From positions 2,480,001-2,544,000 of the forward strand of contig NZ_CP090371.1 in NCBI RefSeq assembly GCF_021431925.1: a DNA stretch of 64,000 nucleotides, written 5' to 3'. Made by a program: the position numbers and the translations under genes. The stretch's first letter is position 1. Every line of letters starts with the position of its first letter. Below are positions 1-64,000 of this stretch, one piece after another. This stretch comes from Halobaculum sp. CBA1158. GTDB lineage: Archaea; Halobacteriota; Halobacteria; Halobacteriales; Haloferacaceae. The notes under the pieces were generated by a model that ran no database searches, was not told where the DNA came from, and was given only the letters and a program-made list of their open reading frames with translations.

Positions 1-461
1 AGACACAGCCCGATTCCCACGGGGTACCCGAGCGTCGTCGTGACGGGATTGGTGTCGAACTGCGGCGCGTGGAGGTAGCCGATGACCCACGTCGGCGTCA
101 CGAGCGCGACGGCGAGCGGCGTCGCCGTCGACTCCGCGAGGACGGCCACCCCGGCCAGACACGCGAGGAATCCCAGCGTCGCGCCGACGAGTCCGAGCCG
201 ACAGCCCCGCTCGGTCATCGGGTGGTCGTCGTCCTCGCCGCGACGGTGAAAGTCCACGTACCCGTCCTTCACGTGGGCGGTGTAGACGGCGAAGAAGGCG
301 GTTCCCGCGTGGACGAGCGCGAGCGCGGGGTCGAACTCGCCGGCCAGGGCCGCTCCGAACAGCGCCGTCGCCACCGGCGGGAGCATGAACACCGGGTGGA
401 CCTGTGACGCGTACGCTCGCGCGACTGCCCCCGGGCCGCGGCCGTGGCGGGCGATCGCCAT
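1..461 (-). CDS. UbiA-family prenyltransferase, N-terminal part (runs off window)
   Basis: The reading frame is open from an ATG at 461 to the window edge (153 codons), so the C-terminal part is missing. The protein begins MAIARHGRG and has hydrophobic stretches typical of a polytopic membrane protein, with the segment HVKDGYVDFHRRGEDDDHP at about residues 73-91. I recall this His/Asp-rich segment from haloarchaeal proteins annotated as UbiA-like prenyltransferases. Such enzymes move an isoprenyl group onto an aromatic or glycerol-phosphate acceptor in the membrane. The acceptor cannot be told here. It faces away from the pilin gene at 641. Confidence 0.55.
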   Translation of the reverse strand, partial: MAIARHGRGPGAVARAYASQVHPVFMLPPVATALFGAALAGEFDPALALVHAGTAFFAVYTAHVKDGYVDFHRRGEDDDHPMTERGCRLGLVGATLGFLACLAGVAVLAESTATPLAVALVTPTWVIGYLHAPQFDTNPVTTTLGYPVGIGLC

Positions 462-605
462 GTTGCGTGCTAGGACGGAACGCGATTAAGTGATGCGCCG
501 ACCCGGGTCGCGGAGATTTCGCTCCGCTACCTCGATCCGTCTCGGCCGCGGCGACGGCGTGGGTCGAACCTCCGTCCGTCGTTCCGCGTAGTTCGTGGCC
601 TCCAG

Positions 606-613
606 TAGATTAA
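606..613 (+). promoter_or_regulatory. TATA-like box of pilin gene
   Basis: An AT-rich patch (GATTAAAG) sits about 28-30 nt before the GTG start at 641. The spacing fits a leaderless or nearly leaderless haloarchaeal transcript. Inferred by eye only. Confidence 0.4.
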
Positions 614-640
614 AGACCAGTCAACAGAGAGGAACGTTTC

Positions 641-1204
641 GTGGTGCACTCGGACGAACGGGCCGCATCCTCGGTCATCGGCGTCGTGATCCTCGTCGCG
701 GTCACGGTCATCCTCGCCGGTACCGCCTCGGTGTACGTTCTCGGCATCGCCAACTCCGTCCAGGAACCCCCACCGAGTAGCTCATTCGAGTTCGACTACT
801 CGCAGGAGGGTGACACGGCCAGTTACCTGCCGGGCGACCCGGATCGGGGCTCCGACAACCTCTCCGTGTCGTTCGTTGGCGGCGAGACGATCCGGGCCGA
901 CCGGATCAACGTGACCGTCACGGGGGCGAAGGAGATCGATCAGAACGGGAACGTGATCGGGACGGACCTCACCTTCGAGCCGAACTACGCGGGGGGCGGC
1001 AACCTCTTCGGTAATACGGGCGAGGTGAGCGCGGGTGACAGCTACACGATTAGCGACCTCGATTTCGTCTCGAACGACGGCTCCGGGAACCTGGGTAGCC
1101 TTCGAAAACTGGACCTCTCGGACGCGACTGTTCGTGTCTACTGGCTCAGCGAGAACGGCGAGACCGGGTCCGTGATCGCCGAGTGGACGTACGCGGGTGG
1201 TTGA
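641..1204 (+). CDS. Archaeal type IV pilin (Pilin_N family)
   Basis: The 187-residue protein opens with a short charged head (VHSDERA) followed by the hydrophobic helix ASSVIGVVILVAVTVILAG, the hallmark of haloarchaeal type IV pilins. Members are cut by the prepilin peptidase PibD near the start of this helix and assemble into adhesion pili. The rest, from about residue 45, is a polar Ser/Gly/Asp-rich extracellular domain ending in a beta-rich segment with Trp and Tyr. GTG at 641 or 644 could start it; 641 fits the upstream TATA-like patch. It stands alone, with no pilB/pilC nearby, as is usual for the scattered pilA genes of haloarchaea. Confidence 0.8.
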   Translation: MVHSDERAASSVIGVVILVAVTVILAGTASVYVLGIANSVQEPPPSSSFEFDYSQEGDTASYLPGDPDRGSDNLSVSFVGGETIRADRINVTVTGAKEIDQNGNVIGTDLTFEPNYAGGGNLFGNTGEVSAGDSYTISDLDFVSNDGSGNLGSLRKLDLSDATVRVYWLSENGETGSVIAEWTYAGG

Positions 1205-1374
1205 ATCGAGAGTCCGCTCCCGCTATCGGATCGGGACGTGTGTTCCGCCGGTTTCGAGGACGAACGTGGTCGTAGCCAAACCGGTATCGGCCGGAACGAC
1301 CCGTCACCACGGCTTCGCCTCCTGCCGTCCGGTGATAGATTCGCCAAGTTGTATCGATCGCGTCGAAAACGATA

Positions 1375-1445
1375 TGGGACCGCCGAGATTCGAACTCAGG
1401 TCCTACGGACCCCATCCGCAGAGGATACCACTACCCTACGGTCCC
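1375..1445 (-). tRNA. tRNA-Pro(GGG)
   Basis: On the minus strand the acceptor arms GGGACCG and CGGTCCC pair fully, followed by discriminator A. The D arm, an anticodon stem TGCGG/CCGTA (with one G-T pair), the loop ATGGGGT with anticodon GGG, and the T arm CTGAG-TTCGAAT-CTCGG are all present. There is no intron and no encoded CCA. A TATA-like box lies just upstream at 1471-1479. Confidence 0.95.
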
Positions 1446-1470
1446 GTACCCGGTGAGAAACGAGCGTCGG

Positions 1471-1479
1471 GGTTAAGCC
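1471..1479 (-). promoter_or_regulatory. TATA-like box of tRNA-Pro
   Basis: On the minus strand this reads GGCTTAACC, centred about 30 nt before the mature 5' end of tRNA-Pro, the usual haloarchaeal promoter spacing. Confidence 0.55.
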
Positions 1480-1530
1480 CTTCGTTTCGAACGGCTACTC
1501 CGTCGTGCGATCACACGGCGCGACGCCGAC

Positions 1531-2631
1531 TCACGCCCCGTCGGCGTCGCGCGGGACCACCAGGTCGCCGTCGTCGCGGACGGCCATGCTCGCGACCGCC
1601 TGGCCCTCGTAGACGGCCACCCCCTCGGCGCGGCCGATGACGTAGCCGTCGCGCTCGCTCTCGACCGCCTCCAGAACCTCGCCGTGGGGAGTCACGACGT
1701 CGGCGACGACCTCTCCCGCCTCGACCGGTTCGCCGACTGCGACGCGGTGGCGGACCACCCCCGCCGTCTCGGTACGGGGGCCGACGAACCGCCGGACGGG
1801 GTACTCGACGGGCGCGTCGGGTACCCCGTCGCCCGCGGCCGCAAGGCTCGGCGGTCGGTCCGCCAGGAGGCCGAACTCGACGGCCGCGGCGACGACGCCC
1901 GCGACGCCGGCGCGACGGGCGTCGGCCTCGACGACGCTGTGGCCGCCAAGCTCCGCCGTGACCGCCGGGATCCCGGCGGTGTTGAGCACAGCGCCGGCGG
2001 TCGAGCGCTGGAGCGACTGCTCGAGGTACTCTTCGGCGGGGTATTCAGTAAGCACGGGAAGTCCCAGCGCCCCGGCAAGGCGGTCCAGATCCTCGGCGAG
2101 CGCCTCGGCCTCAGCCTCCGTTCGCTCCTCGCCGTGGAGCACGCGGTCGCGGATGGTGAACGGCATCGACCCCACCTGCGCGGTGTGGCAGTCGACGAGC
2201 AGGTCCGCGGAGTCGGTCAGCGCCTCGAACAGCCGGGTGGCGATCCGCTCTTGCGTCTCGGGCGGGCGCGACGACTCGCGCTCGGCGTCGGGGAAGTATC
2301 GGTTCGGGTCGTCGCCGCCGTAGTAGGAGGTACGTTCGTTACGGCGGAGGCCGGCCGGACTGACCACCGGCACGGCGACGACCGCGCCCGCGAGGTCGTC
2401 GCGCACGTCCGCGAACGCCGCGGCCGCGTCCTGCGCGACGGCGACGCCGGTCGCCTCGTCGCCGTGGACGCCGCCGGTGACCCACAGCGTCGGCCCCTCC
2501 TCGGCACCGTTCACCGCGATCACGGGCAGCCGTTCGTCCCCGCCGGTCGGGAGCGGCGTCGCCTCGATCCAGCCGTCGGCGCGCTCGCCGGGCTCCGCGA
2601 CGGCGGAGCCGACCGCGAGTGTGACGTCCAT
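1531..2631 (-). CDS. Succinylglutamate desuccinylase/aspartoacylase family (M14-like) deacylase
   Basis: The 366-residue protein carries the family's zinc site: GGVHGDEATG at about residues 53-62 (His56 and Glu59) and a downstream DCHTAQVG that supplies the second His. An Asn-Arg substrate-binding segment (DPNRYFP) lies between them. The C-terminal part, with RHRVAVGEPVEAGEVVADVV, looks like the lipoyl/barrel-sandwich-like tail common in AstE/AspA proteins. These enzymes split N-acyl amino acids or related amides; the true substrate cannot be read from the sequence. It follows cbf5 on the same strand with a 100-nt gap, so it may be transcribed separately. Confidence 0.75.
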   Translation of the reverse strand: MDVTLAVGSAVAEPGERADGWIEATPLPTGGDERLPVIAVNGAEEGPTLWVTGGVHGDEATGVAVAQDAAAAFADVRDDLAGAVVAVPVVSPAGLRRNERTSYYGGDDPNRYFPDAERESSRPPETQERIATRLFEALTDSADLLVDCHTAQVGSMPFTIRDRVLHGEERTEAEAEALAEDLDRLAGALGLPVLTEYPAEEYLEQSLQRSTAGAVLNTAGIPAVTAELGGHSVVEADARRAGVAGVVAAAVEFGLLADRPPSLAAAGDGVPDAPVEYPVRRFVGPRTETAGVVRHRVAVGEPVEAGEVVADVVTPHGEVLEAVESERDGYVIGRAEGVAVYEGQAVASMAVRDDGDLVVPRDADGA

Positions 2632-2731
2632 GGCGAGGGCTGGGTGCCGGGGTGCAAAAATGCCCGATCACCGGCAGTCGACGCGGCCGCCGATCAGTAT
2701 CGGTCGGCAGGAGCATGTCGGTCGTATCGGC

Positions 2732-3649
2732 TCAGACCAACACGCGCTCCAGGTCGACGACCTCGCCGGCGTCGGCGTCGGGGTCGCCGACGAGCCGGCC
2801 GAGACAGACGGCCGCTCCGTCGGGCGTGTAACACGCCAGGAGGTCGCCCTCGGCGGGCGCGCCGGAGCCGGTATCGCCGGCGGCGACCACGCCAGGCGCG
2901 TACACGGGCGCGCCCTCGGCGACCTCGCGGGCGGCGGAGTCCGCGATCGTCAGCGACGGGAGCCCGGTCAGCGCCTCCTCGGCCGGGCGGAGCACCTCGC
3001 GCAGGAGCGACTCGTCGGGCGCGCCGGCGTCGGTGTCCCGGCCGCCGACTGCGTCTTCCCCCTCGGCGAACGCGACGCCGTCGATCAGGTCGTGGAGGGT
3101 GTGGAGGTCGCGGTCGTCGAACGGGTCCGTCGCCGTGCGGCGGAGGTGGCCCATGTGGCCGCCGGTGCCGAGCGCGAGACCGATGTCGTGACACAGCTTC
3201 CGGACGTAGGTCCCCGACTCACAGCGAATCCGGAGTAACACCTGCCGGTCGGTCCGGTCGAGCACGTCGAGGTCGGACACCTCGCGGGTGCGCAGGCGAC
3301 GCGTCACCGCCGACTTGCGCGGCGGCTTCTGGTAGAGATCGCCCTCGAACTCGGCGATCACGCGCTCCAGATCCGTCGGCGCGGGCGCGTGGAGTTCCAG
3401 CACGGCGACGTACTCCTTGGTGCCCTCGAGGAACACCTGCGCGAGCCGGGTGGCGTCGCCCGTCAGGGTCGGGAGACAGCCGGTCACCTTCGGGTCGAGC
3501 GTGCCCGCGTGGGCCGCCCGGTCGACGTCGAGGCGGTCGCGGACCCAGGCGGCGACCTGGTGGGCCGACGGACCGGCGGGCTTGTCGAGGTTGACGACGC
3601 CGAAGGCGGCCAACTCCGCGACCGTGCGCTCCTCGGGTGCCGGGCGCAC
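2732..3649 (-). CDS. cbf5: tRNA/rRNA pseudouridine synthase Cbf5 (TruB family)
   Basis: The 305-residue protein has the TruB signature HAGTLDPKVTG with catalytic Asp52, the upstream motif NLDKPAGPSAHQV, and a C-terminal PUA-like segment from about residue 225. In archaea Cbf5 is the catalytic subunit of H/ACA ribonucleoproteins (with Nop10, Gar1 and L7Ae) and converts uridine to pseudouridine in rRNA; it can also make Psi55 in tRNA. It starts 3 nt after the cmk stop codon, so both are almost surely one transcript, a widespread archaeal gene order. Confidence 0.93.
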   Translation of the reverse strand: MRPAPEERTVAELAAFGVVNLDKPAGPSAHQVAAWVRDRLDVDRAAHAGTLDPKVTGCLPTLTGDATRLAQVFLEGTKEYVAVLELHAPAPTDLERVIAEFEGDLYQKPPRKSAVTRRLRTREVSDLDVLDRTDRQVLLRIRCESGTYVRKLCHDIGLALGTGGHMGHLRRTATDPFDDRDLHTLHDLIDGVAFAEGEDAVGGRDTDAGAPDESLLREVLRPAEEALTGLPSLTIADSAAREVAEGAPVYAPGVVAAGDTGSGAPAEGDLLACYTPDGAAVCLGRLVGDPDADAGEVVDLERVLV

Positions 3650-3652
3650 GGC

Positions 3653-4231
3653 TCAGAAGTCGTAGTCGACGCCCTCGACGGGCGCTTTCCCCTCGTCGCT
3701 GTCGGGGTCGTAGGAGTCGACGGCCGTGGTGAGCATCCCGAGCACGCCCTCGGGCGACCAGCGGGCGGTGTTGTACACGAGGTCGTAGATGCTCAGGTCG
3801 TCGATGTGGATGTTGTAGTACTCCCGGTAGCGCTTCGCCTCGCTGCTTTCCCTGCGGCGGGTCTCCTCGACCACCCGTTCGAGCGGCTTCTCCTCGCGGT
3901 CGACGATGCGCTCACACCGCACCTCCAGCGGGGCGTCGAGCCATATTCGGAGGTCGGCGTGCTCGGCGGCGAGCCAGCCGGCGAGGCGCGACTCCAGCAG
4001 CACGTCCTCGCGTTCGATGGCGATACTGCGGAGGCGACGGTCCAGGTCGCGGTCGATCTGGTCGTCCTCCTCGGCGTGTTCGTTGAACTCGACGGGCGTC
4101 ATGTCGTGTTCGGCGGCGAGCTCCCGGAAGATGTCGCCCCCGGATACGTGCTCGAGGTCGAACGCCTCCGCCAGCGCCGCGGCGGTGGTGCTCTTCCCGC
4201 TGCCCGGCGGGCCGGAGACCGTTAGCAACAT
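3653..4231 (-). CDS. cmk: Cytidylate kinase (AAA-fold CMP kinase, archaeal type)
   Basis: The protein is 192 residues from the ATG at 4231. It begins MLLTVSGPPGSGKST, placing the P-loop GPPGSGKS at residues 7-14, and continues with the NMP-binding and lid segments (HADLRIWLDAPLEVRCERIVDREEK). It phosphorylates CMP and dCMP with ATP. An in-frame upstream extension to 4462 exists but is Arg-rich and non-haloarchaeal in composition, so the start at 4231 is preferred. Minus-strand CTTTTTGAG about 25 nt upstream may be its TATA box. It heads the cmk-cbf5 pair. Confidence 0.92.
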   Translation of the reverse strand: MLLTVSGPPGSGKSTTAAALAEAFDLEHVSGGDIFRELAAEHDMTPVEFNEHAEEDDQIDRDLDRRLRSIAIEREDVLLESRLAGWLAAEHADLRIWLDAPLEVRCERIVDREEKPLERVVEETRRRESSEAKRYREYYNIHIDDLSIYDLVYNTARWSPEGVLGMLTTAVDSYDPDSDEGKAPVEGVDYDF

Positions 4232-4350
4232 ATCCCAACTGCGCCCGACTGACTCAAAAAGGCGTCCATGTTCCCCCGTGTGTGTCGCGATCGCGTGGTC
4301 CGCGGGGCGACGCGATGTGATCGCCGACCGCGTCGGCGACGCGCCGACCG

Positions 4351-5184
4351 CTACGGCCGTTCCTCGTTCGGAGCGTCGACCTCGTCGCGCCGCTCGCGCA
4401 CCGTCTCGACGGTCACGGGGTCGGCGCGTTCTCTCGCGCGCTCGACGCGCTCGCGGGCCCACGACACCGCCCTCGGGTCGTCGTTGACCGCGACGCCGGC
4501 GACGCCGGTGTCGCTGTAGACGACGACGCCGGCCTCGTCGTCGCGGTCGTCGTGTTCGCCGACCCAGAGGCCGAACTCGACGTCGACGGGGCCGCAGCGG
4601 AACTCGAAGGCCCCCTCGCGGAGGTCGGCCACGAGCCGCTCGGGGCGGCGGTCGATCAGGTGATCCAACACGGTTGGGGTGACGACCAACTCCGGCACGG
4701 CGTCGCCGGTCGTCGCCGCCGCGTCGAACGTGTCGAGGTGACCCGACAGCGCCGCGGGCGCGACGCCGGTCACCCCGTCGGCCGCACGCACCGACTCGAG
4801 CAGGCGCTCGACGACGCCGTCGGGGAGGCTGGGGTCCGGTCGGCTGACCGACGCGCCGGCCAGGAATCTGGCGTCGAGCGCGGTGTCGTCCGGGAGCGCC
4901 TCGAACAGCGGCGCTCCCCGCTCGAGGCCGTCGAGGCGTTCGCGGTACCGATCGCGCTCGGCGAGCGCTCGCGCTCCGACCGCGGTCGCGCGGACGCCCC
5001 CGTCGGCCCGCCGCGCCAGCCCGGCGTCGACCAGCTCGCGGACCCCGCGGTCGAGCGTCGTCCGCGGTACCCCGAGTTCGTCGACGAGGACCCGCTTTTC
5101 GACCGGGCCGTCACACAGCGTCGCGAGGAGTTCGCGCCGCTTGGCGAGCACGCTCGCCATCTCCGCCGCGTCGCCGGTCGTCAT
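4351..5184 (-). CDS. Winged-helix transcriptional regulator (DUF1724/FilR1-like)
   Basis: The 277-residue protein has an N-terminal winged helix at about residues 8-70 (LLATLCDGPVEKRVLVDELG then PRTTLDRGVRELVDAGL). An all-in-one C-terminal domain with PELVVTPTVLDHLIDRRP and VVVYSDTGVAGVAVNDDP resembles the DUF1724 domain of haloarchaeal HTH regulators. Its target and ligand are unknown. ATG at 5184 is chosen over 5211 (positively charged extension) and over the internal ATG at 5160. It lies alone on the minus strand upstream of cmk. Confidence 0.65.
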   Translation of the reverse strand: MTTGDAAEMASVLAKRRELLATLCDGPVEKRVLVDELGVPRTTLDRGVRELVDAGLARRADGGVRATAVGARALAERDRYRERLDGLERGAPLFEALPDDTALDARFLAGASVSRPDPSLPDGVVERLLESVRAADGVTGVAPAALSGHLDTFDAAATTGDAVPELVVTPTVLDHLIDRRPERLVADLREGAFEFRCGPVDVEFGLWVGEHDDRDDEAGVVVYSDTGVAGVAVNDDPRAVSWARERVERARERADPVTVETVRERRDEVDAPNEERP

Positions 5185-5598
5185 TCGTGGGGGGAACGGG
5201 CGGCCGGCCAATGGGTGTTCCGTTTCTCGGGAATCTCCCCGATCGGTGGGAAGTCTACTGAACGGTGAAGTAATGTGTGCAACCGCAGTACGGTGATTTG
5301 CCCTCAGAGCGTCTCCCCGACTGCTCGGCCCTCACGCGATCGCTCGACGTGTCTCGTCGGTTTCCCGCGTCGATGTCGTCGCTCCTCGACGGGTGACTGC
5401 TGTCGCTCGGCTACTCATCGCGCCTTGCTACTTTTGAGGCACTCGGCTCCGCCTCGCGCTCCGGTACTTTCCGGGCGGCGCGTCCGCAAGCTCGCCGCCG
5501 TCGGCCGAGGCGCTCGTTCGCTCCCTCCGGTCGCGTTGCTCCGCTCACGACTCACTCCGTTCGCCGTTCGCACCGAGGTCTCGCGGTGCTCGACCTCG
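5185..5598. other. Gene-free spacer with short hairpin-forming repeats
   Basis: No convincing gene was found in these 414 bases. The second half is full of short CG-rich runs of the kind CTCCGCTCACGACTCACTCCG that are common between haloarchaeal genes. Open frames here are Arg/Ser-rich and look like shadow frames. Confidence 0.5.
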
Positions 5599-6243
5599 CT
5601 ACTCGCGCCTCGCTAACCCCGCGAGGTGCCCCGCCTCCTCGACGATGATCTCCTCGCTCCCGAGCCGCGCCGCGTTCTCGCTCCCGGGGAGACAGAACAC
5701 CGGCACCCCGCCGGCGACGCCGGCGGTCGCGCGCGTCCCCACGACCATCGTCCCGATCTCGTCGCGACTCATCGACCGGAACAGCTCGCCGAACCCCGGC
5801 AGCTCCTTGTCGAACAGCGGCGTCACCGCCTCGACGGTCACGTCGTCGGGGGTCACGCCCGTCCCGCCGGTCGTCACCACGCAGTCCACGTCGTCGCGGT
5901 CGACGAGCCGGTCGACCGTCCCCTGGACCCCGTCGAAGTCGTCGGCGACGATCTCTCTGACGACGACCTCGTCGCCCGCGGCCGCGACGGCCGCCTCGAT
6001 CGCGTCGCCCGCGGGGTCGTCGTCGTACCCGCGCGAGGACGACACCGTCACGACCGCGTACCCCAGCGCGTCGAGGTCGTGAGCGTGATGCGCGTGGTCG
6101 TCGTGCGCGTGACCGCCGTGGTCGTGGCCGCCGTCGTGGTCGTGTCCGCCGCCGTGGTCGTGCGCGTGACCGCCGTGGTCATGGCCGTCATCGTGGTCGT
6201 GGTCGTGTCCGCCGTCGTGCTCGTGGTCGCCGCCGTCGTCCAT
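5599..6243 (-). CDS. moaB: Molybdenum cofactor biosynthesis protein MoaB/MogA with His-rich N-terminus
   Basis: Residues 60-214 form a MogA/MoaB domain: GYAVVTVSSSRGYDDD, the molybdopterin-binding TTGGTGVTPDDVTVEAV, and LPGFGELFRSMS. The family adenylylates molybdopterin before metal insertion by MoeA, and two moeA genes lie about 7 kb away. Residues 1-55 are a His/Asp/Gly tract with more than twenty histidines, absent from ordinary MoaB, which suggests metal storage or capture. ATG at 6243 is preferred because the upstream extension is basic. Next to it upstream on the same strand is a membrane protein gene, 26 nt away. Confidence 0.88.
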   Translation of the reverse strand: MDDGGDHEHDGGHDHDHDDGHDHGGHAHDHGGGHDHDGGHDHGGHAHDDHAHHAHDLDALGYAVVTVSSSRGYDDDPAGDAIEAAVAAAGDEVVVREIVADDFDGVQGTVDRLVDRDDVDCVVTTGGTGVTPDDVTVEAVTPLFDKELPGFGELFRSMSRDEIGTMVVGTRATAGVAGGVPVFCLPGSENAARLGSEEIIVEEAGHLAGLARRE

Positions 6244-6269
6244 GGGCCCGCCTACCGTCCGCGGGCGCT

Positions 6270-6746
6270 TCAACCCCGGGCACCCGTGCGTTCGCGCACA
6301 GCCTCGGCGACGAGCCGACTCGCCACGACGAGTCCCCCGAGCGCGACGGCGACCACGCCCCCGACGAGCAGCCCGACGCCGACGACCCAGACGGCGACCG
6401 AGACCGTGCCGGACGCCAGAAACGCGAGCCCGAGGGCGAACACGAGCCCCACGGCCGCCGCGGCCGCGCCCCCGGCGACGAGTCGGTACTCGCTCGACCG
6501 GTCGGCGAGGGGGCCGACGCGGAGCCGTCCCGTGCCCGCCGGAAGCCCGTAGCCGACGACGGCGACGACGCCGGCGACGGCGGCCCCGAGCAACGCGATC
6601 GCGAAGCCGAACGCCGAGGGGAGGCCGTCGCCGGTCTCGGGCGGCGGCGGGAGGTCGAACGCGAACGCCGCGACCGCGAGGAGGCCGACGAGGCCGGCGG
6701 TGACGACTGCGATCCGGAGGGCCGCGAGGAGGGGGGACCGGTTCAC
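6270..6746 (-). CDS. Four-helix membrane protein of unknown function
   Basis: The 158-residue protein has about four hydrophobic helices, at residues 8-30, 45-66, 90-115 and 118-145, separated by short loops. I do not recognise the family. GTG at 6746 is the start. It sits between an XRE-type regulator and moaB, all on the minus strand; the 26-nt gap to moaB suggests cotranscription but gives no function. Confidence 0.6.
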   Translation of the reverse strand: MNRSPLLAALRIAVVTAGLVGLLAVAAFAFDLPPPPETGDGLPSAFGFAIALLGAAVAGVVAVVGYGLPAGTGRLRVGPLADRSSEYRLVAGGAAAAAVGLVFALGLAFLASGTVSVAVWVVGVGLLVGGVVAVALGGLVVASRLVAEAVRERTGARG

Positions 6747-6792
6747 GATCGGTCGTCGCCGACGGCCGATGATGGGCTTTGTGGTGCTCGAA

Positions 6793-7029
6793 TTACGCCG
6801 GGTCGGTAGCGTCGCCGTCGGCGTCGGGGTCGCCGTCGCCTCCCGGATCGAACAGCTCCTCGATCCGACACCCGAAGAAGTCGGCGAGCGCGAACGCGAG
6901 CTCCAGCGAGGGGTCGTACCGACCCCGTTCGATGCTGTTTATCGTCTGTCTCGTGACGCCGACCGCCTCGGCGAGGTCGGCCTGGCTCAGGTCGCGTCGC
7001 TCGCGGCGGGCGCGCACGTCGTTGTTCAT
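6793..7029 (-). CDS. XRE/YozG-type helix-turn-helix regulator
   Basis: This 78-residue protein is essentially one HTH_3 domain: RRDLSQADLAEAVGVTRQTI then NSIERGRYDPSLELAFALAD, ending FFGCRIEELFDPGGDGD. Its ATG overlaps the stop codon of the upstream DUF2178 membrane protein gene (ATGA), so the two are translationally coupled. Small regulators of this type often repress their own operon; a palindromic array about 95 nt before the operon start (7554-7588) is the obvious candidate site. Confidence 0.88.
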   Translation of the reverse strand: MNNDVRARRERRDLSQADLAEAVGVTRQTINSIERGRYDPSLELAFALADFFGCRIEELFDPGGDGDPDADGDATDPA

Positions 7030-7460
7030 CGGTTCCTGCTGACCCAGCCGTACGCGACCGCGAACACGACGAACAACCCGACGTAGCCGTACAGCACCCC
7101 GGACACGAACGACGACGCGTCGTAGACTCCGAGCGCGCTCAGCGTTCGCGTGCCGGAGGCTCCGAGCACGAGGACGACCGCCGCCACGACTAACGTGATC
7201 GTGCTCGCGCGACGTTCCAACTCGGCGTCGCGCTCGTCGAACAGAGTCACGGGACTGAACGTCCAGACCGCGAGGAACCCGACGATCCCCACCCAGTAGG
7301 CCGCCTCCGCCGCGACCGGGTACGAGAGGAACCGCAGCGCGAGGTTCGCGATCACGCCGACGCCGACCGATCCGAACAGGAGCCGCCGGTATCGACGTCG
7401 CGTCGCGACGGTCGGAGTCCCGGTCCCTCCGTCCCCGGAGCTGACTCCCGTCTCCGTCAT
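7026..7460 (-). CDS. DUF2178-type membrane protein paired with HTH regulator
   Basis: The 144-residue protein has a soluble head followed by four hydrophobic helices in two pairs. Between the pairs lies DERDAELERRAS at about residues 80-91, the conserved acidic/Arg motif I associate with DUF2178. The family is widespread beside small XRE regulators and has no known function. ATG at 7460 is preferred; a longer frame reaches 7682 but would read through the operator region. A 26-codon frame (7457-7537) ends with an ATGA overlap at this start codon. Confidence 0.7.
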   Translation of the reverse strand: MTETGVSSGDGGTGTPTVATRRRYRRLLFGSVGVGVIANLALRFLSYPVAAEAAYWVGIVGFLAVWTFSPVTLFDERDAELERRASTITLVVAAVVLVLGASGTRTLSALGVYDASSFVSGVLYGYVGLFVVFAVAYGWVSRNR

Positions 7461-7553
7461 CGCTTCCCTCCCGGTAGCCCGGCCGTGATTCGGGCAGTCG
7501 CTTCCGTGCTCCGTCCGTCCGATTTCGTGGCGTGCATGATCTGTCACCGCGAG

Positions 7554-7588
7554 CTGTAAAGCTCGCTTTACAGTAAAGGAAGCTTTAC
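7554..7588. promoter_or_regulatory. Palindromic operator cluster upstream of DUF2178/HTH operon
   Basis: Four half-sites alternate in orientation: GTAAAGC (7556-7562), GCTTTAC (7565-7571), GTAAAG (7573-7578) and GCTTTAC (7582-7588). The first two make a 9-bp inverted repeat CTGTAAAGC-TC-GCTTTACAG. A minus-strand AT-rich box (ATTTAATATC, 7593-7602) lies just beyond, so bound protein would sit at the transcription start. Likely operator for the encoded HTH regulator; this is inference. Confidence 0.65.
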
Positions 7589-7680
7589 ACAAGATATTAA
7601 ATCTACCGCTGCGGTCGGTCCCTGCCAGTTCGCCGCGGGGAGTAGGGTTTAGTCCCCCGCGGTGGGAGATGAGAACACGC

Positions 7681-8721
7681 ATGAAAGCGGTTCAGTTCTC
7701 GGAGCACGGCGACCGCGACGTGATCGAGTACGACGACTTCCCGGACCCGGACCCGGATCGCGGCGAGGTGCTCGTCGACGTGAAGGCGGGGGCGCTCAAC
7801 CACCTCGACATCTGGACCCGAAAGGGCCTTCCCGGGATCGACCTGGAGATGCCGCACATTCCCGGGTCCGACGCCGCCGGCGTCGTGGAGGCGGTCGGCG
7901 ATGGCGTCACCCGCTTCGAGGCGGGCGACCACGTCGCCGTCTCGGCGGGCGTCTCCTGCGGGGAGTGTGAGTTCTGCCGCCACGGCGAGGAGTCCCAGTG
8001 CGTCCGCTTCTCGATTATCGGCGAGCACCAGCGCGGCGTCCACTCGGAGAAGGCGGCGGTACCCGCGGACAACCTCGTTCCCGTTCCCGACCACGTCGAC
8101 TGGGAGGTCGCCGGTTCCGCCTCGCTCGTGTTCCAGACCGCCTGGCGGATGCTCCTGACCCAGGGCGAACTCGCGCCCGGCGAGAAGATCCTCGTGCACG
8201 GAGCCTCCGGGGGCGTCGGCCACGCGGCGGTGCAGATCGCCGACTTCGTCGGCGCGGAGGTGTACGCCACCGCCTCCACCGAGGAGAAACTCAGCTACGC
8301 CGAGGAGTGCGGCGCGGAGCACGTGATCAACTACGAGGCGGACGACTTCGCGGACGAGATCCGCGATCTGACGGGTCGCCGCGGCGTCGACATGGTCGTC
8401 GACCACATCGGCGCGGCGACGTGGCACGACTCCCTCAAGAGCCTCGCGAAGGGCGGGCGCGTCGTCACCTGCGGGGCGACCACCGGCGGCCGGCCCGAGA
8501 CGGACATCAATCGCATCTTCTGGAACCAACTGAAGGTGATCGGCTCGACGATGGCGACGCCCGGCGAGGTCGACGACGTGCTCGAACTCGTGTGGGACGG
8601 CACCTTCGAGCCGCGGATCCGCGAGACGCTTCCCATGAGCGAGGCGGCGCGCGCCCACGAGATCATCGAGGACCGGGAAGGCTTTGGGAAGGTGGTGGTA
8701 CGACCCGATAGTGAGCTCTGA
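7681..8721 (+). CDS. Zinc-type MDR alcohol dehydrogenase/quinone-reductase-like oxidoreductase
   Basis: The 346-residue protein has a GroES-like N-terminal domain (GALNHLDIWTRKGLPG; HIPGSDAAGVVEAVG), a structural-zinc loop with cysteines in CGECEFCRHGEESQC, and a Rossmann nucleotide site HGASGGVGHAAVQIADF at about residues 175-191. The usual catalytic-zinc Cys after the first beta hairpin is replaced by Asn (ALNHLD), so a classical zinc alcohol dehydrogenase reaction is doubtful; NAD(P)H-dependent reduction of activated double bonds or carbonyls is possible. ATG at 7681 is preferred over 7669. Divergent from the DUF2178/HTH operon and overlapping the next gene by 11 nt. Confidence 0.82.
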   Translation: MKAVQFSEHGDRDVIEYDDFPDPDPDRGEVLVDVKAGALNHLDIWTRKGLPGIDLEMPHIPGSDAAGVVEAVGDGVTRFEAGDHVAVSAGVSCGECEFCRHGEESQCVRFSIIGEHQRGVHSEKAAVPADNLVPVPDHVDWEVAGSASLVFQTAWRMLLTQGELAPGEKILVHGASGGVGHAAVQIADFVGAEVYATASTEEKLSYAEECGAEHVINYEADDFADEIRDLTGRRGVDMVVDHIGAATWHDSLKSLAKGGRVVTCGATTGGRPETDINRIFWNQLKVIGSTMATPGEVDDVLELVWDGTFEPRIRETLPMSEAARAHEIIEDREGFGKVVVRPDSEL

Positions 8722-9112
8722 GGGCAACGACGCGCACGCCGACGGCGACGCCGGTGGCGGCGCACCCGCCGACTCGTCCGACGACTCGACCCGGCGCGCC
8801 GGCGACCGCGTCGTCAACACGGGCGACGGCTACGAACGGGTCGACGGCGCGCCCGCCGAGCGCGACGAGGGCGACGGGGGCGAGACCGGATCCGCCGGCG
8901 GCGACGAGGAGGACCTCGGCCGCGCGGGCTGGGTGCTCGTGGCCGTCGTCGTGATCGCGTTCCTCGTCGTCCCCGGGATCATCTACGTGCGGCCGACCGC
9001 GCCGAGCGAACTCGGCTTCCGGTTCCTCGCGGCGATGCTCGTGTTGCCGTTCGTCCCGGCGCTGCTGCTCGGGATCACGGCCGTCTGGAGCCTCGCGGTC
9101 GGCGGCGAGTAG
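8711..9112 (+). CDS. Two-helix membrane protein with acidic head (haloarchaeal, unknown)
   Basis: From GTG at 8711, which overlaps the dehydrogenase stop by 11 nt, the 133-residue protein has a 70-residue Asp/Gly-rich cytosol-type head. Two transmembrane helices follow, at about 77-98 and 105-130. No family is recognised. The overlap argues for coupled translation with the dehydrogenase, but a functional tie is not shown. Confidence 0.65.
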   Translation: MSSEGNDAHADGDAGGGAPADSSDDSTRRAGDRVVNTGDGYERVDGAPAERDEGDGGETGSAGGDEEDLGRAGWVLVAVVVIAFLVVPGIIYVRPTAPSELGFRFLAAMLVLPFVPALLLGITAVWSLAVGGE

Positions 9113-9166
9113 TCAGTCGAGATCGGGCGGTTATATTTTCGCTCGGTTCGGATCCGAATTCGACCG

Positions 9167-9535
9167 ATGCACGACGCTCCCGTGACGGAACTCCGTGAGG
9201 AGGTCGGCGACGCGCTCCGGGCGGTGGGAACGTACGACGACGGGGGCTACGACGTCCACTACCTCCGCGACGCCGTCGCCGAGCAACTCGGCGAGGAGGG
9301 GCTCGACGCGATCCGCGAGAACGCTGTGTTCGACTCGCTCGAACGCGACTACTACGAGCGGATCTTCGCCACCGCCGGTCGCTACGAGGCGACCGTCCGG
9401 CAGTTCGAGGAGGCGTTCGTCGTCGAGGTGCCGACCGACGACGCGGGTCCCGGCGGCCTCCTGGTCAGCCTCGATCGCGAGTACGCCGGCTCGATCCGCG
9501 ACGTGATCGAGGTGTGCCGCGACGCCACGGAGTGA
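9167..9535 (+). CDS. Conserved haloarchaeal protein of unknown function
   Basis: This 122-residue soluble acidic protein has a central LERDYYERIFATAGRYEATVR and a C-terminal GGLLVSLDREYAGSIRDVIE segment. It looks like a small alpha/beta protein; I do not recognise an enzyme motif. An AT-rich box (TTATATTTT, about 9131-9139) sits about 30 nt before the ATG, in line with a leaderless transcript, so the gene is probably real and separately expressed. Confidence 0.6.
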   Translation: MHDAPVTELREEVGDALRAVGTYDDGGYDVHYLRDAVAEQLGEEGLDAIRENAVFDSLERDYYERIFATAGRYEATVRQFEEAFVVEVPTDDAGPGGLLVSLDREYAGSIRDVIEVCRDATE

Positions 9536-9556
9536 CCGCGCGACCGGGCGGGCGTC

Positions 9557-9652
9557 GACGGTCCCGTTCCGGCAGTCGCCGACGGTCCCGTTCCGGCAGT
9601 CGCCGACGGTCCCGTTCCGGCAGTCGCCGACGGTCCCGTTCCGGCAGTCACC
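9557..9652. repeat. 24-bp tandem repeat, four units, intergenic
   Basis: Units start at 9557, 9581, 9605 and 9629 and are near-identical (core GACGGTCCCGTTCCGGCAGT plus four bases); only the last differs, by one base near its end. The array fills most of the gap between the genes at 9167 and 9707. There are no unique spacers, so it is not CRISPR. Confidence 0.9.
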
Positions 9653-9706
9653 GACGGCCGCTTCGCCCGTGACGTTTTGCGCCGCGCGCACGTGGGATCG
9701 ATCAGA

Positions 9707-10609
9707 ATGCGTCACACGCTCGAAGCCGCCCGTGAGGCCGAGTCGCTGCCGGCGGACGTGCCCGGAGCGGCGCGGTTCGTCGAGGCGAACGACCGGACGT
9801 TCCACGTCGTCGAGGCCGGCCCCGACGACGGCGAGTTGGTCCTCCTGTTGCACGGGTTCCCGGAGTTCTGGTACGGCTGGCGCGACCAGATCCGCCCGCT
9901 CGCGAACGAGGGGTACCGCGTCGTCGTGCCCGACCAACGCGGCTACAACCGCAGCGAGCGACCCGACCGCGTCCGCGACTACCGGATCGAGGAACTGGCG
10001 GACGACGCTACCGGGCTGATCGACGCCTACGACCGCGAGACGGCCGCGCTCGTCGGCCACGACTGGGGCGGGATCGTCGGCTGGTGGGTCGCGCTCCACG
10101 CCCCCGAACGCCTCTCGGCGTTCGTCCCGGTCAACGCCCCCCATCCCACGGCGCTCCGGCGGCGGCTCCGGAGCGATCCCTCCCAGCTGTTACGGTCGAG
10201 CTACGCCGGCTTCTTCCAACTTCCGCGGATCCCGGAAGCGCTGACCCGCGCGGGCGGCTGGCGGATCGCCACCCGGATGCTGCGCGAGTCGTCGATGCCG
10301 GGGACGTTCTCCGCGGCCGACCTCGACCGCTACCGCGAGGCGTGGGGCCGCGAGGGCGCGTTCACGGCCATGCTGAACTGGTACCGCGCGGCCGCCCGCG
10401 ACCGGCCGGTCCCCGAGACGGACCGGGCGGAGGTGCCGACGCGACTGATCTGGGGCGTCCACGACCAGTTCCTCAAGCGCCCGCTGGCGCACGACTCCGT
10501 GAGCTACTGCACGGACGGCCGGCTCACGACGGTCCAGGAGGCGACCCACTGGGTCCAGCACGAACAGCCCGCGAAAGTCGCGAACGCGATCCTCGACGAA
10601 CTCGCGTGA
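9707..10609 (+). CDS. Epoxide-hydrolase-like alpha/beta hydrolase
   Basis: The 300-residue protein has the oxyanion motif LHGFPEFWYGW (residues 49-58) and the nucleophile elbow LVGHDWGG with Asp119 in place of Ser. The late THWVQHEQP supplies the catalytic His. An Asp nucleophile is typical of soluble epoxide hydrolases and haloalkane dehalogenases; Tyr residues in the cap region (around SYAGFFQLP) favour epoxide hydrolase. The reaction would add water to an epoxide via an ester intermediate. ATG at 9707 is preferred to 9677. It follows the 24-bp repeat array. Confidence 0.8.
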   Translation: MRHTLEAAREAESLPADVPGAARFVEANDRTFHVVEAGPDDGELVLLLHGFPEFWYGWRDQIRPLANEGYRVVVPDQRGYNRSERPDRVRDYRIEELADDATGLIDAYDRETAALVGHDWGGIVGWWVALHAPERLSAFVPVNAPHPTALRRRLRSDPSQLLRSSYAGFFQLPRIPEALTRAGGWRIATRMLRESSMPGTFSAADLDRYREAWGREGAFTAMLNWYRAAARDRPVPETDRAEVPTRLIWGVHDQFLKRPLAHDSVSYCTDGRLTTVQEATHWVQHEQPAKVANAILDELA

Positions 10610-10636
10610 GCGGGCGCGGGCCGGCGGTCGCGACGC

Positions 10637-12580
10637 CTACGGCTCCCGTTCGTCCGTGACGCCAATGTCGACGCCGTCGTCGTCGGCCCATTCGCGCCGT
10701 CCGCGAGTCCGCTCGCCGCGGTCGCGACCGCCGTCCTCGGCGACCCGTCGGCCCTCGTCGCCCGTGCGGTCGCCCGGCTCGCCGCTCGTCTCGGCCGCGC
10801 CGCCTCCGGCGTCGCCGCCCTCCTCGCTCGCCTGGTTCACCGCGCCCGGCATCATCGCGCCGGCCGCCCCCGGACCGTCGTCGTCGCTCCCGGCCTCGGC
10901 GGACTGTCGTTCCTTGAGGTTCTGCCGGGTGAACTGCGGCTGCGCCCGGATCCCGCGTTTCTCCTTCGTGAACGAGCGGTACAGGAAGAACACCATCGGC
11001 AGGGTGGCGATGACGATGCCGACCGAGAGGTACACGTCGAGCATGCTCGACCCGAACGAGTAGATGATCGCCGCGGAGAGTCCGCCGACGGCCGTGAGCA
11101 CCGAGTAGGCGATGCGCTGGGCCAGCCGGTCGAGGACGTGGTTGTCGTCCTCGAGGGTGACGTTCACCGCGAGGTTCCCGCGCTGGACGGTGTCGAGCAC
11201 GTCGTCCAGCTTCGGAGGAACGGTGAACAGCGCCCGCGCGGTCTCGCGCGTCTGGTCGGCCGCCTCGCCCGCCAGCCGCCTGGCGGTGTCCTCCAGGTAC
11301 CCCTCCTCGGAGAGGTAGTCGGTCGCGACCTCGATGAAGTCGAAGTCGGGGTCGAGCGTGACGCAGACGCCCTCGACGACGGTGGCGACGCGGAGCACGA
11401 GCGCCATGTTCTGTGGGAGCCGAAGCGGGAAGTCGTATATCGTGGACTCCACCTGCTCTATCACCTGCTGGACGCGGTACTGTTCGATGTCCTCGCCGCG
11501 CACGTCGGCGATGGCCAGCTCCATCACGTCGGCCATCACCTGCCGGTCGGCCTCCGGCGAGAGCGTCCCCATCTCGACGAGGGCGTCGAGGATGCCGTCG
11601 ATGTCCTGGTTGGCGACGGCGATGTAGAAGTCGACGATCTTCTCCTGGATGAACGGGTCGACCCGGCCGGACATGCCGAAGTCGTAGAAGATGATCCGTC
11701 CCTCGTCGGTGACCGAGAGGTTCCCCGGGTGGGGGTCGGCGTGGAAGACGCCGTCCTCGGCGATCATCTGGAGGTACACCCGCTGGAGCGTCGTCGCCAG
11801 CTCCGTGCGGTCGATCCCCTTCGCGTCGAGGGCGGCGGTGTCGGAGATCTTCGTGCCGGGGACGTACTCCATCGTGAGCACGCGCGGCCCCGACGCCGCC
11901 GCGACCGGCTCGGGGATGATCACGTCGTCGTTGTCGGCGAAGTTCGCGCGGATCTCCCGGAGGATGCGCTGTTCGCGGGCGTAGTCCATCTCCTGGTTGA
12001 TCGTCTTGTCGAACTCCTCGGCGAGGTTCTCGAGCGAGAACGACTGCCCCTGGCCGACGAACCGCGTCAGCAGGGGGATCGACCACCTGATCACCCGCAG
12101 GTCGGCTCTCACCAGCTCCTCGATCCCCGGACGACGGACCTTCACCGCGACCTCCCGGCCCTCGTAGGTCGCGACGTACACCTGTCCGAGACTCGCCCCG
12201 GAGATGGGGTCGGTGTCGAACTCGTCGAACGTCTCCTCGACGGGGCCGAGTTCCTCCTCCAGGACGACCCTCGATTCCTCCCAGGGAGCGGGCGGCACGT
12301 CGTCCTGCAGCGACGACAGCACCTCGATGTACGCGGACGGGATCACGTCCGGGCGCGTCGAGAGGATCTGCCCCAGCTTGATGAACGTCGGCCCGAGCGT
12401 GAGCAGGGTGTCGAGAAGCACCTCCGCCCGCCGTACCTGCGTCTCTTGAGTGACCTCCCGCGAGCGGCCGAACAGGAGGAACCGTCGGCGGTCGCGGGCG
12501 TACGCGACGATCAACGGCAGGAACCGATACAGGACGACGGGGAACCGTCGGTACGCGCGCAGGGAGACCAGCGTCACCAC
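10637..12580 (-). CDS. UbiB/ABC1/AarF-family atypical kinase
   Basis: The 647-residue protein shows the ABC1 hallmarks: KLGQILSTRPDVIP (KxGQ at 68-71), a Lys in EVAVKVRRPG, and the catalytic-type segment FHADPHPGNLSV followed by FYDFGMSG. Two hydrophobic helices near residues 490-540 would anchor it in the membrane, and the last 100 residues are an acidic Gly/Asp tail. In bacteria and mitochondria such proteins support quinone synthesis or isoprenoid-lipid handling as ATPases. GTG at 12580 lies 5 nt after the hsp20 stop, so both genes are likely cotranscribed. Confidence 0.85.
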   Translation of the reverse strand: MVTLVSLRAYRRFPVVLYRFLPLIVAYARDRRRFLLFGRSREVTQETQVRRAEVLLDTLLTLGPTFIKLGQILSTRPDVIPSAYIEVLSSLQDDVPPAPWEESRVVLEEELGPVEETFDEFDTDPISGASLGQVYVATYEGREVAVKVRRPGIEELVRADLRVIRWSIPLLTRFVGQGQSFSLENLAEEFDKTINQEMDYAREQRILREIRANFADNDDVIIPEPVAAASGPRVLTMEYVPGTKISDTAALDAKGIDRTELATTLQRVYLQMIAEDGVFHADPHPGNLSVTDEGRIIFYDFGMSGRVDPFIQEKIVDFYIAVANQDIDGILDALVEMGTLSPEADRQVMADVMELAIADVRGEDIEQYRVQQVIEQVESTIYDFPLRLPQNMALVLRVATVVEGVCVTLDPDFDFIEVATDYLSEEGYLEDTARRLAGEAADQTRETARALFTVPPKLDDVLDTVQRGNLAVNVTLEDDNHVLDRLAQRIAYSVLTAVGGLSAAIIYSFGSSMLDVYLSVGIVIATLPMVFFLYRSFTKEKRGIRAQPQFTRQNLKERQSAEAGSDDDGPGAAGAMMPGAVNQASEEGGDAGGGAAETSGEPGDRTGDEGRRVAEDGGRDRGERTRGRREWADDDGVDIGVTDEREP

Positions 12581-12585
12581 CCGGG

Positions 12586-12942
12586 TTACGCGTCCGACAC
12601 CGGGATGGTCCGTTCTGGCGCGGCCGCGCGCTTGGGGAGGCGGACCGTCAGCACGCCGCGGTCCATCTCCGCCTCGCCCCCCTCGTGAGTCGCGTCCGGC
12701 GGCAACGGTATCTCCGCGTCGAGGAACAGCGGCCGGTCCTCCTCGACGAACTCGAACTCGCCGTCTGCGGCCTTCCCCCGGCGCGCTTCGACGAACAGCC
12801 GGCCGCGCTCGATCCGGACCTCGGTCGTCTCGGCGGCGGCTCCGGGCAGGTCAACGACGAGCAGGTACGCGTCGTCGCTCTCCAACAGGTCGGCGAACAC
12901 CGGCTCGGGGAGGTCCCTGAGCGCCTCGCGTAGCTTCGACAT
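12586..12942 (-). CDS. Hsp20/alpha-crystallin small heat-shock protein
   Basis: The 118-residue protein is nearly all alpha-crystallin domain: YLLVVDLPGAAAETTEVRIE, then RGRLFVEARRG, and the conserved end MDRGVLTVRLPKR. A short C-terminal tail holds TIPV, a weak version of the I-x-I/V oligomer motif. It would bind unfolding proteins without ATP. Located directly upstream of the ABC1-family gene on the same strand. Confidence 0.87.
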   Translation of the reverse strand: MSKLREALRDLPEPVFADLLESDDAYLLVVDLPGAAAETTEVRIERGRLFVEARRGKAADGEFEFVEEDRPLFLDAEIPLPPDATHEGGEAEMDRGVLTVRLPKRAAAPERTIPVSDA

Positions 12943-13049
12943 GGACGTTCCAAGGGGCGGCGCGTCGAAAAAGCCCGCGGTGGCGACGCCCCGTCGTGCG
13001 TGTGATCGTCTCCCACAAGCTTTTCTTCGCGGAGCCGGTTCGGTCTCGT

Positions 13050-13265
13050 ATGTCCGAGGGATCTGAGGGGAGCGACCGATCGACCGCGCCGTCGGTGCCG
13101 GCGCGCGTCGAACCCGACGCCGCGGTCGTCTCGCTGGAGGCGACCGTGCCGCCGGACGCCCACGAGGAGGCCACGGCGGCGCTCCGGCCGGTGGCGACCG
13201 CCCGGGCCGTCGGGGGGCGGCTCAAGAGACTGCTCGGCGGCGACGCGGGCCGGACCGGACGCTGA
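13050..13265 (+). CDS. Small haloarchaeal protein of unknown function
   Basis: A 71-residue frame from ATG at 13050 begins with an acidic Ser/Glu tract, then RVEPDAAVVSLEATVPPDAH, and ends in a basic Arg/Lys/Gly tail. An AT-rich box (CTTTTCTTC) lies about 30 nt upstream. I do not recognise a family. It sits divergent from hsp20. Confidence 0.5.
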   Translation: MSEGSEGSDRSTAPSVPARVEPDAAVVSLEATVPPDAHEEATAALRPVATARAVGGRLKRLLGGDAGRTGR

Positions 13266-13388
13266 CGGCCGGGAACTCCTCCCGACCGGCCGGGTCGCCG
13301 CGGTCCCGTCCCGATCGGTCGCGTCGCAGGCGGGGTCCGCGTCGCCCCGACTGCCGCTCTTTTTACCGCGGAGCCGCAACGTCACCAT

Positions 13389-14669
13389 ATGAGTCACGAC
13401 CGCACACGCGCGGGGTTCAAGGACCGGACCCGGATCGCCGACGCGCGCGAGCGACTGTTGTCGGCGGCCGCCCCGCACGGCCGCACCGAGACGATCCCGC
13501 TGTCTGCGGCCGACGGCCGGGCCGTCGCCGGAACCGTCGAGTCGCCGACGCCGGTGCCCGGCTACGACCGCGCGGCGATGGACGGGTGGGCCGTCCGCGC
13601 CGAGGACACGTTCGGGGCGTCGAGCCGGTCGCCGTCGGTGCTCGTCGCCGAGGACGACGAGGTACCTCCCGAGGGGGCCGTCCGCGTCCACACCGGGAGC
13701 GAACTGCCGCCCGGCGCGGACGCCGTGGTGATGATCGAGGAGGCCGAGCGCGTGCCGCAGAGCGGCACGACGGGGTCGAGCGGAGAGGGGGCCGACCCGC
13801 GAGACGAGGGCGGCTCGGAGGTCGAGGTGTTCGACGCCGTCGCCGAGGGCGAGAACGTCGGCCCCACCGGCGAGGACGTCGCGGAGGGGCAGACGCTGTA
13901 CGAGCCGCCACACCGCCTGCGCCCCTCGGATCTCGGCCTCTTGAAGTCCGTCGGAATGGACGAGGTCGAGGTGGCCGAGCGCCCGCGAGTCTCGGTGATT
14001 CCGACGGGCGAGGAGCTGGTACAGGCGGACCCCGAGCCCGGCGAGGTCATCGAGACGAACGGGCTCACCGTCTCCCGACTCGCCGAGCGCTGGGGGGCCG
14101 ATGCGACGTACCGCGAGATCGTCACCGACGACGAGGACGCCCTCCGCGGGGCCGTCGAGCGCGACCTCGACCACGACGCGATCGTCACCACCGGCGGCTC
14201 CTCCGTGGGCGAGCGCGACCTCATCCCCGAGGTCGTCGACGAGATCGGCGAGGTGCTCGTCCACGGCGTCGCCCTGAAGCCGGGCCACCCCGTCGCGCTC
14301 GGGGTCGTCGAGGAGACGCCCGTCGTCATGCTCCCGGGCTACCCGGTCGCGTGCATCGTCAACGCCGTCCAGTTCCTCCGTCCCGTGATCCGGGAGATCG
14401 GCTCGCTCCCGCACGAGTCGCACCCGACGCGGCGGGCGACGCTGACGCGGAAGGTGTCCTCCGAGCCGGGCGTGCGGACGTTCGCGCGAGTGACGCTCTC
14501 GGAGGGCGAGGAGACCGATGGAACGGAGGCCACCCCGACGCGCGCCTCCGGGTCGGGGATGCTCTCGTCGGTCGCGCTGGCGGACGGCTGGGTCGTCGTC
14601 CCCGAGTCGCGAGAGGGGCTCGACGCCGGCGAGGTCGTCGACGCGCAGCTGTGGGAGGTGAACGAATGA
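13389..14669 (+). CDS. moeA: Molybdopterin molybdotransferase MoeA (paralogue 1)
   Basis: The 426-residue protein has the full MoeA layout: YDRAAMDGWAVRAEDTFG in domain I, the MoCF domain with TTGGSSVGERDLI, and LKPGHPVALG followed by MLPGYPVA. MoeA inserts molybdate (or tungstate) into adenylylated molybdopterin. Residues about 120-140 form an extra acidic Gly/Ser loop. CTTTTTA at 13359-13365 is a fitting TATA box for a leaderless start. Its stop overlaps the start of a second moeA (ATGA), showing an operon. Confidence 0.93.
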   Translation: MSHDRTRAGFKDRTRIADARERLLSAAAPHGRTETIPLSAADGRAVAGTVESPTPVPGYDRAAMDGWAVRAEDTFGASSRSPSVLVAEDDEVPPEGAVRVHTGSELPPGADAVVMIEEAERVPQSGTTGSSGEGADPRDEGGSEVEVFDAVAEGENVGPTGEDVAEGQTLYEPPHRLRPSDLGLLKSVGMDEVEVAERPRVSVIPTGEELVQADPEPGEVIETNGLTVSRLAERWGADATYREIVTDDEDALRGAVERDLDHDAIVTTGGSSVGERDLIPEVVDEIGEVLVHGVALKPGHPVALGVVEETPVVMLPGYPVACIVNAVQFLRPVIREIGSLPHESHPTRRATLTRKVSSEPGVRTFARVTLSEGEETDGTEATPTRASGSGMLSSVALADGWVVVPESREGLDAGEVVDAQLWEVNE

Positions 14670-16615
14670 GCGACCGCCGGGAGTTCCGCGACCTCGCCGA
14701 GCCCGAGGAGGCGCACGAGGCGATCGCAGGCCTCGATCTCGCGCCCGAACCGGAGGCCGTGCCGTTGCGGGAGGCGCGCGGCCGGGTGCTCGCCGAGCGG
14801 GTCGACGCCGACCTCGACGTGCCGGGGTTCGACCGCGCGTCGATGGACGGCTACGCGGTCCGCGCCCGCGACACCTTCGGCGCGGACGAGGCCGATCCCG
14901 CGACCCTCGAACTGATCGGCGCGGTCCACGCCGGGGCCGAACCGGACGTGACTGTCGAACCCGGCACCTGCGCGGAGATATCGACGGGCGCTGTGATGCC
15001 CGACGGCGCGGACGCCGTGGTGATGGTCGAGCGCACGACCGAACTGACGGACGCGGGCGGCGAGGGGACCGCCGCCGACGCGATCGAGATCCGAACCTCA
15101 GTCGCCCCCGGCGACCACGTGATGTTCGCGGGCGCGGACGTGGCCGCCGGCGACCGGGCGCTCGGCCCCGGTACGCGGCTCACGCCCCGCGAGATCGGCC
15201 TGCTGTCGGCGCTTGGCGTCGACGAGGTGCCCGTCCGCGGCCGCCCCACGGTCGGGATCGTCTCCACCGGGGACGAACTTGTCCGCCCCGGCGGCGACCT
15301 CCACAGCGAGCGCGGACAGATCTACGACGTGAACAGCTACACCATCGCCGCGGGCGTCGAGGAGGCCGGCGGCGAGGCGCGGCTGTACCCCCACGCCGGC
15401 GACGACTACGACGAGATGGAGCGCCTGCTCGTCGAGGCCAGCGAGGAGTGCGACCTCGTGCTCTCGTCGGGGTCGACCTCCGCCTCCGCGGTCGACGTGA
15501 TCTACCGCGTGATCGAAGAGCGCGGCGACCTCCTGCTTCACGGCGTCTCCGTCAAGCCCGGCAAGCCGATGCTCGTGGGCCGAGTGGGCGACTCGGCGTA
15601 CGTCGGCCTCCCCGGCTACCCGGTGTCGGCGCTGACCATCTTCCGCACCTTCGTCGCGCCCGCCGTGCGGGAGGCGGCCGGCGAGCCCGTGCCGGCGACG
15701 GCGACGGCGACCGGGCTGATGGCCGCGGCCGAGCGCTACTCGGAGGGACGGATGCGGCTCATGCCCGCGGGGCTGCTCGACGACGGCAGCGGTCGGACGC
15801 TCGTGTACCCCGTCGACAAGGGGTCGGGCGCGACCACCAGCCTCGTCGAGGCCGACGGCGTCGTCGTCGTCGACCCGGACACCGAGTACCTCGCGGCCGG
15901 CGAGTCCGTCGAGGTGGAGCTGTTCTCCCCGGACGTGCGCGCGCCGACGCTGCTGGCCGTCGGCGAGGACGACCCCGCGCTCTCGCGGCTGCTCGACCGG
16001 GTCGACAGACCCCGGTACCTCCCGGTCGGGTCCCGCGAGGGACTGCGCCGCCTCCGCGACGGCGTCCCGGACGCCGCCGTCGTCGCCGGCGAGCCCGGTC
16101 GCGACCCCGTGGCCGCGCCGGACCCGACCGCCGACGGCGAGCCGGTCACGGCCGAGCCGATCGGCGAGTGGACCCGCGAGTGGGGGCTGATCGTCCCCGC
16201 CGGGAATCCCGACGACGTGACCGGGCTGGCGGACCTGGTGGACCGGGACCTCCGGTTCGTCAACCGCGACTCGAACTCCGGGCTGCGAACCACGCTCGCG
16301 ACCGCGCTCGCGGACCTGGCGGACGAGCGCGGGACCAGCCGTCGCGAGGTGACCGACGCCGTCGACGGCTTCGACCGGGCGGTCAGAGCCCACGAGTCGC
16401 CCGCGCGGCGCGTGCTCGCGGGCGATGCGGACGCGGGGCTGGGCCTGCGAGCGACCGCCGAGCGACTGGACACCGGCTTCGTTCCGCTCGGCACCCAACC
16501 CGTGGCGATCCACGCGAACCCCGCACGCGCCGACAAGCCGGGCGTGGCGCGACTGCGCGAGGCCGTCGCCGGCGGCGACGACGTGTTCGACGCGCTCGCC
16601 GGCTACGGGCGCTGA
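14666..16615 (+). CDS. moeA: MoeA paralogue 2 fused to a C-terminal PBP-like domain
   Basis: The 649-residue protein has two parts. Residues 1-405 are MoeA (GFDRASMDGYAVRARDTFG; LSSGSTSASAVDVIYRVI; VKPGKPMLVG; GLPGYPVS). Residues about 415-649 match the periplasmic-binding-protein-like domain found on some archaeal and bacterial MoeA and ModE-type proteins (FVNRDSNSGLRTTLA; FVPLGTQPVAIHANP). Note the central motif is SSGSTSASAVD rather than TTGGSSVGE, so the two paralogues have different MoCF loops. The tail may bind oxyanion or cofactor. ATG overlaps the stop of the first moeA. Confidence 0.9.
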   Translation: MSDRREFRDLAEPEEAHEAIAGLDLAPEPEAVPLREARGRVLAERVDADLDVPGFDRASMDGYAVRARDTFGADEADPATLELIGAVHAGAEPDVTVEPGTCAEISTGAVMPDGADAVVMVERTTELTDAGGEGTAADAIEIRTSVAPGDHVMFAGADVAAGDRALGPGTRLTPREIGLLSALGVDEVPVRGRPTVGIVSTGDELVRPGGDLHSERGQIYDVNSYTIAAGVEEAGGEARLYPHAGDDYDEMERLLVEASEECDLVLSSGSTSASAVDVIYRVIEERGDLLLHGVSVKPGKPMLVGRVGDSAYVGLPGYPVSALTIFRTFVAPAVREAAGEPVPATATATGLMAAAERYSEGRMRLMPAGLLDDGSGRTLVYPVDKGSGATTSLVEADGVVVVDPDTEYLAAGESVEVELFSPDVRAPTLLAVGEDDPALSRLLDRVDRPRYLPVGSREGLRRLRDGVPDAAVVAGEPGRDPVAAPDPTADGEPVTAEPIGEWTREWGLIVPAGNPDDVTGLADLVDRDLRFVNRDSNSGLRTTLATALADLADERGTSRREVTDAVDGFDRAVRAHESPARRVLAGDADAGLGLRATAERLDTGFVPLGTQPVAIHANPARADKPGVARLREAVAGGDDVFDALAGYGR

Positions 16616-16699
16616 GGGGCCGCCGTCGGGCGACCCCGTCGGGAACGCAGCGCCGTCGATCGACGGGTTCGGGGCCCGGAGTCCGGACTCCGACGGCCG

Positions 16700-17779
16700 C
16701 TACGGCGTCGGTGCGGCCTTCTGGAGGGCGGTCTCGGCGATGTTGCCGCCGTAGTCGGCCGAGCGGGAGACGGAGTCGACGATGAGCCCGAGCAGTTGCG
16801 CGCGGGCGGGGTCCAGTTCCCTGAGGAGTTCGTCGATCTCGCGGGCGCGCTGGTCCACGCCCAGCACAGCGCCTCGAGCCTCGTTCGCCAGCCGCGTCGC
16901 CTCGGCGCTGTCCTCGGCCAACAGCGCCTCCATCGCCTGATCGACGACGCTGCGGGCGTCCTCGTCGAGTTCGCGTAACGCCTCCACCAGTTCCGTCGGG
17001 AGCGCCTCCGACCCCCCGTCGGCGGTGGCCGACTCGACGGCGGCCTCGCCGTCCTCGTCGGTCTCCTCGCCGATATTTTCGCTCGCGTACAGCTCCAGAG
17101 TCAGATGGGCGATCTTCGTCGCGTGGTCGGCGACCCGTTCGAGCTGTCGGGCGCTGGAGTGGTAGTCGAAGCACTCCTCGCGGGAGAGGCCGATGTCCTT
17201 GGCGGCCTTCGGGGTCCGAAGCGTCGACCGAAAGATCCGCGAGACGACCATGTACAGGCGGTCCGCGTCGTCGTCGCGCTGAATCACGTCCCGGGCCATG
17301 TCCTCGTCGCCGGCGGCGAGGGCGTCGACCGCGTCCTCCAGCATCGAGACGGCGATGAGCCGCATGCGCGTCACCGCGTTGTGGATCGACAGCTCCGCCG
17401 AGTCGAGCAGGTCGCGGATGACGACCCGATCGCGGGTCTCCTCGAGCACCTCCAGGCCCACGAGGCTCTGGACGGAGTTGCGGATGCTCCGGCGCTGGTC
17501 GTTCGTGATCCGGGGAGCCTCCAGCGCGATGATGTCGAAGCCCGACACGTACATCGTCATCACCGCGCGCGTGAGCTGATCGCCGGAGAGATCGCCGATG
17601 TCGAGCGTCCCCTCGGTGCGCTCGTCCTCGCTCGTGGGGGTGAGAAACAGGGAGTCTCCCTCCGGATAGAACTCGATCTCGGTGCCGGCGCTCACGCCGT
17701 TGTCGGTGGCCCAGTCCTTCGGAATCGACACCGTGTACGTCGACCCACCCGTCACCTGGACCTTCCGTGTCTCGACCAT
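16700..17779 (-). CDS. AbrB-PhoU fusion phosphate-uptake regulator
   Basis: The 359-residue protein starts with a SpoVT/AbrB-type DNA-binding domain (KVQVTGGSTYTVSIPKDWA, residues about 4-45). Two PhoU-type helical repeats follow, with RMRLIAVSMLEDAVDALAAG and ARQLERVADHATKIAHLTLE carrying the ExxxDxx(T/I) metal motif. Haloarchaea use such fusions as phosphate-responsive regulators beside pst genes. It is divergent from pstS across a 282-nt promoter region, so it probably regulates that operon. ATG at 17779 is preferred to 17815 because it begins the AbrB domain and lies just after a TATATA box. Confidence 0.88.
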   Translation of the reverse strand: MVETRKVQVTGGSTYTVSIPKDWATDNGVSAGTEIEFYPEGDSLFLTPTSEDERTEGTLDIGDLSGDQLTRAVMTMYVSGFDIIALEAPRITNDQRRSIRNSVQSLVGLEVLEETRDRVVIRDLLDSAELSIHNAVTRMRLIAVSMLEDAVDALAAGDEDMARDVIQRDDDADRLYMVVSRIFRSTLRTPKAAKDIGLSREECFDYHSSARQLERVADHATKIAHLTLELYASENIGEETDEDGEAAVESATADGGSEALPTELVEALRELDEDARSVVDQAMEALLAEDSAEATRLANEARGAVLGVDQRAREIDELLRELDPARAQLLGLIVDSVSRSADYGGNIAETALQKAAPTP

Positions 17780-18061
17780 CGTCGTGTGCTCGGACCGTCC
17801 GCACATTAAACCCACCGACGGTCTATATACTCGAAGCGATCTGGTCTAAATTCTGGCGATAGAACGGGGCAGAACGCGCTGTTTTAGATCAGTATGTAGG
17901 CTACTTGGTTCAGAGATCGGCCCAAATACGCTGATATTCGCCGTTTAGGTCGCATATTCACCAGTTCGGCAGCGCGATGGACCCGGATCACACGTTCTCA
18001 CACTATATCTATATATTTCTCATAGTAGGGTACTTACGTCCCTCGCGGCTTCGAACTGGTG
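17780..18061. promoter_or_regulatory. Divergent phoU-like/pstS promoter region
   Basis: This AT-richer 282-nt gap separates the AbrB-PhoU gene and pstS. A TATATA box for the minus strand lies at about 17822-17829, and CTATATCTATATAT at 18003-18016 serves pstS about 45 nt before its ATG. Short AT-rich patches lie between them, where phosphate control sites would be expected; I could not define a consensus. Confidence 0.55.
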
Positions 18062-19120
18062 ATGGCAGATCAATCCGACTCCGCGACGCGGCGTGCGTTC
18101 GTGACTGCTGCGGGAACTGCCGGCGTCCTCGGCCTCGCCGGCTGTACGAGCAATCCGGACTCGGGCGGTTCCGACGGCGGGTCGAACGGTGGATCGGACG
18201 GCGGTTCCGACGGGGGGTCGGACGGCGGATCGGACGGCGGCTCCGAGCAGCTCTCGGGCACTATCAACATCGCGGGATCCTCGACGGTGTTCCCGCTTGC
18301 GACGGCGTTCGGAGAGACGTTCCAGGAGGAGCACTCCGAGGTCAACATCAACATCCAGTCGACGGGCTCCGGCGGCGGGTTCGCGAACTTCTTCTGCCCC
18401 GGCGAGACGGACTTCAACAACGCCTCGCGGCCGATCGCGCCCGACGAGGAGGAGGCGTGCGCCGACAACGACGTGGTGCCGGTCGAGCTGACGGTCGCGA
18501 CCGACGCGCTGACGGTCATCGTTAACAACGAGGCCGACTTCCTCGACTCGATGACCGTCGAGGAGCTTCGGACGCTGTGGTCCGCCGAGACACAGCCCGA
18601 GACGTGGAGCGAGGTCAACTCCGACTGGCCCGACGAGGAGATCGAACTGTACGGCCCCTCGGACGCCTCCGGGACGTACGATTACTTCATCGAGTCGATC
18701 ATCGGCGAGGAGGGTCCGGGCCACCGCCAGGACTACTCCGCGACCGAGCAGGACCGCACCATCGTCCAGGGCGTTCAGGGGTCGCAGTACGCCGTCGGCT
18801 ACCTCGGGTTCGCCTACTACAGCGCGAACACCGACGCGGTGAAGGCGGTCGCCATCGACGACGGCGACGGTCCCGTCGAGCCCTCGCTGGAGAACGCGCG
18901 GACGGGCGAGTACACCCCGCTGTCGCGGCCGCTGTTCACCTACCCGAAGCAGTCGGCGCTGGCGGAGGACCACATCGCCGAGTTCGCCCGCTACTTCGTC
19001 GAGAACACGACGAACGAGGAGGTCGTCGCCGAGGACGTCGGCTACGTCCCCCTCACCGACGAGCAACAGTCCGAGCAGATGGACACCCTCGAGGCAGCCA
19101 TCGAGGAAGCGAACTCCTGA
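18062..19120 (+). CDS. pstS: Phosphate ABC transporter substrate-binding lipoprotein PstS
   Basis: The 352-residue protein has a twin-arginine signal (ATRRAFVTAAGTAG) and a lipobox LAGC with Cys28, so it is likely exported folded by Tat and lipid-anchored. A Gly/Ser/Asp linker made of GGSDGGSDGG-type repeats runs to about residue 60. The phosphate-binding fold follows: INIAGSSTVFPLATAF, STGSGGGFANFF, DFNNASRPI and GPSDASGTYDYF. First gene of pstSCAB. ATG at 18062 follows a GTG at 18059 in another frame-compatible position; the ATG is preferred. Confidence 0.95.
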   Translation: MADQSDSATRRAFVTAAGTAGVLGLAGCTSNPDSGGSDGGSNGGSDGGSDGGSDGGSDGGSEQLSGTINIAGSSTVFPLATAFGETFQEEHSEVNINIQSTGSGGGFANFFCPGETDFNNASRPIAPDEEEACADNDVVPVELTVATDALTVIVNNEADFLDSMTVEELRTLWSAETQPETWSEVNSDWPDEEIELYGPSDASGTYDYFIESIIGEEGPGHRQDYSATEQDRTIVQGVQGSQYAVGYLGFAYYSANTDAVKAVAIDDGDGPVEPSLENARTGEYTPLSRPLFTYPKQSALAEDHIAEFARYFVENTTNEEVVAEDVGYVPLTDEQQSEQMDTLEAAIEEANS

Positions 19121-19202
19121 TCGGCGCTCGCCTCTCGTGTCACCCGTTCGACGGAGCTGAGAACGGAGAAATTTTCACTCCCCCATCCCACCCCCAACTC
19201 GA

Positions 19203-20162
19203 ATGAGCACCGACGACATCGTGGACGACCTCACCCGGGACACGCAGAACGCGCCCGCGGAACTACTGACGCGGTCGTTCTTCTTCGTGTGTGCGGTGCT
19301 CTCGATCGTGACGACGGTGAGTATCGTCGTTCTCCTGGTGACCGAGGCCGCGAAGTTCTTCTCGATCACCGCCCCGTTGATGGGCATCGAGGGGCAGACG
19401 GCGTCGCTGGTCGACTTCCTGACGGGCACTACCTGGCAGATCAACAGCGGGGAGTTCGGCGTGCTCGCGCTCGTGTCCGCGACGCTGATGATCACCATCG
19501 GCTCGGCGGTCATCGCGATCCCGCTGGGCGTGTCGACGGCGATCTACCTCAGCGAGTACGCCGCCCCCCGCCGCCGCGCGTTCCTCAAGCCCGCACTCGA
19601 GGTGCTCGCGGGGATTCCGACGGTCGTCTACGGCTTCTTCGCGCTCATCTACATCACGCCCGCCATCCGGACGGTGCTCCCGGAGACCGGCACGTTCAAC
19701 CTCCTCTCGGCGAGTATCGTCGTCGGCATCATGATCATCCCGATGGTCGCGTCGATCAGCGAGGACGCCATGTCGGCCGTCCCGGACGAACTTCGGCAGG
19801 CCGGCTACGGGATGGGCGCGACCAAGTTCGACGTGTCGACCGGCATCGTCGTCCCGGCGGCGCTGTCGGGCATCTTCTCGTCGTTCATCCTCGCGCTCTC
19901 GCGGGCCATCGGCGAGACGATGGCCGTCACCATCGCCGCCGGGTCGCAGGCGGCGTTCCTCAACCCCCTGGACCCGACCGCCTACCAGGAGGGGGCGCTC
20001 CCCATGACCGCGGCGATGGTCCAACTCCTGCTGGGTGACATTACTGGCGGGGGGCTCGCCTATCGGAGCCTCTTCGCCATCGGCCTGACGCTGTTTCTCA
20101 TCACGCTCGCCATGAACGTCATCAGCGACCTGATCGCACAGCGGTACCGCGAGGAGTACTGA
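19203..20162 (+). CDS. pstC: Phosphate ABC transporter permease PstC
   Basis: The 319-residue protein has six predicted transmembrane helices and the permease EAA-type loop GYGMGATKFDVSTGIVVPAA near residues 201-220, plus the PstC-like TVVYGFFALIYITPAI. It pairs with PstA to form the inorganic phosphate channel in the membrane. It starts 82 nt after pstS, and pstA begins 1 nt after its stop codon. Confidence 0.94.
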   Translation: MSTDDIVDDLTRDTQNAPAELLTRSFFFVCAVLSIVTTVSIVVLLVTEAAKFFSITAPLMGIEGQTASLVDFLTGTTWQINSGEFGVLALVSATLMITIGSAVIAIPLGVSTAIYLSEYAAPRRRAFLKPALEVLAGIPTVVYGFFALIYITPAIRTVLPETGTFNLLSASIVVGIMIIPMVASISEDAMSAVPDELRQAGYGMGATKFDVSTGIVVPAALSGIFSSFILALSRAIGETMAVTIAAGSQAAFLNPLDPTAYQEGALPMTAAMVQLLLGDITGGGLAYRSLFAIGLTLFLITLAMNVISDLIAQRYREEY

Positions 20163-20163
20163 G

Positions 20164-21819
20164 ATGGCCACCGACACCGCAACCGGCGATATCGAGGGAT
20201 TCGGTACGGTCAGCAGAACCGTCGGCACCGTCTTTCGGTACGTCATGCTGGCGGCGACGCTGTTCGGGCTGGTCGTGCTCGGCGTCCTGCTCGTGTACGT
20301 CGCCAACGACGCGATCCAGCCGCTCACGGCCGACCCCGGGTGGCACCTGACCTTCCTCCTCACGCTCGTGGTTCCGACGCTCGGTGTCGGCGCGTACCTC
20401 TATCGACGCGACGCCGACGCGCTCGGCTACGGCGCGTTGACCGTCGGAACGTTCGTCGTGACGCTCATGTTCGGCGGCGGGGCGGCGATGATCTTCGTCG
20501 ACATCCTCCCCCCGCTCCTCTGGCTGGCGTACGTCGTCGCGTTCGCGGTCCCGTTCGGCGTCGTGCTGGCCATCCAGCGTCGCGCGCGACGGATCCCGTT
20601 TCTCACCCGGGCGGCCGCCACGACCGCGGCGTTTTACCTCTCGCTGTTCGGCCTGCCCGGACCGATCGGGTCGGCGCTCGGTATCCCGCGGGTCGTCCCC
20701 GGCGTTCCGGGACTGGTTCAGTCGGCCCCGTTCGTTCCGCTGGACTGGATGTCCGTGACGGCGACGCTCGGGCTCGGCGTCGCCGGGGCCGTCGGCTGGT
20801 ACGTCGTCGGGATCCGCGACCGACGGGCCGGCCTCCTGAGCGGCGGGGCGGCCTTCGCCGGGATCGTCGTCGCCGCCCTCGCCGGCCCGGCCGTCGGGCT
20901 GGACCCGCTGCCTGCGGTCGTCCTCGCGTCCGTCTCGGTCGTCCCGACGGTCGCGTACGCGGTCGGCACGGCGGTCGACCGTCCAACCGTGCGGGTCGGC
21001 CTGCTCGTTCCCCTCGTGGTGATCGGCGGCGCGCTCGTCGGCGAGATCCTCGTCGGCGCGTTCGGGTTCGCCGGCCCCCAGTCGTGGGTCGACTGGCAGT
21101 TCCTCACGAGCGCCCACAGCCGCACCGCGGAGAACGCCGGGCTGTACCCCGCGATCGGCGGGTCGATCCTGCTGATGGTGACGGTGGCCGGGCTGTCGTT
21201 CCCGCTGGGCGTCGGGGCGGCGGTGTACCTCGAGGAGTACGCCCCGGACAACGTGTTCACCCGGATCATCGACGTGAACATCTCCAACCTCGCGGGCGTT
21301 CCCTCGGTCGTCTACGGCCTGCTCGGACTGGGCGTGTTCGTCACCTATCTGGGCCAGCCGACCGGAACGGTGATCATCGGCGGCGCGACGCTGGCGCTGC
21401 TCATCCTCCCGATCGTCATCATCTCCTCGCGGGAGGCGATCCGAAGCGTCCCCAACGAGATGCGACAGGCCTCTTACGGGATGGGCGCGACGAAGTGGCA
21501 GACGGTCCGCCGCGTCGTGCTTCCGCGGGCGTTCCCGGGGATCCTCACGGGGACGATCCTCGCGCTCGGTCGGGCGATCGGCGAGACCGCGCCGCTCATC
21601 ATGATCGGCGCGCCCAGCGTCCTGTTCTCGCTGCCGACGGAGTTCACCTCGAAGGTGAGCGCCATGCCCCTGCAGGTGTTCGCGTGGTCGAGCCTGTTCG
21701 CCAGCGAGGACTTCTACACCAAGGCGGTGCCCGCGGGCGTCGTCGTGCTGGTGAGCGTCCTGCTGGCGATGAACTCCGTGGCGATCGTCCTGCGAAACAG
21801 GTATCAGAGTGAGCAGTAA
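20164..21819 (+). CDS. pstA: Phosphate ABC transporter permease PstA with long N-terminal membrane extension
   Basis: The final 290 residues are a standard PstA permease (VYLEEYAPDNVFTRIIDVNI; GVPSVVYGLLGLGVFVTYLG; the EAA loop SYGMGATKWQTVRRVVLPRA). The first 260 residues are extra: a set of about eight hydrophobic helices not present in bacterial PstA, which is usually near 300 residues long. I believe similar extensions occur in other haloarchaea but could not check. Coupled to pstC (1-nt gap) and followed after 9 nt by pstB. Confidence 0.93.
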   Translation: MATDTATGDIEGFGTVSRTVGTVFRYVMLAATLFGLVVLGVLLVYVANDAIQPLTADPGWHLTFLLTLVVPTLGVGAYLYRRDADALGYGALTVGTFVVTLMFGGGAAMIFVDILPPLLWLAYVVAFAVPFGVVLAIQRRARRIPFLTRAAATTAAFYLSLFGLPGPIGSALGIPRVVPGVPGLVQSAPFVPLDWMSVTATLGLGVAGAVGWYVVGIRDRRAGLLSGGAAFAGIVVAALAGPAVGLDPLPAVVLASVSVVPTVAYAVGTAVDRPTVRVGLLVPLVVIGGALVGEILVGAFGFAGPQSWVDWQFLTSAHSRTAENAGLYPAIGGSILLMVTVAGLSFPLGVGAAVYLEEYAPDNVFTRIIDVNISNLAGVPSVVYGLLGLGVFVTYLGQPTGTVIIGGATLALLILPIVIISSREAIRSVPNEMRQASYGMGATKWQTVRRVVLPRAFPGILTGTILALGRAIGETAPLIMIGAPSVLFSLPTEFTSKVSAMPLQVFAWSSLFASEDFYTKAVPAGVVVLVSVLLAMNSVAIVLRNRYQSEQ

Positions 21820-21828
21820 CTTCCAATC

Positions 21829-22719
21829 ATGACTGACGGACACGGACCGACCGACGACGGAATCGAGCCCGACGGCGGGGAGGCGACGACGAGCGACCCG
21901 TCGACGGAGATGTCGATACAGACGGACGTCAGCGAGAGCGTGACCGACACCGATCACGCACGTGCGGCCGACACGCTCGTCGAGGCCCGCGACGTGAGCG
22001 TCTACTACAACGACGACCGCGCGCTCAACGACATCACGATGGAGATCCCCGAGAACCGCGTCACCGCGATGATCGGTCCGTCGGGCTGTGGCAAATCGAC
22101 GTTTCTCCGGTGCATAAATCGGATGAACGACATGATCGACGCCGCGCGGGTCGAGGGCGACCTCTTCCTCCGCGGGAAGAACGTGTACGACCCCGACGTG
22201 GACCCGGTCGCGCTCCGTCGGCGCGTCGGCATGGTGTTCCAGAAACCGAACCCGTTCCCCAAGTCGATCTACGAGAACGTCGCGTACGGGCTGGAGATCC
22301 AGGACAAGGCCGGCGACTACGACCAGATCGTCGAGGAGTCGCTCAAGCGGGCGGCGCTGTGGGACGAGGTGAAGGACCAACTCGACTCCTCGGGGCTCGA
22401 CCTCTCGGGCGGGCAACAGCAGCGCCTCTGCATCGCTCGCGCCATCGCCCCGGACCCCGAGGTGATCCTGATGGACGAGCCGGCATCCGCGCTGGACCCG
22501 GTGGCGACCTCGAAGATCGAGGACCTCATCGACGACCTCGCCGAGGAGTACACGGTCGTCATCGTCACCCACAACATGCAGCAGGCGGCCCGCATCTCCG
22601 ATAAGACGGCGGTGTTCCTCACCGGCGGCGAACTGGTCGAGTTCGACGACACCGACAAGATATTCGAGAATCCCGACTCCCAGCGCGTCGAGGACTACAT
22701 CACCGGCAAGTTCGGGTAA
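21829..22719 (+). CDS. pstB: Phosphate ABC transporter ATPase PstB
   Basis: The 296-residue protein has Walker [10 protein letters not shown] (near residue 84), the Q-loop [20 protein letters not shown], the signature [15 protein letters not shown] and Walker [14 protein letters not shown]. The stretch [17 protein letters not shown] is characteristic of PstB. The first 55 residues are a Thr/Asp-rich head that ordinary PstB lacks. It powers phosphate import by PstCA. Last gene of the pst operon; phoU follows after 351 nt. Confidence 0.96.
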
Positions 22720-23070
22720 CGCCTCGCGCGCTCGCTGTCGCTCCCGCTCGGCCGCGTCGACGCGGCCCGATCGGTCGACCCCGTTGCCGTTCTCGTCCGT
22801 CGTCGCCGCCGCGGTTCGTACCGTATCGTCGTCGCCGCCGCGGTTCGTACCGTATCGTCGTCGCCGCCGCGGTTCGTACCGTATCGTCGTCGCCGCTGTC
22901 GCGGTTCTCGGTTCCCGTTTTCGCCGTCGTTCTCTCCCCGTCGTCGCCGCCGACGCTTCGCGAGCGTTTTCGAACGCTCGTGAACGCTCCGGAGCGTTCC
23001 GTACGGGATCGGACCGCTATCTCCCGCGGAAGCCGAAGGTTTACACGCCGGCGCGGGGGAATATCTCGAC
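22720..23070. other. pstB-phoU spacer with 29-bp repeat
   Basis: No gene is seen in this 351-nt gap. It holds a 29-bp tandem array (22801-22888), a short palindromic stretch (GAACGCTCCGGAGCGTTC, 22981-22998), and a TATA-like GGTTTACAC at about 23038-23046, some 28 nt before the phoU ATG, so phoU can be transcribed on its own. Confidence 0.6.
22801..22888. repeat. 29-bp tandem repeat, three units, intergenic
   Basis: The core GCCGCCGCGGTTCGTACCGT recurs at 22805, 22834 and 22863, a strict 29-bp period, and then decays. It is unlike the 24-bp array at 9557. Confidence 0.88.
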
Positions 23071-23742
23071 ATGCCGAGAAAGCAGTATCAGGAACGCCTC
23101 GTGGAGCTCCGCGAGGACGTGCTCTACATGAGCGAGATCGTCGCCGAGCGGCTCCGCATGGGCATGGACGCCCTCGACGTGAAAGACGACGAACTCGCCC
23201 GGCGCGTCATCGAGGAGGACGCCGAGGTGAACGAGTTGTACCTCGAACTCGAACAGGACTGCGTCGACCTGCTGGCGCTCCAGCAACCGGTCGCGGGCGA
23301 CCTCCGATTCATCGCGGCGTCGTTCAAGATCATCACCGACCTCGAACGCATCGGCGACCTCGCCACCAACCTCGGGGAGTACGCCCTCCAAGCCGAGCGC
23401 GACGTGTTCCCCGACGTGGACGTACAGCGCATCGGGGAGGCGACCCTGGAGATGCTCGACGACGCCATGACCGCCTACGCCGAGGAGGACACCGAGGCGT
23501 GCTACGGCGTCGCCGACGCCGACGACGACGTTGACGCCCTCTGTGAGGACGCCTCCAGCGCCGTCGTCCGCGAACTGCTCGAACGCGAGGGCGTCACGGA
23601 GGCGGACATCGACGACATGATGACGGACGTGTCGCGGCTCCTGCTCACGATCCGCGACCTCGAACGCGTCGGCGACCACGCGGTCAACATCGCCGCCCGG
23701 ACGCTGTACATGGTCGAGAACGACGACGAGCTTATCTACTAA
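23071..23742 (+). CDS. phoU: PhoU, phosphate signalling protein
   Basis: The 223-residue protein is a two-repeat PhoU: RFIAASFKIITDLERIGDLA in the first three-helix bundle and LLLTIRDLERVGDHAVNIAA in the second, both with the metal-binding E(R)xGD(L/H)A motif. Such proteins damp phosphate transport when phosphate is plentiful. Unlike the protein at 16700-17779 it has no DNA-binding domain. It lies downstream of pstB, with its own TATA-like box. Confidence 0.92.
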   Translation: MPRKQYQERLVELREDVLYMSEIVAERLRMGMDALDVKDDELARRVIEEDAEVNELYLELEQDCVDLLALQQPVAGDLRFIAASFKIITDLERIGDLATNLGEYALQAERDVFPDVDVQRIGEATLEMLDDAMTAYAEEDTEACYGVADADDDVDALCEDASSAVVRELLEREGVTEADIDDMMTDVSRLLLTIRDLERVGDHAVNIAARTLYMVENDDELIY

Positions 23743-23770
23743 CGAACCTCTCTTCGCCTCGGGTTTCCTC

Positions 23771-23791
23771 GCGCTCGCCAGAGGCGAGCGC
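23771..23791. terminator. Perfect hairpin downstream of phoU
   Basis: GCGCTCGCC-AGA-GGCGAGCGC forms a 9-bp perfect stem with a 3-nt loop 29 nt after the phoU stop. It lacks an adjacent T-run, so its role in ending transcription is uncertain. Confidence 0.4.
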
Positions 23792-23809
23792 TGCGGGAAC
23801 CGCTCGGCG

Positions 23810-23833
23810 AAAACCCGTTCATGCCAAAAGGCC
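23810..23833. repeat. Inverted repeat, left copy, beside AT-rich segment
   Basis: AAAACCCGTTCATGCCAAAA (23810-23829) followed by GGCC. An exact inverted copy of the 20 bases lies at 24414-24433, with GGCC at 24409-24412 and one extra base between. Both copies continue inward into a hairpin and a GCTCACGG-containing tail. Confidence 0.85.
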
Positions 23834-23989
23834 GGACCCTCCCTCCGGTCGGGTCCGGTGAACCGCTCGCTTCGCTCACGGATGCTATTTCGGCAGTCCC
23901 GACCTACGAGTCGTTCTACTTGGAGCCGTTCTACAAGCTGAAGCGGTCAGCGAGATATCCAGGATATCCTGCTATCGACAGGTGATGCA

Positions 23990-24202
23990 CTATGAATCAT
24001 CTGTTCCCTTCTTTGGGAGGTTCTTCCGCTCTGAGAAGTAATATAGAATAACGATGAACCCTGCAGCAGGTACTATTACTCCTAACCAGTACTTCTCCGG
24101 ATTCTTCAGAGTAAGCCGCTTTGCGTCGAAATACATCAAGATCCCTATCGGTATCTGAATAGCGATAGCGCCGACAATGAGTACATAAGCCAACTCAACC
24201 AT
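23990..24202 (-). CDS. Small two-helix membrane protein in AT-rich segment
   Basis: The 70-residue protein (MVELAYVLIVGAIAIQIPIG start) has two hydrophobic helices at about 3-24 and 38-58. Its tail, SERKNLPKKGTDDS, is basic, unlike the acidic proteins around it. Codon use is markedly AT-richer than the neighbours, so the gene was probably acquired. ATG at 24202 is preferred; a longer frame to 24238 adds a Cys-containing stretch of doubtful value. No family recognised. It lies inside a segment bounded by inverted repeats. Confidence 0.55.
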   Translation of the reverse strand: MVELAYVLIVGAIAIQIPIGILMYFDAKRLTLKNPEKYWLGVIVPAAGFIVILYYFSERKNLPKKGTDDS

Positions 24203-24408
24203 TGCTGTTCGTCCGCAACACGGTATGATAATACTCACGCTGCGAGAGTGTGTTTACAAGATTTGCAGCGTCATCGAGCAGTTATTTCATCTGTGACCCC
24301 CCGAAATAGAATTCTACGACTATTCTCGGGAACACAATTAGATGACCGCCTGCGGTTGCGGTTCGCTCTAGCGATTGTTCCGTGAGCGAGGCCGAAGGCC
24401 GAGCGAGC
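24203..24408. other. AT-rich spacer with no further gene seen
   Basis: The low-GC character continues here until about 24350, then returns to GC-rich repeats (CGTGAGCGAGGCCGAAGGCCG). No second gene or tRNA was found. Confidence 0.45.
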
Positions 24409-24433
24409 GGCCATTTTGGCATGAACGGGTTTT
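24409..24433. repeat. Inverted repeat, right copy
   Basis: GGCC-A-TTTTGGCATGAACGGGTTTT, the reverse complement of the left copy at 23810-23833 apart from one extra base. It overlaps the outer arm of the nested hairpin element by four bases. Confidence 0.85.
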
Positions 24434-24557
24434 AGTGGGGGTCTGGCCGCAGTCGTTCGAGAGGCGCTTCGCGCCTCTCGTGATGACGAGAGACGGCTCC
24501 GCCGTCTCTCGAACCACGGGCGGCGAAGCCGCCCGCGAGGACATGCCCCCACTAAAA
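24430..24557. repeat. Nested hairpin element downstream of cdc48
   Basis: Outer 12-bp arms TTTTAGTGGGGG (24430-24441) and CCCCCACTAAAA (24546-24557) enclose three perfect hairpins: 24458-24480 (10-bp arms, loop TTC), 24487-24511 (11-bp arms, loop TCC) and 24517-24535 (8-bp arms, loop GAA). As RNA or single-stranded DNA it would fold into a cloverleaf-like form. It begins 6 nt beyond the cdc48 stop codon, so it forms that mRNA's 3' end. Confidence 0.8.
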
Positions 24558-24563
24558 GAGGTT

Positions 24564-26789
24564 CTATTGGAAGCCGATTCTTCCGCCCCGGTCGGTGCGG
24601 AGGCTGTCGGTGCCGCCGCCCTTGAACTGCTCTTCGATGTCGGCGTAGTAGTTCATGATCTCGTCGGAGATGGTCGGCCGGACCGACTCCATCGCCTGCT
24701 CGAAGTGGCGCATGTTCACGTCCTCGGCCTCGCCGTCCTCGCGCAGCGCCTGGATGGCCGCCTCGCGGGCGATCGACTCCAGGTCGGAGCCGACGTAGCC
24801 GTCGGTGCGCTCGGCGAGTTCCCGGAGGCTCACGTCGGCGCTTAGGGGCGTGTCGTCGGTGTGGATCTTGAGGATCTGCTCGCGCCCCTCCTCGTCGGGC
24901 TGGCCGATCATCACGAGCCGGTCGAACCGGCCCGAGCGGATGAGCGCCGGGTCGATCATGTCCGGCCGGTTCGTCGCGCCGATAACCATCACGTTGCCCA
25001 TCTCCTCCAGCCCGTCGAGCTCGGTGAGCAGTTGGTTGACGACGCGCTCGGAGACGTTGTTCCCCATCTCCTGCCCCCGGCTGGGTGCGAGGCTGTCGAG
25101 CTCGTCGAAGAAGATCACGGTCGGGGCGACCTGCCGCGCCTTCCGGAACGTCTGCCGGATCGCCTTCTCGGACTCGCCGACCCACTTCGACAGCAGCTGC
25201 GGGCCGCGCACGGAGATGAAGTTCGCGTTCGTCTCGTTGGCGACGGCCTTCGCCATCAGCGTCTTCCCCGTGCCGGGCGGGCCGTACAACAGCACGCCCT
25301 TGGGCGATTCGATGCCCATCCGTTCGAACTTCTCCGGGGTGGTGAGGGGCCACTCGACGGCTTCTTTCACCTGCTGTTGGGCGTCCTCGAGGCCCCCGAC
25401 GTCCTCCCAGGTGATCTTCGGGAGCTCGACGAGCACCTCCCGCATCGCGGACGGCTCCACATCCGCAAGCGCCCCGTGGAAGTCGTCGCGCTTGACGATC
25501 ATCCGGTCGATGAGGCTCGGCGGGATGTCCTCCTCGTCGAGGTCGATCTCAGGCAGGTAGCGCCTGAGCGCCTTCATCGCCGCCTCCTTCGTCAGGCTCT
25601 CGATGTCCGCGCCGACGAAGCCGTGCGTCTCGTCGGCGAGGCGGTCCAGGTCCACGTCGTCCGACAGCGGCATACCGCGGGTGTGGATCTGGAGGATCTC
25701 CTTGCGGCCGACCTCGTCGGGGACGCCGATCTCGATCTCGCGGTCGAAGCGGCCGGGACGCCGGAGCGCGGGGTCGACCGAGTCGACGCGGTTGGTCGCG
25801 CCGATGACGATCACCTGCCCGCGCGTCTCCAGTCCGTCCATCATCGTCAGCAGTTGGGCGACGACGCGGCGCTCGACCTCGCCGGTCACGTCCTCGCGCT
25901 TGGGCGCGATGGAGTCCAACTCGTCGATGAAGATGATCGACGGGGAGTCGTCTTTCGCGTCCTCGAAGATCTCTCGTAACTGCTGTTCGGACTCTCCGTA
26001 GTACTTCGAGATGATCTCCGGCCCCGCGATCGAGAAGAACGACGCGCTGGTCTCGTTGGCGACCGCCTTCGCGAGCAGCGTCTTCCCCGTGCCGGGCGGA
26101 CCGTGCAGGAGCACGCCCTGGGGCGGCTCGATCCCCAGTTTCTTGAATATCTGGGGGTGTTTCATCGGCAGTTCGACCATCTCGCGGACGCGCTGGATCT
26201 CCTGTTGGAGCCCGCCGATGTCCTCGTAGGTGATGCCGCCGCCGGTCTTTTCGAACCCGGAGATCGGCTCCTCGCGCAGTTCCACGTCGGTGTCCTCGGT
26301 GATGAGACAGACGCCGTCGGGTTCGGTGTCGACGGCGATCAGCGGGATCGCCTGCCCGGGCGAGCGCATGAACGGGTGGTTCGTGGAGGACATCACGGGG
26401 ACGATGTCGCGCTCGACGACCGGGCGCTTGAGGATCTGTCGTTTCACCATACCGGCGGCGTCGGAGCCGAACTGCACCGACGCCTCCTCGGGCGGGGCCA
26501 GCGTCAGCGACTCGGCCTTCTTCGCCTCGGCCTTGCGGATCGTGACGCGCTCGCCGATCCCCACGTCCGCGTTCTGGCGGGTGAAGCCGTCGATGCGGAC
26601 GGTGTCGGTGTTCCAGTCCTGCCGGTCGGCGCGCCACACCTTCGCGGCTGTGGTCTCGGCTCCCTCGATCTCGATGATGTCGCCGGGGGAGAGCTTCAGG
26701 TGTAGCAGCGTGTCCGGGTCGAGGCGGGCGATCCCTCTCCCGGAGTCGTTCGGGTACGCCTTCGCGACTTCGAGTTGGACTTCATTCAT
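24564..26789 (-). CDS. cdc48: CDC48/VAT-type AAA+ ATPase
   Basis: The 741-residue protein has a CDC48 N-domain (double-psi barrel, residues 1-90: [20 protein letters not shown]; then the second N subdomain to about 180) and two AAA+ modules. D1 carries [18 protein letters not shown] and [18 protein letters not shown]2 carries the second [18 protein letters not shown] and [15 protein letters not shown]. The hexamer unfolds proteins, feeding the proteasome. The gene is monocistronic; a minus-strand GGCTTAACC about 50 nt upstream may be its TATA box. The nested hairpin element follows the stop codon. Confidence 0.96.
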
Positions 26790-27153
26790 GATGTGGTGGC
26801 GGGGTGATCGTGTGCGGTCCGTCCGTTCGGACGGTGGTTAAGCCCTCCGTTGCGCGCCGTGGTGTCACAACGCGAGAACGCGATTGTGGCCGACCCGACG
26901 CGGGACGTGCTAGACTGTCTCACGATACGAGGTCCGTCCTGAAAACACCACCGGCGACGGCGACGATGACGACGCGAGACACCGGCGACGACGCCGGTCC
27001 GCGCCGGCGGTCGTCGCCGTGGCGGTGGCGGTGGTGTTGCGGTCGCGGTGGCGTTGCGGTCGCGGTGGCGTTGCGGTCGCGGTGGCGTTGTGGTTGCGGT
27101 CGCGTCGTCGCCGGTGCGGTAGGGACTTGTCGGCGCGCGCCGATCGACGAGCC
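26790..27153. other. Divergent cdc48/larC spacer with 17-bp repeat
   Basis: No gene is seen in these 364 bases. The cdc48 promoter lies at its left end. The right part has a 17-bp tandem array (27036-27103). Open frames here are Arg- or Val/Ala-rich products of the repeat. Confidence 0.5.
27036..27103. repeat. 17-bp tandem repeat, about four units, intergenic
   Basis: GTTGCGGTCGCGGTGGC recurs at 27036, 27053 and 27070 with a decayed copy at 27087. The 17-bp period is not a multiple of three, which argues against coding here. Confidence 0.88.
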
Positions 27154-28590
27154 ATGCGAACCATCGCCTTCGACGGCCGGATGGGTGCGGCCGGCGACAT
27201 GATCCTCGGGGCGCTCGTCGCCGCCGGGGGCGACCCCGACGCCCTCGCACCCGTCGAGGACGCGCTGCCCGTCCGATACGAGTTCGAGTCGGTCGACCGA
27301 ACCGGGATCGAGAGCGTCCGCGCGCGGGTCCGTCACGCCGAGGCCGACGCCGCCCGCGACGACGCGGACGCCGCCCGCGACGACACCGACCAGGCTACCG
27401 ACCGCGACGACGACCACGATCACGGGGACAGTCACGGTCGTGGACACTCTCACGACCACGGCGACGACGGCGACCACGATCACCCGCACGACCACAGTCA
27501 CGAGGACGACCAGTCACACGATCACGACCACGATCACCCCCACGACGGCCACGGCGCGGAGGGGCACGGCCCCCAGCGGACGTACGCCGAAGTGGTCGAG
27601 GTGGTCGAGGGGATGGCCCTCCCGGCGTCGGTCCGGGCGGACGCGCTCGCCGTCTTCGAGATATTAGGCGAGGCGGAGTCGTCGGTCCACGGCACCGACC
27701 TCGACGACACGCACTTCCACGAGGTCGGCGCGGACGACGCCATCGCGGACGTGGTGGGCGCGTGCCTGCTGTTCGACGACCTCGACGCCGATCGGGTGGT
27801 GACGACGCCGCTCGCGACGGGCGACGGCGAGGTGGAGTTCAGCCACGGCGTCTACCCGGTGCCGACCCCTGCCGTGATGGAGGTGGCCGAGCGCGCCGAC
27901 TGGTCGCTGCGGGGCGGCCCCGTCGAGGCCGAACTGCTCACGCCGACCGGTGCGGCGATCCTCGCACACGTCGCCGACGGCGTCGAGCGCCTCCCCTCGC
28001 TTCGTGTCGAGGAGTCGGGGTACGGCGCGGGCGGGTGGACGTTCCCCGACCGGCCGAACGTCCTCCGAGCGGTCGTCGGCGAGACCGAGCGCTCGGGGCT
28101 CGTCCGCGACGACGTGACCGTGCTGGAGACGAATCTCGACGACGCCGCTCCGGAGGTGCTGGGCGGTCTCCAGGAAACGCTGGCCGAAGCCGGCGCGCGC
28201 GACGTGTCGGTCGTGCCGACGACGATGAAGAAGTCGCGCCCGGGCCACATCGTGAAGGTGATCTGCAAGCCCGAGGACGCCGACCGCGTCGCCCGACGCC
28301 TCGCCGAGGAGACCGGCACGCTCGGGGTCCGCGAGGGCGGTGCGACCCACCGCTGGATCGCCCAGCGCCGATTCGAGACCGCCGCGGTCGACCTCGCGGA
28401 CGGGGAGTCGTACGACGTGCCGGTGAAGGTCGCCAGCGACGCCGACGGCGCGGTGTACGACGTGAGCGCCGAGTACGACGACGCCGCGGCCGCCGCCCGC
28501 GAGGCCGGCGTCCCCGTCCGGGACGTCCTGCGGCGCGCCGAGGCCATCGTCCGCGAGCGACTGGCGGTCGAGGCGAACGGCGACGAATGA
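27154..28590 (+). CDS. larC: LarC-type nickel insertion protein with His-rich loop
   Basis: The 478-residue protein matches LarC/DUF111: FDGRMGAAGDMILGALVAAG at the start, VHGTDLDDTHFHEVGADDAI, the GYGAGGWTFPDRPN segment and VVPTTMKKSRPGHIVKVICK near the end. LarC inserts Ni into the pincer cofactor of lactate racemase-type enzymes using CTP. Residues about 70-135 are a His/Asp-rich loop fitting nickel binding. The frame is uninterrupted, so no programmed frameshift is needed as in some bacterial larC. No larB or larE is in the window. Its stop overlaps the following zinc-ribbon gene (ATGA). Confidence 0.88.
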   Translation: MRTIAFDGRMGAAGDMILGALVAAGGDPDALAPVEDALPVRYEFESVDRTGIESVRARVRHAEADAARDDADAARDDTDQATDRDDDHDHGDSHGRGHSHDHGDDGDHDHPHDHSHEDDQSHDHDHDHPHDGHGAEGHGPQRTYAEVVEVVEGMALPASVRADALAVFEILGEAESSVHGTDLDDTHFHEVGADDAIADVVGACLLFDDLDADRVVTTPLATGDGEVEFSHGVYPVPTPAVMEVAERADWSLRGGPVEAELLTPTGAAILAHVADGVERLPSLRVEESGYGAGGWTFPDRPNVLRAVVGETERSGLVRDDVTVLETNLDDAAPEVLGGLQETLAEAGARDVSVVPTTMKKSRPGHIVKVICKPEDADRVARRLAEETGTLGVREGGATHRWIAQRRFETAAVDLADGESYDVPVKVASDADGAVYDVSAEYDDAAAAAREAGVPVRDVLRRAEAIVRERLAVEANGDE

Positions 28591-28784
28591 GCGACGGGGG
28601 ACCCGACCGTTCGGAGACGGACGAGGACGGCGAGTACGCCTGTGACAACTGCGGAGCCGAGTTCACCGCGAGCGAGGCGATCCGGACGGAGACGATGGGC
28701 GACCTCGACGCGGACGCGTGGCAGACGCTGTGCTGTCCGACCTGCGGCGCGCGGGTGAAGACGGTGTTCGTCGGCGACGACTGA
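28587..28784 (+). CDS. Small zinc-ribbon protein
   Basis: The 65-residue protein carries two Cys pairs, YACDNCGAEF (Cys19, Cys22) and LCCPTCGAR (Cys49, Cys52), which would hold one zinc. The rest is acidic. Its ATG overlaps the larC stop by 4 nt, implying coupled translation. Role unknown; a metal- or nucleic-acid-binding adaptor is possible. Confidence 0.75.
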   Translation: MSDGGPDRSETDEDGEYACDNCGAEFTASEAIRTETMGDLDADAWQTLCCPTCGARVKTVFVGDD

Positions 28785-28806
28785 CCGGCCGAAAAGCGGC
28801 CCGCCG

Positions 28807-29544
28807 CTACGACTCCCGGTGCTCGTCGAGGGCCTCCGCGAGCGTCACCTCGCCGAGCGCGACCCGGCGGGCCAGTTCCTCGTCGATGGAGCGGTCGCCG
28901 TCGGTCCGGTCGCGCGAGGCGTCTTTGATCCGCTGGATCTCCCCCGCGGTGGGGTCGAGGTCGCGCGTCTCCACGGGATCGCCTTCGATCCGGGCGATGT
29001 TGACGGCCGCGAGCACGTCGGAGACGCCCTTGTCCCCGACACCCCGTCCGAGCCTCGGGGTCGTCCCCGACTCGTCGACGAGTTCGACGGCCACGTCCTC
29101 CAGCCCGTTGACGATCCGCGCGCTCCGGAGGCGGTCCCCGTCGCCGACGCGAACGAGCGCGTCCGGTTCGCCCTCGACCGCCGTCAGTACCGTCGACACC
29201 GCCTCTCCGAGCGGAACGTGGTACGCCGCGACGACCGTGTCGCCCGCGAGCACGGCGATCCCCGGTCGCTCGCCGGGGTCGACGCCGACGACGGTCCGCC
29301 CGTCGCCTCCGCGGAGTCCGCCCAGCGCCGTCTCGACCGCCTCCCGAACGGCCTCCGGCGTCGCGGCGACGTGTTCGACCGGCTCCGGAACCGACAGGCG
29401 GTCGCTCGGGGCCGAGATAACGACCTCGGTCCGTTCGGGGAGGTCCGCCCCGGGTTCGCGCGTCGTGAACGCAGCCCCCCGATCCCGTAGCTCCTCGACC
29501 GCGGCGTGGTACAGGGCGAAGTCCTCCGTGACGACGACGATCAC
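28807..29544 (-). CDS. RuvC-like RNase H-fold protein (haloarchaeal, unknown)
   Basis: The 245-residue protein has a RuvC/RNase H-like first strand TVVGVDPGERPGIAVLAG (about residues 82-99) with an acidic Asp in the right place, preceded by a small N-terminal domain with VVISAPSDRLSVPEPVEHV. A late GVGDKGVSDVLAAVNIAR may form the last acidic position. This suggests a nuclease or inactive relative; no substrate can be named. GTG at 29544 is chosen because the frame upstream turns Arg-rich. Divergent from the chemotaxis transducer. Confidence 0.6.
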   Translation of the reverse strand: MIVVVTEDFALYHAAVEELRDRGAAFTTREPGADLPERTEVVISAPSDRLSVPEPVEHVAATPEAVREAVETALGGLRGGDGRTVVGVDPGERPGIAVLAGDTVVAAYHVPLGEAVSTVLTAVEGEPDALVRVGDGDRLRSARIVNGLEDVAVELVDESGTTPRLGRGVGDKGVSDVLAAVNIARIEGDPVETRDLDPTAGEIQRIKDASRDRTDGDRSIDEELARRVALGEVTLAEALDEHRES

Positions 29545-29675
29545 TCGACGACGACTACGGCCGGCCGCGGCATCACGGTGTCGCCCGAGGACGACACCCG
29601 CGTGCCCGCGACCGTCGACCCCGTCGTGATAGGAGACGCGCGCGTCGGTTCTCGGCTCTGATATCCGCACGGATA

Positions 29676-29684
29676 GGGTTAAAC
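29676..29684 (+). promoter_or_regulatory. TATA-like box of transducer gene
   Basis: GGTTAAACG lies about 28-30 nt before the ATG at 29710, the typical spacing for a leaderless haloarchaeal mRNA. Confidence 0.5.
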
Positions 29685-29709
29685 GTTCCATCGAGAAGGC
29701 TTCGGTACT

Positions 29710-32190
29710 ATGCCGAACGACTCGGGGTCGAGCGCGGGGGCGACCCTCGTCCCGGACGTCATCAGGCGGGGGATCGTTCGCAAGTTCGCGACGGTGCTGT
29801 TCGTGCTCGTGCTCGCGACCGGGGCCGTCGGCGCGTACACCGTCACCTCGACGACGGCGGACCTCCAGGAGAACGTCAGGGGCGACCTGGAGACGCTGAC
29901 GGCGTCGGAGGCGGGCGAACTCTCCGAGTGGCTCGGGGAGCGCCGCACGGCGGTTCGGATGATATCGGAGTACCAGGACGTGCGCGAGGGCAACGAGGCG
30001 AGACTCGACCAGGTGTTCGTCGCCGAACTCCGCGCGCTCCCGAGCGACGTACACGCCATCCACTACATCGACACAGAGGCGGGGTCGGTGCTCGCCTCAA
30101 GCGACTCCGAGGCGGAGGGCGAGTCGCTCTCGAGCGCCTCGCTCGCGTGGGCCCCGACGGCGGTGCCGGCGTCGGCCGACCGGACGGCGACCTCGTCGGT
30201 GTACCGGACGAACGACGGCCCGATGATCGGCTTCGTCACCGCCGTCCCCTCCGCGCCCGACCGCGCGGTCGTGCTCGTCGCCGACGTGAGCCACATCGCC
30301 GAGGGCTTCGAGACGCCCGTCGAGGGCGGGTTCGTCCGCGTGGTCGACCGCGACGGCGTCGTGGTGATGGCCGACGACGACGAGGCAATCGGGCAGTCGT
30401 ACCTCGGTTCCGACGGCGAGGAGTTCCAGCGCGCGCTCGACGGCAACGACGTGGTCACCGAGGAGGCGGCGATCGAGGACGCGCTGGCCCGCGACCTCGT
30501 CGTCTCGTACGCGCGTATCCCGGGCACGTCGTGGGTGATGGCCGTCCACGTCCCGACCGACGGCGCGTACGCGGTCGCCGACGGCGTCCGTCAGAACATC
30601 TTCCTGCTCGTGGCGACTGCGCTCGCCGGGTTCCTGCTGGCGGGGGTGCTGATCGCCAAGCCGACCGGCGACGCCCTCGACGACCTCAGCGATCGGGCCC
30701 GGGCGCTCGGCTCGGGCGACCTCGACGTGTCCGTCTCGACGGAGCGGATCGACGAGATCGGAACGCTGTACGGCGCGTTCGGCGACATGCGCGACGACCT
30801 CGACGAGCGGATCGAGCAGGCGCGCGCCGAGCGCGAGCGCGCCGACGAGGCGCGGGCGGAGGCGGAGGCGCTGGCCGAGTCGCTCGAGCGGCGCGCCGGC
30901 GAGTACGGCGACGCGATGGCGCGGTGTGCCGACGGCGACCTCACGGTCAGACTGGACGAGGACGCCGACGCCGAGGCGCTCGCGGAGATCGCCCGCGCGT
31001 TCAACCGGATGGTGGACGACCTCGAGGACACGGTCGGGACCGTCCGCGCGTTCGCCGACGAGGCCGACGACCGCTCGGCGGCCGTCGCCGCCGGCGCGGA
31101 CCAGATCGAGGACGCCAGCGCCTCGGTCAGCCGCGCGATGACCGACGTGGCGACCGCCAGCGACGAGCAGGCCGACCGGCTGGCGGAGGTCTCCGGCGAG
31201 ATGGGCGACCTCTCGGCGACCGTCGAGGAGATCGCAGCGACCGCCGCCGACGTCTCCGAGGAGTCGGCGCGTGCGGCCGACCGCGCCGGCGACGCCGGCG
31301 ACGCCGCCGGGGACGCCCTCGACGCGTTCGCGACCGTCGCGGACCGAACCGAGCGGACGGCCGCCGAGGTCGAGCGCGTCGCCGACGAGACCGAGGAGAT
31401 CACGGCGGTCGTCGACCTCATCGACGGGATCGCAGAGCAGACCAACATGCTCGCGCTCAACGCCTCGATCGAGGCCGCACGCGCCGGCGAGGAGGGCGAC
31501 GGGTTCGCCGTCGTCGCCAACGAGGTGAAGTCGCTCGCGGAGGAGACGAGCGACGCGACCGACGAGATCGCCGCCCGGATCGAGACGCTGCGCGAGGCGT
31601 CGCGGTCGGCGGCCGACGACATGGACGCCACCGAGGCGGCCGTCGAGGACGGCGTCGCGGTCGTCGAGGACGCCCTCGACGCCGTCGAGACGGTCGACGA
31701 CAGGATCGCCGACGCCGCCGACGCCGTCGAGTCGATCGACACGGCGACCGACGACCAGGCCGCCACCACCGAGGAGGTCGTCGCCATGGCCGACGAGGTC
31801 GCCGACATCGGAGCCGAGACGAGCGACGACATCGACGAGGCGGCCGCCGCCGCCGAGGAGCAGTCGGCGGCCGTCGCCGAGGTGAGCGACTCGGCCGAGA
31901 CGCTCTCCGAGCGCATCGAGGAACTCCGTGCCGTGGTCAGCGGCTTCGAGGTCGCGGACGACGAGGCGGAGGCGGCGGGCGCGTCTGCGACCGCCGAGGG
32001 CGTCCCCGACGCCGCCGACGGCGACACCATCGGCGACGCCGCGAGCGACACGACCGCCGGCGACACCGCCGATGGCGACACGATCGGCGACGACGCGGTC
32101 GCGATGGCCGACGGCGACGGCTTCGAGTTCGGCCAGGAGCGCCGGTCCGGCGACGGCTCAGCCGATGTCTCCGCCTCCGGCGACGACTGA
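29710..32190 (+). CDS. Methyl-accepting chemotaxis transducer (Htr family)
   Basis: The 826-residue protein has a first membrane helix at about 24-44 ([20 protein letters not shown]), a 250-residue extracellular sensor of Cache type, a second helix at about 297-317, then one or two HAMP domains and a long coiled-coil signalling domain. Its hairpin tip [20 protein letters not shown] is the CheA/CheW contact, and [16 protein letters not shown] follows. The last 70 residues are an Asp/Gly/Ala tail. The ligand is unknown. No che genes are nearby; orphan transducers are usual in haloarchaea. Confidence 0.93.
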
Positions 32191-32306
32191 TCCGCGTCAG
32201 TCGGCAGTCGACCGCGTCGTCGACTGATCCCCGACGTGACTGTCCCGCGGGCCGACGCCGCCGACCACTCGGGAGGTTTTTGCGTGGTGCCGCCCCAGGC
32301 TCCCCC

Positions 32307-33005
32307 GTGTCCGATCCCCTCACGACCGGCAGTCAGACGCTGGACGACCTGCTCGGCGGCGGCATCGAGCGGGGCGTCGTCACCCAGTTGTACGGTCCGC
32401 CGGCGTCGGGGAAGACGAACCTGGCGTTGACCGCCGCCGCGGAGGTCGCCGTCGACGGCGGCTCCGCGCTCTACATCGACACCGAGGACCTCTCGATGAC
32501 GCGCTTTCGGGACATCGTGGCGGCTCGAACCGACGAGCCGGTCGCCGAGGTCGCGAGCAGGCTCGTCGTCACGGAGGCGATGAGCTTCGCCGAGCAGGGC
32601 GAGGCGGTCCGCGACGCCGAGGAGTTCGCCGACGGCGTCGACCTGGTCGTGCTCGACTCCGCGACCGGCTTCTACCGGCTGGAGCGGACCGAGGACTCCC
32701 GCGGCGGCGAGTCCGTCCGCGAGGTCGCCCGCCAGGTCACGCATCTGCTGTCGCTGGCGCGTAAACACGACCTGGCCGTGGTGATCACCAACCAGGTGTT
32801 CGCCGACCCGGAGGCGGACCGCAACCGCCCGCTCGGGGGCAACACCCTCGAGCACTGGACGGGCGTCGTCCTCCGCCTGGAGCGGTTTCGCGGCGGCAAC
32901 CGGCGGGCGACGCTGGAGAAACACCGCTCGGAGCCCGCCGGCGGCTCCGCCCGCTTCCGCATCGGCGACGCCGGCGTCGAGGACGCGACGCCCGAGGAGC
33001 CGTAG
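32307..33005 (+). CDS. radB: RadB, DNA repair/recombination protein
   Basis: The 232-residue protein is a short RecA/RadA-type ATPase lacking the helix-hairpin-helix head of RadA: TGSQTLDDLLGGGIERGVVT, Walker A GPPASGKT (30-37), Walker B VDLVVLDSATGFY, and the late NQVFADPEADRNRPLGGNTL. RadB assists RadA in recombination in euryarchaea. The GTG start at 32307 has a TATA-like GGTTTTTGC about 28 nt upstream. Confidence 0.93.
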   Translation: MSDPLTTGSQTLDDLLGGGIERGVVTQLYGPPASGKTNLALTAAAEVAVDGGSALYIDTEDLSMTRFRDIVAARTDEPVAEVASRLVVTEAMSFAEQGEAVRDAEEFADGVDLVVLDSATGFYRLERTEDSRGGESVREVARQVTHLLSLARKHDLAVVITNQVFADPEADRNRPLGGNTLEHWTGVVLRLERFRGGNRRATLEKHRSEPAGGSARFRIGDAGVEDATPEEP

Positions 33006-33157
33006 CCGCGGGGTCGCTCGCGACGCACCGCTCCCGGGTCAGCCGCGACGCGTCGCCCTCGGCTTGGACGCGACGCGTCGATCCGGCTCGGAGCCGCGCG
33101 AGGGGCCGTGAGGTTCGATTCGAGCGATTCAAGTAGCCGCCGAGGGTTCCTCTCCGT

Positions 33158-33535
33158 ATGAAAGACCAGAGCGGACGCAGGAAGCGAAAGCGGACGGGCG
33201 GCCTCCGGCGACCCTCCAGCACCAAGAAGCGCCACGAACTGGGCCGCGAGCCCGCCGAGACGACCGTCGGCGAGCCCCGGTTCCGCGTCATCGACTCGCG
33301 CGGTACGAACGAGAAGACCCGCGCGCTCTCGACGAACGTCGCGCAGGTCGCCACCGGCGAGGAGACCGTCGAGGCCGACATCGAGGACGTCACCGAGAAC
33401 CCCTCGAACGTGAACTACGTCCGCCGGAACATCATCACGAAGGGCGCGGTCATCGCCACCAGCGAGGGCGAGGCGCGCGTCACGTCGCGACCGGGCCAGA
33501 CGGGCCAGGTCAACGCCGTCCTCATCGAGGAGTAA
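33158..33535 (+). CDS. rps8e: Ribosomal protein S8e
   Basis: The 125-residue basic protein begins MKDQSGRRKRKRTGGLRRPS and has the S8e signatures KRHELGREPAETTVG, NPSNVNYVRRNIITKGAVI and TSRPGQTGQVNAVLI. It belongs to the small ribosomal subunit of archaea and eukaryotes. An AT-rich patch (ATTCAAGTA) sits about 27 nt upstream of the ATG. Confidence 0.97.
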   Translation: MKDQSGRRKRKRTGGLRRPSSTKKRHELGREPAETTVGEPRFRVIDSRGTNEKTRALSTNVAQVATGEETVEADIEDVTENPSNVNYVRRNIITKGAVIATSEGEARVTSRPGQTGQVNAVLIEE

Positions 33536-33604
33536 CGTCGCCGACGCGGCTTCCTTCGCGTTCCTCGCCGTCGACAGCGACCGCTTCTCGAGCCCTCGCT
33601 CCGC

Positions 33605-33940
33605 TCAGCCGCTTCCCGGGAGCGGGCAGAGGCTCGCCGTGAACGCCGCGACCTCGTCGGTCTCGTTTCTCGCCCCGTGCACGTCGCCGCGGTCGTGACG
33701 CACGACGCCCGGCGCGGCGACGGCCTCGCGCTCGTCGTCGCGGACGACGGTCACCTCGCCCGCGAGCACGTGGAAGACGTTCGTGCTGTCGGGGTGTTCG
33801 TGCGGATCGAGTTCGGCGTCGGGGCCGAGCGCGAACAGCTTCACGAGCACGTCGTCGGTCACGACCAACTCCGCCGTCTCGACCTCGCCCGCTCCGGGGT
33901 CGAGGTCGGCGAGCGCCTCCGCGTACACGTCGAGTGCCAT
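33605..33940 (-). CDS. Cupin-fold protein
   Basis: The 111-residue protein is a single cupin domain: ELDPHEHPDSTNVFHVLAGE gives the first motif (two His and a Glu-like position), and VVRHDRGDVHGARNET carries the second-motif His. It is a small metal-binding barrel; enzyme activity cannot be assigned. Convergent with rps8e. Confidence 0.8.
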   Translation of the reverse strand: MALDVYAEALADLDPGAGEVETAELVVTDDVLVKLFALGPDAELDPHEHPDSTNVFHVLAGEVTVVRDDEREAVAAPGVVRHDRGDVHGARNETDEVAAFTASLCPLPGSG

Positions 33941-34305
33941 ATCTGGCCCTCGCGCCGTCGCGGCAAAAGCGATGTGGGCCGCCCGTCCCCGAGCGGCGCG
34001 ATGTCGTCCCGTTCGAGTCCGTCCCGTCGTCTCCCCTCTCCGGCGGGCCGCGCGGGGGTGTGTCAGTCCCGTGCGGCTCCGGCGGATCGGGCGGATCGTC
34101 GTCGGTTCGTCCCGCGTTCCCGGCGCGGGACCGGATGGCGGTGGCCGTCCGTCGCGTGCCTCTCTCCTGGTGCGGGGGCTGTGCCCCCGTCGCGTGTGTC
34201 AGTCGCGGCGACCGACCCGCCCGGGCCGTCCGGGCGGGGTGCAGACCGGCGATCCCCGAAGGGATCGACGCGCCCGCGTCGGGTCCCCGCGTCCGTCAGC
34301 GGAGA
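33941..34305. other. Spacer without recognised gene
   Basis: No coding frame with haloarchaeal acidic composition was found in these 365 bases. Open frames on both strands are Arg/Ser/Pro-rich. A short run (GGATCGGGCGGATCG) is weakly repetitive. Confidence 0.45.
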
Positions 34306-35274
34306 TTACCGACCGTTGCCGTTGCCGTTCCCGTTGCCGGGAGCGTCGTCGTCATCGTCGTCATCGTCCTCGTCGTCATCTTCCTCCTCATCGTCATCGT
34401 CCTCGTCGTCCTCGGCCTCCGCTTCGTCCTCGTCGTCGGCTTCGGTCTCGTCGTCCTCGTCGTCTGATTCGGTCTCGTCGTCGCCGTCAGGACCGGCGTC
34501 CTCGGGCGGACCGCGGCGGTCGTCGTCGCCATCAGGACCGGCGTCCTCGGGCGGACCGCGCCGGTCGTCGTCGCCATCAGGACCGGCGTCCTCGGGCGGA
34601 CCGCGCCGGTCCTCGGCGTCGTCGTCGCTCTCGTTCCCGTCGTCGTCAGCGGGCGGGCCGGCGTTCTCCGGCGGGCCGGCATCCTCGGGGGCGTTGCCGG
34701 CGACCGAGCTGACCGCCTCACCGAGCGACGAGGCGTTCGTCTCGCCCGAGAGGTACGCGTTGATCGCGCTCACGACGGCCTTCGCGTTGTCCGACGCGTC
34801 GTCGGGCAGCGAGATCTGGGGGCCGCGGCGGTCGGTCTCGGTCTCGTTCTCGTCAGTCTCGTTCTCGTCGGTCTCGTCGTCGCTCTCGGCCTCGAACTCG
34901 GCCTCCTCGACGCTGACCGAGTCGTTCTCGAGTGCGAGCTCGACCTCGCCGGTGACGTTCTCGCCGGTCACGTCGAGCTCGACCTCCTCGGTGTCGGAGG
35001 CGTTCACGTCGAACGCGACCGCGCCGTCGGCGTCGGTCGTGCCGAGCGACTCGCCGTCACGGACGACCGACAGCCCCTCGACGCCGCTGCCGTTCGCGGT
35101 CACGGTGAGCGTCACAGTCCCGTTCGCGAGCGACGCGTCCGCGTCGTACTCGTCGACTGACGCGTCGCTCGCGGCGATCGTCGACCCGGTTCCCACGCTC
35201 GTGGCGGCGGCGCTCACGCCGGCACTCATCATCAGCGCGGCGATGCCGACCGCGAGCAGTTTTCGTGCGTTCAT
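34306..35274 (-). CDS. Secreted acidic repeat protein
   Basis: The 322-residue protein has a Sec-type signal (KLLAVGIAALMMSAGVSAAA), then an Ig-like beta domain (residues about 40-130) with GVEGLSVVRDGESLGTTDAD. A helical segment ISLPDDASDNAKAVVSAINA follows. The C-terminal 130 residues are low-complexity: three copies of DRRGPPEDAGPDGDD, an Asp/Glu run, and the end GNGNGNGNGR. It is probably extracellular; the acidic tail could bind cations. ATG at 35274 starts the signal peptide. No anchor or sorting motif is seen. Confidence 0.72.
   Translation of the reverse strand: MNARKLLAVGIAALMMSAGVSAAATSVGTGSTIAASDASVDEYDADASLANGTVTLTVTANGSGVEGLSVVRDGESLGTTDADGAVAFDVNASDTEEVELDVTGENVTGEVELALENDSVSVEEAEFEAESDDETDENETDENETETDRRGPQISLPDDASDNAKAVVSAINAYLSGETNASSLGEAVSSVAGNAPEDAGPPENAGPPADDDGNESDDDAEDRRGPPEDAGPDGDDDRRGPPEDAGPDGDDDRRGPPEDAGPDGDDETESDDEDDETEADDEDEAEAEDDEDDDDEEEDDDEDDDDDDDDAPGNGNGNGNGR
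34491..34625 (-). repeat. 45-bp in-frame coding repeat, three units
   Basis: Units begin at 34491, 34536 and 34581 (strict 45-bp period) and encode DRRGPPEDAGPDGDD. They are almost identical at DNA level, which points to recent duplication. Confidence 0.88.
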
Positions 35275-35427
35275 CTCGCTCAAGCCAACGATCGGGTACA
35301 TAAAGAAGGGAGTTCACGCTGAACGCGAGTTCTCGGGTTTGAAGCGCTATAAACCCGAATTAAGTCCGATTAACAGCTCGATCCGTCCGGCGATCGGTCT
35401 CGACGGCGGTCGACCGCGGACGAGGCG

Positions 35428-35480
35428 GGAGCGACGAGGACGAGCGGGGACGAAGAGGGAGCGACGAGGACGAGCGGGGA
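35428..35480. repeat. 30-bp tandem repeat, about two units, intergenic
   Basis: GCGACGAGGACGAGCGGGGA occurs at 35431 and 35461, with matching sequence just before each copy. It lies between the secreted repeat protein and the TrkA-N-like gene. Confidence 0.75.
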
Positions 35481-35517
35481 GTCGCGGGCGCGTTCGGTCG
35501 TCGGCGCGCGCGGTCGG

Positions 35518-35853
35518 CTACCGGTCGTCGACGAGTTCGTCGGCGACCACGTCCGGCGACAGCAGCGCCGGGTCGACGGCGAGGTCGACCTGACCCCTCG
35601 CGTACTCCGGGAGGGAGCCGTCGGCGTACACCACCGCGCGAACGTCGGGGTTGCGCTCCTTGGCGACGGCGACGCTCGTCGCCTCCTCGTGGTCGGTCAG
35701 CACGTACAACGCGGCGTCGTCGATGCCGGCGGCCTCCAGGCTGGAGGCGGTGGCCGTCCCCTCGACGCGGGCGACGCGCACGCCGAGCGACTCGAGTTCG
35801 TCGCCGAGGGCGTCGTCGTCGGGACCGGCAACGACCGCGGAGCGATCAGTCAT
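35518..35853 (-). CDS. Small TrkA-N/Rossmann-like protein
   Basis: The 111-residue protein begins MTDRSAVVAGPDDDALGDEL and contains VARVEGTATASSLEAAGIDD followed by ALYVLTDHEEATSVAVAKER, the pattern of a TrkA-N nucleotide-binding half-domain without a glycine-rich P-loop. I recall this protein near pyrG/guaA in other haloarchaea, sometimes labelled CTP synthetase, which the sequence does not support. A minus-strand AAGCTTATC about 28 nt upstream suggests its own leaderless promoter. Confidence 0.65.
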   Translation of the reverse strand: MTDRSAVVAGPDDDALGDELESLGVRVARVEGTATASSLEAAGIDDAALYVLTDHEEATSVAVAKERNPDVRAVVYADGSLPEYARGQVDLAVDPALLSPDVVADELVDDR

Positions 35854-35939
35854 TGTCAGATCGAATCGGCTGGCGGGGATAAGCTTCCTGTCTCGCCGGT
35901 CTGTCGCGCCGCGCCGACGGGCGGGCGTGGCCGCCCGGG

Positions 35940-36856
35940 CTACTCGTACTCGATGGTCGCGGGCGGCTTGTGGGTCACGTCGTAGACGACGCGCGCCACG
36001 TCGTCGTTCTCGCCGGTGATCCGCGACTGGATGCGCTGGAGCGTCTCCCACGGGAGGTTCTGCGCCCTGGCGGTCATGCCGTCCCGGCTCTCGACCGAGC
36101 GCACGGAGACGACCCAGCCGTGGACGCGGTTGTCGCCCTTCACGCCGGTCGCCTTCCCGATGACGGCGGCGAACGCCTGCCACGGGTCGTGCTCGACGAC
36201 CTCCTCCTCGACGACGTGGTTCGCGTCGCGGGCGACCGCCAGTTTCTCCTCGGTGACCTCGCCGATGATCCGGACGGCGAGCCCCGGACCGGGGAACGGC
36301 ATGCGCTCGGAGATGACGGCCTCCAGATCGAGCGCGCGGGCGACCTCGCGGACCTCGTCCTTGTAGAGGTCGCGCACCGGTTCGACGATGCCGTCGAAGT
36401 CGACGGCGTCGGGGAGCCCGCCGACGTTGTGGTGGGACTTGATGTTCCCCTCGCTCTCGATGCGGTCGGGGTAGATGGTCCCCTGGACGAGGTATCGGGC
36501 GTCCGTCTCCCTGGCCTCGCGCTCGAACTCGCGGATGAACTGTTCGCCGATGGCGTGGCGCTTCTCCTCGGGGTCGGTCACGCCCGCGAGCGCCTCGAGG
36601 AATCGGTCCGTGGCGTCGACGACCTCCAGCGACTCCATGAACGAGAACGTCTCCCGGATCTGGTCGGTCTCGCCCTTGCGCATCAGCCCGGTGTCGACGT
36701 AGACGGGGGTGAGCTGTTCGCCGATGGCGCGGTAGGCGAGCGCCGCCGCGACCGACGAGTCGACGCCGCCCGAGAGGGCGATGATCGCGTTCGCGTCGCC
36801 GACGGCCTCGCTGATCTCGGCGGTCGCCTCGTCGATGAACTCCTCGACGTTCACCA

Positions 36857-36857
<1 letters not shown>
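35940..36857 (-). CDS. guaAB: GMP synthase, PP-ATPase subunit B
   Basis: The 305-residue protein is the synthetase half of a two-subunit archaeal GMP synthase: the PP-loop SGGVDSSV at residues 29-36, the XMP-binding [15 protein letters not shown], and the C-terminal dimer domain with KPPATIEYE. It adenylates XMP and takes ammonia from the separate glutaminase subunit (guaAA), which is not in the window. Its ATG overlaps the pyrG stop by 1 nt, so the two are one operon. Confidence 0.95.
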
Positions 36858-38674
<1,817 letters not shown>

Positions 38675-38687
38675 CTATCGCCGGACC

Positions 38688-38744
38688 GTCGCGGTCGCCG
38701 TCGTCCGTCGCGGTCGCCGTCGTCCGTCGCGGTCGCCGCCGACC
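38688..38744. repeat. 19-bp tandem repeat, about three units, intergenic
   Basis: GTCGCGGTCGCCGTCGTCC begins at 38688 and 38707, and a third copy at 38726 decays. It lies in the divergent pyrG/SDR gap of about 285 nt, which holds no gene. Confidence 0.82.
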
Positions 38745-38827
38745 GGGCGTTCCCCTTCCGACGACGACCGGAACAGTTCGCCCGCCGGCGTCCGCACCTT
38801 TAGGTTCCGCCCGCTCCTTTCGAAGGT

Positions 38828-39763
38828 ATGCGCGTAGTCGTGGCCGGCGGTACCGGCTTCATCGGGACGCACCTGTGTACGGAACTCGACCAGCGCGGGC
38901 ACGACGTGGTCGCGCTCGCGCGGGACCCCTCCGGCGCGGGGCTCCCGGACGGCGTCGTGACGAAGCGGGGCGACGTGACCGATCGCGACACGCTGACGGG
39001 ACCCGTCGCGGACGCCGACGCGGTCGTGAACCTCGTCGCGCTGTCGCCGCTGTTCAAGCCCGACGGCGGCGACGAGATGCACGGACGGATCCACCGGGGC
39101 GGCACCGAGAACCTCGTCGCCGTCGCCGAGGAGGCCGGCGTGGACCGATTCGTTCAGATGTCCGCGCTCGGCGCGGACCCGAACGGGACGACCCACTACA
39201 TCCGCTCGAAGGGGCGCGCCGAGGAGATCGTCCGCGACGCCGACCCCGACCACGTGATCGTCCGACCATCGGTCGTCTTCGGCGACGGCGGGGAGTTCGT
39301 CCACTTCACGAAGCGCCTGAAGGAGATATTCGCGCCCGGCGTTCCGGTCTACCCGCTCCCGGGCGGGGGACGAAACCGGTTCCAGCCGATCTGGGTCGGC
39401 GACCTCGTGCCGATGCTGGCCGACTGCGTCGACGGGGCCGAACACGCCGGCGAGACGTACGAGTTCGGCGGCCCCGACGTGCTCTCGCTCCGAGAGATCT
39501 CCGAGCTGGTGTTCGAGGCCGACGGGGAGTCGATCACCGTCGTCCCCCTCCCGATGCCGCTCGCGAAGGTCGGCCTGACCGTGCTCGGGTCGGTGGGGTT
39601 CCCGATGGGCCGGGACCAGTATCGCTCCCTGCAGTTCGACAACGTCGTCTCCGGGAACGACGTGACCGCCTTCGGCGTCACCGAGGCGGACCTGCGGACG
39701 TTCGAGGAGTACCTCGGCCTCGCGACCGCCGACGACGGGGCGGAGACGGCGGCCACGGCGTAG
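38828..39763 (+). CDS. NAD(P)-binding atypical SDR (NDUFA9-like)
   Basis: The 311-residue protein begins with the Rossmann motif VVVAGGTGFIGTHLCTELDQ. It has HYIRSKGRAEEIVRDADPDH, in which a Ser-Lys pair replaces the usual YxxxK, and RPSVVFGDGGEFVHFTKRLK. This pattern fits the NDUFA9/complex-I-like atypical SDR group, whose archaeal members have uncertain reactions. It stands alone on the plus strand, divergent from pyrG. Confidence 0.8.
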   Translation: MRVVVAGGTGFIGTHLCTELDQRGHDVVALARDPSGAGLPDGVVTKRGDVTDRDTLTGPVADADAVVNLVALSPLFKPDGGDEMHGRIHRGGTENLVAVAEEAGVDRFVQMSALGADPNGTTHYIRSKGRAEEIVRDADPDHVIVRPSVVFGDGGEFVHFTKRLKEIFAPGVPVYPLPGGGRNRFQPIWVGDLVPMLADCVDGAEHAGETYEFGGPDVLSLREISELVFEADGESITVVPLPMPLAKVGLTVLGSVGFPMGRDQYRSLQFDNVVSGNDVTAFGVTEADLRTFEEYLGLATADDGAETAATA

Positions 39764-40066
39764 ACCGCTATCCGTTCCCCGTGGGATCGGGTGTACTCGG
39801 GGACCGGCTGCGACGCCCTCGACGATCGCGCGCCAGCCGACGGATCGGCCCGATCGACGGTGATCCGACGGGGATCACACCCCACCCGACGGAAGGTATA
39901 AATGTGTCATACGCTGCGGACACGCACCGAACTGTCGCTGAATCGGGGACAGAACTACCCCGGCGCTTTCGTGCGGTTTTGACGGATGTGACTCCGTCTC
40001 ACCGTCTCGAGTTTGATAGGTGCATCACAAGGCTTTTCGTCGTCCTCCGATTGACTCACGCCCAAT
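39764..40066. other. Leader region upstream of cetZ
   Basis: This gap holds no convincing protein gene. GGTATAAATG at 39895-39904 is a good TATA-like box and another AT-rich patch lies near 40029-40037, so the mRNA reaching cetZ may carry a leader of up to about 160 nt, unlike most genes here. A 26-codon frame beginning at the ATG at 39902 is not acidic and is probably chance. Confidence 0.45.
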
Positions 40067-40075
40067 GAGGAGGGG
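40067..40075 (+). promoter_or_regulatory. Strong Shine-Dalgarno site of cetZ
   Basis: GAGGAGGGG ends 6 nt before the cetZ ATG at 40082. Most plus-strand genes in the window show a close TATA box instead, so cetZ seems to use leadered, SD-dependent translation. Confidence 0.7.
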
Positions 40076-40081
40076 AGACGC

Positions 40082-41263
40082 ATGAAACTGGCACTCATCG
40101 GATTCGGGCAGGCGGGGGGGAAGATCGTGGACAAGTTCGTCCAGTACGACCAGCGCACGGGAAGCGACATCGTGCGAGCGGCCGTCGCGGTCAACACGGC
40201 CAAGGCGGACCTCATGGGACTCGAGGAGATCCCGCAGGACCAGCGCGTCCTCATCGGGCAGTCCCGGGTCAAGGGCCACGGGGTCGGCGCGGACAACGAA
40301 CTCGGCGCGGAGATCGCCGAGGAGGACATCGACGAGGTGCAGGGCGCGATCGACTCGATCCCGGTCCACGAGGTCGACGCGTTCCTGGTCGTCGCCGGGC
40401 TGGGGGGCGGCACGGGCTCCGGCGGCGCGCCGGTGCTCGCGAAGCACCTCAAGCGCATCTACACCGAGCCCGTCTACGGGCTCGGCGTCCTGCCCGGATC
40501 CGACGAAGGAGGGATCTACACGCTCAACGCGGCGCGCTCGTTCCAGACGTTCGTCCGCGAGGTGGACAACCTCATGGTGTTCGACAACGACGCGTGGCGC
40601 AAGACCGGGGAGTCCGTCTCCGGCGGCTACGACGAGATCAACGAGGAGATCGTCAAGCGGTTCGGCATCCTCTTCGGCGCGGGCGAGGTCGAACAGGGCC
40701 AGGAAGTCGCCGAGTCGGTCGTCGACTCCTCGGAGATCATCAACACGCTCTCTGGCGGCGGCGTCTCCACGGTCGGCTACGCCAGCGAGGAGGTCGAGGA
40801 GGCCGCCGGCGGCGGCGGGCTGCTCTCGCGGCTCACCGGCGACGACGGCGACGAGGACCTCGACACCGCCCACACCACCAACCGGATCACCTCGCTCGTG
40901 CGCAAGGCGGCGCTGGGTCGACTCACCCTCCCGTGTGAGATCGAGGGCACCGAGCGCGCCCTGCTCGTGATGGCGGGGCCGCCGCAGCACCTCAATCGAA
41001 AGGGCATCGAACGCGGTCGCAAGTGGCTCGAGGAGCAGACCGGGTCGATGGAGGTCCGCGGCGGCGACTACCCCGTCAAGGGGTCCGGCTTCGTCGCGAG
41101 CGTCATCCTGTTGTCGGGCGTGACGAACGTCCCGCGGATCAAGGAGCTCCAGCAGGTCGCCATCGAGGCCCAGGAGAACATCGACGACATCCGGCAGGAG
41201 AGCGAGGACAACCTCGACACACTCATCAGCGATGACGAGGACGAGCTTGAGTCGCTGTTCTAA
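40082..41263 (+). CDS. cetZ1: CetZ1-type tubulin-like cell-shape protein
   Basis: The 393-residue protein starts MKLALIGFGQAGGKIVDKFV and has the GTP-binding T4 loop GLGGGTGSGG (residues 106-115). Also present are GVLPGSDEGGIYTLNAARSF, the nucleotide-contact NEEIVKRFGILFGAGEVEQG, and a C-terminal tail DDEDELESLF that I recall from Haloferax CetZ1. CetZ1 polymerises under the membrane and is needed for rod shape and motility. A Shine-Dalgarno site precedes it. The next gene starts 32 nt before its stop. Confidence 0.95.
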   Translation: MKLALIGFGQAGGKIVDKFVQYDQRTGSDIVRAAVAVNTAKADLMGLEEIPQDQRVLIGQSRVKGHGVGADNELGAEIAEEDIDEVQGAIDSIPVHEVDAFLVVAGLGGGTGSGGAPVLAKHLKRIYTEPVYGLGVLPGSDEGGIYTLNAARSFQTFVREVDNLMVFDNDAWRKTGESVSGGYDEINEEIVKRFGILFGAGEVEQGQEVAESVVDSSEIINTLSGGGVSTVGYASEEVEEAAGGGGLLSRLTGDDGDEDLDTAHTTNRITSLVRKAALGRLTLPCEIEGTERALLVMAGPPQHLNRKGIERGRKWLEEQTGSMEVRGGDYPVKGSGFVASVILLSGVTNVPRIKELQQVAIEAQENIDDIRQESEDNLDTLISDDEDELESLF

Positions 41264-42023
41264 GCTCACCGCGGTCCTCGTCGTCTGTGCCCTCCTGATC
41301 GCCGCGGTCGCGCCGGCGGCAGCCGTCTCGGTCCAACAGACCGACGTGCCAGAGGAGGGCGAGGTCGACTCGCAGGTGACCGCGACCGTGACGCTGACGC
41401 AGCTGTACGACACCTACGAGACGTGGCAGATCGCCGGCCAGACCGCGCTGCAGGACGTGACGTGGACCGTGACGTTCCTGAACCAGGCGGGCAACCAGGT
41501 GCGCCAGGAATCGTACGACGGGCAGAACTTCTCCGGGGCGACCGTCGACATCGACGAGGGCACCTCGGAAGTGCGCGTCCGCGTGACGGGGACGGTGCCG
41601 GCCGTCGAGGCGTACAGCTACGACCCGCAGCAGTCGTTCCAGTTGTACGCGCTGGATCAGACCCGCGAGGGCGGCAGCTCGAACGAACTGGCGAACGTCT
41701 CGGCGACCCACTACACCGCCGACAGCCGGGAGGCCCGTGAGGCGATGGAGTCCGCACGCGAGGCCATCGACGCCGCGGGCAACCCCGACACCGCCGAGGA
41801 GTCGTTCGCCAGCGCCGTCGACGCCTACGAGGCCGGCAACTTCGACAACGCCGCCTCGCTGGCCGAGCGCGCCGAGACCGAGGCCAACCAGGCCGAAAGC
41901 AGCCAACAGCGCAATCAGCTGATCCTCTACGGCGTCGCCGGGCTGGTCGTGCTCGCGCTCGTCGCCGGCGGCGTCGTGCTGTTCCTGCGGAGCCGCGGCG
42001 ACGGCTACGACAAGCTCGGCTGA
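41232..42023 (+). CDS. Secreted/membrane-anchored protein overlapping cetZ
   Basis: The 263-residue protein has a signal peptide (LTAVLVVCALLIAAVAPAAA), an extracytoplasmic beta-rich region, a helical Ala/Glu-rich stretch at about 165-225 (TPR-like: AEESFASAVDAYEAGNFDNA), and a C-terminal membrane helix at about 232-253, with a short cytosolic RSRGDGYDKLG tail. It overlaps the cetZ coding end by 32 nt in another frame, so the pair is likely translationally coupled. A link between the cell-shape polymer and the membrane is a guess from position only. Confidence 0.75.
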   Translation: MTRTSLSRCSKLTAVLVVCALLIAAVAPAAAVSVQQTDVPEEGEVDSQVTATVTLTQLYDTYETWQIAGQTALQDVTWTVTFLNQAGNQVRQESYDGQNFSGATVDIDEGTSEVRVRVTGTVPAVEAYSYDPQQSFQLYALDQTREGGSSNELANVSATHYTADSREAREAMESAREAIDAAGNPDTAEESFASAVDAYEAGNFDNAASLAERAETEANQAESSQQRNQLILYGVAGLVVLALVAGGVVLFLRSRGDGYDKLG

Positions 42024-42045
42024 CCCGGGCGGACTTCCCCTCCCC

Positions 42046-42729
42046 GTGTCCCGTCCCGTCGACGCGCTCGTTCCGTTCGCCCCCGACCGCCCGAAGACGC
42101 GGCTGTCGGAGACGCTCTCGCCCGCCGAGCGACGCGAGTTCGCCGAGGCGATGCTCTCGGACGTGCTCGCGGCGTTGCGGGCGGCGGAGTTCCGGCCGCG
42201 ACTGCTCGCCACCGAGGCGACCGGCCGCGACGTGCCCGAGACGGTCGACGACCGGCCGCTGACCGAGGCGGTGAACGCCGCGTTCGACGCGCACGACCCA
42301 GGTCCGGAGTCGCCGCTGGCGGTGGTGATGGCGGACCTGGCGCTCGCGACGCCCCGGGCACTCGCACGCCTGCACGGTCGCGACGGCATCGGCGGCGACG
42401 GTGCCGACACCAGCGAGGGCGTCGCCGACGTGACGATCGCCCCGGGTCGCGGCGGCGGCACGAACGCGCTGCTCGTCCGACATCCGGCGTTCCGTGTCGA
42501 CTACCACGGCGCGTCGTCGCTCGATCACCTCCGGGCGGCTCGCGACGTCGGCGCGACCGTTCGCGAGGTCGACTCCCGGCGGCTCGCGACCGATATCGAC
42601 GAGCGCGAGGACCTGGCGGAGGTACTGCTCTCGGGCGACGGTGCCGCCCGCGACTGGCTGGTCGCGGCGGGATTTCGCCTGGATACGGGTGACGGACGCG
42701 TGTCGGTCGTGCGGGAGGGGGACGGGTAG
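42046..42729 (+). CDS. cofC: 2-phospho-L-lactate guanylyltransferase CofC
   Basis: The 227-residue protein begins DALVPFAPDRPKTRLSETLS, the CofC nucleotide-binding start, then has MADLALATPRALARL and TIAPGRGGGTNALLVRHPAF, matching the family's GTP/phospholactate site. It activates a phospho-three-carbon acid for coenzyme F420 side-chain synthesis. GTG at 42046, 22 nt after the preceding stop. cofG lies 1.4 kb further on. Confidence 0.9.
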   Translation: MSRPVDALVPFAPDRPKTRLSETLSPAERREFAEAMLSDVLAALRAAEFRPRLLATEATGRDVPETVDDRPLTEAVNAAFDAHDPGPESPLAVVMADLALATPRALARLHGRDGIGGDGADTSEGVADVTIAPGRGGGTNALLVRHPAFRVDYHGASSLDHLRAARDVGATVREVDSRRLATDIDEREDLAEVLLSGDGAARDWLVAAGFRLDTGDGRVSVVREGDG

Positions 42730-42770
42730 TGGAAGCCGACGGCGGATCCGTCCGTTCGCCCCCGACACCG

Positions 42771-43097
42771 TTAGGCAGTCCGTGCGGACATCCCGGCGTT
42801 CAACCGGTAAAAGAGGCGTCCCACGTCCAACAGGATCGCCGCGCCGACAACGACTGTGAGAGACGACGGCGGGTCCGTCACGCTCGCGAGCGCCCCGACC
42901 GCGAGGACGGCGATCCCGACGCGGAGGACCGTGTTCCCGGCCATCTCCCCGACGACGTCGTCGGGAAGCGGCGAGGTCGACTCGTCGTAACCGGCCAGCA
43001 ACCACGTCCATCCCGCGAACCTGATGAGCGCTCCCAGGAGCGTGACGACCGCACCGCTCGCGAGCCACTCGACGGCGAGTGAACCGGCGGAGGGCAT
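42771..43097 (-). CDS. Three-helix membrane protein, unknown
   Basis: The 108-residue protein has hydrophobic stretches at about 5-34, 54-70 and 78-95, with an acidic loop YDESTSPLPDDVVGEMAGN between the first two. No family recognised. It lies between cofC and the esterase gene, on the opposite strand to cofC. Confidence 0.55.
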   Translation of the reverse strand: MPSAGSLAVEWLASGAVVTLLGALIRFAGWTWLLAGYDESTSPLPDDVVGEMAGNTVLRVGIAVLAVGALASVTDPPSSLTVVVGAAILLDVGRLFYRLNAGMSARTA

Positions 43098-43260
43098 ACC
43101 TGAGAACTCACACCGGCAGGGAGTAATTATTTTCGGGAATCACCCCTCTCGCGAGCGACCCGTGCGAACTCGCACGGTTCCGTCCGCCCGCGCGGAACCG
43201 AGCGCACTCGGAGATTACGGGGCCTCGATAGATGGAGTCGACAACGGGGAGATCGGTCCC

Positions 43261-43929
43261 CTACTCGCCGTCGCGTTCGAGACTCGCAACCATCGCCTTC
43301 GCGGCGCTCAGTTCGTCCTCGTTGACGCCGTGGCCCATCCCCTCGTAGATGCGTTCGTCCACGTCCGCGCCCAGTTCCTCCAGCACTTCGGTCGTCTCCT
43401 CGACTCGCTCCAGCGGGATGTGCGGGTCCACGTCCGAGCAGCCGAGGAAGGCGGGCGTGCCGTCGAGGTCGCCGTCGTACTCGCGGGGAGTTCCCTCGGG
43501 GCCGATGAGGCCGCCGGAGAAGCCCACGAGACCCCCGAAGCGGGCGGCGTTGCGCGCGACCCACTCCGAGGAGAGACACGCCCCCTGCGAGAAGCCGAGC
43601 AGGAGCACGTTCTCGCGGCCGACGGCGTCGGCGGCCTCGCCCGCGACGCTCCCGACGAACGCGAGTGCGGAGTCGAGGTGCGGCTGGTTCTTCGGCATCG
43701 GCTCCATGAACGAGTGGGGGTACCAGGTGTTGCGGGCGGCCGAGGGCGCGAGGTACGCCACGTCGTCGGCCTCGAACTCCCCGGCCATCCCGAGGATGCT
43801 GTGTGCGGTCGCGCCGCGGCCGTGGACCATCACGACCGCCGCGGTCGCGTCGTCGAGATCAGCGCCGGCGTGGCGGACGGGCTGGCCGGCGTGGGGGCCC
43901 TCGAGCGTCGAGGTGTCGATGTCGGTCAC
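43261..43929 (-). CDS. Phospholipase/carboxylesterase-type alpha/beta hydrolase
   Basis: The 222-residue protein has VVMVHGRGATAHSIL at the oxyanion site, the nucleophile elbow LLGFSQGACLSSEW with its Ser, Asp in GCSDVDPHIP, and His in GMGHGVNEDEL. This is the layout of the carboxylesterase/acyl-protein thioesterase family. Substrate unknown. The start is a GTG at 43929. It lies between the two F420 genes on the opposite strand. Confidence 0.82.
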   Translation of the reverse strand: MTDIDTSTLEGPHAGQPVRHAGADLDDATAAVVMVHGRGATAHSILGMAGEFEADDVAYLAPSAARNTWYPHSFMEPMPKNQPHLDSALAFVGSVAGEAADAVGRENVLLLGFSQGACLSSEWVARNAARFGGLVGFSGGLIGPEGTPREYDGDLDGTPAFLGCSDVDPHIPLERVEETTEVLEELGADVDERIYEGMGHGVNEDELSAAKAMVASLERDGE

Positions 43930-44115
43930 GGTCGGTCGGTCGTGCGGCGACGGGGTATCGGTTGTGGTGGCGGAAGTCGCGCTCGCGGGTCGAGCCGTGG
44001 CCGTCGGGGACGGCGTGGCGTTCGGCCAGCGCGGAACTCCGGTCCGCGTCTACCGATCCCCGAGTCCCTCCCCGCGACCGACTCGTTTTTGCCCCTCGGT
44101 CGGCGACCTCCGGCC

Positions 44116-45261
44116 GTGTTCCCGGGCGCGGACGAGTACGACATCGACGTGACGGTCGCGGATGCGGACGTGGAGCGCCTGCTGTCAGTCGGCCCCGAGG
44201 ACGTCTCCGCCGCGTCCGAGTTGACGTTCGCCCGGAACGTGTTCGTCCCGTTGACGACCGCCTGCCGGTACACCTGCACGTACTGCACCTACTACGACGT
44301 GCCCGGCGAGGCGAGCCTCCTGTCGCCCGAGGAGGTACGCGATCGATGTCGCGTCGGCGCGGACGCCGGCTGTACCGAGGCGCTGTTCACGTTCGGCGAC
44401 AAGCCGGACTCGCGCTACACCGCGATCCACGACCAACTCGCCGAGTGGGGATTCGACTCGATCGTCGACTACAACGAGCGCGCCTGCGAGATCGCCCTGG
44501 AGGAGGGCCTGCTCCCGCACTCGAACCCCGGCGACCTCACCGAACCGGAGTTTCGCCGCCTCCGCGACGTGAACGCCTCGATGGGCGTGATGCTGGAGAC
44601 GACCGCGGACGTGGACGCCCACGCCGGGAGCAGGCGGAAGACGCCCGGCCAGCGGCTCGACACGATTCGCGCCGCGGGGGAAGCCCGGGTGCCGTTCACG
44701 ACCGGGATCCTCGTCGGCATCGGCGAGGGGTGGTCGGACAGGGCCGAGTCGCTGCTCGCGATCCGCGACCTGCACGAGCGCTATGGCCACGTGCAGGAGG
44801 TGATCGTCCAGCCGGTGACGCCCAACGAGCGCTCGGACTTCCCGGGGCCCTCGGCGGCGACGATGCGGCGGGTGACGGCGATGGCGCGGGCCGCGTTGCC
44901 GCCGGAGGTGTCGGTGCAGTCGCCGCCGAACCTCGCGCCGGTGAGCGACCTGCTCGACTGTGGCGTCGACGACCTCGGCGGCGTCTCTCCGGTGACGGAC
45001 GACTACATCAACCCGGAGTACGCGTGGCCCGCCCTCGACGAACTCAGCGAGATCGCCGACTCCGGCGGCGTTCCGCTGCACGAACGGCTCCCGACCCACG
45101 ACCGCTTCCTGCCGGAGGAGCACCGGCGCGCCGGATTCGACGGCGACCCCGCTCCGGGAAGCTGGCTCCACGGGCAGATCCCCGCGGCGCTCGCCGACGA
45201 GAGCGTTCACGGGGAGCGCTTCCGCGGCGTCGCCCGTCGCGACGCGCCGCTGTCGGTGTGA
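44116..45261 (+). CDS. cofG: FO synthase subunit 1, CofG (radical SAM)
   Basis: The 381-residue protein has the radical-SAM triad CRYTCTYCTY (Cys50, 54, 57) and CofG motifs FTFGDKPDSRY, ETTADVDAHAGSRRKTPGQR and QPVTPNERSDFPGP. With CofH it joins tyrosine to a flavin precursor to make FO, the deazaflavin of F420. GTG at 44116 lies about 25 nt after a TATA-like CGTTTTTGC, and the frame before it is not haloarchaeal in composition. cofH is not in the window. Confidence 0.94.
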   Translation: MFPGADEYDIDVTVADADVERLLSVGPEDVSAASELTFARNVFVPLTTACRYTCTYCTYYDVPGEASLLSPEEVRDRCRVGADAGCTEALFTFGDKPDSRYTAIHDQLAEWGFDSIVDYNERACEIALEEGLLPHSNPGDLTEPEFRRLRDVNASMGVMLETTADVDAHAGSRRKTPGQRLDTIRAAGEARVPFTTGILVGIGEGWSDRAESLLAIRDLHERYGHVQEVIVQPVTPNERSDFPGPSAATMRRVTAMARAALPPEVSVQSPPNLAPVSDLLDCGVDDLGGVSPVTDDYINPEYAWPALDELSEIADSGGVPLHERLPTHDRFLPEEHRRAGFDGDPAPGSWLHGQIPAALADESVHGERFRGVARRDAPLSV

Positions 45262-45323
45262 CTCGCGTCGGACGCGACGCCAGCAGTTTCTTGCCGCCAA
45301 CCGTCCAACGCGGAGTCGACACA

Positions 45324-46190
45324 ATGGATCCTGTCGCGTTGCAGACGACGATCGGCGGACTGACGGAGACCCTCTCGGGGTACCTGACGAACGTGCTCGG
45401 CTTCGTGGTCGGCTTCGTCCTCACCTACCTGATCGGGAAGCTCGTGCTCGTGCCGCTCGTCCGACGGGTGCTCAAGCGCCGGGGCTTCGACCGCACGGTG
45501 TTGAGCCTCGGGGACAGCGTGCTGGGCGCGCTCGTGGTCGTGCTCGCGATATCGATCGGGTTCATGGCGGCCGGCTTCCCGCGGTTCCTGACCGCGGCGG
45601 CGACGCTGGGCGGCGCGTTCGCGCTGGCGATCGGCTTCGCCGCGCAGGACCTCATCGGTAACTTCGTCGCCGGCGTGTTCATCATCAAGGACAAGCCGTT
45701 CGAGGTGGGCGACTGGATCGAGTGGGACGGCAACGCGGGGCGCGTCGAGGACATCGACCTGCGCGTCTCCCGCGTCCGAACCTTCGACAACGAGCGCATC
45801 ACGGTCCCGAACGGGGATCTCGCGAACAACGCGATCACCAACCCCGTCGCCTACGACACGCTCCGCCAGAAGTTCGTCTTCGGCATCGGCTACGACGACG
45901 ACATCGACCACGCGACCGACTGCGTCATCGAGGAGGCCGAGGCGATCGACGAGATCCTCGACGACCCTGCGCCCTCTGTGCGCGTCACCGAGTTGGGCGA
46001 CTCGGCGGTCGGGCTCCAGAGCCGATTCTGGATCGACGACCCCGACCGCGGCGACTTTGTCCGCGTGCGCTCGGAGTACGTCCAGGCGGTGAAGGAGCGC
46101 TTCGACGAGGAGGGCATCGACATGCCGTACGTCTACCGCCAGCTCACCGGCGAGGTGGAGGTGCTGGAGTCGGTCGCCGACGAGGCGTAG
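45324..46190 (+). CDS. mscS: Mechanosensitive channel of MscS type
   Basis: The 288-residue protein has three membrane helices; the pore helix contains GGAFALAIGFAAQDLIGNFV and is followed by the MscS beta domain FEVGDWIEWDGNAGRVEDID and LRVSRVRTFDNERITVPNGD. It opens under membrane tension to release solutes during hypo-osmotic shock, which matters in salt ponds. ATG at 45324. It stands alone between cofG and the cis-prenyltransferase gene. Confidence 0.93.
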   Translation: MDPVALQTTIGGLTETLSGYLTNVLGFVVGFVLTYLIGKLVLVPLVRRVLKRRGFDRTVLSLGDSVLGALVVVLAISIGFMAAGFPRFLTAAATLGGAFALAIGFAAQDLIGNFVAGVFIIKDKPFEVGDWIEWDGNAGRVEDIDLRVSRVRTFDNERITVPNGDLANNAITNPVAYDTLRQKFVFGIGYDDDIDHATDCVIEEAEAIDEILDDPAPSVRVTELGDSAVGLQSRFWIDDPDRGDFVRVRSEYVQAVKERFDEEGIDMPYVYRQLTGEVEVLESVADEA

Positions 46191-46316
46191 CGACGGACCG
46201 ACGGCTTTGCGGCCGCCGGCGCGGCCTCGGAGGGGTGCGTCGTCGCCGCCCATCGCGTCCCCGCCGGGTGGCACCGCTCGCAAGACACATATCCCGTGAC
46301 GGGTACTGATAGGGTA

Positions 46317-47270
46317 GTGACTCTTCGCGACCGCGTCCGGACGGCCCTCGACAGCGCCTACGAGCGTCTGCTCCGGCGCGAGATCGGCGACGGCCCCGAC
46401 CACGTCGCGATCATCCAGGACGGCAACCGTCGGTACGCGCGCCGAAACGGCGAGGACGCCCCGGACGGGCATCGCGCCGGGGCGGACACGACCGAGCGCG
46501 TGCTCGACTGGTGTGCGGATCTGGGCGTCGAGGAGCTGACGCTGTACGCCTTCTCGACGGAGAACTTCGACCGTCCCGACGAGGAACTGAAGCCGCTGTT
46601 CGACCTCCTCGAGGACAAACTCCGCGAGTTCGCCGACGCCGACCGCGTCCACGAGCAGGGCGTGTGTATCCGCGCGCTCGGCGAGGTCGACCGCCTCCCC
46701 GAGCGCGTCCGCGACGCGGTCGCGTACGCGGAGGACCGCACCGCCGAGTACGACGCGTTCACCCTCAACATCGCGCTTGCGTACGGCGGGCGCAACGAAC
46801 TGCTCGGGGCGGTCCGGGAAGTCGCCAGCGACGTGGCCGACGGCGACCTCGCGGCCGACGAGGTGGGGGTCGCGGAGGTGGAGTCCAGGCTCTACCGCCG
46901 CCCCGTCCGCGACGTGGACCTCATCATCAGGACGGGGGGCGACGAGCGCACCTCGAACTTCCTCCCGTGGCACGCCAACGGCAACGAGGCGGCGGCGTAC
47001 TTCTGTTCGCCCTACTGGCCGGAGTTCTCGAAGGTCGACTTCCTGCGGTCGATCCGAACCTACGAGGCCCGCGAGGAGTCGTGGCGTCGCGCCCGCGCGA
47101 GGCGGGCGGCGGCGCTGGTGCGCGCGCTGGCGGAGGTCGAGTTAGACGAGGCGCGGGCGGTCGCCGCGCGGTTGCGCGAGCGACTGCCCGGCGACGCCGA
47201 CGCGGTCGACGAGGCGCTGGAGGTCGAGGCGGCGGGGGGCGGGGAGACCGCGGGCGAGACGGCCGACTGA
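46317..47270 (+). CDS. uppS: cis-prenyltransferase (UppS family), catalytic-type
   Basis: The 317-residue protein carries the complete catalytic start HVAIIQDGNRRYARRNG (Asp35), GHRAGADTTERVLDWCADLG, TLYAFSTENFDRPDEE, and the C-terminal IIRTGGDERTSNFLPWHANG. It adds isopentenyl units in Z configuration to make the polyprenyl diphosphate used for glycan carriers. The last 40 residues are an extra Ala/Glu-rich tail. GTG at 46317 fits an ACATATC box about 28 nt upstream; GTG at 46296 would add seven residues. Convergent with a paralogue at 47302. Confidence 0.92.
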   Translation: MTLRDRVRTALDSAYERLLRREIGDGPDHVAIIQDGNRRYARRNGEDAPDGHRAGADTTERVLDWCADLGVEELTLYAFSTENFDRPDEELKPLFDLLEDKLREFADADRVHEQGVCIRALGEVDRLPERVRDAVAYAEDRTAEYDAFTLNIALAYGGRNELLGAVREVASDVADGDLAADEVGVAEVESRLYRRPVRDVDLIIRTGGDERTSNFLPWHANGNEAAAYFCSPYWPEFSKVDFLRSIRTYEAREESWRRARARRAAALVRALAEVELDEARAVAARLRERLPGDADAVDEALEVEAAGGGETAGETAD

Positions 47271-47301
47271 GTCGCTCGCGGTGGGACCCGACGGCGACCG
47301 C

Positions 47302-47910
47302 TCACCGTCCGAACCGCCGCTGGCGGTTCTGGTAGTCCAACACCGCCCGGAGGTAGTCGCGCTTGCGGAAGTCGCGCCAGTTCACGTCCGTGAAGTACAG
47401 CTCCGAGTAGACGGACTGCCAGATGAGGAAATCCGAGAGGCGCTCCGCGCCGGTCTTGATCACGAGGTCCGGCTCCTCGGGGAATATCAGCCGCTCCTCG
47501 ATGTCCGCCTCCGCGATGTCGTCGGGATCGAGGTCGCCGGCGTCGACCGCCGCGGCGACCTCGCGGACCGCCCGGGCGAACTCCCGCTTGCCGCCGAGGC
47601 CGATGTTCACCCGGACGGGCGCGTCGGCCGGTTCGGTGTCGTCGGGCGTGCGCACAGCGATCCGTCGGGGAGCGTCGACGTCCGCGAGTTCGCGCGCGAG
47701 CGTGTCGACGACCGCCTCGTCGAGCACGGAGACGGAGACCGTGACGCGGTCGGCCCCGAACTCGAACGCCCACCCGAGAAACGACTCCAGCGTGCCGTAT
47801 GCGCCCTGCTCGAGCAGGTCGCGCTCGGCGATGACGAGCGCGACGTGTTCTGGCGCGTCGCCCTCGTTCAGCCGGTGGCGAACGCCGAGGTACGCGTCGT
47901 ACAGTCCCAC
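47302..47910 (-). CDS. cis-prenyltransferase paralogue lacking the catalytic Asp motif
   Basis: The 202-residue protein is clearly UppS-related at its C-terminal half: IGLGGKREFARAVREVAAAV and LVIKTGAERLSDFLIWQSVY, ending ELYFTDVNWRDFRKRDYLRA, with the second Arg and the Mg-binding Glu kept. The N-terminal DGNRR motif is replaced by HVALVIAERDLLEQG, and the FSTEN segment is gone. Such proteins are likely non-catalytic partners, like eukaryotic NgBR/Nus1 for DHDDS. GTG at 47910 has a TATA-like GCTTTGACC about 28 nt upstream. Its stop codon lies 31 nt from that of uppS. Confidence 0.85.
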   Translation of the reverse strand: MGLYDAYLGVRHRLNEGDAPEHVALVIAERDLLEQGAYGTLESFLGWAFEFGADRVTVSVSVLDEAVVDTLARELADVDAPRRIAVRTPDDTEPADAPVRVNIGLGGKREFARAVREVAAAVDAGDLDPDDIAEADIEERLIFPEEPDLVIKTGAERLSDFLIWQSVYSELYFTDVNWRDFRKRDYLRAVLDYQNRQRRFGR

Positions 47911-48020
47911 GTGTCGAGGCGGTGTGCGGTCGCGGGTCAAAGCGTTACCGTTCGCGGGCCGCGCCGGCGACGCCCGGCCGTCCCGGGACCGTTAAGTGCT
48001 CGTCGGCGATACCGTCGGCC

Positions 48021-49496
48021 GTGAGACACCGACTGCGGCGCGCGGGGGGATTCGCCGTCGTCGCCTCCGCGGTCCTGGCCGCGCCGGCGTTGGGCCCGGC
48101 GGCGGCCGCGCCGTTCGCCGCGGTCGCCGTCCTCGCGGCGTTCGTCGTCGAGGAGGGACGCCTGTTCGAACTGTTCGCCCGTCCCGGCGACTACGAGGAC
48201 CGCCGGCTCAACGGGCTGGCGGGCTTCGCGCTGGCCGCGACCGCCCTCGGCGTGTTGACGGCGCTCCCGCAGTCACCGATGCCGACGACGGTGTACGCCG
48301 CGGCCGTCGTCTCGGTGGCGTACGGCGTCCTCGGTCGGGAGTTCGTCCGCGAGTCGACGGGCGACGAGTTCGCGATGACGACGGCGTTCGCGCTCGCGGC
48401 GTTCCTCGCGGCCGTCGTCGGGCAGGTCGCGGTCGCGGTCGCCGCCGAGTCGTTCGCGCTCGCGACGCTGCCCACGTTCGTCGTCCTCGCGGCGACGGCC
48501 GCCCTCGTGGCCGCGCTGCTTCGCTCGGTGCTGTTCCCCCGCGACGACCCCATCGTGATAGTGTCGGTGGGGTTCCTGTTGTGGGTGCTGTCGGCGCTCT
48601 CGGAGGCCGGCGGCGTCGCCACGTCGCCGTCGGTCGTCGCCGTCGGCCTCGCCGTCTCGGTCGGCCTCGGCGTCGTCTCGTACGTCCTCGAGACCGCCTC
48701 CGTCTCTGGGATGCTCACCGGTGTCCTCCTGGGATTCACAGCGGTCGTCCTCGGCGGCTACGGCTGGTTCGCCGTGCTCATCTCGTTTTTCGCCGTCGGC
48801 GGTCTCGCCGCCAAGTTCCGGTTCGAGGAGAAGGACGACCGCGGCGTCGCCGAGGGCAACGACGGCGCGCGCGCCGCGGGCAACGTCCTCGGCAACGCCG
48901 GCGTCGCCTTAGTCGCCGTGGCCGGCTTCGCGGTCGCCCGGGCGGTCGTCCCCGACTCGGCCGTCCCGACGCTGTTCGCGTTCGCGTTCGCCGGATCCGT
49001 CGCGACGGCGATGGCCGACACGCTCTCCTCGGAGTTCGGCGGGCTGTTCGACACGCCGCGGCTCGTCACGACCCTCCGACCGGTCGAGCCCGGTACCGAC
49101 GGCGCGATCACCTGGCAGGGCGAACTCGCGGGCGTCGCCGGCGCGGGGCTCGTCGCCGCAATCGCGGCGCTCGTGATGCCGCTCGGGACGAGGGTCGGGG
49201 TCGCCGGCGTCGCCGGCGGGTCGGCCTCCGTCGCGGTCGCACCGGTCGCGGGCGCGGTCGTCGCCGCCGGCGTCGTCGGCATGACCGTCGACAGCCTCCT
49301 CGGGGCGACCGTCGAGGGCGACCGGCTCGGGAACCAGGCGGTGAACACGCTCGCGACGCTGTCGGGCGCGCTGTCGGGCGTCGCCCTCGCGGTCGCCGTC
49401 GGCGCGGCGTCGGTGCCCGCGGCGTCGACGCTCGCGGCCGCTTTCGACGCCGCGGCGCTGGCCGTCGGCGTCGCCGCGGCGCTCCCCGTGTCGTGA
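48021..49496 (+). CDS. DUF92 integral membrane protein (VTE6-like candidate polyprenyl-phosphate kinase)
   Basis: The 491-residue protein has at least ten hydrophobic helices. The second half shows the DUF92 features GGLAAKFRFEEKDDRGVAEG, RAAGNVLGNAG, ATAMADTLSSEFGGLF and VVGMTVDSLLGATVEGDRLG. Plant VTE6, a DUF92 member, phosphorylates phytyl phosphate, so an isoprenyl-phosphate kinase role is plausible. GTG at 48021 follows a GTTAAG box by about 28 nt. It is divergent from the UppS paralogue and overlaps the next gene (GTGA). Confidence 0.8.
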   Translation: MRHRLRRAGGFAVVASAVLAAPALGPAAAAPFAAVAVLAAFVVEEGRLFELFARPGDYEDRRLNGLAGFALAATALGVLTALPQSPMPTTVYAAAVVSVAYGVLGREFVRESTGDEFAMTTAFALAAFLAAVVGQVAVAVAAESFALATLPTFVVLAATAALVAALLRSVLFPRDDPIVIVSVGFLLWVLSALSEAGGVATSPSVVAVGLAVSVGLGVVSYVLETASVSGMLTGVLLGFTAVVLGGYGWFAVLISFFAVGGLAAKFRFEEKDDRGVAEGNDGARAAGNVLGNAGVALVAVAGFAVARAVVPDSAVPTLFAFAFAGSVATAMADTLSSEFGGLFDTPRLVTTLRPVEPGTDGAITWQGELAGVAGAGLVAAIAALVMPLGTRVGVAGVAGGSASVAVAPVAGAVVAAGVVGMTVDSLLGATVEGDRLGNQAVNTLATLSGALSGVALAVAVGAASVPAASTLAAAFDAAALAVGVAAALPVS

Positions 49497-49927
49497 CGAT
49501 CCGCCCCGGTCGCCCGGCCGACGAGCCCGCCCTCCGCGCGCTTCAAGCGCACCTCCGCGAGCCGAGCCCGTCGCTGTTGACTCACGGGCTCGCGACCGGG
49601 CGCGTGCTCGTCGACCGCGTTCCGGCCGAGGGCGGCGACGCTCGAGACGCCGACGGGGTCCCCGTCGGCTACGTGCTCCCGGTGGACGGCGACGGAATTC
49701 ACGTTGCGGAGCTGGTCGTCCACCCCGAACACCGACGGGAGGGTCGCGCGACGCGCCTGCTCTCGCGCGTGCTCGCGAGGACACAAGAGCGGGTCACGCT
49801 GCTGGTCGCCGCCGACAACGACGCCGCGCGGGCGCTGTACGACGACCTGGGGTTCCGACCGGTCGAGCGCCGCCCCCGCTTCTACGACGACGGGACGGAC
49901 GCGATCCTGCTGGCGAACGATCCGTGA
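49493..49927 (+). CDS. GNAT-family N-acetyltransferase
   Basis: The 144-residue protein has the acetyl-CoA motif ELVVHPEHRREGRATRLLSR and a late DNDAARALYDDLGFRPVERR, typical of GNAT enzymes. The acceptor is unknown. GTG at 49493 overlaps the DUF92 stop (GTGA), so the two are coupled. Confidence 0.88.
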   Translation: MTIRPGRPADEPALRALQAHLREPSPSLLTHGLATGRVLVDRVPAEGGDARDADGVPVGYVLPVDGDGIHVAELVVHPEHRREGRATRLLSRVLARTQERVTLLVAADNDAARALYDDLGFRPVERRPRFYDDGTDAILLANDP

Positions 49928-50033
49928 GTACGGTCGCGAACGAACACGGCTCGAACGGCTCGAACGACTCGGACGGTGCAGACGGCCCGGACGGCCGTCC
50001 AGTCACGCGCGGCTCGAGGCTCGCCGTGGCGAC

Positions 50034-50720
50034 TCACTCGGGCCGCGCCGCGTAGTAGCGGTACGCCGGTCCGGCGAGCAGGAGGAGGCCGGCGAGGCCC
50101 GCCGTCGCGACCAGTCGTGGATCGAACGCCTCCGAGAGTCCGTCGGTCGCGATCCGACCGGCGGACGCGCCCGCGACCGTGCCGGCAACGGCCCACGGAA
50201 GCTCGCCGATGGCGCTCCCGAGCACGAACGGCACGGTCTTGACGCCCGCGAGGCCGGCCCCGACCGAGACGGCGTCCGACGGGATGGGGAGCAGTCGCGA
50301 GGCGGCGACCGAGCGCGTCCCGCCGGCGACGGAGACGGCGCGCTCGCCCGCGCCGACCAGTCGGTCAACGGCCGCCCCGGCCCGTCCGCCGCCGCCGACG
50401 ATCCCCCCGCCGCCGTCGATCCGGCCCCGGCGCGCGAACAGGAACGGCGGGACGGAGGTGAGCACCATGAGCCCGAGCGACAGCGGGGCCGCCGCGAGAC
50501 CGAACCCGTATCCCGCCAGGACGGCCACGAGCGTCACCGGCCACGCCAGTATCGGTCGCACGATCGCGAGTCCGATCAGCACCGCGAGTAGGCGAACGGG
50601 ATCGGCGACGATCCACGACACGCGGTCGAGTACCGCCGCCGGCGACGTGAGGACGGCCGCGAGGAGGACGCCGGCGGCGATCGCGCCGCCCGCGAGCACG
50701 CGACGATTCACGGTCGTCAT
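50034..50720 (-). CDS. VTT/DedA (TVP38/TMEM64-like) membrane protein
   Basis: The 228-residue protein has about five membrane segments. The diagnostic region is SRLLPIPSDAVSVGAGLAGV followed by KTVPFVLGSAIGELPWAVAG, the VTT (SNARE-associated Golgi/DedA) motif with its conserved Arg, Pro and Gly. DedA relatives have been linked to flipping of undecaprenyl phosphate across the membrane. ATG at 50720 is chosen; the longer frame to 50840 is basic. Convergent with the GNAT gene, close to the cis-prenyltransferases. Confidence 0.78.
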   Translation of the reverse strand: MTTVNRRVLAGGAIAAGVLLAAVLTSPAAVLDRVSWIVADPVRLLAVLIGLAIVRPILAWPVTLVAVLAGYGFGLAAAPLSLGLMVLTSVPPFLFARRGRIDGGGGIVGGGGRAGAAVDRLVGAGERAVSVAGGTRSVAASRLLPIPSDAVSVGAGLAGVKTVPFVLGSAIGELPWAVAGTVAGASAGRIATDGLSEAFDPRLVATAGLAGLLLLAGPAYRYYAARPE

Positions 50721-50833
50721 CGGTCGCTCGGGGGAATAAGGGGTACGATCCCAGCGCGATCGACCGTCGCCGCGGCCGTCGGACCGGGCCGTCCCGGAAA
50801 CGGTAAAGCCCGCCGCCGGCAACGCACGACGAC

Positions 50834-51238
50834 GTGCCACCGGAAGACGACCGGGCGAGGGATCGTGGCGAGGCCCGGAGCCGATCCGAGACGGTCGAGC
50901 TGGCGGTCGACCTGCTGGATCACCTGGCGGACGACGAGCTTCCGCTGCCGGAGCTGCTCGACCGGCTGGAGACGGTGACGACCAGCCCGGCCGTCACCCG
51001 GGAGGCGCTGGAGGAGGCCGAACGCCGGGGGGTCATCGAGCGCGAGGATGCCGTCGTCCGCGTTCACGGCTCCGGGACGGTCCGACTCGACTCGCGAGTG
51101 ATCCGCCGGGAGGGCGACTTCTCGTGTCGCCGGTGCGGCGCTGGGATCACGACGGGCCACTTCCTCCGGCTCGACGCCGGCGAACTCGGGCCGTTCGGCT
51201 CCTCGTGCATCCGGAAGGTGACCGGTCGAGAGGAGTAG
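50834..51238 (+). CDS. Winged-helix plus zinc-finger haloarchaeal protein (DUF5830-like)
   Basis: The 134-residue protein has a helical DNA-binding-like region (VDLLDHLADDELPLPELLDR and REALEEAERRGVIEREDAVV). A C-terminal zinc-finger-like segment follows, with FSCRRCGAGITTGHF, then GSSCIRKVTG. I associate this with the haloarchaeal DUF5830 group; function unknown. GTG at 50834 is preceded by a GGTAAAGCC box about 30 nt upstream. Confidence 0.7.
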   Translation: MPPEDDRARDRGEARSRSETVELAVDLLDHLADDELPLPELLDRLETVTTSPAVTREALEEAERRGVIEREDAVVRVHGSGTVRLDSRVIRREGDFSCRRCGAGITTGHFLRLDAGELGPFGSSCIRKVTGREE

Positions 51239-51281
51239 CGAGGGAGACGGTCGTACCGCGGTGCCGAGGCGTCGCGCCGTC

Positions 51282-52373
51282 TCAGCGACCGCGACGGAGC
51301 TCCTCGATGAGCTGTTCGATCAGCTCGGTGTGGCGCTCCAACTGCTCGGCCTGTCGCTCGACGGTCTCGCGAAGCAGCGCGACCTCCTCGGCGACGTCGT
51401 CGGTCGGCTCGGCCGGCTCGAAGCCGGTGTCGCCGAAGCTGTCCCCCTCGGTCGCCGCGTCGCCGCCGCGGTCGGTCGCGGCGTCGGGGTCCGGCCGAAC
51501 CTCCGTCGCCGCCGCCGTGCCGCCTGCGTCACCCACGGCGTCGCCGCCCGCGTCGCCGCCGGCGGAGGCGGTGGCCGCGGGAGAGTCGTCGGCCCGTTCC
51601 CCGTCTCGGGCCGACGGATCCTCGACACGGTCGCCGGCGGCGTCGACCTCCGCGGGCTCGGCCGAGAGGGGGTCGGGACCGCTCCCGAAGTCGGTGCGGT
51701 CGACCGACTCGTCTGCCTCGTCGTCGCCCTCGGCGGCGGCCGCGAGCGCGCGGAACTCCTCCAGGCTGTCCACGTCATAGTGGGTCACCAGCGCGTCGGT
51801 CAGCGTCTCGCGAACGTCGCGAGCGCGATCGCTGGGGGCCTTGAACCGCTCTTGGCGGCCGTTCGCCGTCAGGACGACCGAGGTGGCGACGCTCCCCTCC
51901 TCGAAGTCGAGGTCGGTCACGTCGTCGTAGTGGAACTCCTCGTAGTCGGCGTCCCAGACGGCCGCGCCGACGTGCTTCACGAGGCGCGCGGAGGTGACGA
52001 CGAGGGTGAGCTCCGAGAAGCGGAAGGTCCGCTCGACTGTCTCGCCCGGCTCTGTGATCCCGGCCGCCGAGAGGACGCCCGCGAGCACGGGGTGGAGCAC
52101 GTCGTCGAGTTTCCCCCGCGGGACCGAGAACGACCGGTCGCCGTCGAGGCCGTACTCGAGGCTGAACGTCGCCTTCCTGCGCGACTCGGAGACGGCGACG
52201 CGCTCGGCGTCGTGCGGGTACTCCTCGACGGATTCGTCCGAGAGCAGCCCCTCGGCGCGGTAGACGAGGGTGCGGGTCGGGGTGACGAACAGTTCGTCGT
52301 CACCGCCGAGGTGGACGCGGGCGACCGGGCTCTCGTCGCCCAACTCCCCCTGGACCAGTTCCGGCAGAGTCAT
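51282..52373 (-). CDS. Haloarchaeal protein with two PH-like domains and coiled-coil tail
   Basis: The 363-residue protein has two related beta-rich units, LFVTPTRTLVYRAEGLLSDE with RRKATFSLEYGLDGDRSFSV and LTLVVTSARLVKHVGAAVWD with YDDVTDLDFEEGSVATSVVL. These look like bacterial-type PH domains. A low-complexity Asp/Ala/Gly stretch follows (230-320), then a short coiled coil with regular Leu spacing, EEVALLRETVERQAEQLERH. No enzyme motif; possibly a membrane-associated or scaffolding protein. GGTTTAAGCC about 25-30 nt before the ATG is a good TATA box. Confidence 0.65.
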   Translation of the reverse strand: MTLPELVQGELGDESPVARVHLGGDDELFVTPTRTLVYRAEGLLSDESVEEYPHDAERVAVSESRRKATFSLEYGLDGDRSFSVPRGKLDDVLHPVLAGVLSAAGITEPGETVERTFRFSELTLVVTSARLVKHVGAAVWDADYEEFHYDDVTDLDFEEGSVATSVVLTANGRQERFKAPSDRARDVRETLTDALVTHYDVDSLEEFRALAAAAEGDDEADESVDRTDFGSGPDPLSAEPAEVDAAGDRVEDPSARDGERADDSPAATASAGGDAGGDAVGDAGGTAAATEVRPDPDAATDRGGDAATEGDSFGDTGFEPAEPTDDVAEEVALLRETVERQAEQLERHTELIEQLIEELRRGR

Positions 52374-52657
52374 ACCTCCGTTTCGCCCGCCGCATGGCTT
52401 AAACCCGGCGGGTACGCCGGTCACGCCCGCGATACTCCGGCGGTCTCACGACATCAGTAATATCGGCGCTGTCGCCGTCACGTCGCTGTCACCGTCGCAG
52501 TCCCGTCGCTGTCGTCGTCGACCCCGGCGGGACCTGTCAGGATCGCCATCGGCGTTCGGTGGTCTTCGTCGTCGGCCTCGCCGTCGGTGTGTCCCGGCGT
52601 GTCGAACCCGTTCGGGATGGGAAGGTTCAAGAGTGCGACCACCCGACGTGGACGTGA

Positions 52658-52806
52658 GCCGGGGTGGCTTAGCTGGACATAGCGCCGCACTCATAGGGTT
52701 TCGAGATTCGGTGCGGAACGCCTTGGAAGCCTCCGCCCCAACGGGGCCCGCCGAGCCTCGTACCTGGGTCATGCGGAGATCGTGGGTTCGGAGCCCACCC
52801 CCGGCA
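52658..52806 (+). tRNA. Elongator tRNA-Met(CAT) with intron
   Basis: Acceptor arms GCCGGGG and CCCCGGC pair fully, with discriminator A at 52806. The anticodon stem CCGCA/TGCGG encloses loop CTCATAA after splicing, giving anticodon CAT. The T arm is GTGGG-TTCGGAG-CCCAC. Exons are 52658-52695 and 52771-52806. A 75-nt intron at the canonical 37/38 site is known for this tRNA in haloarchaea. CCA is not encoded. Confidence 0.95.
52696..52770 (+). other. tRNA-Met intron (75 nt)
   Basis: The intron interrupts the anticodon loop between positions 37 and 38. The two junctions lie in a bulge-helix-bulge context near CATAGGG and GGGTCATG, the substrate of archaeal splicing endonuclease. No box C/D guide was recognised in it. 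Confidence 0.88.
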
Positions 52807-52865
52807 CTAGCTTTCGACTGATGAACTCGTTTCGGCTACCGACGGGTCTCCTCCTACGTCCACAT

Positions 52866-54140
52866 CTAGAGGTATTCCGACGGATCGTCCGTCGCGAGCG
52901 GATACTGGTCGGAGATATCTCCGTCACCCGGAATCGGACGCGGCAGGTCTAGAATGCCGTCGTCGTCATCGTCGGTCCCGTCGAAGGCCGAGTAGTAATT
53001 GCCGAGTCCTCGTTCGTCGTCAAACACAGTCGGTTGCCCATTCTGGATGCGGATGTCGCCGTCGCGGAACGCGTTCACGACGATCCGGTCTGCGCCGTAT
53101 CCGTCGATGAAGAACTCGATATCGGCCTCTTCGGCTCGAAAGACGTTGCCTTCTAGGCGTGCCAGACCGAAGTCCCCGCCGTCGACGATCCGGCCGAAAA
53201 TCGTCGAGTTCAGGATGCTCGATTCGCCACCTCCCGAACTGGCTGTGACCGCGGTCCCGTCTCCGTCCGGGCGTATCTCCGAGCGCCGGATCGTGAACTC
53301 CCCTGCTGAGCCGTTCACGATTGTGATCCCATTGTCGAACCTCGTATTCGATATCTCTCCTCCTGAAAAGGACGACGTGGAGTCCCTGAGCCGCACCGGG
53401 GAAGTAAACCGACTGTCCTCTACGGCCACCTCCTGGACGTCGATCGGACGTCGGAACGTGCAATCTTCGGCTTCGAGTATCCCGATCTTGAGCACGAACT
53501 CGCTCAGATCTTCTCGGACCCCCGAAACCGAGTCCGACGAGATGGGAGCCGCGTCGAACACCGTCTCGTATGCGTCTATCTTCGTCCCGATCTGTGCACC
53601 CCCCTTCCACCCCCGGGTCGGTACGTTGTAAGTGGCATACGAGAGTGACCAGCTCGCGTCGGAGTACACGAACCCATTTTCGCGGAGCGGTTCGACGGTG
53701 ACGTGCCAGTAGTCGACGGCGTTGCCGCTCATGGATATCTCCTGTTGCGGGCCATCGATCGCGACCGTCGTCTCTTCCCTACCGGCGCCGACCAGCGTCA
53801 ACGACTTCTCGATGTCCAGGTCGTCCCCGCCGAAAGTCACCTCGTACGAACCACTCTCGATCCCGATCACGTCGCCGTCTTGTGCGACCCGATACGCCTC
53901 TTGGAGCGTCTCGTAGTCCCCGTCACCGGAGTCGTCGACCACGAAGCGTGGTTCAGGTGCCGTCGGTTCGGGTGTAGCGGTCGGTGTCGGATCGGGCGTG
54001 GGGGTGTCGTCTCGTCGCTCTGTCTCGGCCGGTGTCGGTTCTCGTCGCTCGTCCGCGAGTTGACTGCGAAGGCCGGCACAGCCGGTGAGAAGACCGATGC
54101 CGGCCGCACCGCCGTACTCCAGTACTCTTCGTCGTCTCAC
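52866..54140 (-). CDS. Surface lipoprotein with right-handed beta-helix
   Basis: The 424-residue protein has an Arg-rich Tat-like start (MRRRRVLEYGGAAGIGLLTG) and a lipobox ending at Cys21. A Thr/Pro linker (TPTPDPTPTATPEPTAPEP) of the kind often O-glycosylated follows, then a parallel beta-helix region opening with DDSGDGDYETLQEAYRVAQD and running in short repeated coils to the end. The C-terminus (DDDDDGILDLPRPIPGDGD) resembles a calcium-binding loop. GC content is visibly lower than in neighbours. It lies 59 nt after tRNA-Met, facing it, which suggests acquired DNA. Start GTG. Confidence 0.75.
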   Translation of the reverse strand: MRRRRVLEYGGAAGIGLLTGCAGLRSQLADERREPTPAETERRDDTPTPDPTPTATPEPTAPEPRFVVDDSGDGDYETLQEAYRVAQDGDVIGIESGSYEVTFGGDDLDIEKSLTLVGAGREETTVAIDGPQQEISMSGNAVDYWHVTVEPLRENGFVYSDASWSLSYATYNVPTRGWKGGAQIGTKIDAYETVFDAAPISSDSVSGVREDLSEFVLKIGILEAEDCTFRRPIDVQEVAVEDSRFTSPVRLRDSTSSFSGGEISNTRFDNGITIVNGSAGEFTIRRSEIRPDGDGTAVTASSGGGESSILNSTIFGRIVDGGDFGLARLEGNVFRAEEADIEFFIDGYGADRIVVNAFRDGDIRIQNGQPTVFDDERGLGNYYSAFDGTDDDDDGILDLPRPIPGDGDISDQYPLATDDPSEYL

Positions 54141-54284
54141 GTGTCACTACCGTCATATGTATCCAAATAAGTATTATCGTCAGATTATAAATTCAGATAA
54201 TCAGTACTTGGGGTCCGGCCGTTCGGACGCGTCACTAGGTGGCTCCGCGGCCCGGGACGGCCGATGTGTGTACCCCCAGCCGTG

Positions 54285-54434
54285 TCACTCCGCGTCGGCC
54301 GCTTCTTCCTCCTCGTCCTCGTCGGAGAGGTGCTCCCACACCTCCGCACAGCCGCACCCGTCCTCGAGATCGTCGAGATGAGAAGTGTCGACGTCCTCGT
54401 CGCCGTATCGATCGTCAGTCTTCTGTTCTGCCAT
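54285..54434 (-). CDS. Small acidic haloarchaeal protein with CGC motif
   Basis: The 49-residue protein (MAEQKTDDRYGDEDVDTSHL start) has EDGCGCAEVWEHLSDEDEEE near its end: a CxC pair beside Trp, in a strongly acidic chain. Composition and codon use are fully haloarchaeal. The minus strand has TTTATG about 28 nt before the ATG, fitting a leaderless transcript. I recall similar short CGC proteins in other haloarchaea but cannot name a family. Confidence 0.7.
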   Translation of the reverse strand: MAEQKTDDRYGDEDVDTSHLDDLEDGCGCAEVWEHLSDEDEEEEAADAE

Positions 54435-54651
54435 CGAAGAAGTACACGTACCCTATCCACATAAACCAGCCACGCCCGACCAAGCCTCACCGGCGCTCCC
54501 CAGTACCGTACGATATTGCCGGTATCGAACACGATGGTGAGCGATCGATCTGTCCGCAGTCACCCGATCGGGCGGGATAGAGGTGTCACCGGAAGCGTCG
54601 GCGGTTGCGACCGGCGACGAGGGTATGTCCGCCGGTCACCTCCGTCCGGCC

Positions 54652-55023
54652 ATGAGCGTCGCGATCCGCGTGCTCGACGACGGCGCGTGGGTGTCGGTGA
54701 ACGACGAGCGCCGCGTCAGCGTCAGCGAACTGTGGCGCGTCGCCGGCGGCGACGAGGCGGTCTGTGCGTGCGACTGTGCGGACTTCGTCGTTGAGGGCTT
54801 CACCGGGGTCGGGGCCGACGGCCGCACCGTCACGGCGGACGTGTACGGCCAATGTATCCGGTGCGGGCAGTCCGCGAACGTCTCCGGGCTCGCGGTCGGA
54901 CGCATCGTCGGCGGGGCGTTCCGGTCGATAGCGGGGGAAGCGGTGCGGTTCCCGCGGGGCGGGCTCGGCGCGCCGCGGTCGTCGCAAGCGTTGCCGGTTC
55001 CCGGTAGCGCCGGGGAGGATTGA
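54652..55023 (+). CDS. Haloarchaeal Cys-rich protein of unknown function
   Basis: The 123-residue protein opens MSVAIRVLDDGAWVSVNDER and carries four to five cysteines in CACDCADFVVEGFTG and DVYGQCIRCGQS, enough for one zinc site. A basic Arg/Gly/Pro tail ends it. ATG at 54652 begins the conserved part; earlier ATGs (54583, 54625) are possible. It precedes nirA by 47 nt on the same strand, but nirA has its own TATA box. Confidence 0.6.
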   Translation: MSVAIRVLDDGAWVSVNDERRVSVSELWRVAGGDEAVCACDCADFVVEGFTGVGADGRTVTADVYGQCIRCGQSANVSGLAVGRIVGGAFRSIAGEAVRFPRGGLGAPRSSQALPVPGSAGED

Positions 55024-55034
55024 CGGGGAGGCGT

Positions 55035-55040
55035 GCTTTA
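55035..55040 (+). promoter_or_regulatory. TATA-like box of nirA
   Basis: GCTTTA lies about 31 nt before the ATG at 55071, in line with a leaderless start there rather than at the in-frame 55020. Confidence 0.45.
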
Positions 55041-55070
55041 GGGACGTGGGGCGAATGTGTTCGTCCACGA

Positions 55071-56837
55071 ATGCCGACGGACGTCGAAAACTGGAAATCG
55101 GAGGTGTACGGCAACGAGATCAGGGAGCACCTGATGGAGTTCGCCGAGGAGGGGTGGGAGTCGATCCCGGAGGACGAACACGACGCCTGGTTCGAGCGCT
55201 TCAAGTGGTGGGGGCTGTACCACCAGCGGAACGGCCAGGAGAGCTACTTCATGATGCGGATCGGGACGCCCAACGGCGTGCTGACGCCGGGCCAGACCGA
55301 GGTCGTCGCCGACATCGCCGACGAGTACGCCCGCGGCCCCGGGGAGAACCCCGAGTTCGGCGACGCGTACGTCGACTGGACGACCCGCCAGTCGATCCAA
55401 CTCCACTGGATCCGCCTGGAGGACGTGCCCGAGATATTCGAGAAGCTGGAGGCGAACGGCCTCTCCACCCAGCAGGCGTGCGGTGACTCCTGGCGTAACA
55501 TCGTCGGCTGCCCCGTCGCCGGCAAGGACTCCAACGAGTTCGTCGACGCGCTGCCGGTCGCGATGGACCTCAACGAGACGTTCAAGGGCAACGACGACCA
55601 CGCCAACCTCCCGCGAAAGTGGAAAGTGAGCGTCACCGGCTGCGAGGAGGGCTGCGGCCAGGGCGACATCAACGACCTCGCGTTCGAGCCGGCCGAGAAG
55701 GACGGCGTGAAGGGCTTCAACGTCCGCGTCGGCGGCGGTCTCTCGCGCAACGAGCCACGCCTCGCCCGCAGCATCGACGTGTTCGTCCCGCCGGAGGACG
55801 CCGACGCGGTCGCGGGCGGCATCTCGGCGCTGTTCAACGACCACGGCGACCGCGAGGACCGCTACAACGCCCGGATGAAGTTCCTCACCGACGAGTGGGG
55901 CACCGAGAAGATCCGCCGGGTCCTCCAGGAGGACTACGTCGACTTCGAGCTCCAGACCGCCGGCGAGGACCTCCGCGACGAGTACACGTACAACTCCGGG
56001 CGTAACGACGACGGCCACCACGACCACGTCGGCGTCCACGAGCAGAACGACGGCAACTACTACGTCGGGCTGAACGTCCTCGTCGGCCGGATGGGCGCGG
56101 ACGACACCCGTGAGCTCGCACGCATCGCCGACGAGTACGGCTCCGGCGAGGTGCGCGTCACCCAGCGCCAGAACGTCATCGTCACCGACGTGCCCGAGGA
56201 GGACCTCGACGACCTGCTCGCCGAGGACCTGCTCGACACCTACGAGCCGGACCCGCACACGTTCATGCGCGGCTCCATCGCCTGCACGGGCACGGAGTTC
56301 TGCTCGCTGTCGATCGTCGAGACGAAGAACCGGCAGGTGCGGTACGCCCGCTGGCTCAAGGAGAACGTCGAGGTGCCGGCGGGCGTCGAGGACTTCCACA
56401 TCCACCTGTCTGGCTGCACCGCCTCCTGCGCGCAGCCGCAGATCGCCGACATCAGTCTCCGCGGGATGAAGACCCGCAAGGACGGCGAACCGGTCGAGGC
56501 GCTGGACATCGGCCTCGGCGGCGGCCTCGGCGCAGAGCCGCGCTTCGCCGAGTGGGTCGAACAGCGCGTGCCCGCCGACGAGGTTCCCGGCGCGATCGAG
56601 AACCTCCTCGCGAACTTCGAGGAGCGTCGCCAGGGCGACGAGTCGTTCCGCGACTTCGTCGAGCGCACCGACGAGGAGGCGCTCGCCGAACTCGTCGAGC
56701 CCGAGGAGACGGACTACGAGGACCCGTACATGCACAACACGAAGATGACGTGGTACCCCTACGCCGACGAGGACGACATGGACGACTCGCCCGCACCGGC
56801 GCGCGCGGACGGCAGTCCTATCCCCTCGGACGACTGA
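55071..56837 (+). CDS. nirA: Ferredoxin-type assimilatory nitrite (or sulfite) reductase
   Basis: The 588-residue protein has the two-repeat nitrite/sulfite reductase fold: TRQSIQLHWIRLEDVPEIFE in the first half, TQRQNVIVTDVPEEDLDDLL in the second. The siroheme-[4Fe-4S] ligands are CTGTEFC (Cys405, Cys411) and GCTASC (Cys449, Cys453). It would reduce nitrite to ammonia with six electrons; sulfite reduction cannot be excluded by eye. The lone gene has no nasA or transporter beside it. A His/Asp-rich loop lies at about 318-330. Confidence 0.88.
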   Translation: MPTDVENWKSEVYGNEIREHLMEFAEEGWESIPEDEHDAWFERFKWWGLYHQRNGQESYFMMRIGTPNGVLTPGQTEVVADIADEYARGPGENPEFGDAYVDWTTRQSIQLHWIRLEDVPEIFEKLEANGLSTQQACGDSWRNIVGCPVAGKDSNEFVDALPVAMDLNETFKGNDDHANLPRKWKVSVTGCEEGCGQGDINDLAFEPAEKDGVKGFNVRVGGGLSRNEPRLARSIDVFVPPEDADAVAGGISALFNDHGDREDRYNARMKFLTDEWGTEKIRRVLQEDYVDFELQTAGEDLRDEYTYNSGRNDDGHHDHVGVHEQNDGNYYVGLNVLVGRMGADDTRELARIADEYGSGEVRVTQRQNVIVTDVPEEDLDDLLAEDLLDTYEPDPHTFMRGSIACTGTEFCSLSIVETKNRQVRYARWLKENVEVPAGVEDFHIHLSGCTASCAQPQIADISLRGMKTRKDGEPVEALDIGLGGGLGAEPRFAEWVEQRVPADEVPGAIENLLANFEERRQGDESFRDFVERTDEEALAELVEPEETDYEDPYMHNTKMTWYPYADEDDMDDSPAPARADGSPIPSDD

Positions 56838-56846
56838 CCGGGCGGT

Positions 56847-57134
56847 ATGCCCGACCGGCTCATCCGCGTCAACGCCTACACCACCTTCGACCTGCTCGAC
56901 GGCCACGCCCGCGGCCACGACTTCGACGAGGAGGCGGTCGCAGTGTTGAACGTCACGGCACCGCGCGAGGACCCCGACCACGTCACCCTCGAACTCGAAC
57001 TCGACAACACGGGGCTGGAGGAACTCCCCGCCCACGCGGAGGGCGTCACCCTCTCGGCGGCCGAGGCGCGCGAACTCGCGGGCGAACTGGAGACGTACGC
57101 CGCCCGCGTCGAGGCGGCGACCGACGACGCCTGA
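56847..57134 (+). CDS. Small conserved haloarchaeal protein (DUF6360-like)
   Basis: The 95-residue protein begins MPDRLIRVNAYTTFDLLDGH and has a regular Glu/Leu-rich helix near its end (LSAAEARELAGELETYAARV). It starts 9 nt after nirA, so the two are likely cotranscribed. I link it to haloarchaeal DUF6360 from memory; function unknown. Its last codons and stop are part of a 39-bp tandem repeat (57118-57209). Confidence 0.65.
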   Translation: MPDRLIRVNAYTTFDLLDGHARGHDFDEEAVAVLNVTAPREDPDHVTLELELDNTGLEELPAHAEGVTLSAAEARELAGELETYAARVEAATDDA

Positions 57135-57209
57135 CGGGATCGACGGCGACCGACGGCGACCGACGACGCCTGACGGGATCGACGGCGACCGACGGCGACC
57201 GACGACGCC
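57118..57209. repeat. 39-bp tandem repeat spanning a gene's 3' end
   Basis: TGACGGGATC begins at 57132 and 57171 (39-bp period) and the flanking GCGACCGACGACGCC occurs three times. The first unit contains the last codons and TGA of the preceding gene, so the spacer grew by copying the gene's end. Confidence 0.85.
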
Positions 57210-57289
57210 CGCCGGACCTCGCTCGCGCGGTTCTCAGCGCCGAGAGTCGGGGACGAATCCTTTTGCGTCGCCGACGGCGACGACGGCCC

Positions 57290-57526
57290 ATGTGGGTCCG
57301 GGAACGGGACGCGGTCGACCACCTCGCCATCGCCGTCGTGACGCTGTTGGCGTGGATCCACTTCCCGTACCGCTTCGCCGTCTACACCGAACTCCGCTAC
57401 TGGGCGTGGTGGCTCCAGCGGTGGATCGACAGCTCCCCCGAGCAGGCTGTCGGAGTCGTCGTCGTCGCGGTCGCGATCTGCGGCGGGGCCTTTCTCGCGG
57501 GACTCGTGCGCTCGGCGTCGTCGTGA
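57290..57526 (+). CDS. Two-helix small membrane protein, unknown
   Basis: The 78-residue protein has helices at about 12-30 and 52-72, linked by an aromatic segment RFAVYTELRYWAWWLQRWID. ATCCTTTTGC about 30 nt upstream may be its promoter box. No family recognised. Confidence 0.6.
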   Translation: MWVRERDAVDHLAIAVVTLLAWIHFPYRFAVYTELRYWAWWLQRWIDSSPEQAVGVVVVAVAICGGAFLAGLVRSASS

Positions 57527-57604
57527 GGCCCGGTCGAACCGTGAACCGCGCCGGGATCGCCGCTTTCTGCGGGCTTGATGTGTCGCCGGCGACGAGCGCC
57601 CGCC

Positions 57605-58501
57605 ATGACCGACCGATCCGGCCTCCGGGCGACGCTCCGAGCGAACCCCGCCGGCCATTGGCTGTCGCTCCCGTCGCCGCAGGTCGCCGAGGCGCTCGCG
57701 CTCACCGACGCTGACTTCGTCGTGATCGACACCGAACACGCGCCGACGGGCATCGAGACCGTCGAGGAGACCGTCCGCGCGGTCGACGCCGCCGGCGACG
57801 GCGGTCGCGACCGCGGCGGCGATGCGTGCGACGACCGCGCTGGCGACGCGTGCGACGACCGCGCCGGCGACGCGTGCGACGACCGCGGCGGCGACGCGTG
57901 CGACGACCGCGGCGGCGACGGCGACGCCACGGAGACCGCCCCGGTCGTGCGCGTCGCCTGGAACGATCACGTCCGGATCAAGCGCGTCCTCGATACGGGC
58001 GCGGCCGGCGTGATGGCCCCGCAGGTGAACGCCCGCGAGGAGGCGGAGTCGTTCGTCGCGGCCGCGCGCTACCCGCCCGCGGGCCGACGGGGCGTCGCCG
58101 GTGCGCGCGCGTCGGGCTACGGCCGGGATCTGGCCGACTACTACGCGGACGCGAACGACCGCGTCGCGACGATCGCACAGATCGAGACCGCCGAGGCGGT
58201 CGCGAACGCCGGCGACATCGCCGGCGTCGACGGTCTCGACGCCCTGCTCGTCGGCCCCGCGGACCTCTCCTCGGACCTGGGCGTCTTCGGCGAGTACGGC
58301 TCCGAGCGGTTCGAGTCGGCCGTCGGCGACGTGCTCGACGCGAGCGAGATCCCGGTCGGCACGCTCGCCACGTCGCCGACGGAGGTCGACCGGTGGGCGA
58401 GCCTCGGCTTCGACTTCCAGATCGTCGGCACCGACGCGGGCTACCTGCTTGACGGCGCGGAGGCGTCGCTGGCGCGGTACGACCGACGCGGCGCGGAGTG
58501 A
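57605..58501 (+). CDS. HpcH/HpaI-type class II aldolase with in-frame repeat insert
   Basis: The 298-residue protein has the HpaI fold landmarks: FVVIDTEHAPTGIETVEETV, GVMAPQVNAREEAESFV, RRGVAGARASGYG, and IETAEAVANAGDIAGVDGLD then LLVGPADLSSDLG with the metal-binding Glu and Asp. These aldolases cleave 2-oxo-4-hydroxy acids to pyruvate plus an aldehyde. Between the second and third strands (about 64-111) lies an insert with four copies of GDACDDRA/G, encoded by a 24-bp repeat, which normal family members lack. ATG at 57605. The substrate is unknown. Confidence 0.87.
   Translation: MTDRSGLRATLRANPAGHWLSLPSPQVAEALALTDADFVVIDTEHAPTGIETVEETVRAVDAAGDGGRDRGGDACDDRAGDACDDRAGDACDDRGGDACDDRGGDGDATETAPVVRVAWNDHVRIKRVLDTGAAGVMAPQVNAREEAESFVAAARYPPAGRRGVAGARASGYGRDLADYYADANDRVATIAQIETAEAVANAGDIAGVDGLDALLVGPADLSSDLGVFGEYGSERFESAVGDVLDASEIPVGTLATSPTEVDRWASLGFDFQIVGTDAGYLLDGAEASLARYDRRGAE
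57818..57913 (+). repeat. 24-bp in-frame tandem repeat in aldolase gene
   Basis: Four units of eight codons (GDACDDRA, GDACDDRA, GDACDDRG, GDACDDRG) at residues 72-103. The unit length is a multiple of three, so copy changes keep the frame. Confidence 0.9.
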
Positions 58502-58554
58502 GCGGATAGAAAACCGGCGGGCGGAGAAGCGAGTCGGTGCGCGGGGTCGCCCGC

Positions 58555-58731
58555 TCAGACCGCGCGGCCGTCCTCGCTCGTGCCGATGAGGTACGTTCCG
58601 TAGGTCAACAGCGCCGCCGCGGGCAACAGCGCGAGCCGTGCCGGCGTACCGGCCGTCGGTGAGACCCCGGGGACGAGCAGCAGCGTCCCGACGAGCATCA
58701 GGGCCCCGCCCAGGAGCACCTTTCGTTCCAT
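58555..58731 (-). CDS. Small two-helix membrane protein, unknown
   Basis: The 58-residue protein begins MERKVLLGGALMLVGTLLLV and has a second helix RLALLPAAALLTYGTYLIGT, ending in SEDGRAV. It is too short to assign. Its composition and clean start argue that it is real. It lies upstream-adjacent to nothing on its strand; the aldolase gene is convergent. Confidence 0.6.
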   Translation of the reverse strand: MERKVLLGGALMLVGTLLLVPGVSPTAGTPARLALLPAAALLTYGTYLIGTSEDGRAV

Positions 58732-58805
58732 TGCCGGAGGCAAGTCGCCGACTCGTACTAAGGGTTGTCCTTCCGGTTCGTCGGTCCGTCGCCGGGCCGC
58801 GGCCC

Positions 58806-59411
58806 TCACTCGAGATCCGGCGTCCGCTCGCCCGCCGGCACCGCCACGTCGAGCCAGTTCTCCGTCGGCGGCAGCGGACACGCGAACGCGTCCGAGAACG
58901 CGCAAAACGGGGTGTACGCGAGGTTGAAGTCCAGCGTCACCGCGTCGACGTCGGCGAGGTCGCCCTTGGGGTGCAGGTCCATGTATCGGCCGCCGTCGTA
59001 CGTCTGCTGTCCGGTCGTCTTGTCGCGAAACGGGAGGAACAGCGCCCGCGACCCCTCGGCGCGAAGCGCCGACAGCGTCTCCTCGACCGCGTCGCCGTCG
59101 GCCGTCGGGACGGTGAACGACAGCGTCGCGACCTCGTGGAAGCGCTCGGCCGTGCCGTTGCGGACGGTCAACTCCGTGGTCTCGAGGTCGTCGTGGACCG
59201 TCACGTCCGCCTCGACGCGATAGGCCGGGTTCGGGTCGAAGTAGTCGAGGCCGTCGAACCCGTCGCTGTGTGCGGGGTCGAGCGGTGACTGCGGGTCGCT
59301 CGCGAAGAACTCGTCCTTCTCGGCGCGCATCTCGCGGAGCTGTGAGACCCACTCGTCGTCGGGGTCGACGCCGGAGTCGGCGTCCGCGGCGTCGGCGTTG
59401 TCGTCGGTCAT
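58806..59411 (-). CDS. DUF1684 family protein
   Basis: The 201-residue protein matches DUF1684: WVSQLREMRAEKDEFFASDP at the start, SRALFLPFRDKTTGQQTYDG, RYMDLHPKG and LDFNLAYTPFCAFSDAFACP followed by LPPTENWLDVAVPAGE. The family occurs in bacteria and haloarchaea with no settled function; the Cys/Asn cluster near the end is conserved. ATG at 59411. Confidence 0.88.
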   Translation of the reverse strand: MTDDNADAADADSGVDPDDEWVSQLREMRAEKDEFFASDPQSPLDPAHSDGFDGLDYFDPNPAYRVEADVTVHDDLETTELTVRNGTAERFHEVATLSFTVPTADGDAVEETLSALRAEGSRALFLPFRDKTTGQQTYDGGRYMDLHPKGDLADVDAVTLDFNLAYTPFCAFSDAFACPLPPTENWLDVAVPAGERTPDLE

Positions 59412-59731
59412 GTGCGTTGATTCGCGCGCGGCCGGTTCAATCCCGCGTTCCGGCGACCGCCGTCGCCTCCGTCTCCGTCTTCACTCCGTCGCTGCCGCCA
59501 CCTCTGCCCCCGTCACCGGGGCTCTCGGATGACCGTGTGGCCTCCGACTCGGCCGTGTGGTTTCCGGATCGGAGCGTGGCTGTGCCGCTGCTGTGCCGTT
59601 GCCGGGTACTCTCGCGAGAACGCGGGTCGGCTCGACGGGCCGGGTCCGCCGGCCCGCGGTTCGCGTCGTCGTCCGAGTTCGACGACCGGACCGATTCGGC
59701 GTCGCTCGATTCCGCCGCGATCGCTGCGCGC
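59412..59731. other. Spacer without recognised gene
   Basis: Between DUF1684 and the PGF-CTERM gene there are 320 bases with no supported gene. Open frames are Ser/Arg-rich. No tandem array or strong hairpin was noted. Confidence 0.45.
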
Positions 59732-60340
59732 TTACCGGCGGGCGAGCAGGGCGGCACCGACGAGCGCGACGAGGGCGGCGACGGCTCCGAAGCCGGGGAA
59801 GCTCGTCTCAGTCGACTCGGTGGTTTCGGTCGTCCCGTCGTCAGCGGCGGTCGTCTCGGGTGCCTCAGTCGTCTCGGGTGCCTCGGTGGTTTCGGAGGCG
59901 TCGGTGGTCTCGGTCGACGTGTCGCCGGTATCGACGGTCACGTACGCGGTGTCACCGACCGGCTGGCCGTTGTCGTTCGTGTACGGCGCGTCCTCGCTGG
60001 CGTTGAACGACTCGCTGCCGTTGTTCATACGGACCTCGGCGACGACGACCTGGCTGCGCTCGAAGGCGGGCGACACAGAGAGGGTGACGTTCTCGTGCGT
60101 GCCGGCGTCGAGCGCGTCGCTGGTGGCGACGATGGCGCTGGAGGCGTTGTAGACGACGATGAATCCGCCGTCGGGCAGCGTCGCGGAGTCGATCGTCACC
60201 TCGTCGGTCGCGGTCTGGTCGTCGATGCTTACGGATGCGGTTCCGTTCTCTTGTGCGACGGCGACGCCGCCCGTCAGGGCGACGGCACCGACCAGCACGG
60301 AGAGCAGTACGAGCGCGGGGAGTGCGTGTCGAGTGGTCAT
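59732..60340 (-). CDS. PGF-CTERM surface protein with DUF7282-like domain
   Basis: The 202-residue protein has a signal peptide (ALPALVLLSVLVGAVALTGG), a beta-domain ASVSIDDQTATDEVTIDSAT followed by LPDGGFIVVYNASSA (DUF7282-like by memory), and a Thr/Glu-rich linker TTEAPETTEAPETT. The C-terminal tripartite signal FPGFGAVAALVALVGAALLARR-type tail contains the PGF motif. PGF-CTERM proteins are processed by the archaeosortase ArtA and lipid-anchored to the S-layer side of the membrane. Confidence 0.87.
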   Translation of the reverse strand: MTTRHALPALVLLSVLVGAVALTGGVAVAQENGTASVSIDDQTATDEVTIDSATLPDGGFIVVYNASSAIVATSDALDAGTHENVTLSVSPAFERSQVVVAEVRMNNGSESFNASEDAPYTNDNGQPVGDTAYVTVDTGDTSTETTDASETTEAPETTEAPETTAADDGTTETTESTETSFPGFGAVAALVALVGAALLARR

Positions 60341-60562
60341 CGGTATCTGAGTGCTCTCGGCGTCTGCGATGCCGGAGGTGCCTCGGGTTTCACGACAGAC
60401 ACGAAAGAACCCGTCGCTCGCGAACGTGATAAGATGGCATACGGCGTGGGGATCGGTGGCTGATCGCGAGGGCGTGTGGCGGCGGACGCGCGGGGGCGAC
60501 GGCCGCGTTCTCCCCGCCGCGATCCGCCCGGAGTTAAGCCTCGGCCGCTCGTGGACCCGACG

Positions 60563-61651
60563 ATGAGTTCGGAGTCAGGGTCCGGCGACGGTCGCGTGCC
60601 GCAGCCATCGGAGGAGGGCGTGCGCGCGCGGCGTCCGCTGCCGGCCCGGATCCGCCGATGGGTACTGCTCACGGGGAACCGCCGGCTCGTCGCCGCGGGG
60701 CTCGTCGGCGTCGTTCCGCTCGTCGTGATCCCGCTGTCGCCGTACTCGGCGGTCGAGGTGACCGGCCTGTTCACGCGGTCGAACACGGCTCGGCTGTTCG
60801 ACACGCTGCTGTCGGGGGTCATCCTGCTGGTGTCGATCGTCGTCTCGGTCGCGTCGCTGGTCGTCTCTCAGGAACTGTCGCCCGTCGGCCAGCAGCGCGA
60901 CCGGATCGAGCGCGCGACCGAGTTCCGGCGGGAGACCGAGGAGCTACTCGACGCGTCGATGGCCCCGGCGCAGATCGGTGACTTCCTCCGGGCGGTCGCC
61001 GGTGCCGTGCTGTCGGCCGCACAGGACCTCCAGTCGGCCGTCGAGGACAACCCCGGCCACCCGGGGCTCGACGAGGCGACCGACGGGGACCCGACCGGCG
61101 AGGTCGCTCGACTCGTCGAGTTGGCCGACGCCGAGGCCGAGCGCGCCACCCGGGGACTCGACGGGAGCGAACCCGGGAGCATCGGCGTGCTGTTGGCGAC
61201 GCTGGAGTACGACTACGCCGCCCAACTACACGCCCTGCGCGGCTTCCGCGCGCGCCGCGAGGAGGAACTCCCGGCGGCGGCCGAGGACGCCGTCGACGGG
61301 ATGGTCGAGGCGCTCCAGCGGTTCGCCGCCGCCCGCGAGTTCGTCAAGTCGCTGTACTTCGAACGGGAGTTCGCCCGCCTCTCGCGGGACCTGCTGGTGG
61401 TGTCGATCCCCGTCATCGTCGGCATCTCATACGTCATCCTCGCGGTCGACGTGGCCGACATCACCGGCCGGACGCTGGGCGTCTCGAACCTGCTCGTGTT
61501 CATGACGGTCGGGTACGCCGCCGCGTTGGCACCGTTCATGACGCTCACGTCGTACGTGCTCCGGGCGGCCACCGTCGCGCTACGGACGCTCTCGGCGGGA
61601 CCGTTCGTCCTCGACGCCGACGGCTCCGCGGGTCACGCAAACGAGGAGTGA
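60563..61651 (+). CDS. Haloarchaeal four-helix membrane protein, unknown
   Basis: The 362-residue protein has two helices near 42-60 and 80-105, a long soluble helical domain (about 110-285, with YDYAAQLHALRGFRARREEE), and two more helices near 290-315 and 320-345. The layout suggests a large cytosolic domain held by four helices. No motif recognised. ATG at 60563 is preferred over the upstream frame-start at 60476, which is Arg-rich. Confidence 0.6.
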   Translation: MSSESGSGDGRVPQPSEEGVRARRPLPARIRRWVLLTGNRRLVAAGLVGVVPLVVIPLSPYSAVEVTGLFTRSNTARLFDTLLSGVILLVSIVVSVASLVVSQELSPVGQQRDRIERATEFRRETEELLDASMAPAQIGDFLRAVAGAVLSAAQDLQSAVEDNPGHPGLDEATDGDPTGEVARLVELADAEAERATRGLDGSEPGSIGVLLATLEYDYAAQLHALRGFRARREEELPAAAEDAVDGMVEALQRFAAAREFVKSLYFEREFARLSRDLLVVSIPVIVGISYVILAVDVADITGRTLGVSNLLVFMTVGYAAALAPFMTLTSYVLRAATVALRTLSAGPFVLDADGSAGHANEE

Positions 61652-61672
61652 GCCGGCGGGGCGACGGCCGTC

Positions 61673-62542
61673 CTACAGGAAGTCCTCGATGTAGTCGGCG
61701 ACCTCGTTGGGGGTGTCGCCGACGGGGACGCCCGCGTCGTTGAGCGCGCCGATCTTCGACTCGGCGGTGCCGGTGCCCGACCCGGAGACGATAGCGCCCG
61801 CGTGGCCCATGCGCTTGCCCGGCGGGGCCGTGCGGCCGGCGATGAAGCCGGCGACGGGCGTGTCCATGTTCTCGGCGATGAACCGCGCGGCCTGCTCCTC
61901 GTCCTCGCCGCCGATCTCGCCGCACATGACGACGGCGTCGGTGTCGGGGTCGGCCTCGAACGCCTCCAGCGCGTCGACGAAGGAGGTGCCGATGATCGGG
62001 TCGCCGCCGATGCCGATGGCGGTCGTCTGGCCGATGCCGCGCTCGGTGAGGTTCGAGACGACCTGGTACGTGAGGGTCCCCGACCGGGAGACGAGCCCCA
62101 CGTTGCCGGCCTCGAAGATGTTGCCGGGGAGGATGCCGAGCTTCGCCTCGCCGGGCGTGATGATGCCGGGGCAGTTGGGACCCAGCAGTTGCGTGTCGAC
62201 CTCCGAGAGGCGCTTGTTCACCTTCGCCATGTCCTGGGTCGGGATCCCCTCGGTGATGGCGACCACGAGGTCCAGATCCGTGTCCAGCGCCTCGAAGACG
62301 GCGTCGCCGGCGAACGCCGGCGGGACGAACACGACCGAGGCGTCGGCGTCCTCGGCGTCGACGGCCTCGTCGACGGTGTCGTAGACGGGGACGCCGGCGA
62401 CCTCCTCGCCGCCCTTGCCGGGCACAGCGCCCGCGACGACGTTCGTGCCGTACGCCAGCATCTGTTCGGTGTGGAACTTGCCTTCCCCGCCCGTGATGCC
62501 CTGCACCACGACGCGGGTGTCGTCGTCGACGAAAATGCTCAT
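61673..62542 (-). CDS. sucD: Succinate-CoA ligase alpha subunit
   Basis: The 289-residue protein has a CoA-binding Rossmann start ([20 protein letters not shown]), [35 protein letters not shown], and the phosphohistidine loop GHAGAIVSG. With SucC it interconverts succinyl-CoA and succinate with nucleotide phosphorylation in the citric acid cycle. Its ATG overlaps the sucC stop by 4 nt. Confidence 0.96.
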
Positions 62543-63684
62543 TGGGTCACCTCCTGTGCGTTCTTGACCGCACGCTGCACCGCGTCCTCCAGGGTCCCCT
62601 CGACCTGCACGAGGTCCTCGTTGAGGATCTCCATTCCCTCCTCGGCGTTCGTCCCCGCGAGGCGGACGACGACCGGCTTGGGTATCTCGTCGAACTGCTC
62701 CAGCGCCTCGTTGATCCCCTTGGCGACCTCGTCGCCGCGGGTGATCCCGCCGAAGATGTTGAACACGACCGAGTCGACGTTCTCGTCGGAGAACACCATG
62801 TCCAGCGCGTTCGCGACGCGCTCGGCCTTCGCGCCACCGCCGACGTCGAGGAAGTTGGCGGGCGAGCCGCCGTAGTGGTCCACGAGGTCGAGCGTCGTCA
62901 TCACCAGGCCCGCGCCGTTACCGATGATGCCGACGTTGCCCGACAGGCGGACGTAGTCGAAGCCGTACTCGTTGGCCTTCGCCTCCAGCTCGTCGCCGGC
63001 GGCCTCGTCTTCCATCTCCGCCAGTTCGGGCTGGCGGAACAGCGCGTCCTCGTCGATGTTCATCACAGCGTCCGCGGCGACGACCTCGCGGTCGGCGGTG
63101 ACCATGACGGGGTTGATCTCGATCTCGGAGGCGTCCTTCGACTCGTACAGGTCGTACAGCGTCCCCAGGATCGACGCCACGTCCATCGCCACGTCGCTCG
63201 GGATGCCGGCCTCGAAGACGACCTTCCGGGCCTGATACGGGTGCAGGCCGAACGCGGGGTCGATGTGCTCGCGGGCGATCTTCTCGGGCGTCTCCTCGGC
63301 GACGGACTCGATGTCGACGCCTCCCTCGGTGGAGACCATCGCGACGGGCTCGCCCTCGTTGCGGTCCATCGTGATGCCGACGTACAGCTCGTTCTCGAAG
63401 TCGACGCCGGCCTCGACGAGGACCGTGTCGACGGTGTAGCCCTTGAGGTCCATCCCCAGGATGGACTCGGCGGCCTCGCGCGCCTCCGCCTCGCTCGTGG
63501 CGATCTCGATGCCCCCAGCCTTCCCACGTCCGCCGACGTGGACCTGCGCCTTGATGGCCGCCGGGTAGCCGATCTCGTCGACCGCGTCCATGACCTCGTC
63601 GACGGTGGACGCGAGCCGCGAGTCCGGGGTCGGGATCCCGGCGTCGGCGAAGACCTGCTTCGCCTGATATTCGTGAAGTTTCAT
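62539..63684 (-). CDS. sucC: Succinate-CoA ligase beta subunit
   Basis: The 381-residue protein has the ATP-grasp start [60 protein letters not shown] and the C-terminal [20 protein letters not shown]. It binds the nucleotide and passes phosphate through SucD His to succinate. First gene of sucCD. Confidence 0.96.
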
Positions 63685-63807
63685 GCGTGTGGGTAGGGGC
63701 CACTCGGGAGGTTAAATCCCGCCGATTCCGGTCGCGTTCGCGGCCGTGCCCGGATCCGCGTTCGCGGCGGCGTCCGACCCGACTCGTCCGGGTTGGCGGC
63801 GGCCGTC

Positions 63808-64000
63808 TCACTCGGCGGCCGCCTGGCCGACCGCGGCGAGAGCCAGTCCGACGACCGTCGCGAGACCCGACCACTGCACCGCCGGACTGAGCGCGAACTC
63901 GTTGCATCCGTCGGTGTACCGCACCGTCGGCGGGACCCCCTCGATCCCGAGGATCGCGTACTCAGTCAGGCGACGCGCCCCCGGACAGAACGCGTCGGTG
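63808..64000 (-). CDS. C-terminal part of a membrane protein (runs off window)
   Basis: The frame is open from the window edge to a TGA at 63808-63810, leaving 63 residues. It contains TEYAILGIEGVPPTVRYTDG, a Cys-Asn-Glu stretch, then a final helix WSGLATVVGLALAAVGQAAA. The N-terminal part lies outside, so no family can be given. Upstream of sucC on the same strand. Confidence 0.5.
   Translation of the reverse strand, partial: TDAFCPGARRLTEYAILGIEGVPPTVRYTDGCNEFALSPAVQWSGLATVVGLALAAVGQAAAE

Follow-up and report, generated by a model that had tools for sequence, protein, structure and literature searches.

The closest described systems to the locus considered here are the transcription terminators of haloarchaea and other archaea. 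In the searched text of PMC7237163, termination in Haloferax is placed at intergenic T-stretches; there (Haloferax volcanii) and in the searched text of two papers on the U-tract and aCPSF1 (PMC8716108, PMC7515710), a T-run with a preceding TC stands at gene 3' ends, as it does at our locus, and hairpins are reported near some of the sites. The element described here differs in that its T-run comes before a long covarying hairpin, after which stand an invariant 20-mer and another hairpin, and in that T-runs occur on both strands. Such a composite element was not found in the searched text of these three papers, nor was a description of it among the results of our open-access literature search. 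Other systems share parts of the arrangement. Bacterial REP/BIME sequences (PMC2817692) are likewise short intergenic palindromes present in several copies, near gene ends and in inverted pairs, and MITEs also place inverted repeats around a short AT-rich piece. Integrons, including archaeal ones (PMC9668308, whose main text on archaeal integrons does not name halobacteria), resemble an array in genome G007 in which small AT-rich genes are separated by a repeat of ~70 bp.

The window analyzed is a stretch of 64,000 nt from Halobaculum sp. CBA1158 (G000; NZ_CP090371.1, 2,480,001-2,544,000), and positions refer to it. The space between phoU and cdc48 holds two exact copies of the 20-mer AAAACCCGTTCATGCCAAAA in inverted orientation, as the initial annotation had stated, whereas 100 shuffles of the window yielded no match even with up to three mismatches. 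A looser inverted pair (23791-23829 and 24414-24452; 39 nt, 77%) includes both copies. The other structural claims of that annotation also hold: at both arms, (A/T)GGCC, a hairpin, and GCTCACGG lie in this order on the inner side of the 20-mer; the interior is AT-rich (GC 0.45-0.50 inside vs. about 0.63-0.70 around); and it contains one plausible gene, for a small membrane protein on the minus strand. Coordinates are collected in the table. The pstB-phoU interval contains, at 22790-22905, a sequence of about 30 bp (cgtcgtcgccgccgcggttcgtaccgtat) repeated in tandem.

Table. Features of the phoU-cdc48 interval in the window
Feature	Start	End	Strand	Basis
phoU, host gene of left element	23071	23742	+	ORF; stop TAA 23740-23742
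Left gene-3'-end element: GAACCTCTCTT (23744-23754), hairpin 1, 20-mer, alternative hairpin 2 (GGCCGGACCC...GCTCACGG)	23744	23881	+	
Left 20-mer core	23810	23829	+	Genome copy search, window shuffles
A-unit, 71-bp cargo border, genus-restricted repeat	23892	23962	+	Genome comparison
Species-specific cargo, AT-rich, own probable promoter region	23963	24264		GC profile, junction comparison
Cargo gene, small membrane protein	23990	24202	-	ORF; relatives search
B-unit, conserved cargo border, cdc48 side	24265	24341	-	Junction comparison
Right gene-3'-end element (cdc48): GAACCTCTTTT (24564-24554), long compound hairpin 1, 20-mer, hairpin 2	24380	24564	-	
Right 20-mer core	24414	24433	-	Genome copy search, window shuffles
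cdc48, host gene of right element	24564	26789	-	ORF; stop TAG 24566-24564

The 20-mer forms the central part of a composite element, built as GAACCTCTTTT - hairpin - 20-mer - second hairpin, and at both arms this element reaches outward to the stop codon of the neighboring gene; the cdc48 stop shares one base with the start of GAACC. Read from the stop codon, the common form begins with GAACC(T/G)CTTTT and a variable hairpin rich in GC, continues with AAAACCCGTTCATG(C/A)CAAAA and another hairpin containing CCGCTCGCTCGG..CCTCGCTCGCGG, and closes with a short tail. The left arm departs from this form by its alternative second hairpin, GGCCGGACCC. Since phoU and cdc48 converge, their two elements form an inverted pair. 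The repeats are probably two resident hairpin-forming gene-3'-end elements, that of phoU and that of cdc48, which act as two-way terminators or insulators and frame a safe, flipping slot for foreign genes.

The position at gene ends was assessed with 56 distinct elements, the majority from Halobaculum and a few from other genera, that had been picked without stop-codon information. Fifty of them start 1-9 nt past the stop codon of a reading frame with 100 codons or more, compared with 3.65% of random positions at the same loci; the six exceptions include L100, where sequence is inserted ahead of the element, between it and the gene, and L042, which has a tandem start. The T-stretch immediately downstream of the gene end, GAACCKCTTTT, has a T-run of only four. 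It occurs 13 times in the genome (the reversed pattern, not once), and among 11 contexts viewed, those at gene ends were mostly full elements, two were plain T-runs after genes, and three were coding-like.

The host genes belong to 14 families, 11 of which are represented by two or more copies. Families recurring across genomes are cdc48, phoU, PFO beta, ETF alpha, AOR (aldehyde ferredoxin oxidoreductase), enoyl-CoA hydratase, and a beta-CASP nuclease; further hosts include a cdc48 paralogue, a pyridine-nucleotide oxidoreductase, and a short-chain dehydrogenase. The nuclease, named from Pfam Beta-Casp and RMMBL matches and from the read-through sequence, is probably aCPSF1, the termination nuclease. 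This probable aCPSF1 gene bears its own 3' element in the present genome (L099:2598-2760; G000:C1, about 1274600), which invites the question whether it is autoregulated. The element is missing from many genes.

The initial annotation had proposed a search for the 20-mer in the genome and its relatives; copies do occur elsewhere, single and at gene 3' ends. The genome contains five at no more than one mismatch (three exact, two with one mismatch), and two of the three exact ones lie in the phoU-cdc48 slot; with up to two mismatches, the 20-mer is present in 10 of 11 Halobaculum genomes. A covariance model of the element detected 10 copies in this genome and 2-12 in each of the ten further Halobaculum genomes; of 49 genomes from outside the genus, 19 gave matches, many of them weak. 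On a plasmid of Halobellus sp. DFY28 (NZ_CP134947.1; L254), a gene of the Mrp/NBP35 family is followed by a 77-bp piece with 95% identity to the left arm, and the alternative second hairpin GGCCGGACCC is also present there, so that element modules travel between genera.

RNA folding of both arms closes the base of hairpin 1 by a GAAC:GUUC stem (z = -3.0 and -6.4); in the left element, GAAC at 23744-23747 pairs with GTTC at 23817-23820. Over 52 copies, this stem is GAAC:GTTC in 42, CGAC:GTCG in nine, and mixed in one, with 207 of 208 cells paired against a shuffle maximum of 198, and in the phoU element both sides have changed together between species. Hairpin 2 keeps its internal loop and contains compensated pairs. 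Since the base of hairpin 1 covaries, pairing in a single strand appears to be selected, while independent changes may be few, because the variants form two subfamilies. The covariation is compatible with structured (extruded) DNA as well as with RNA, the latter being the simpler inference. No Rfam family scored above its gathering threshold, and a relaxed threshold gave only chance-level scores.

Length variation of the element is modular. A long form (L100, L240, L041, L063, and L064) carries two extra hairpins within the 20-mer, between ATG repeats and joined by TGCTgA-like linkers, and L055 and L059, from other genera, contain inserts resembling them. In the cdc48 element, hairpin 1 (24453-24540) contains further nested hairpins of the GAGAGACGGC and GAGAGGCGC types, which recur in G005 at the end of phoU and, as a relic, in G009; gene ends thus exchange hairpin modules.

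An origin as REP/BIME-type mobile palindromes, which would have lodged at gene ends and multiplied across the genome, is unlikely. The several copies per genome are in line with it, as are similar hairpin modules at different loci, e.g., a hairpin 1 common to a G005 locus (L107) and the phoU element of G007, but such sharing is compatible with gene conversion. Moreover, REP/BIME sequences, which a Y1 (REP-associated) transposase mobilises, number in the hundreds, whereas the covariance model found about 10 copies here, fixed 1-9 nt from stop codons of conserved host genes, and their presence at the same host genes across species indicates inheritance in place.

T-runs of at least four reach 6.8 per kb on one strand of the elements and 11.9 per kb on the other, compared with 0.09 and 0.19 in the host genes, i.e., the density is ~60-75 times higher on both strands. 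This suggests that the element functions as a two-way terminator or a 3'-end protector. A scan for the usual hairpin followed by T5 found no terminators; the form of the element is different.

Orthologues of phoU were found in 58 of 60 relatives searched. Of 80 named haloarchaeal loci, 14 have phoU and cdc48 converging within reach of each other, and six of these 14 show a detectable inverted pair (Halobaculum litoreum, isolate XH8, Halegenticoccus soli, Halobium salinum, Haladaptatus halobius, and Natronomonas gomsonensis). Within Halobaculum, with one genome sampled per species, the slot contains a small membrane protein gene in G000, a HalOD1 protein gene in G002, lipoprotein-like genes in G004 and G007, a gene for a PLP-dependent enzyme in G005 and G007, and only repeats in G001. 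In G010 (L066) it is filled by two adjacent AT-rich ORFs (310 and 245 aa) without Pfam matches, which could be a toxin-antitoxin or defence pair. Two slots are cargo-free: that of G006 consists of the two elements alone, and that of G008 holds an 85-bp remnant. The junctions of G003 and G009 are unrelated.

The cargo gene of G000 ends at 23990 and has 82 codons from the first GTG (24238), the ATG at 24202, which yields 70 aa, being the more likely start. Cargo and flanks show 73-82% DNA identity to loci in other genera, and the protein has a patchy distribution (9/118 genomes), with relatives on plasmids of Haloplanus, Haloterrigena, Natribaculum, and Natrinema. No match pointing to a phage origin was found for the cargo or the arm. 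Of the two readings initially offered, that of intergenic repeats which had trapped foreign DNA stands as regards the foreign, species-variable interior; the repeats themselves are resident gene-end elements, present also without cargo.

The cargo is bordered by the A-unit and the B-unit in G000, G001, G002, G004, G005, and G007, and it switches at fixed points, immediately after ATACAG and immediately before GCAGC. Among 40 genomes, the A-unit is confined to Halobaculum. Five direct copies of it separate small AT-rich genes (HalOD1, DUF7344, MFS, and unknowns) in G007 (C1:2216250-2219442; L138:5241-8453), in what looks like a cassette array; one of these is 100% identical to an A-unit at the phoU junction, 965 kb away and with unrelated flanks. 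Next to the array are an IS605-OrfB-like fragment and PQQ-domain genes.

The fixed junctions and the array would suit an integron-like platform in which gene cassettes are exchanged between the 71-bp A-unit and the B-unit, both serving as recombination sites, yet we regard this as quite improbable. Integrons encode an integrase, but no integron-type integrase (TIGR02249) exceeded the cut-off in any of the 11 genomes; no attC-like fold is apparent, 12 A-units showing no covariation and no compensatory pair; and gene orientation relative to the units varies. Kinship of the A-unit and the B-unit, suggested by eye, is unconvincing, as shuffles gave no support for it. An unrecognised haloarchaeal platform, in which the 71-bp units exchange single AT-rich genes by dedicated recombination while the paired inverted elements insulate the slot and allow flips, is a similarly distant prospect.

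The slot also changes orientation. A 1506-bp stretch common to G005 and G007 (92.9% identity) lies between the same two genes but points in opposite directions, and the segment of G001 is inverted relative to G000; the A-unit adjoins phoU in G000, G002, G004, and G007 and cdc48 in G001 and G005. Trees were built from coding sequence only, an earlier one from 1.8 kb around phoU having shown odd long branches; they place G005 and G007 as sisters and resolve little else. On this tree the pattern requires at least two changes of orientation unless one was introgressed, and one of the two inversions could be such an introgression. Judging from the outcome alone, the flips are likely caused by recombination between the inverted elements. 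An invertible switch, in which a dedicated site-specific recombinase acts on the inverted elements, turning the segment over and thereby controlling the cargo gene, would also produce both orientations among species but is very unlikely, given that the slot lacks a recombinase gene, that at many gene ends the element is single with nothing to flip, and that the cargo appears to have its own promoter region.

The other initial reading, a MITE-like non-autonomous transposon whose terminal inverted repeats are the 20-mers and which moved in as a whole, can be rejected despite the exact inverted arms, the AT-rich interior, and the further 20-mer copies in the genome: unlike in MITEs, the arms are independent of the interior, being single at other gene ends and keeping their orthologous place with or without cargo; arm pieces only, rather than a complete arm-cargo-arm unit, were found elsewhere; and at the phoU-cdc48 junction, where an empty site with a target duplication had been anticipated, cargo-free G006 retains both arms, and in the window no direct repeat is visible outside the arms.

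Under the preferred reading of resident gene-3'-end elements, each would end or protect the transcript of its own gene just past the stop codon on the sense strand and would block antisense transcripts arriving from the other side; as two-way terminators, they predict antisense transcript ends at TTTTGGCATGAACGGGTTTT. The space between the paired elements would be a safe slot, where AT-rich foreign genes may come and go with phoU and cdc48 unharmed, and recombination between the two inverted copies would now and then flip it.

The element adds a covarying 3'-end structure outside the Rfam families, kept at core genes of a haloarchaeal genus, and with it transcript ending and insulation at convergent archaeal genes become directly testable. 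The phoU-cdc48 interval is a documented slot between core genes, with foreign genes exchanged and flipped among close species.
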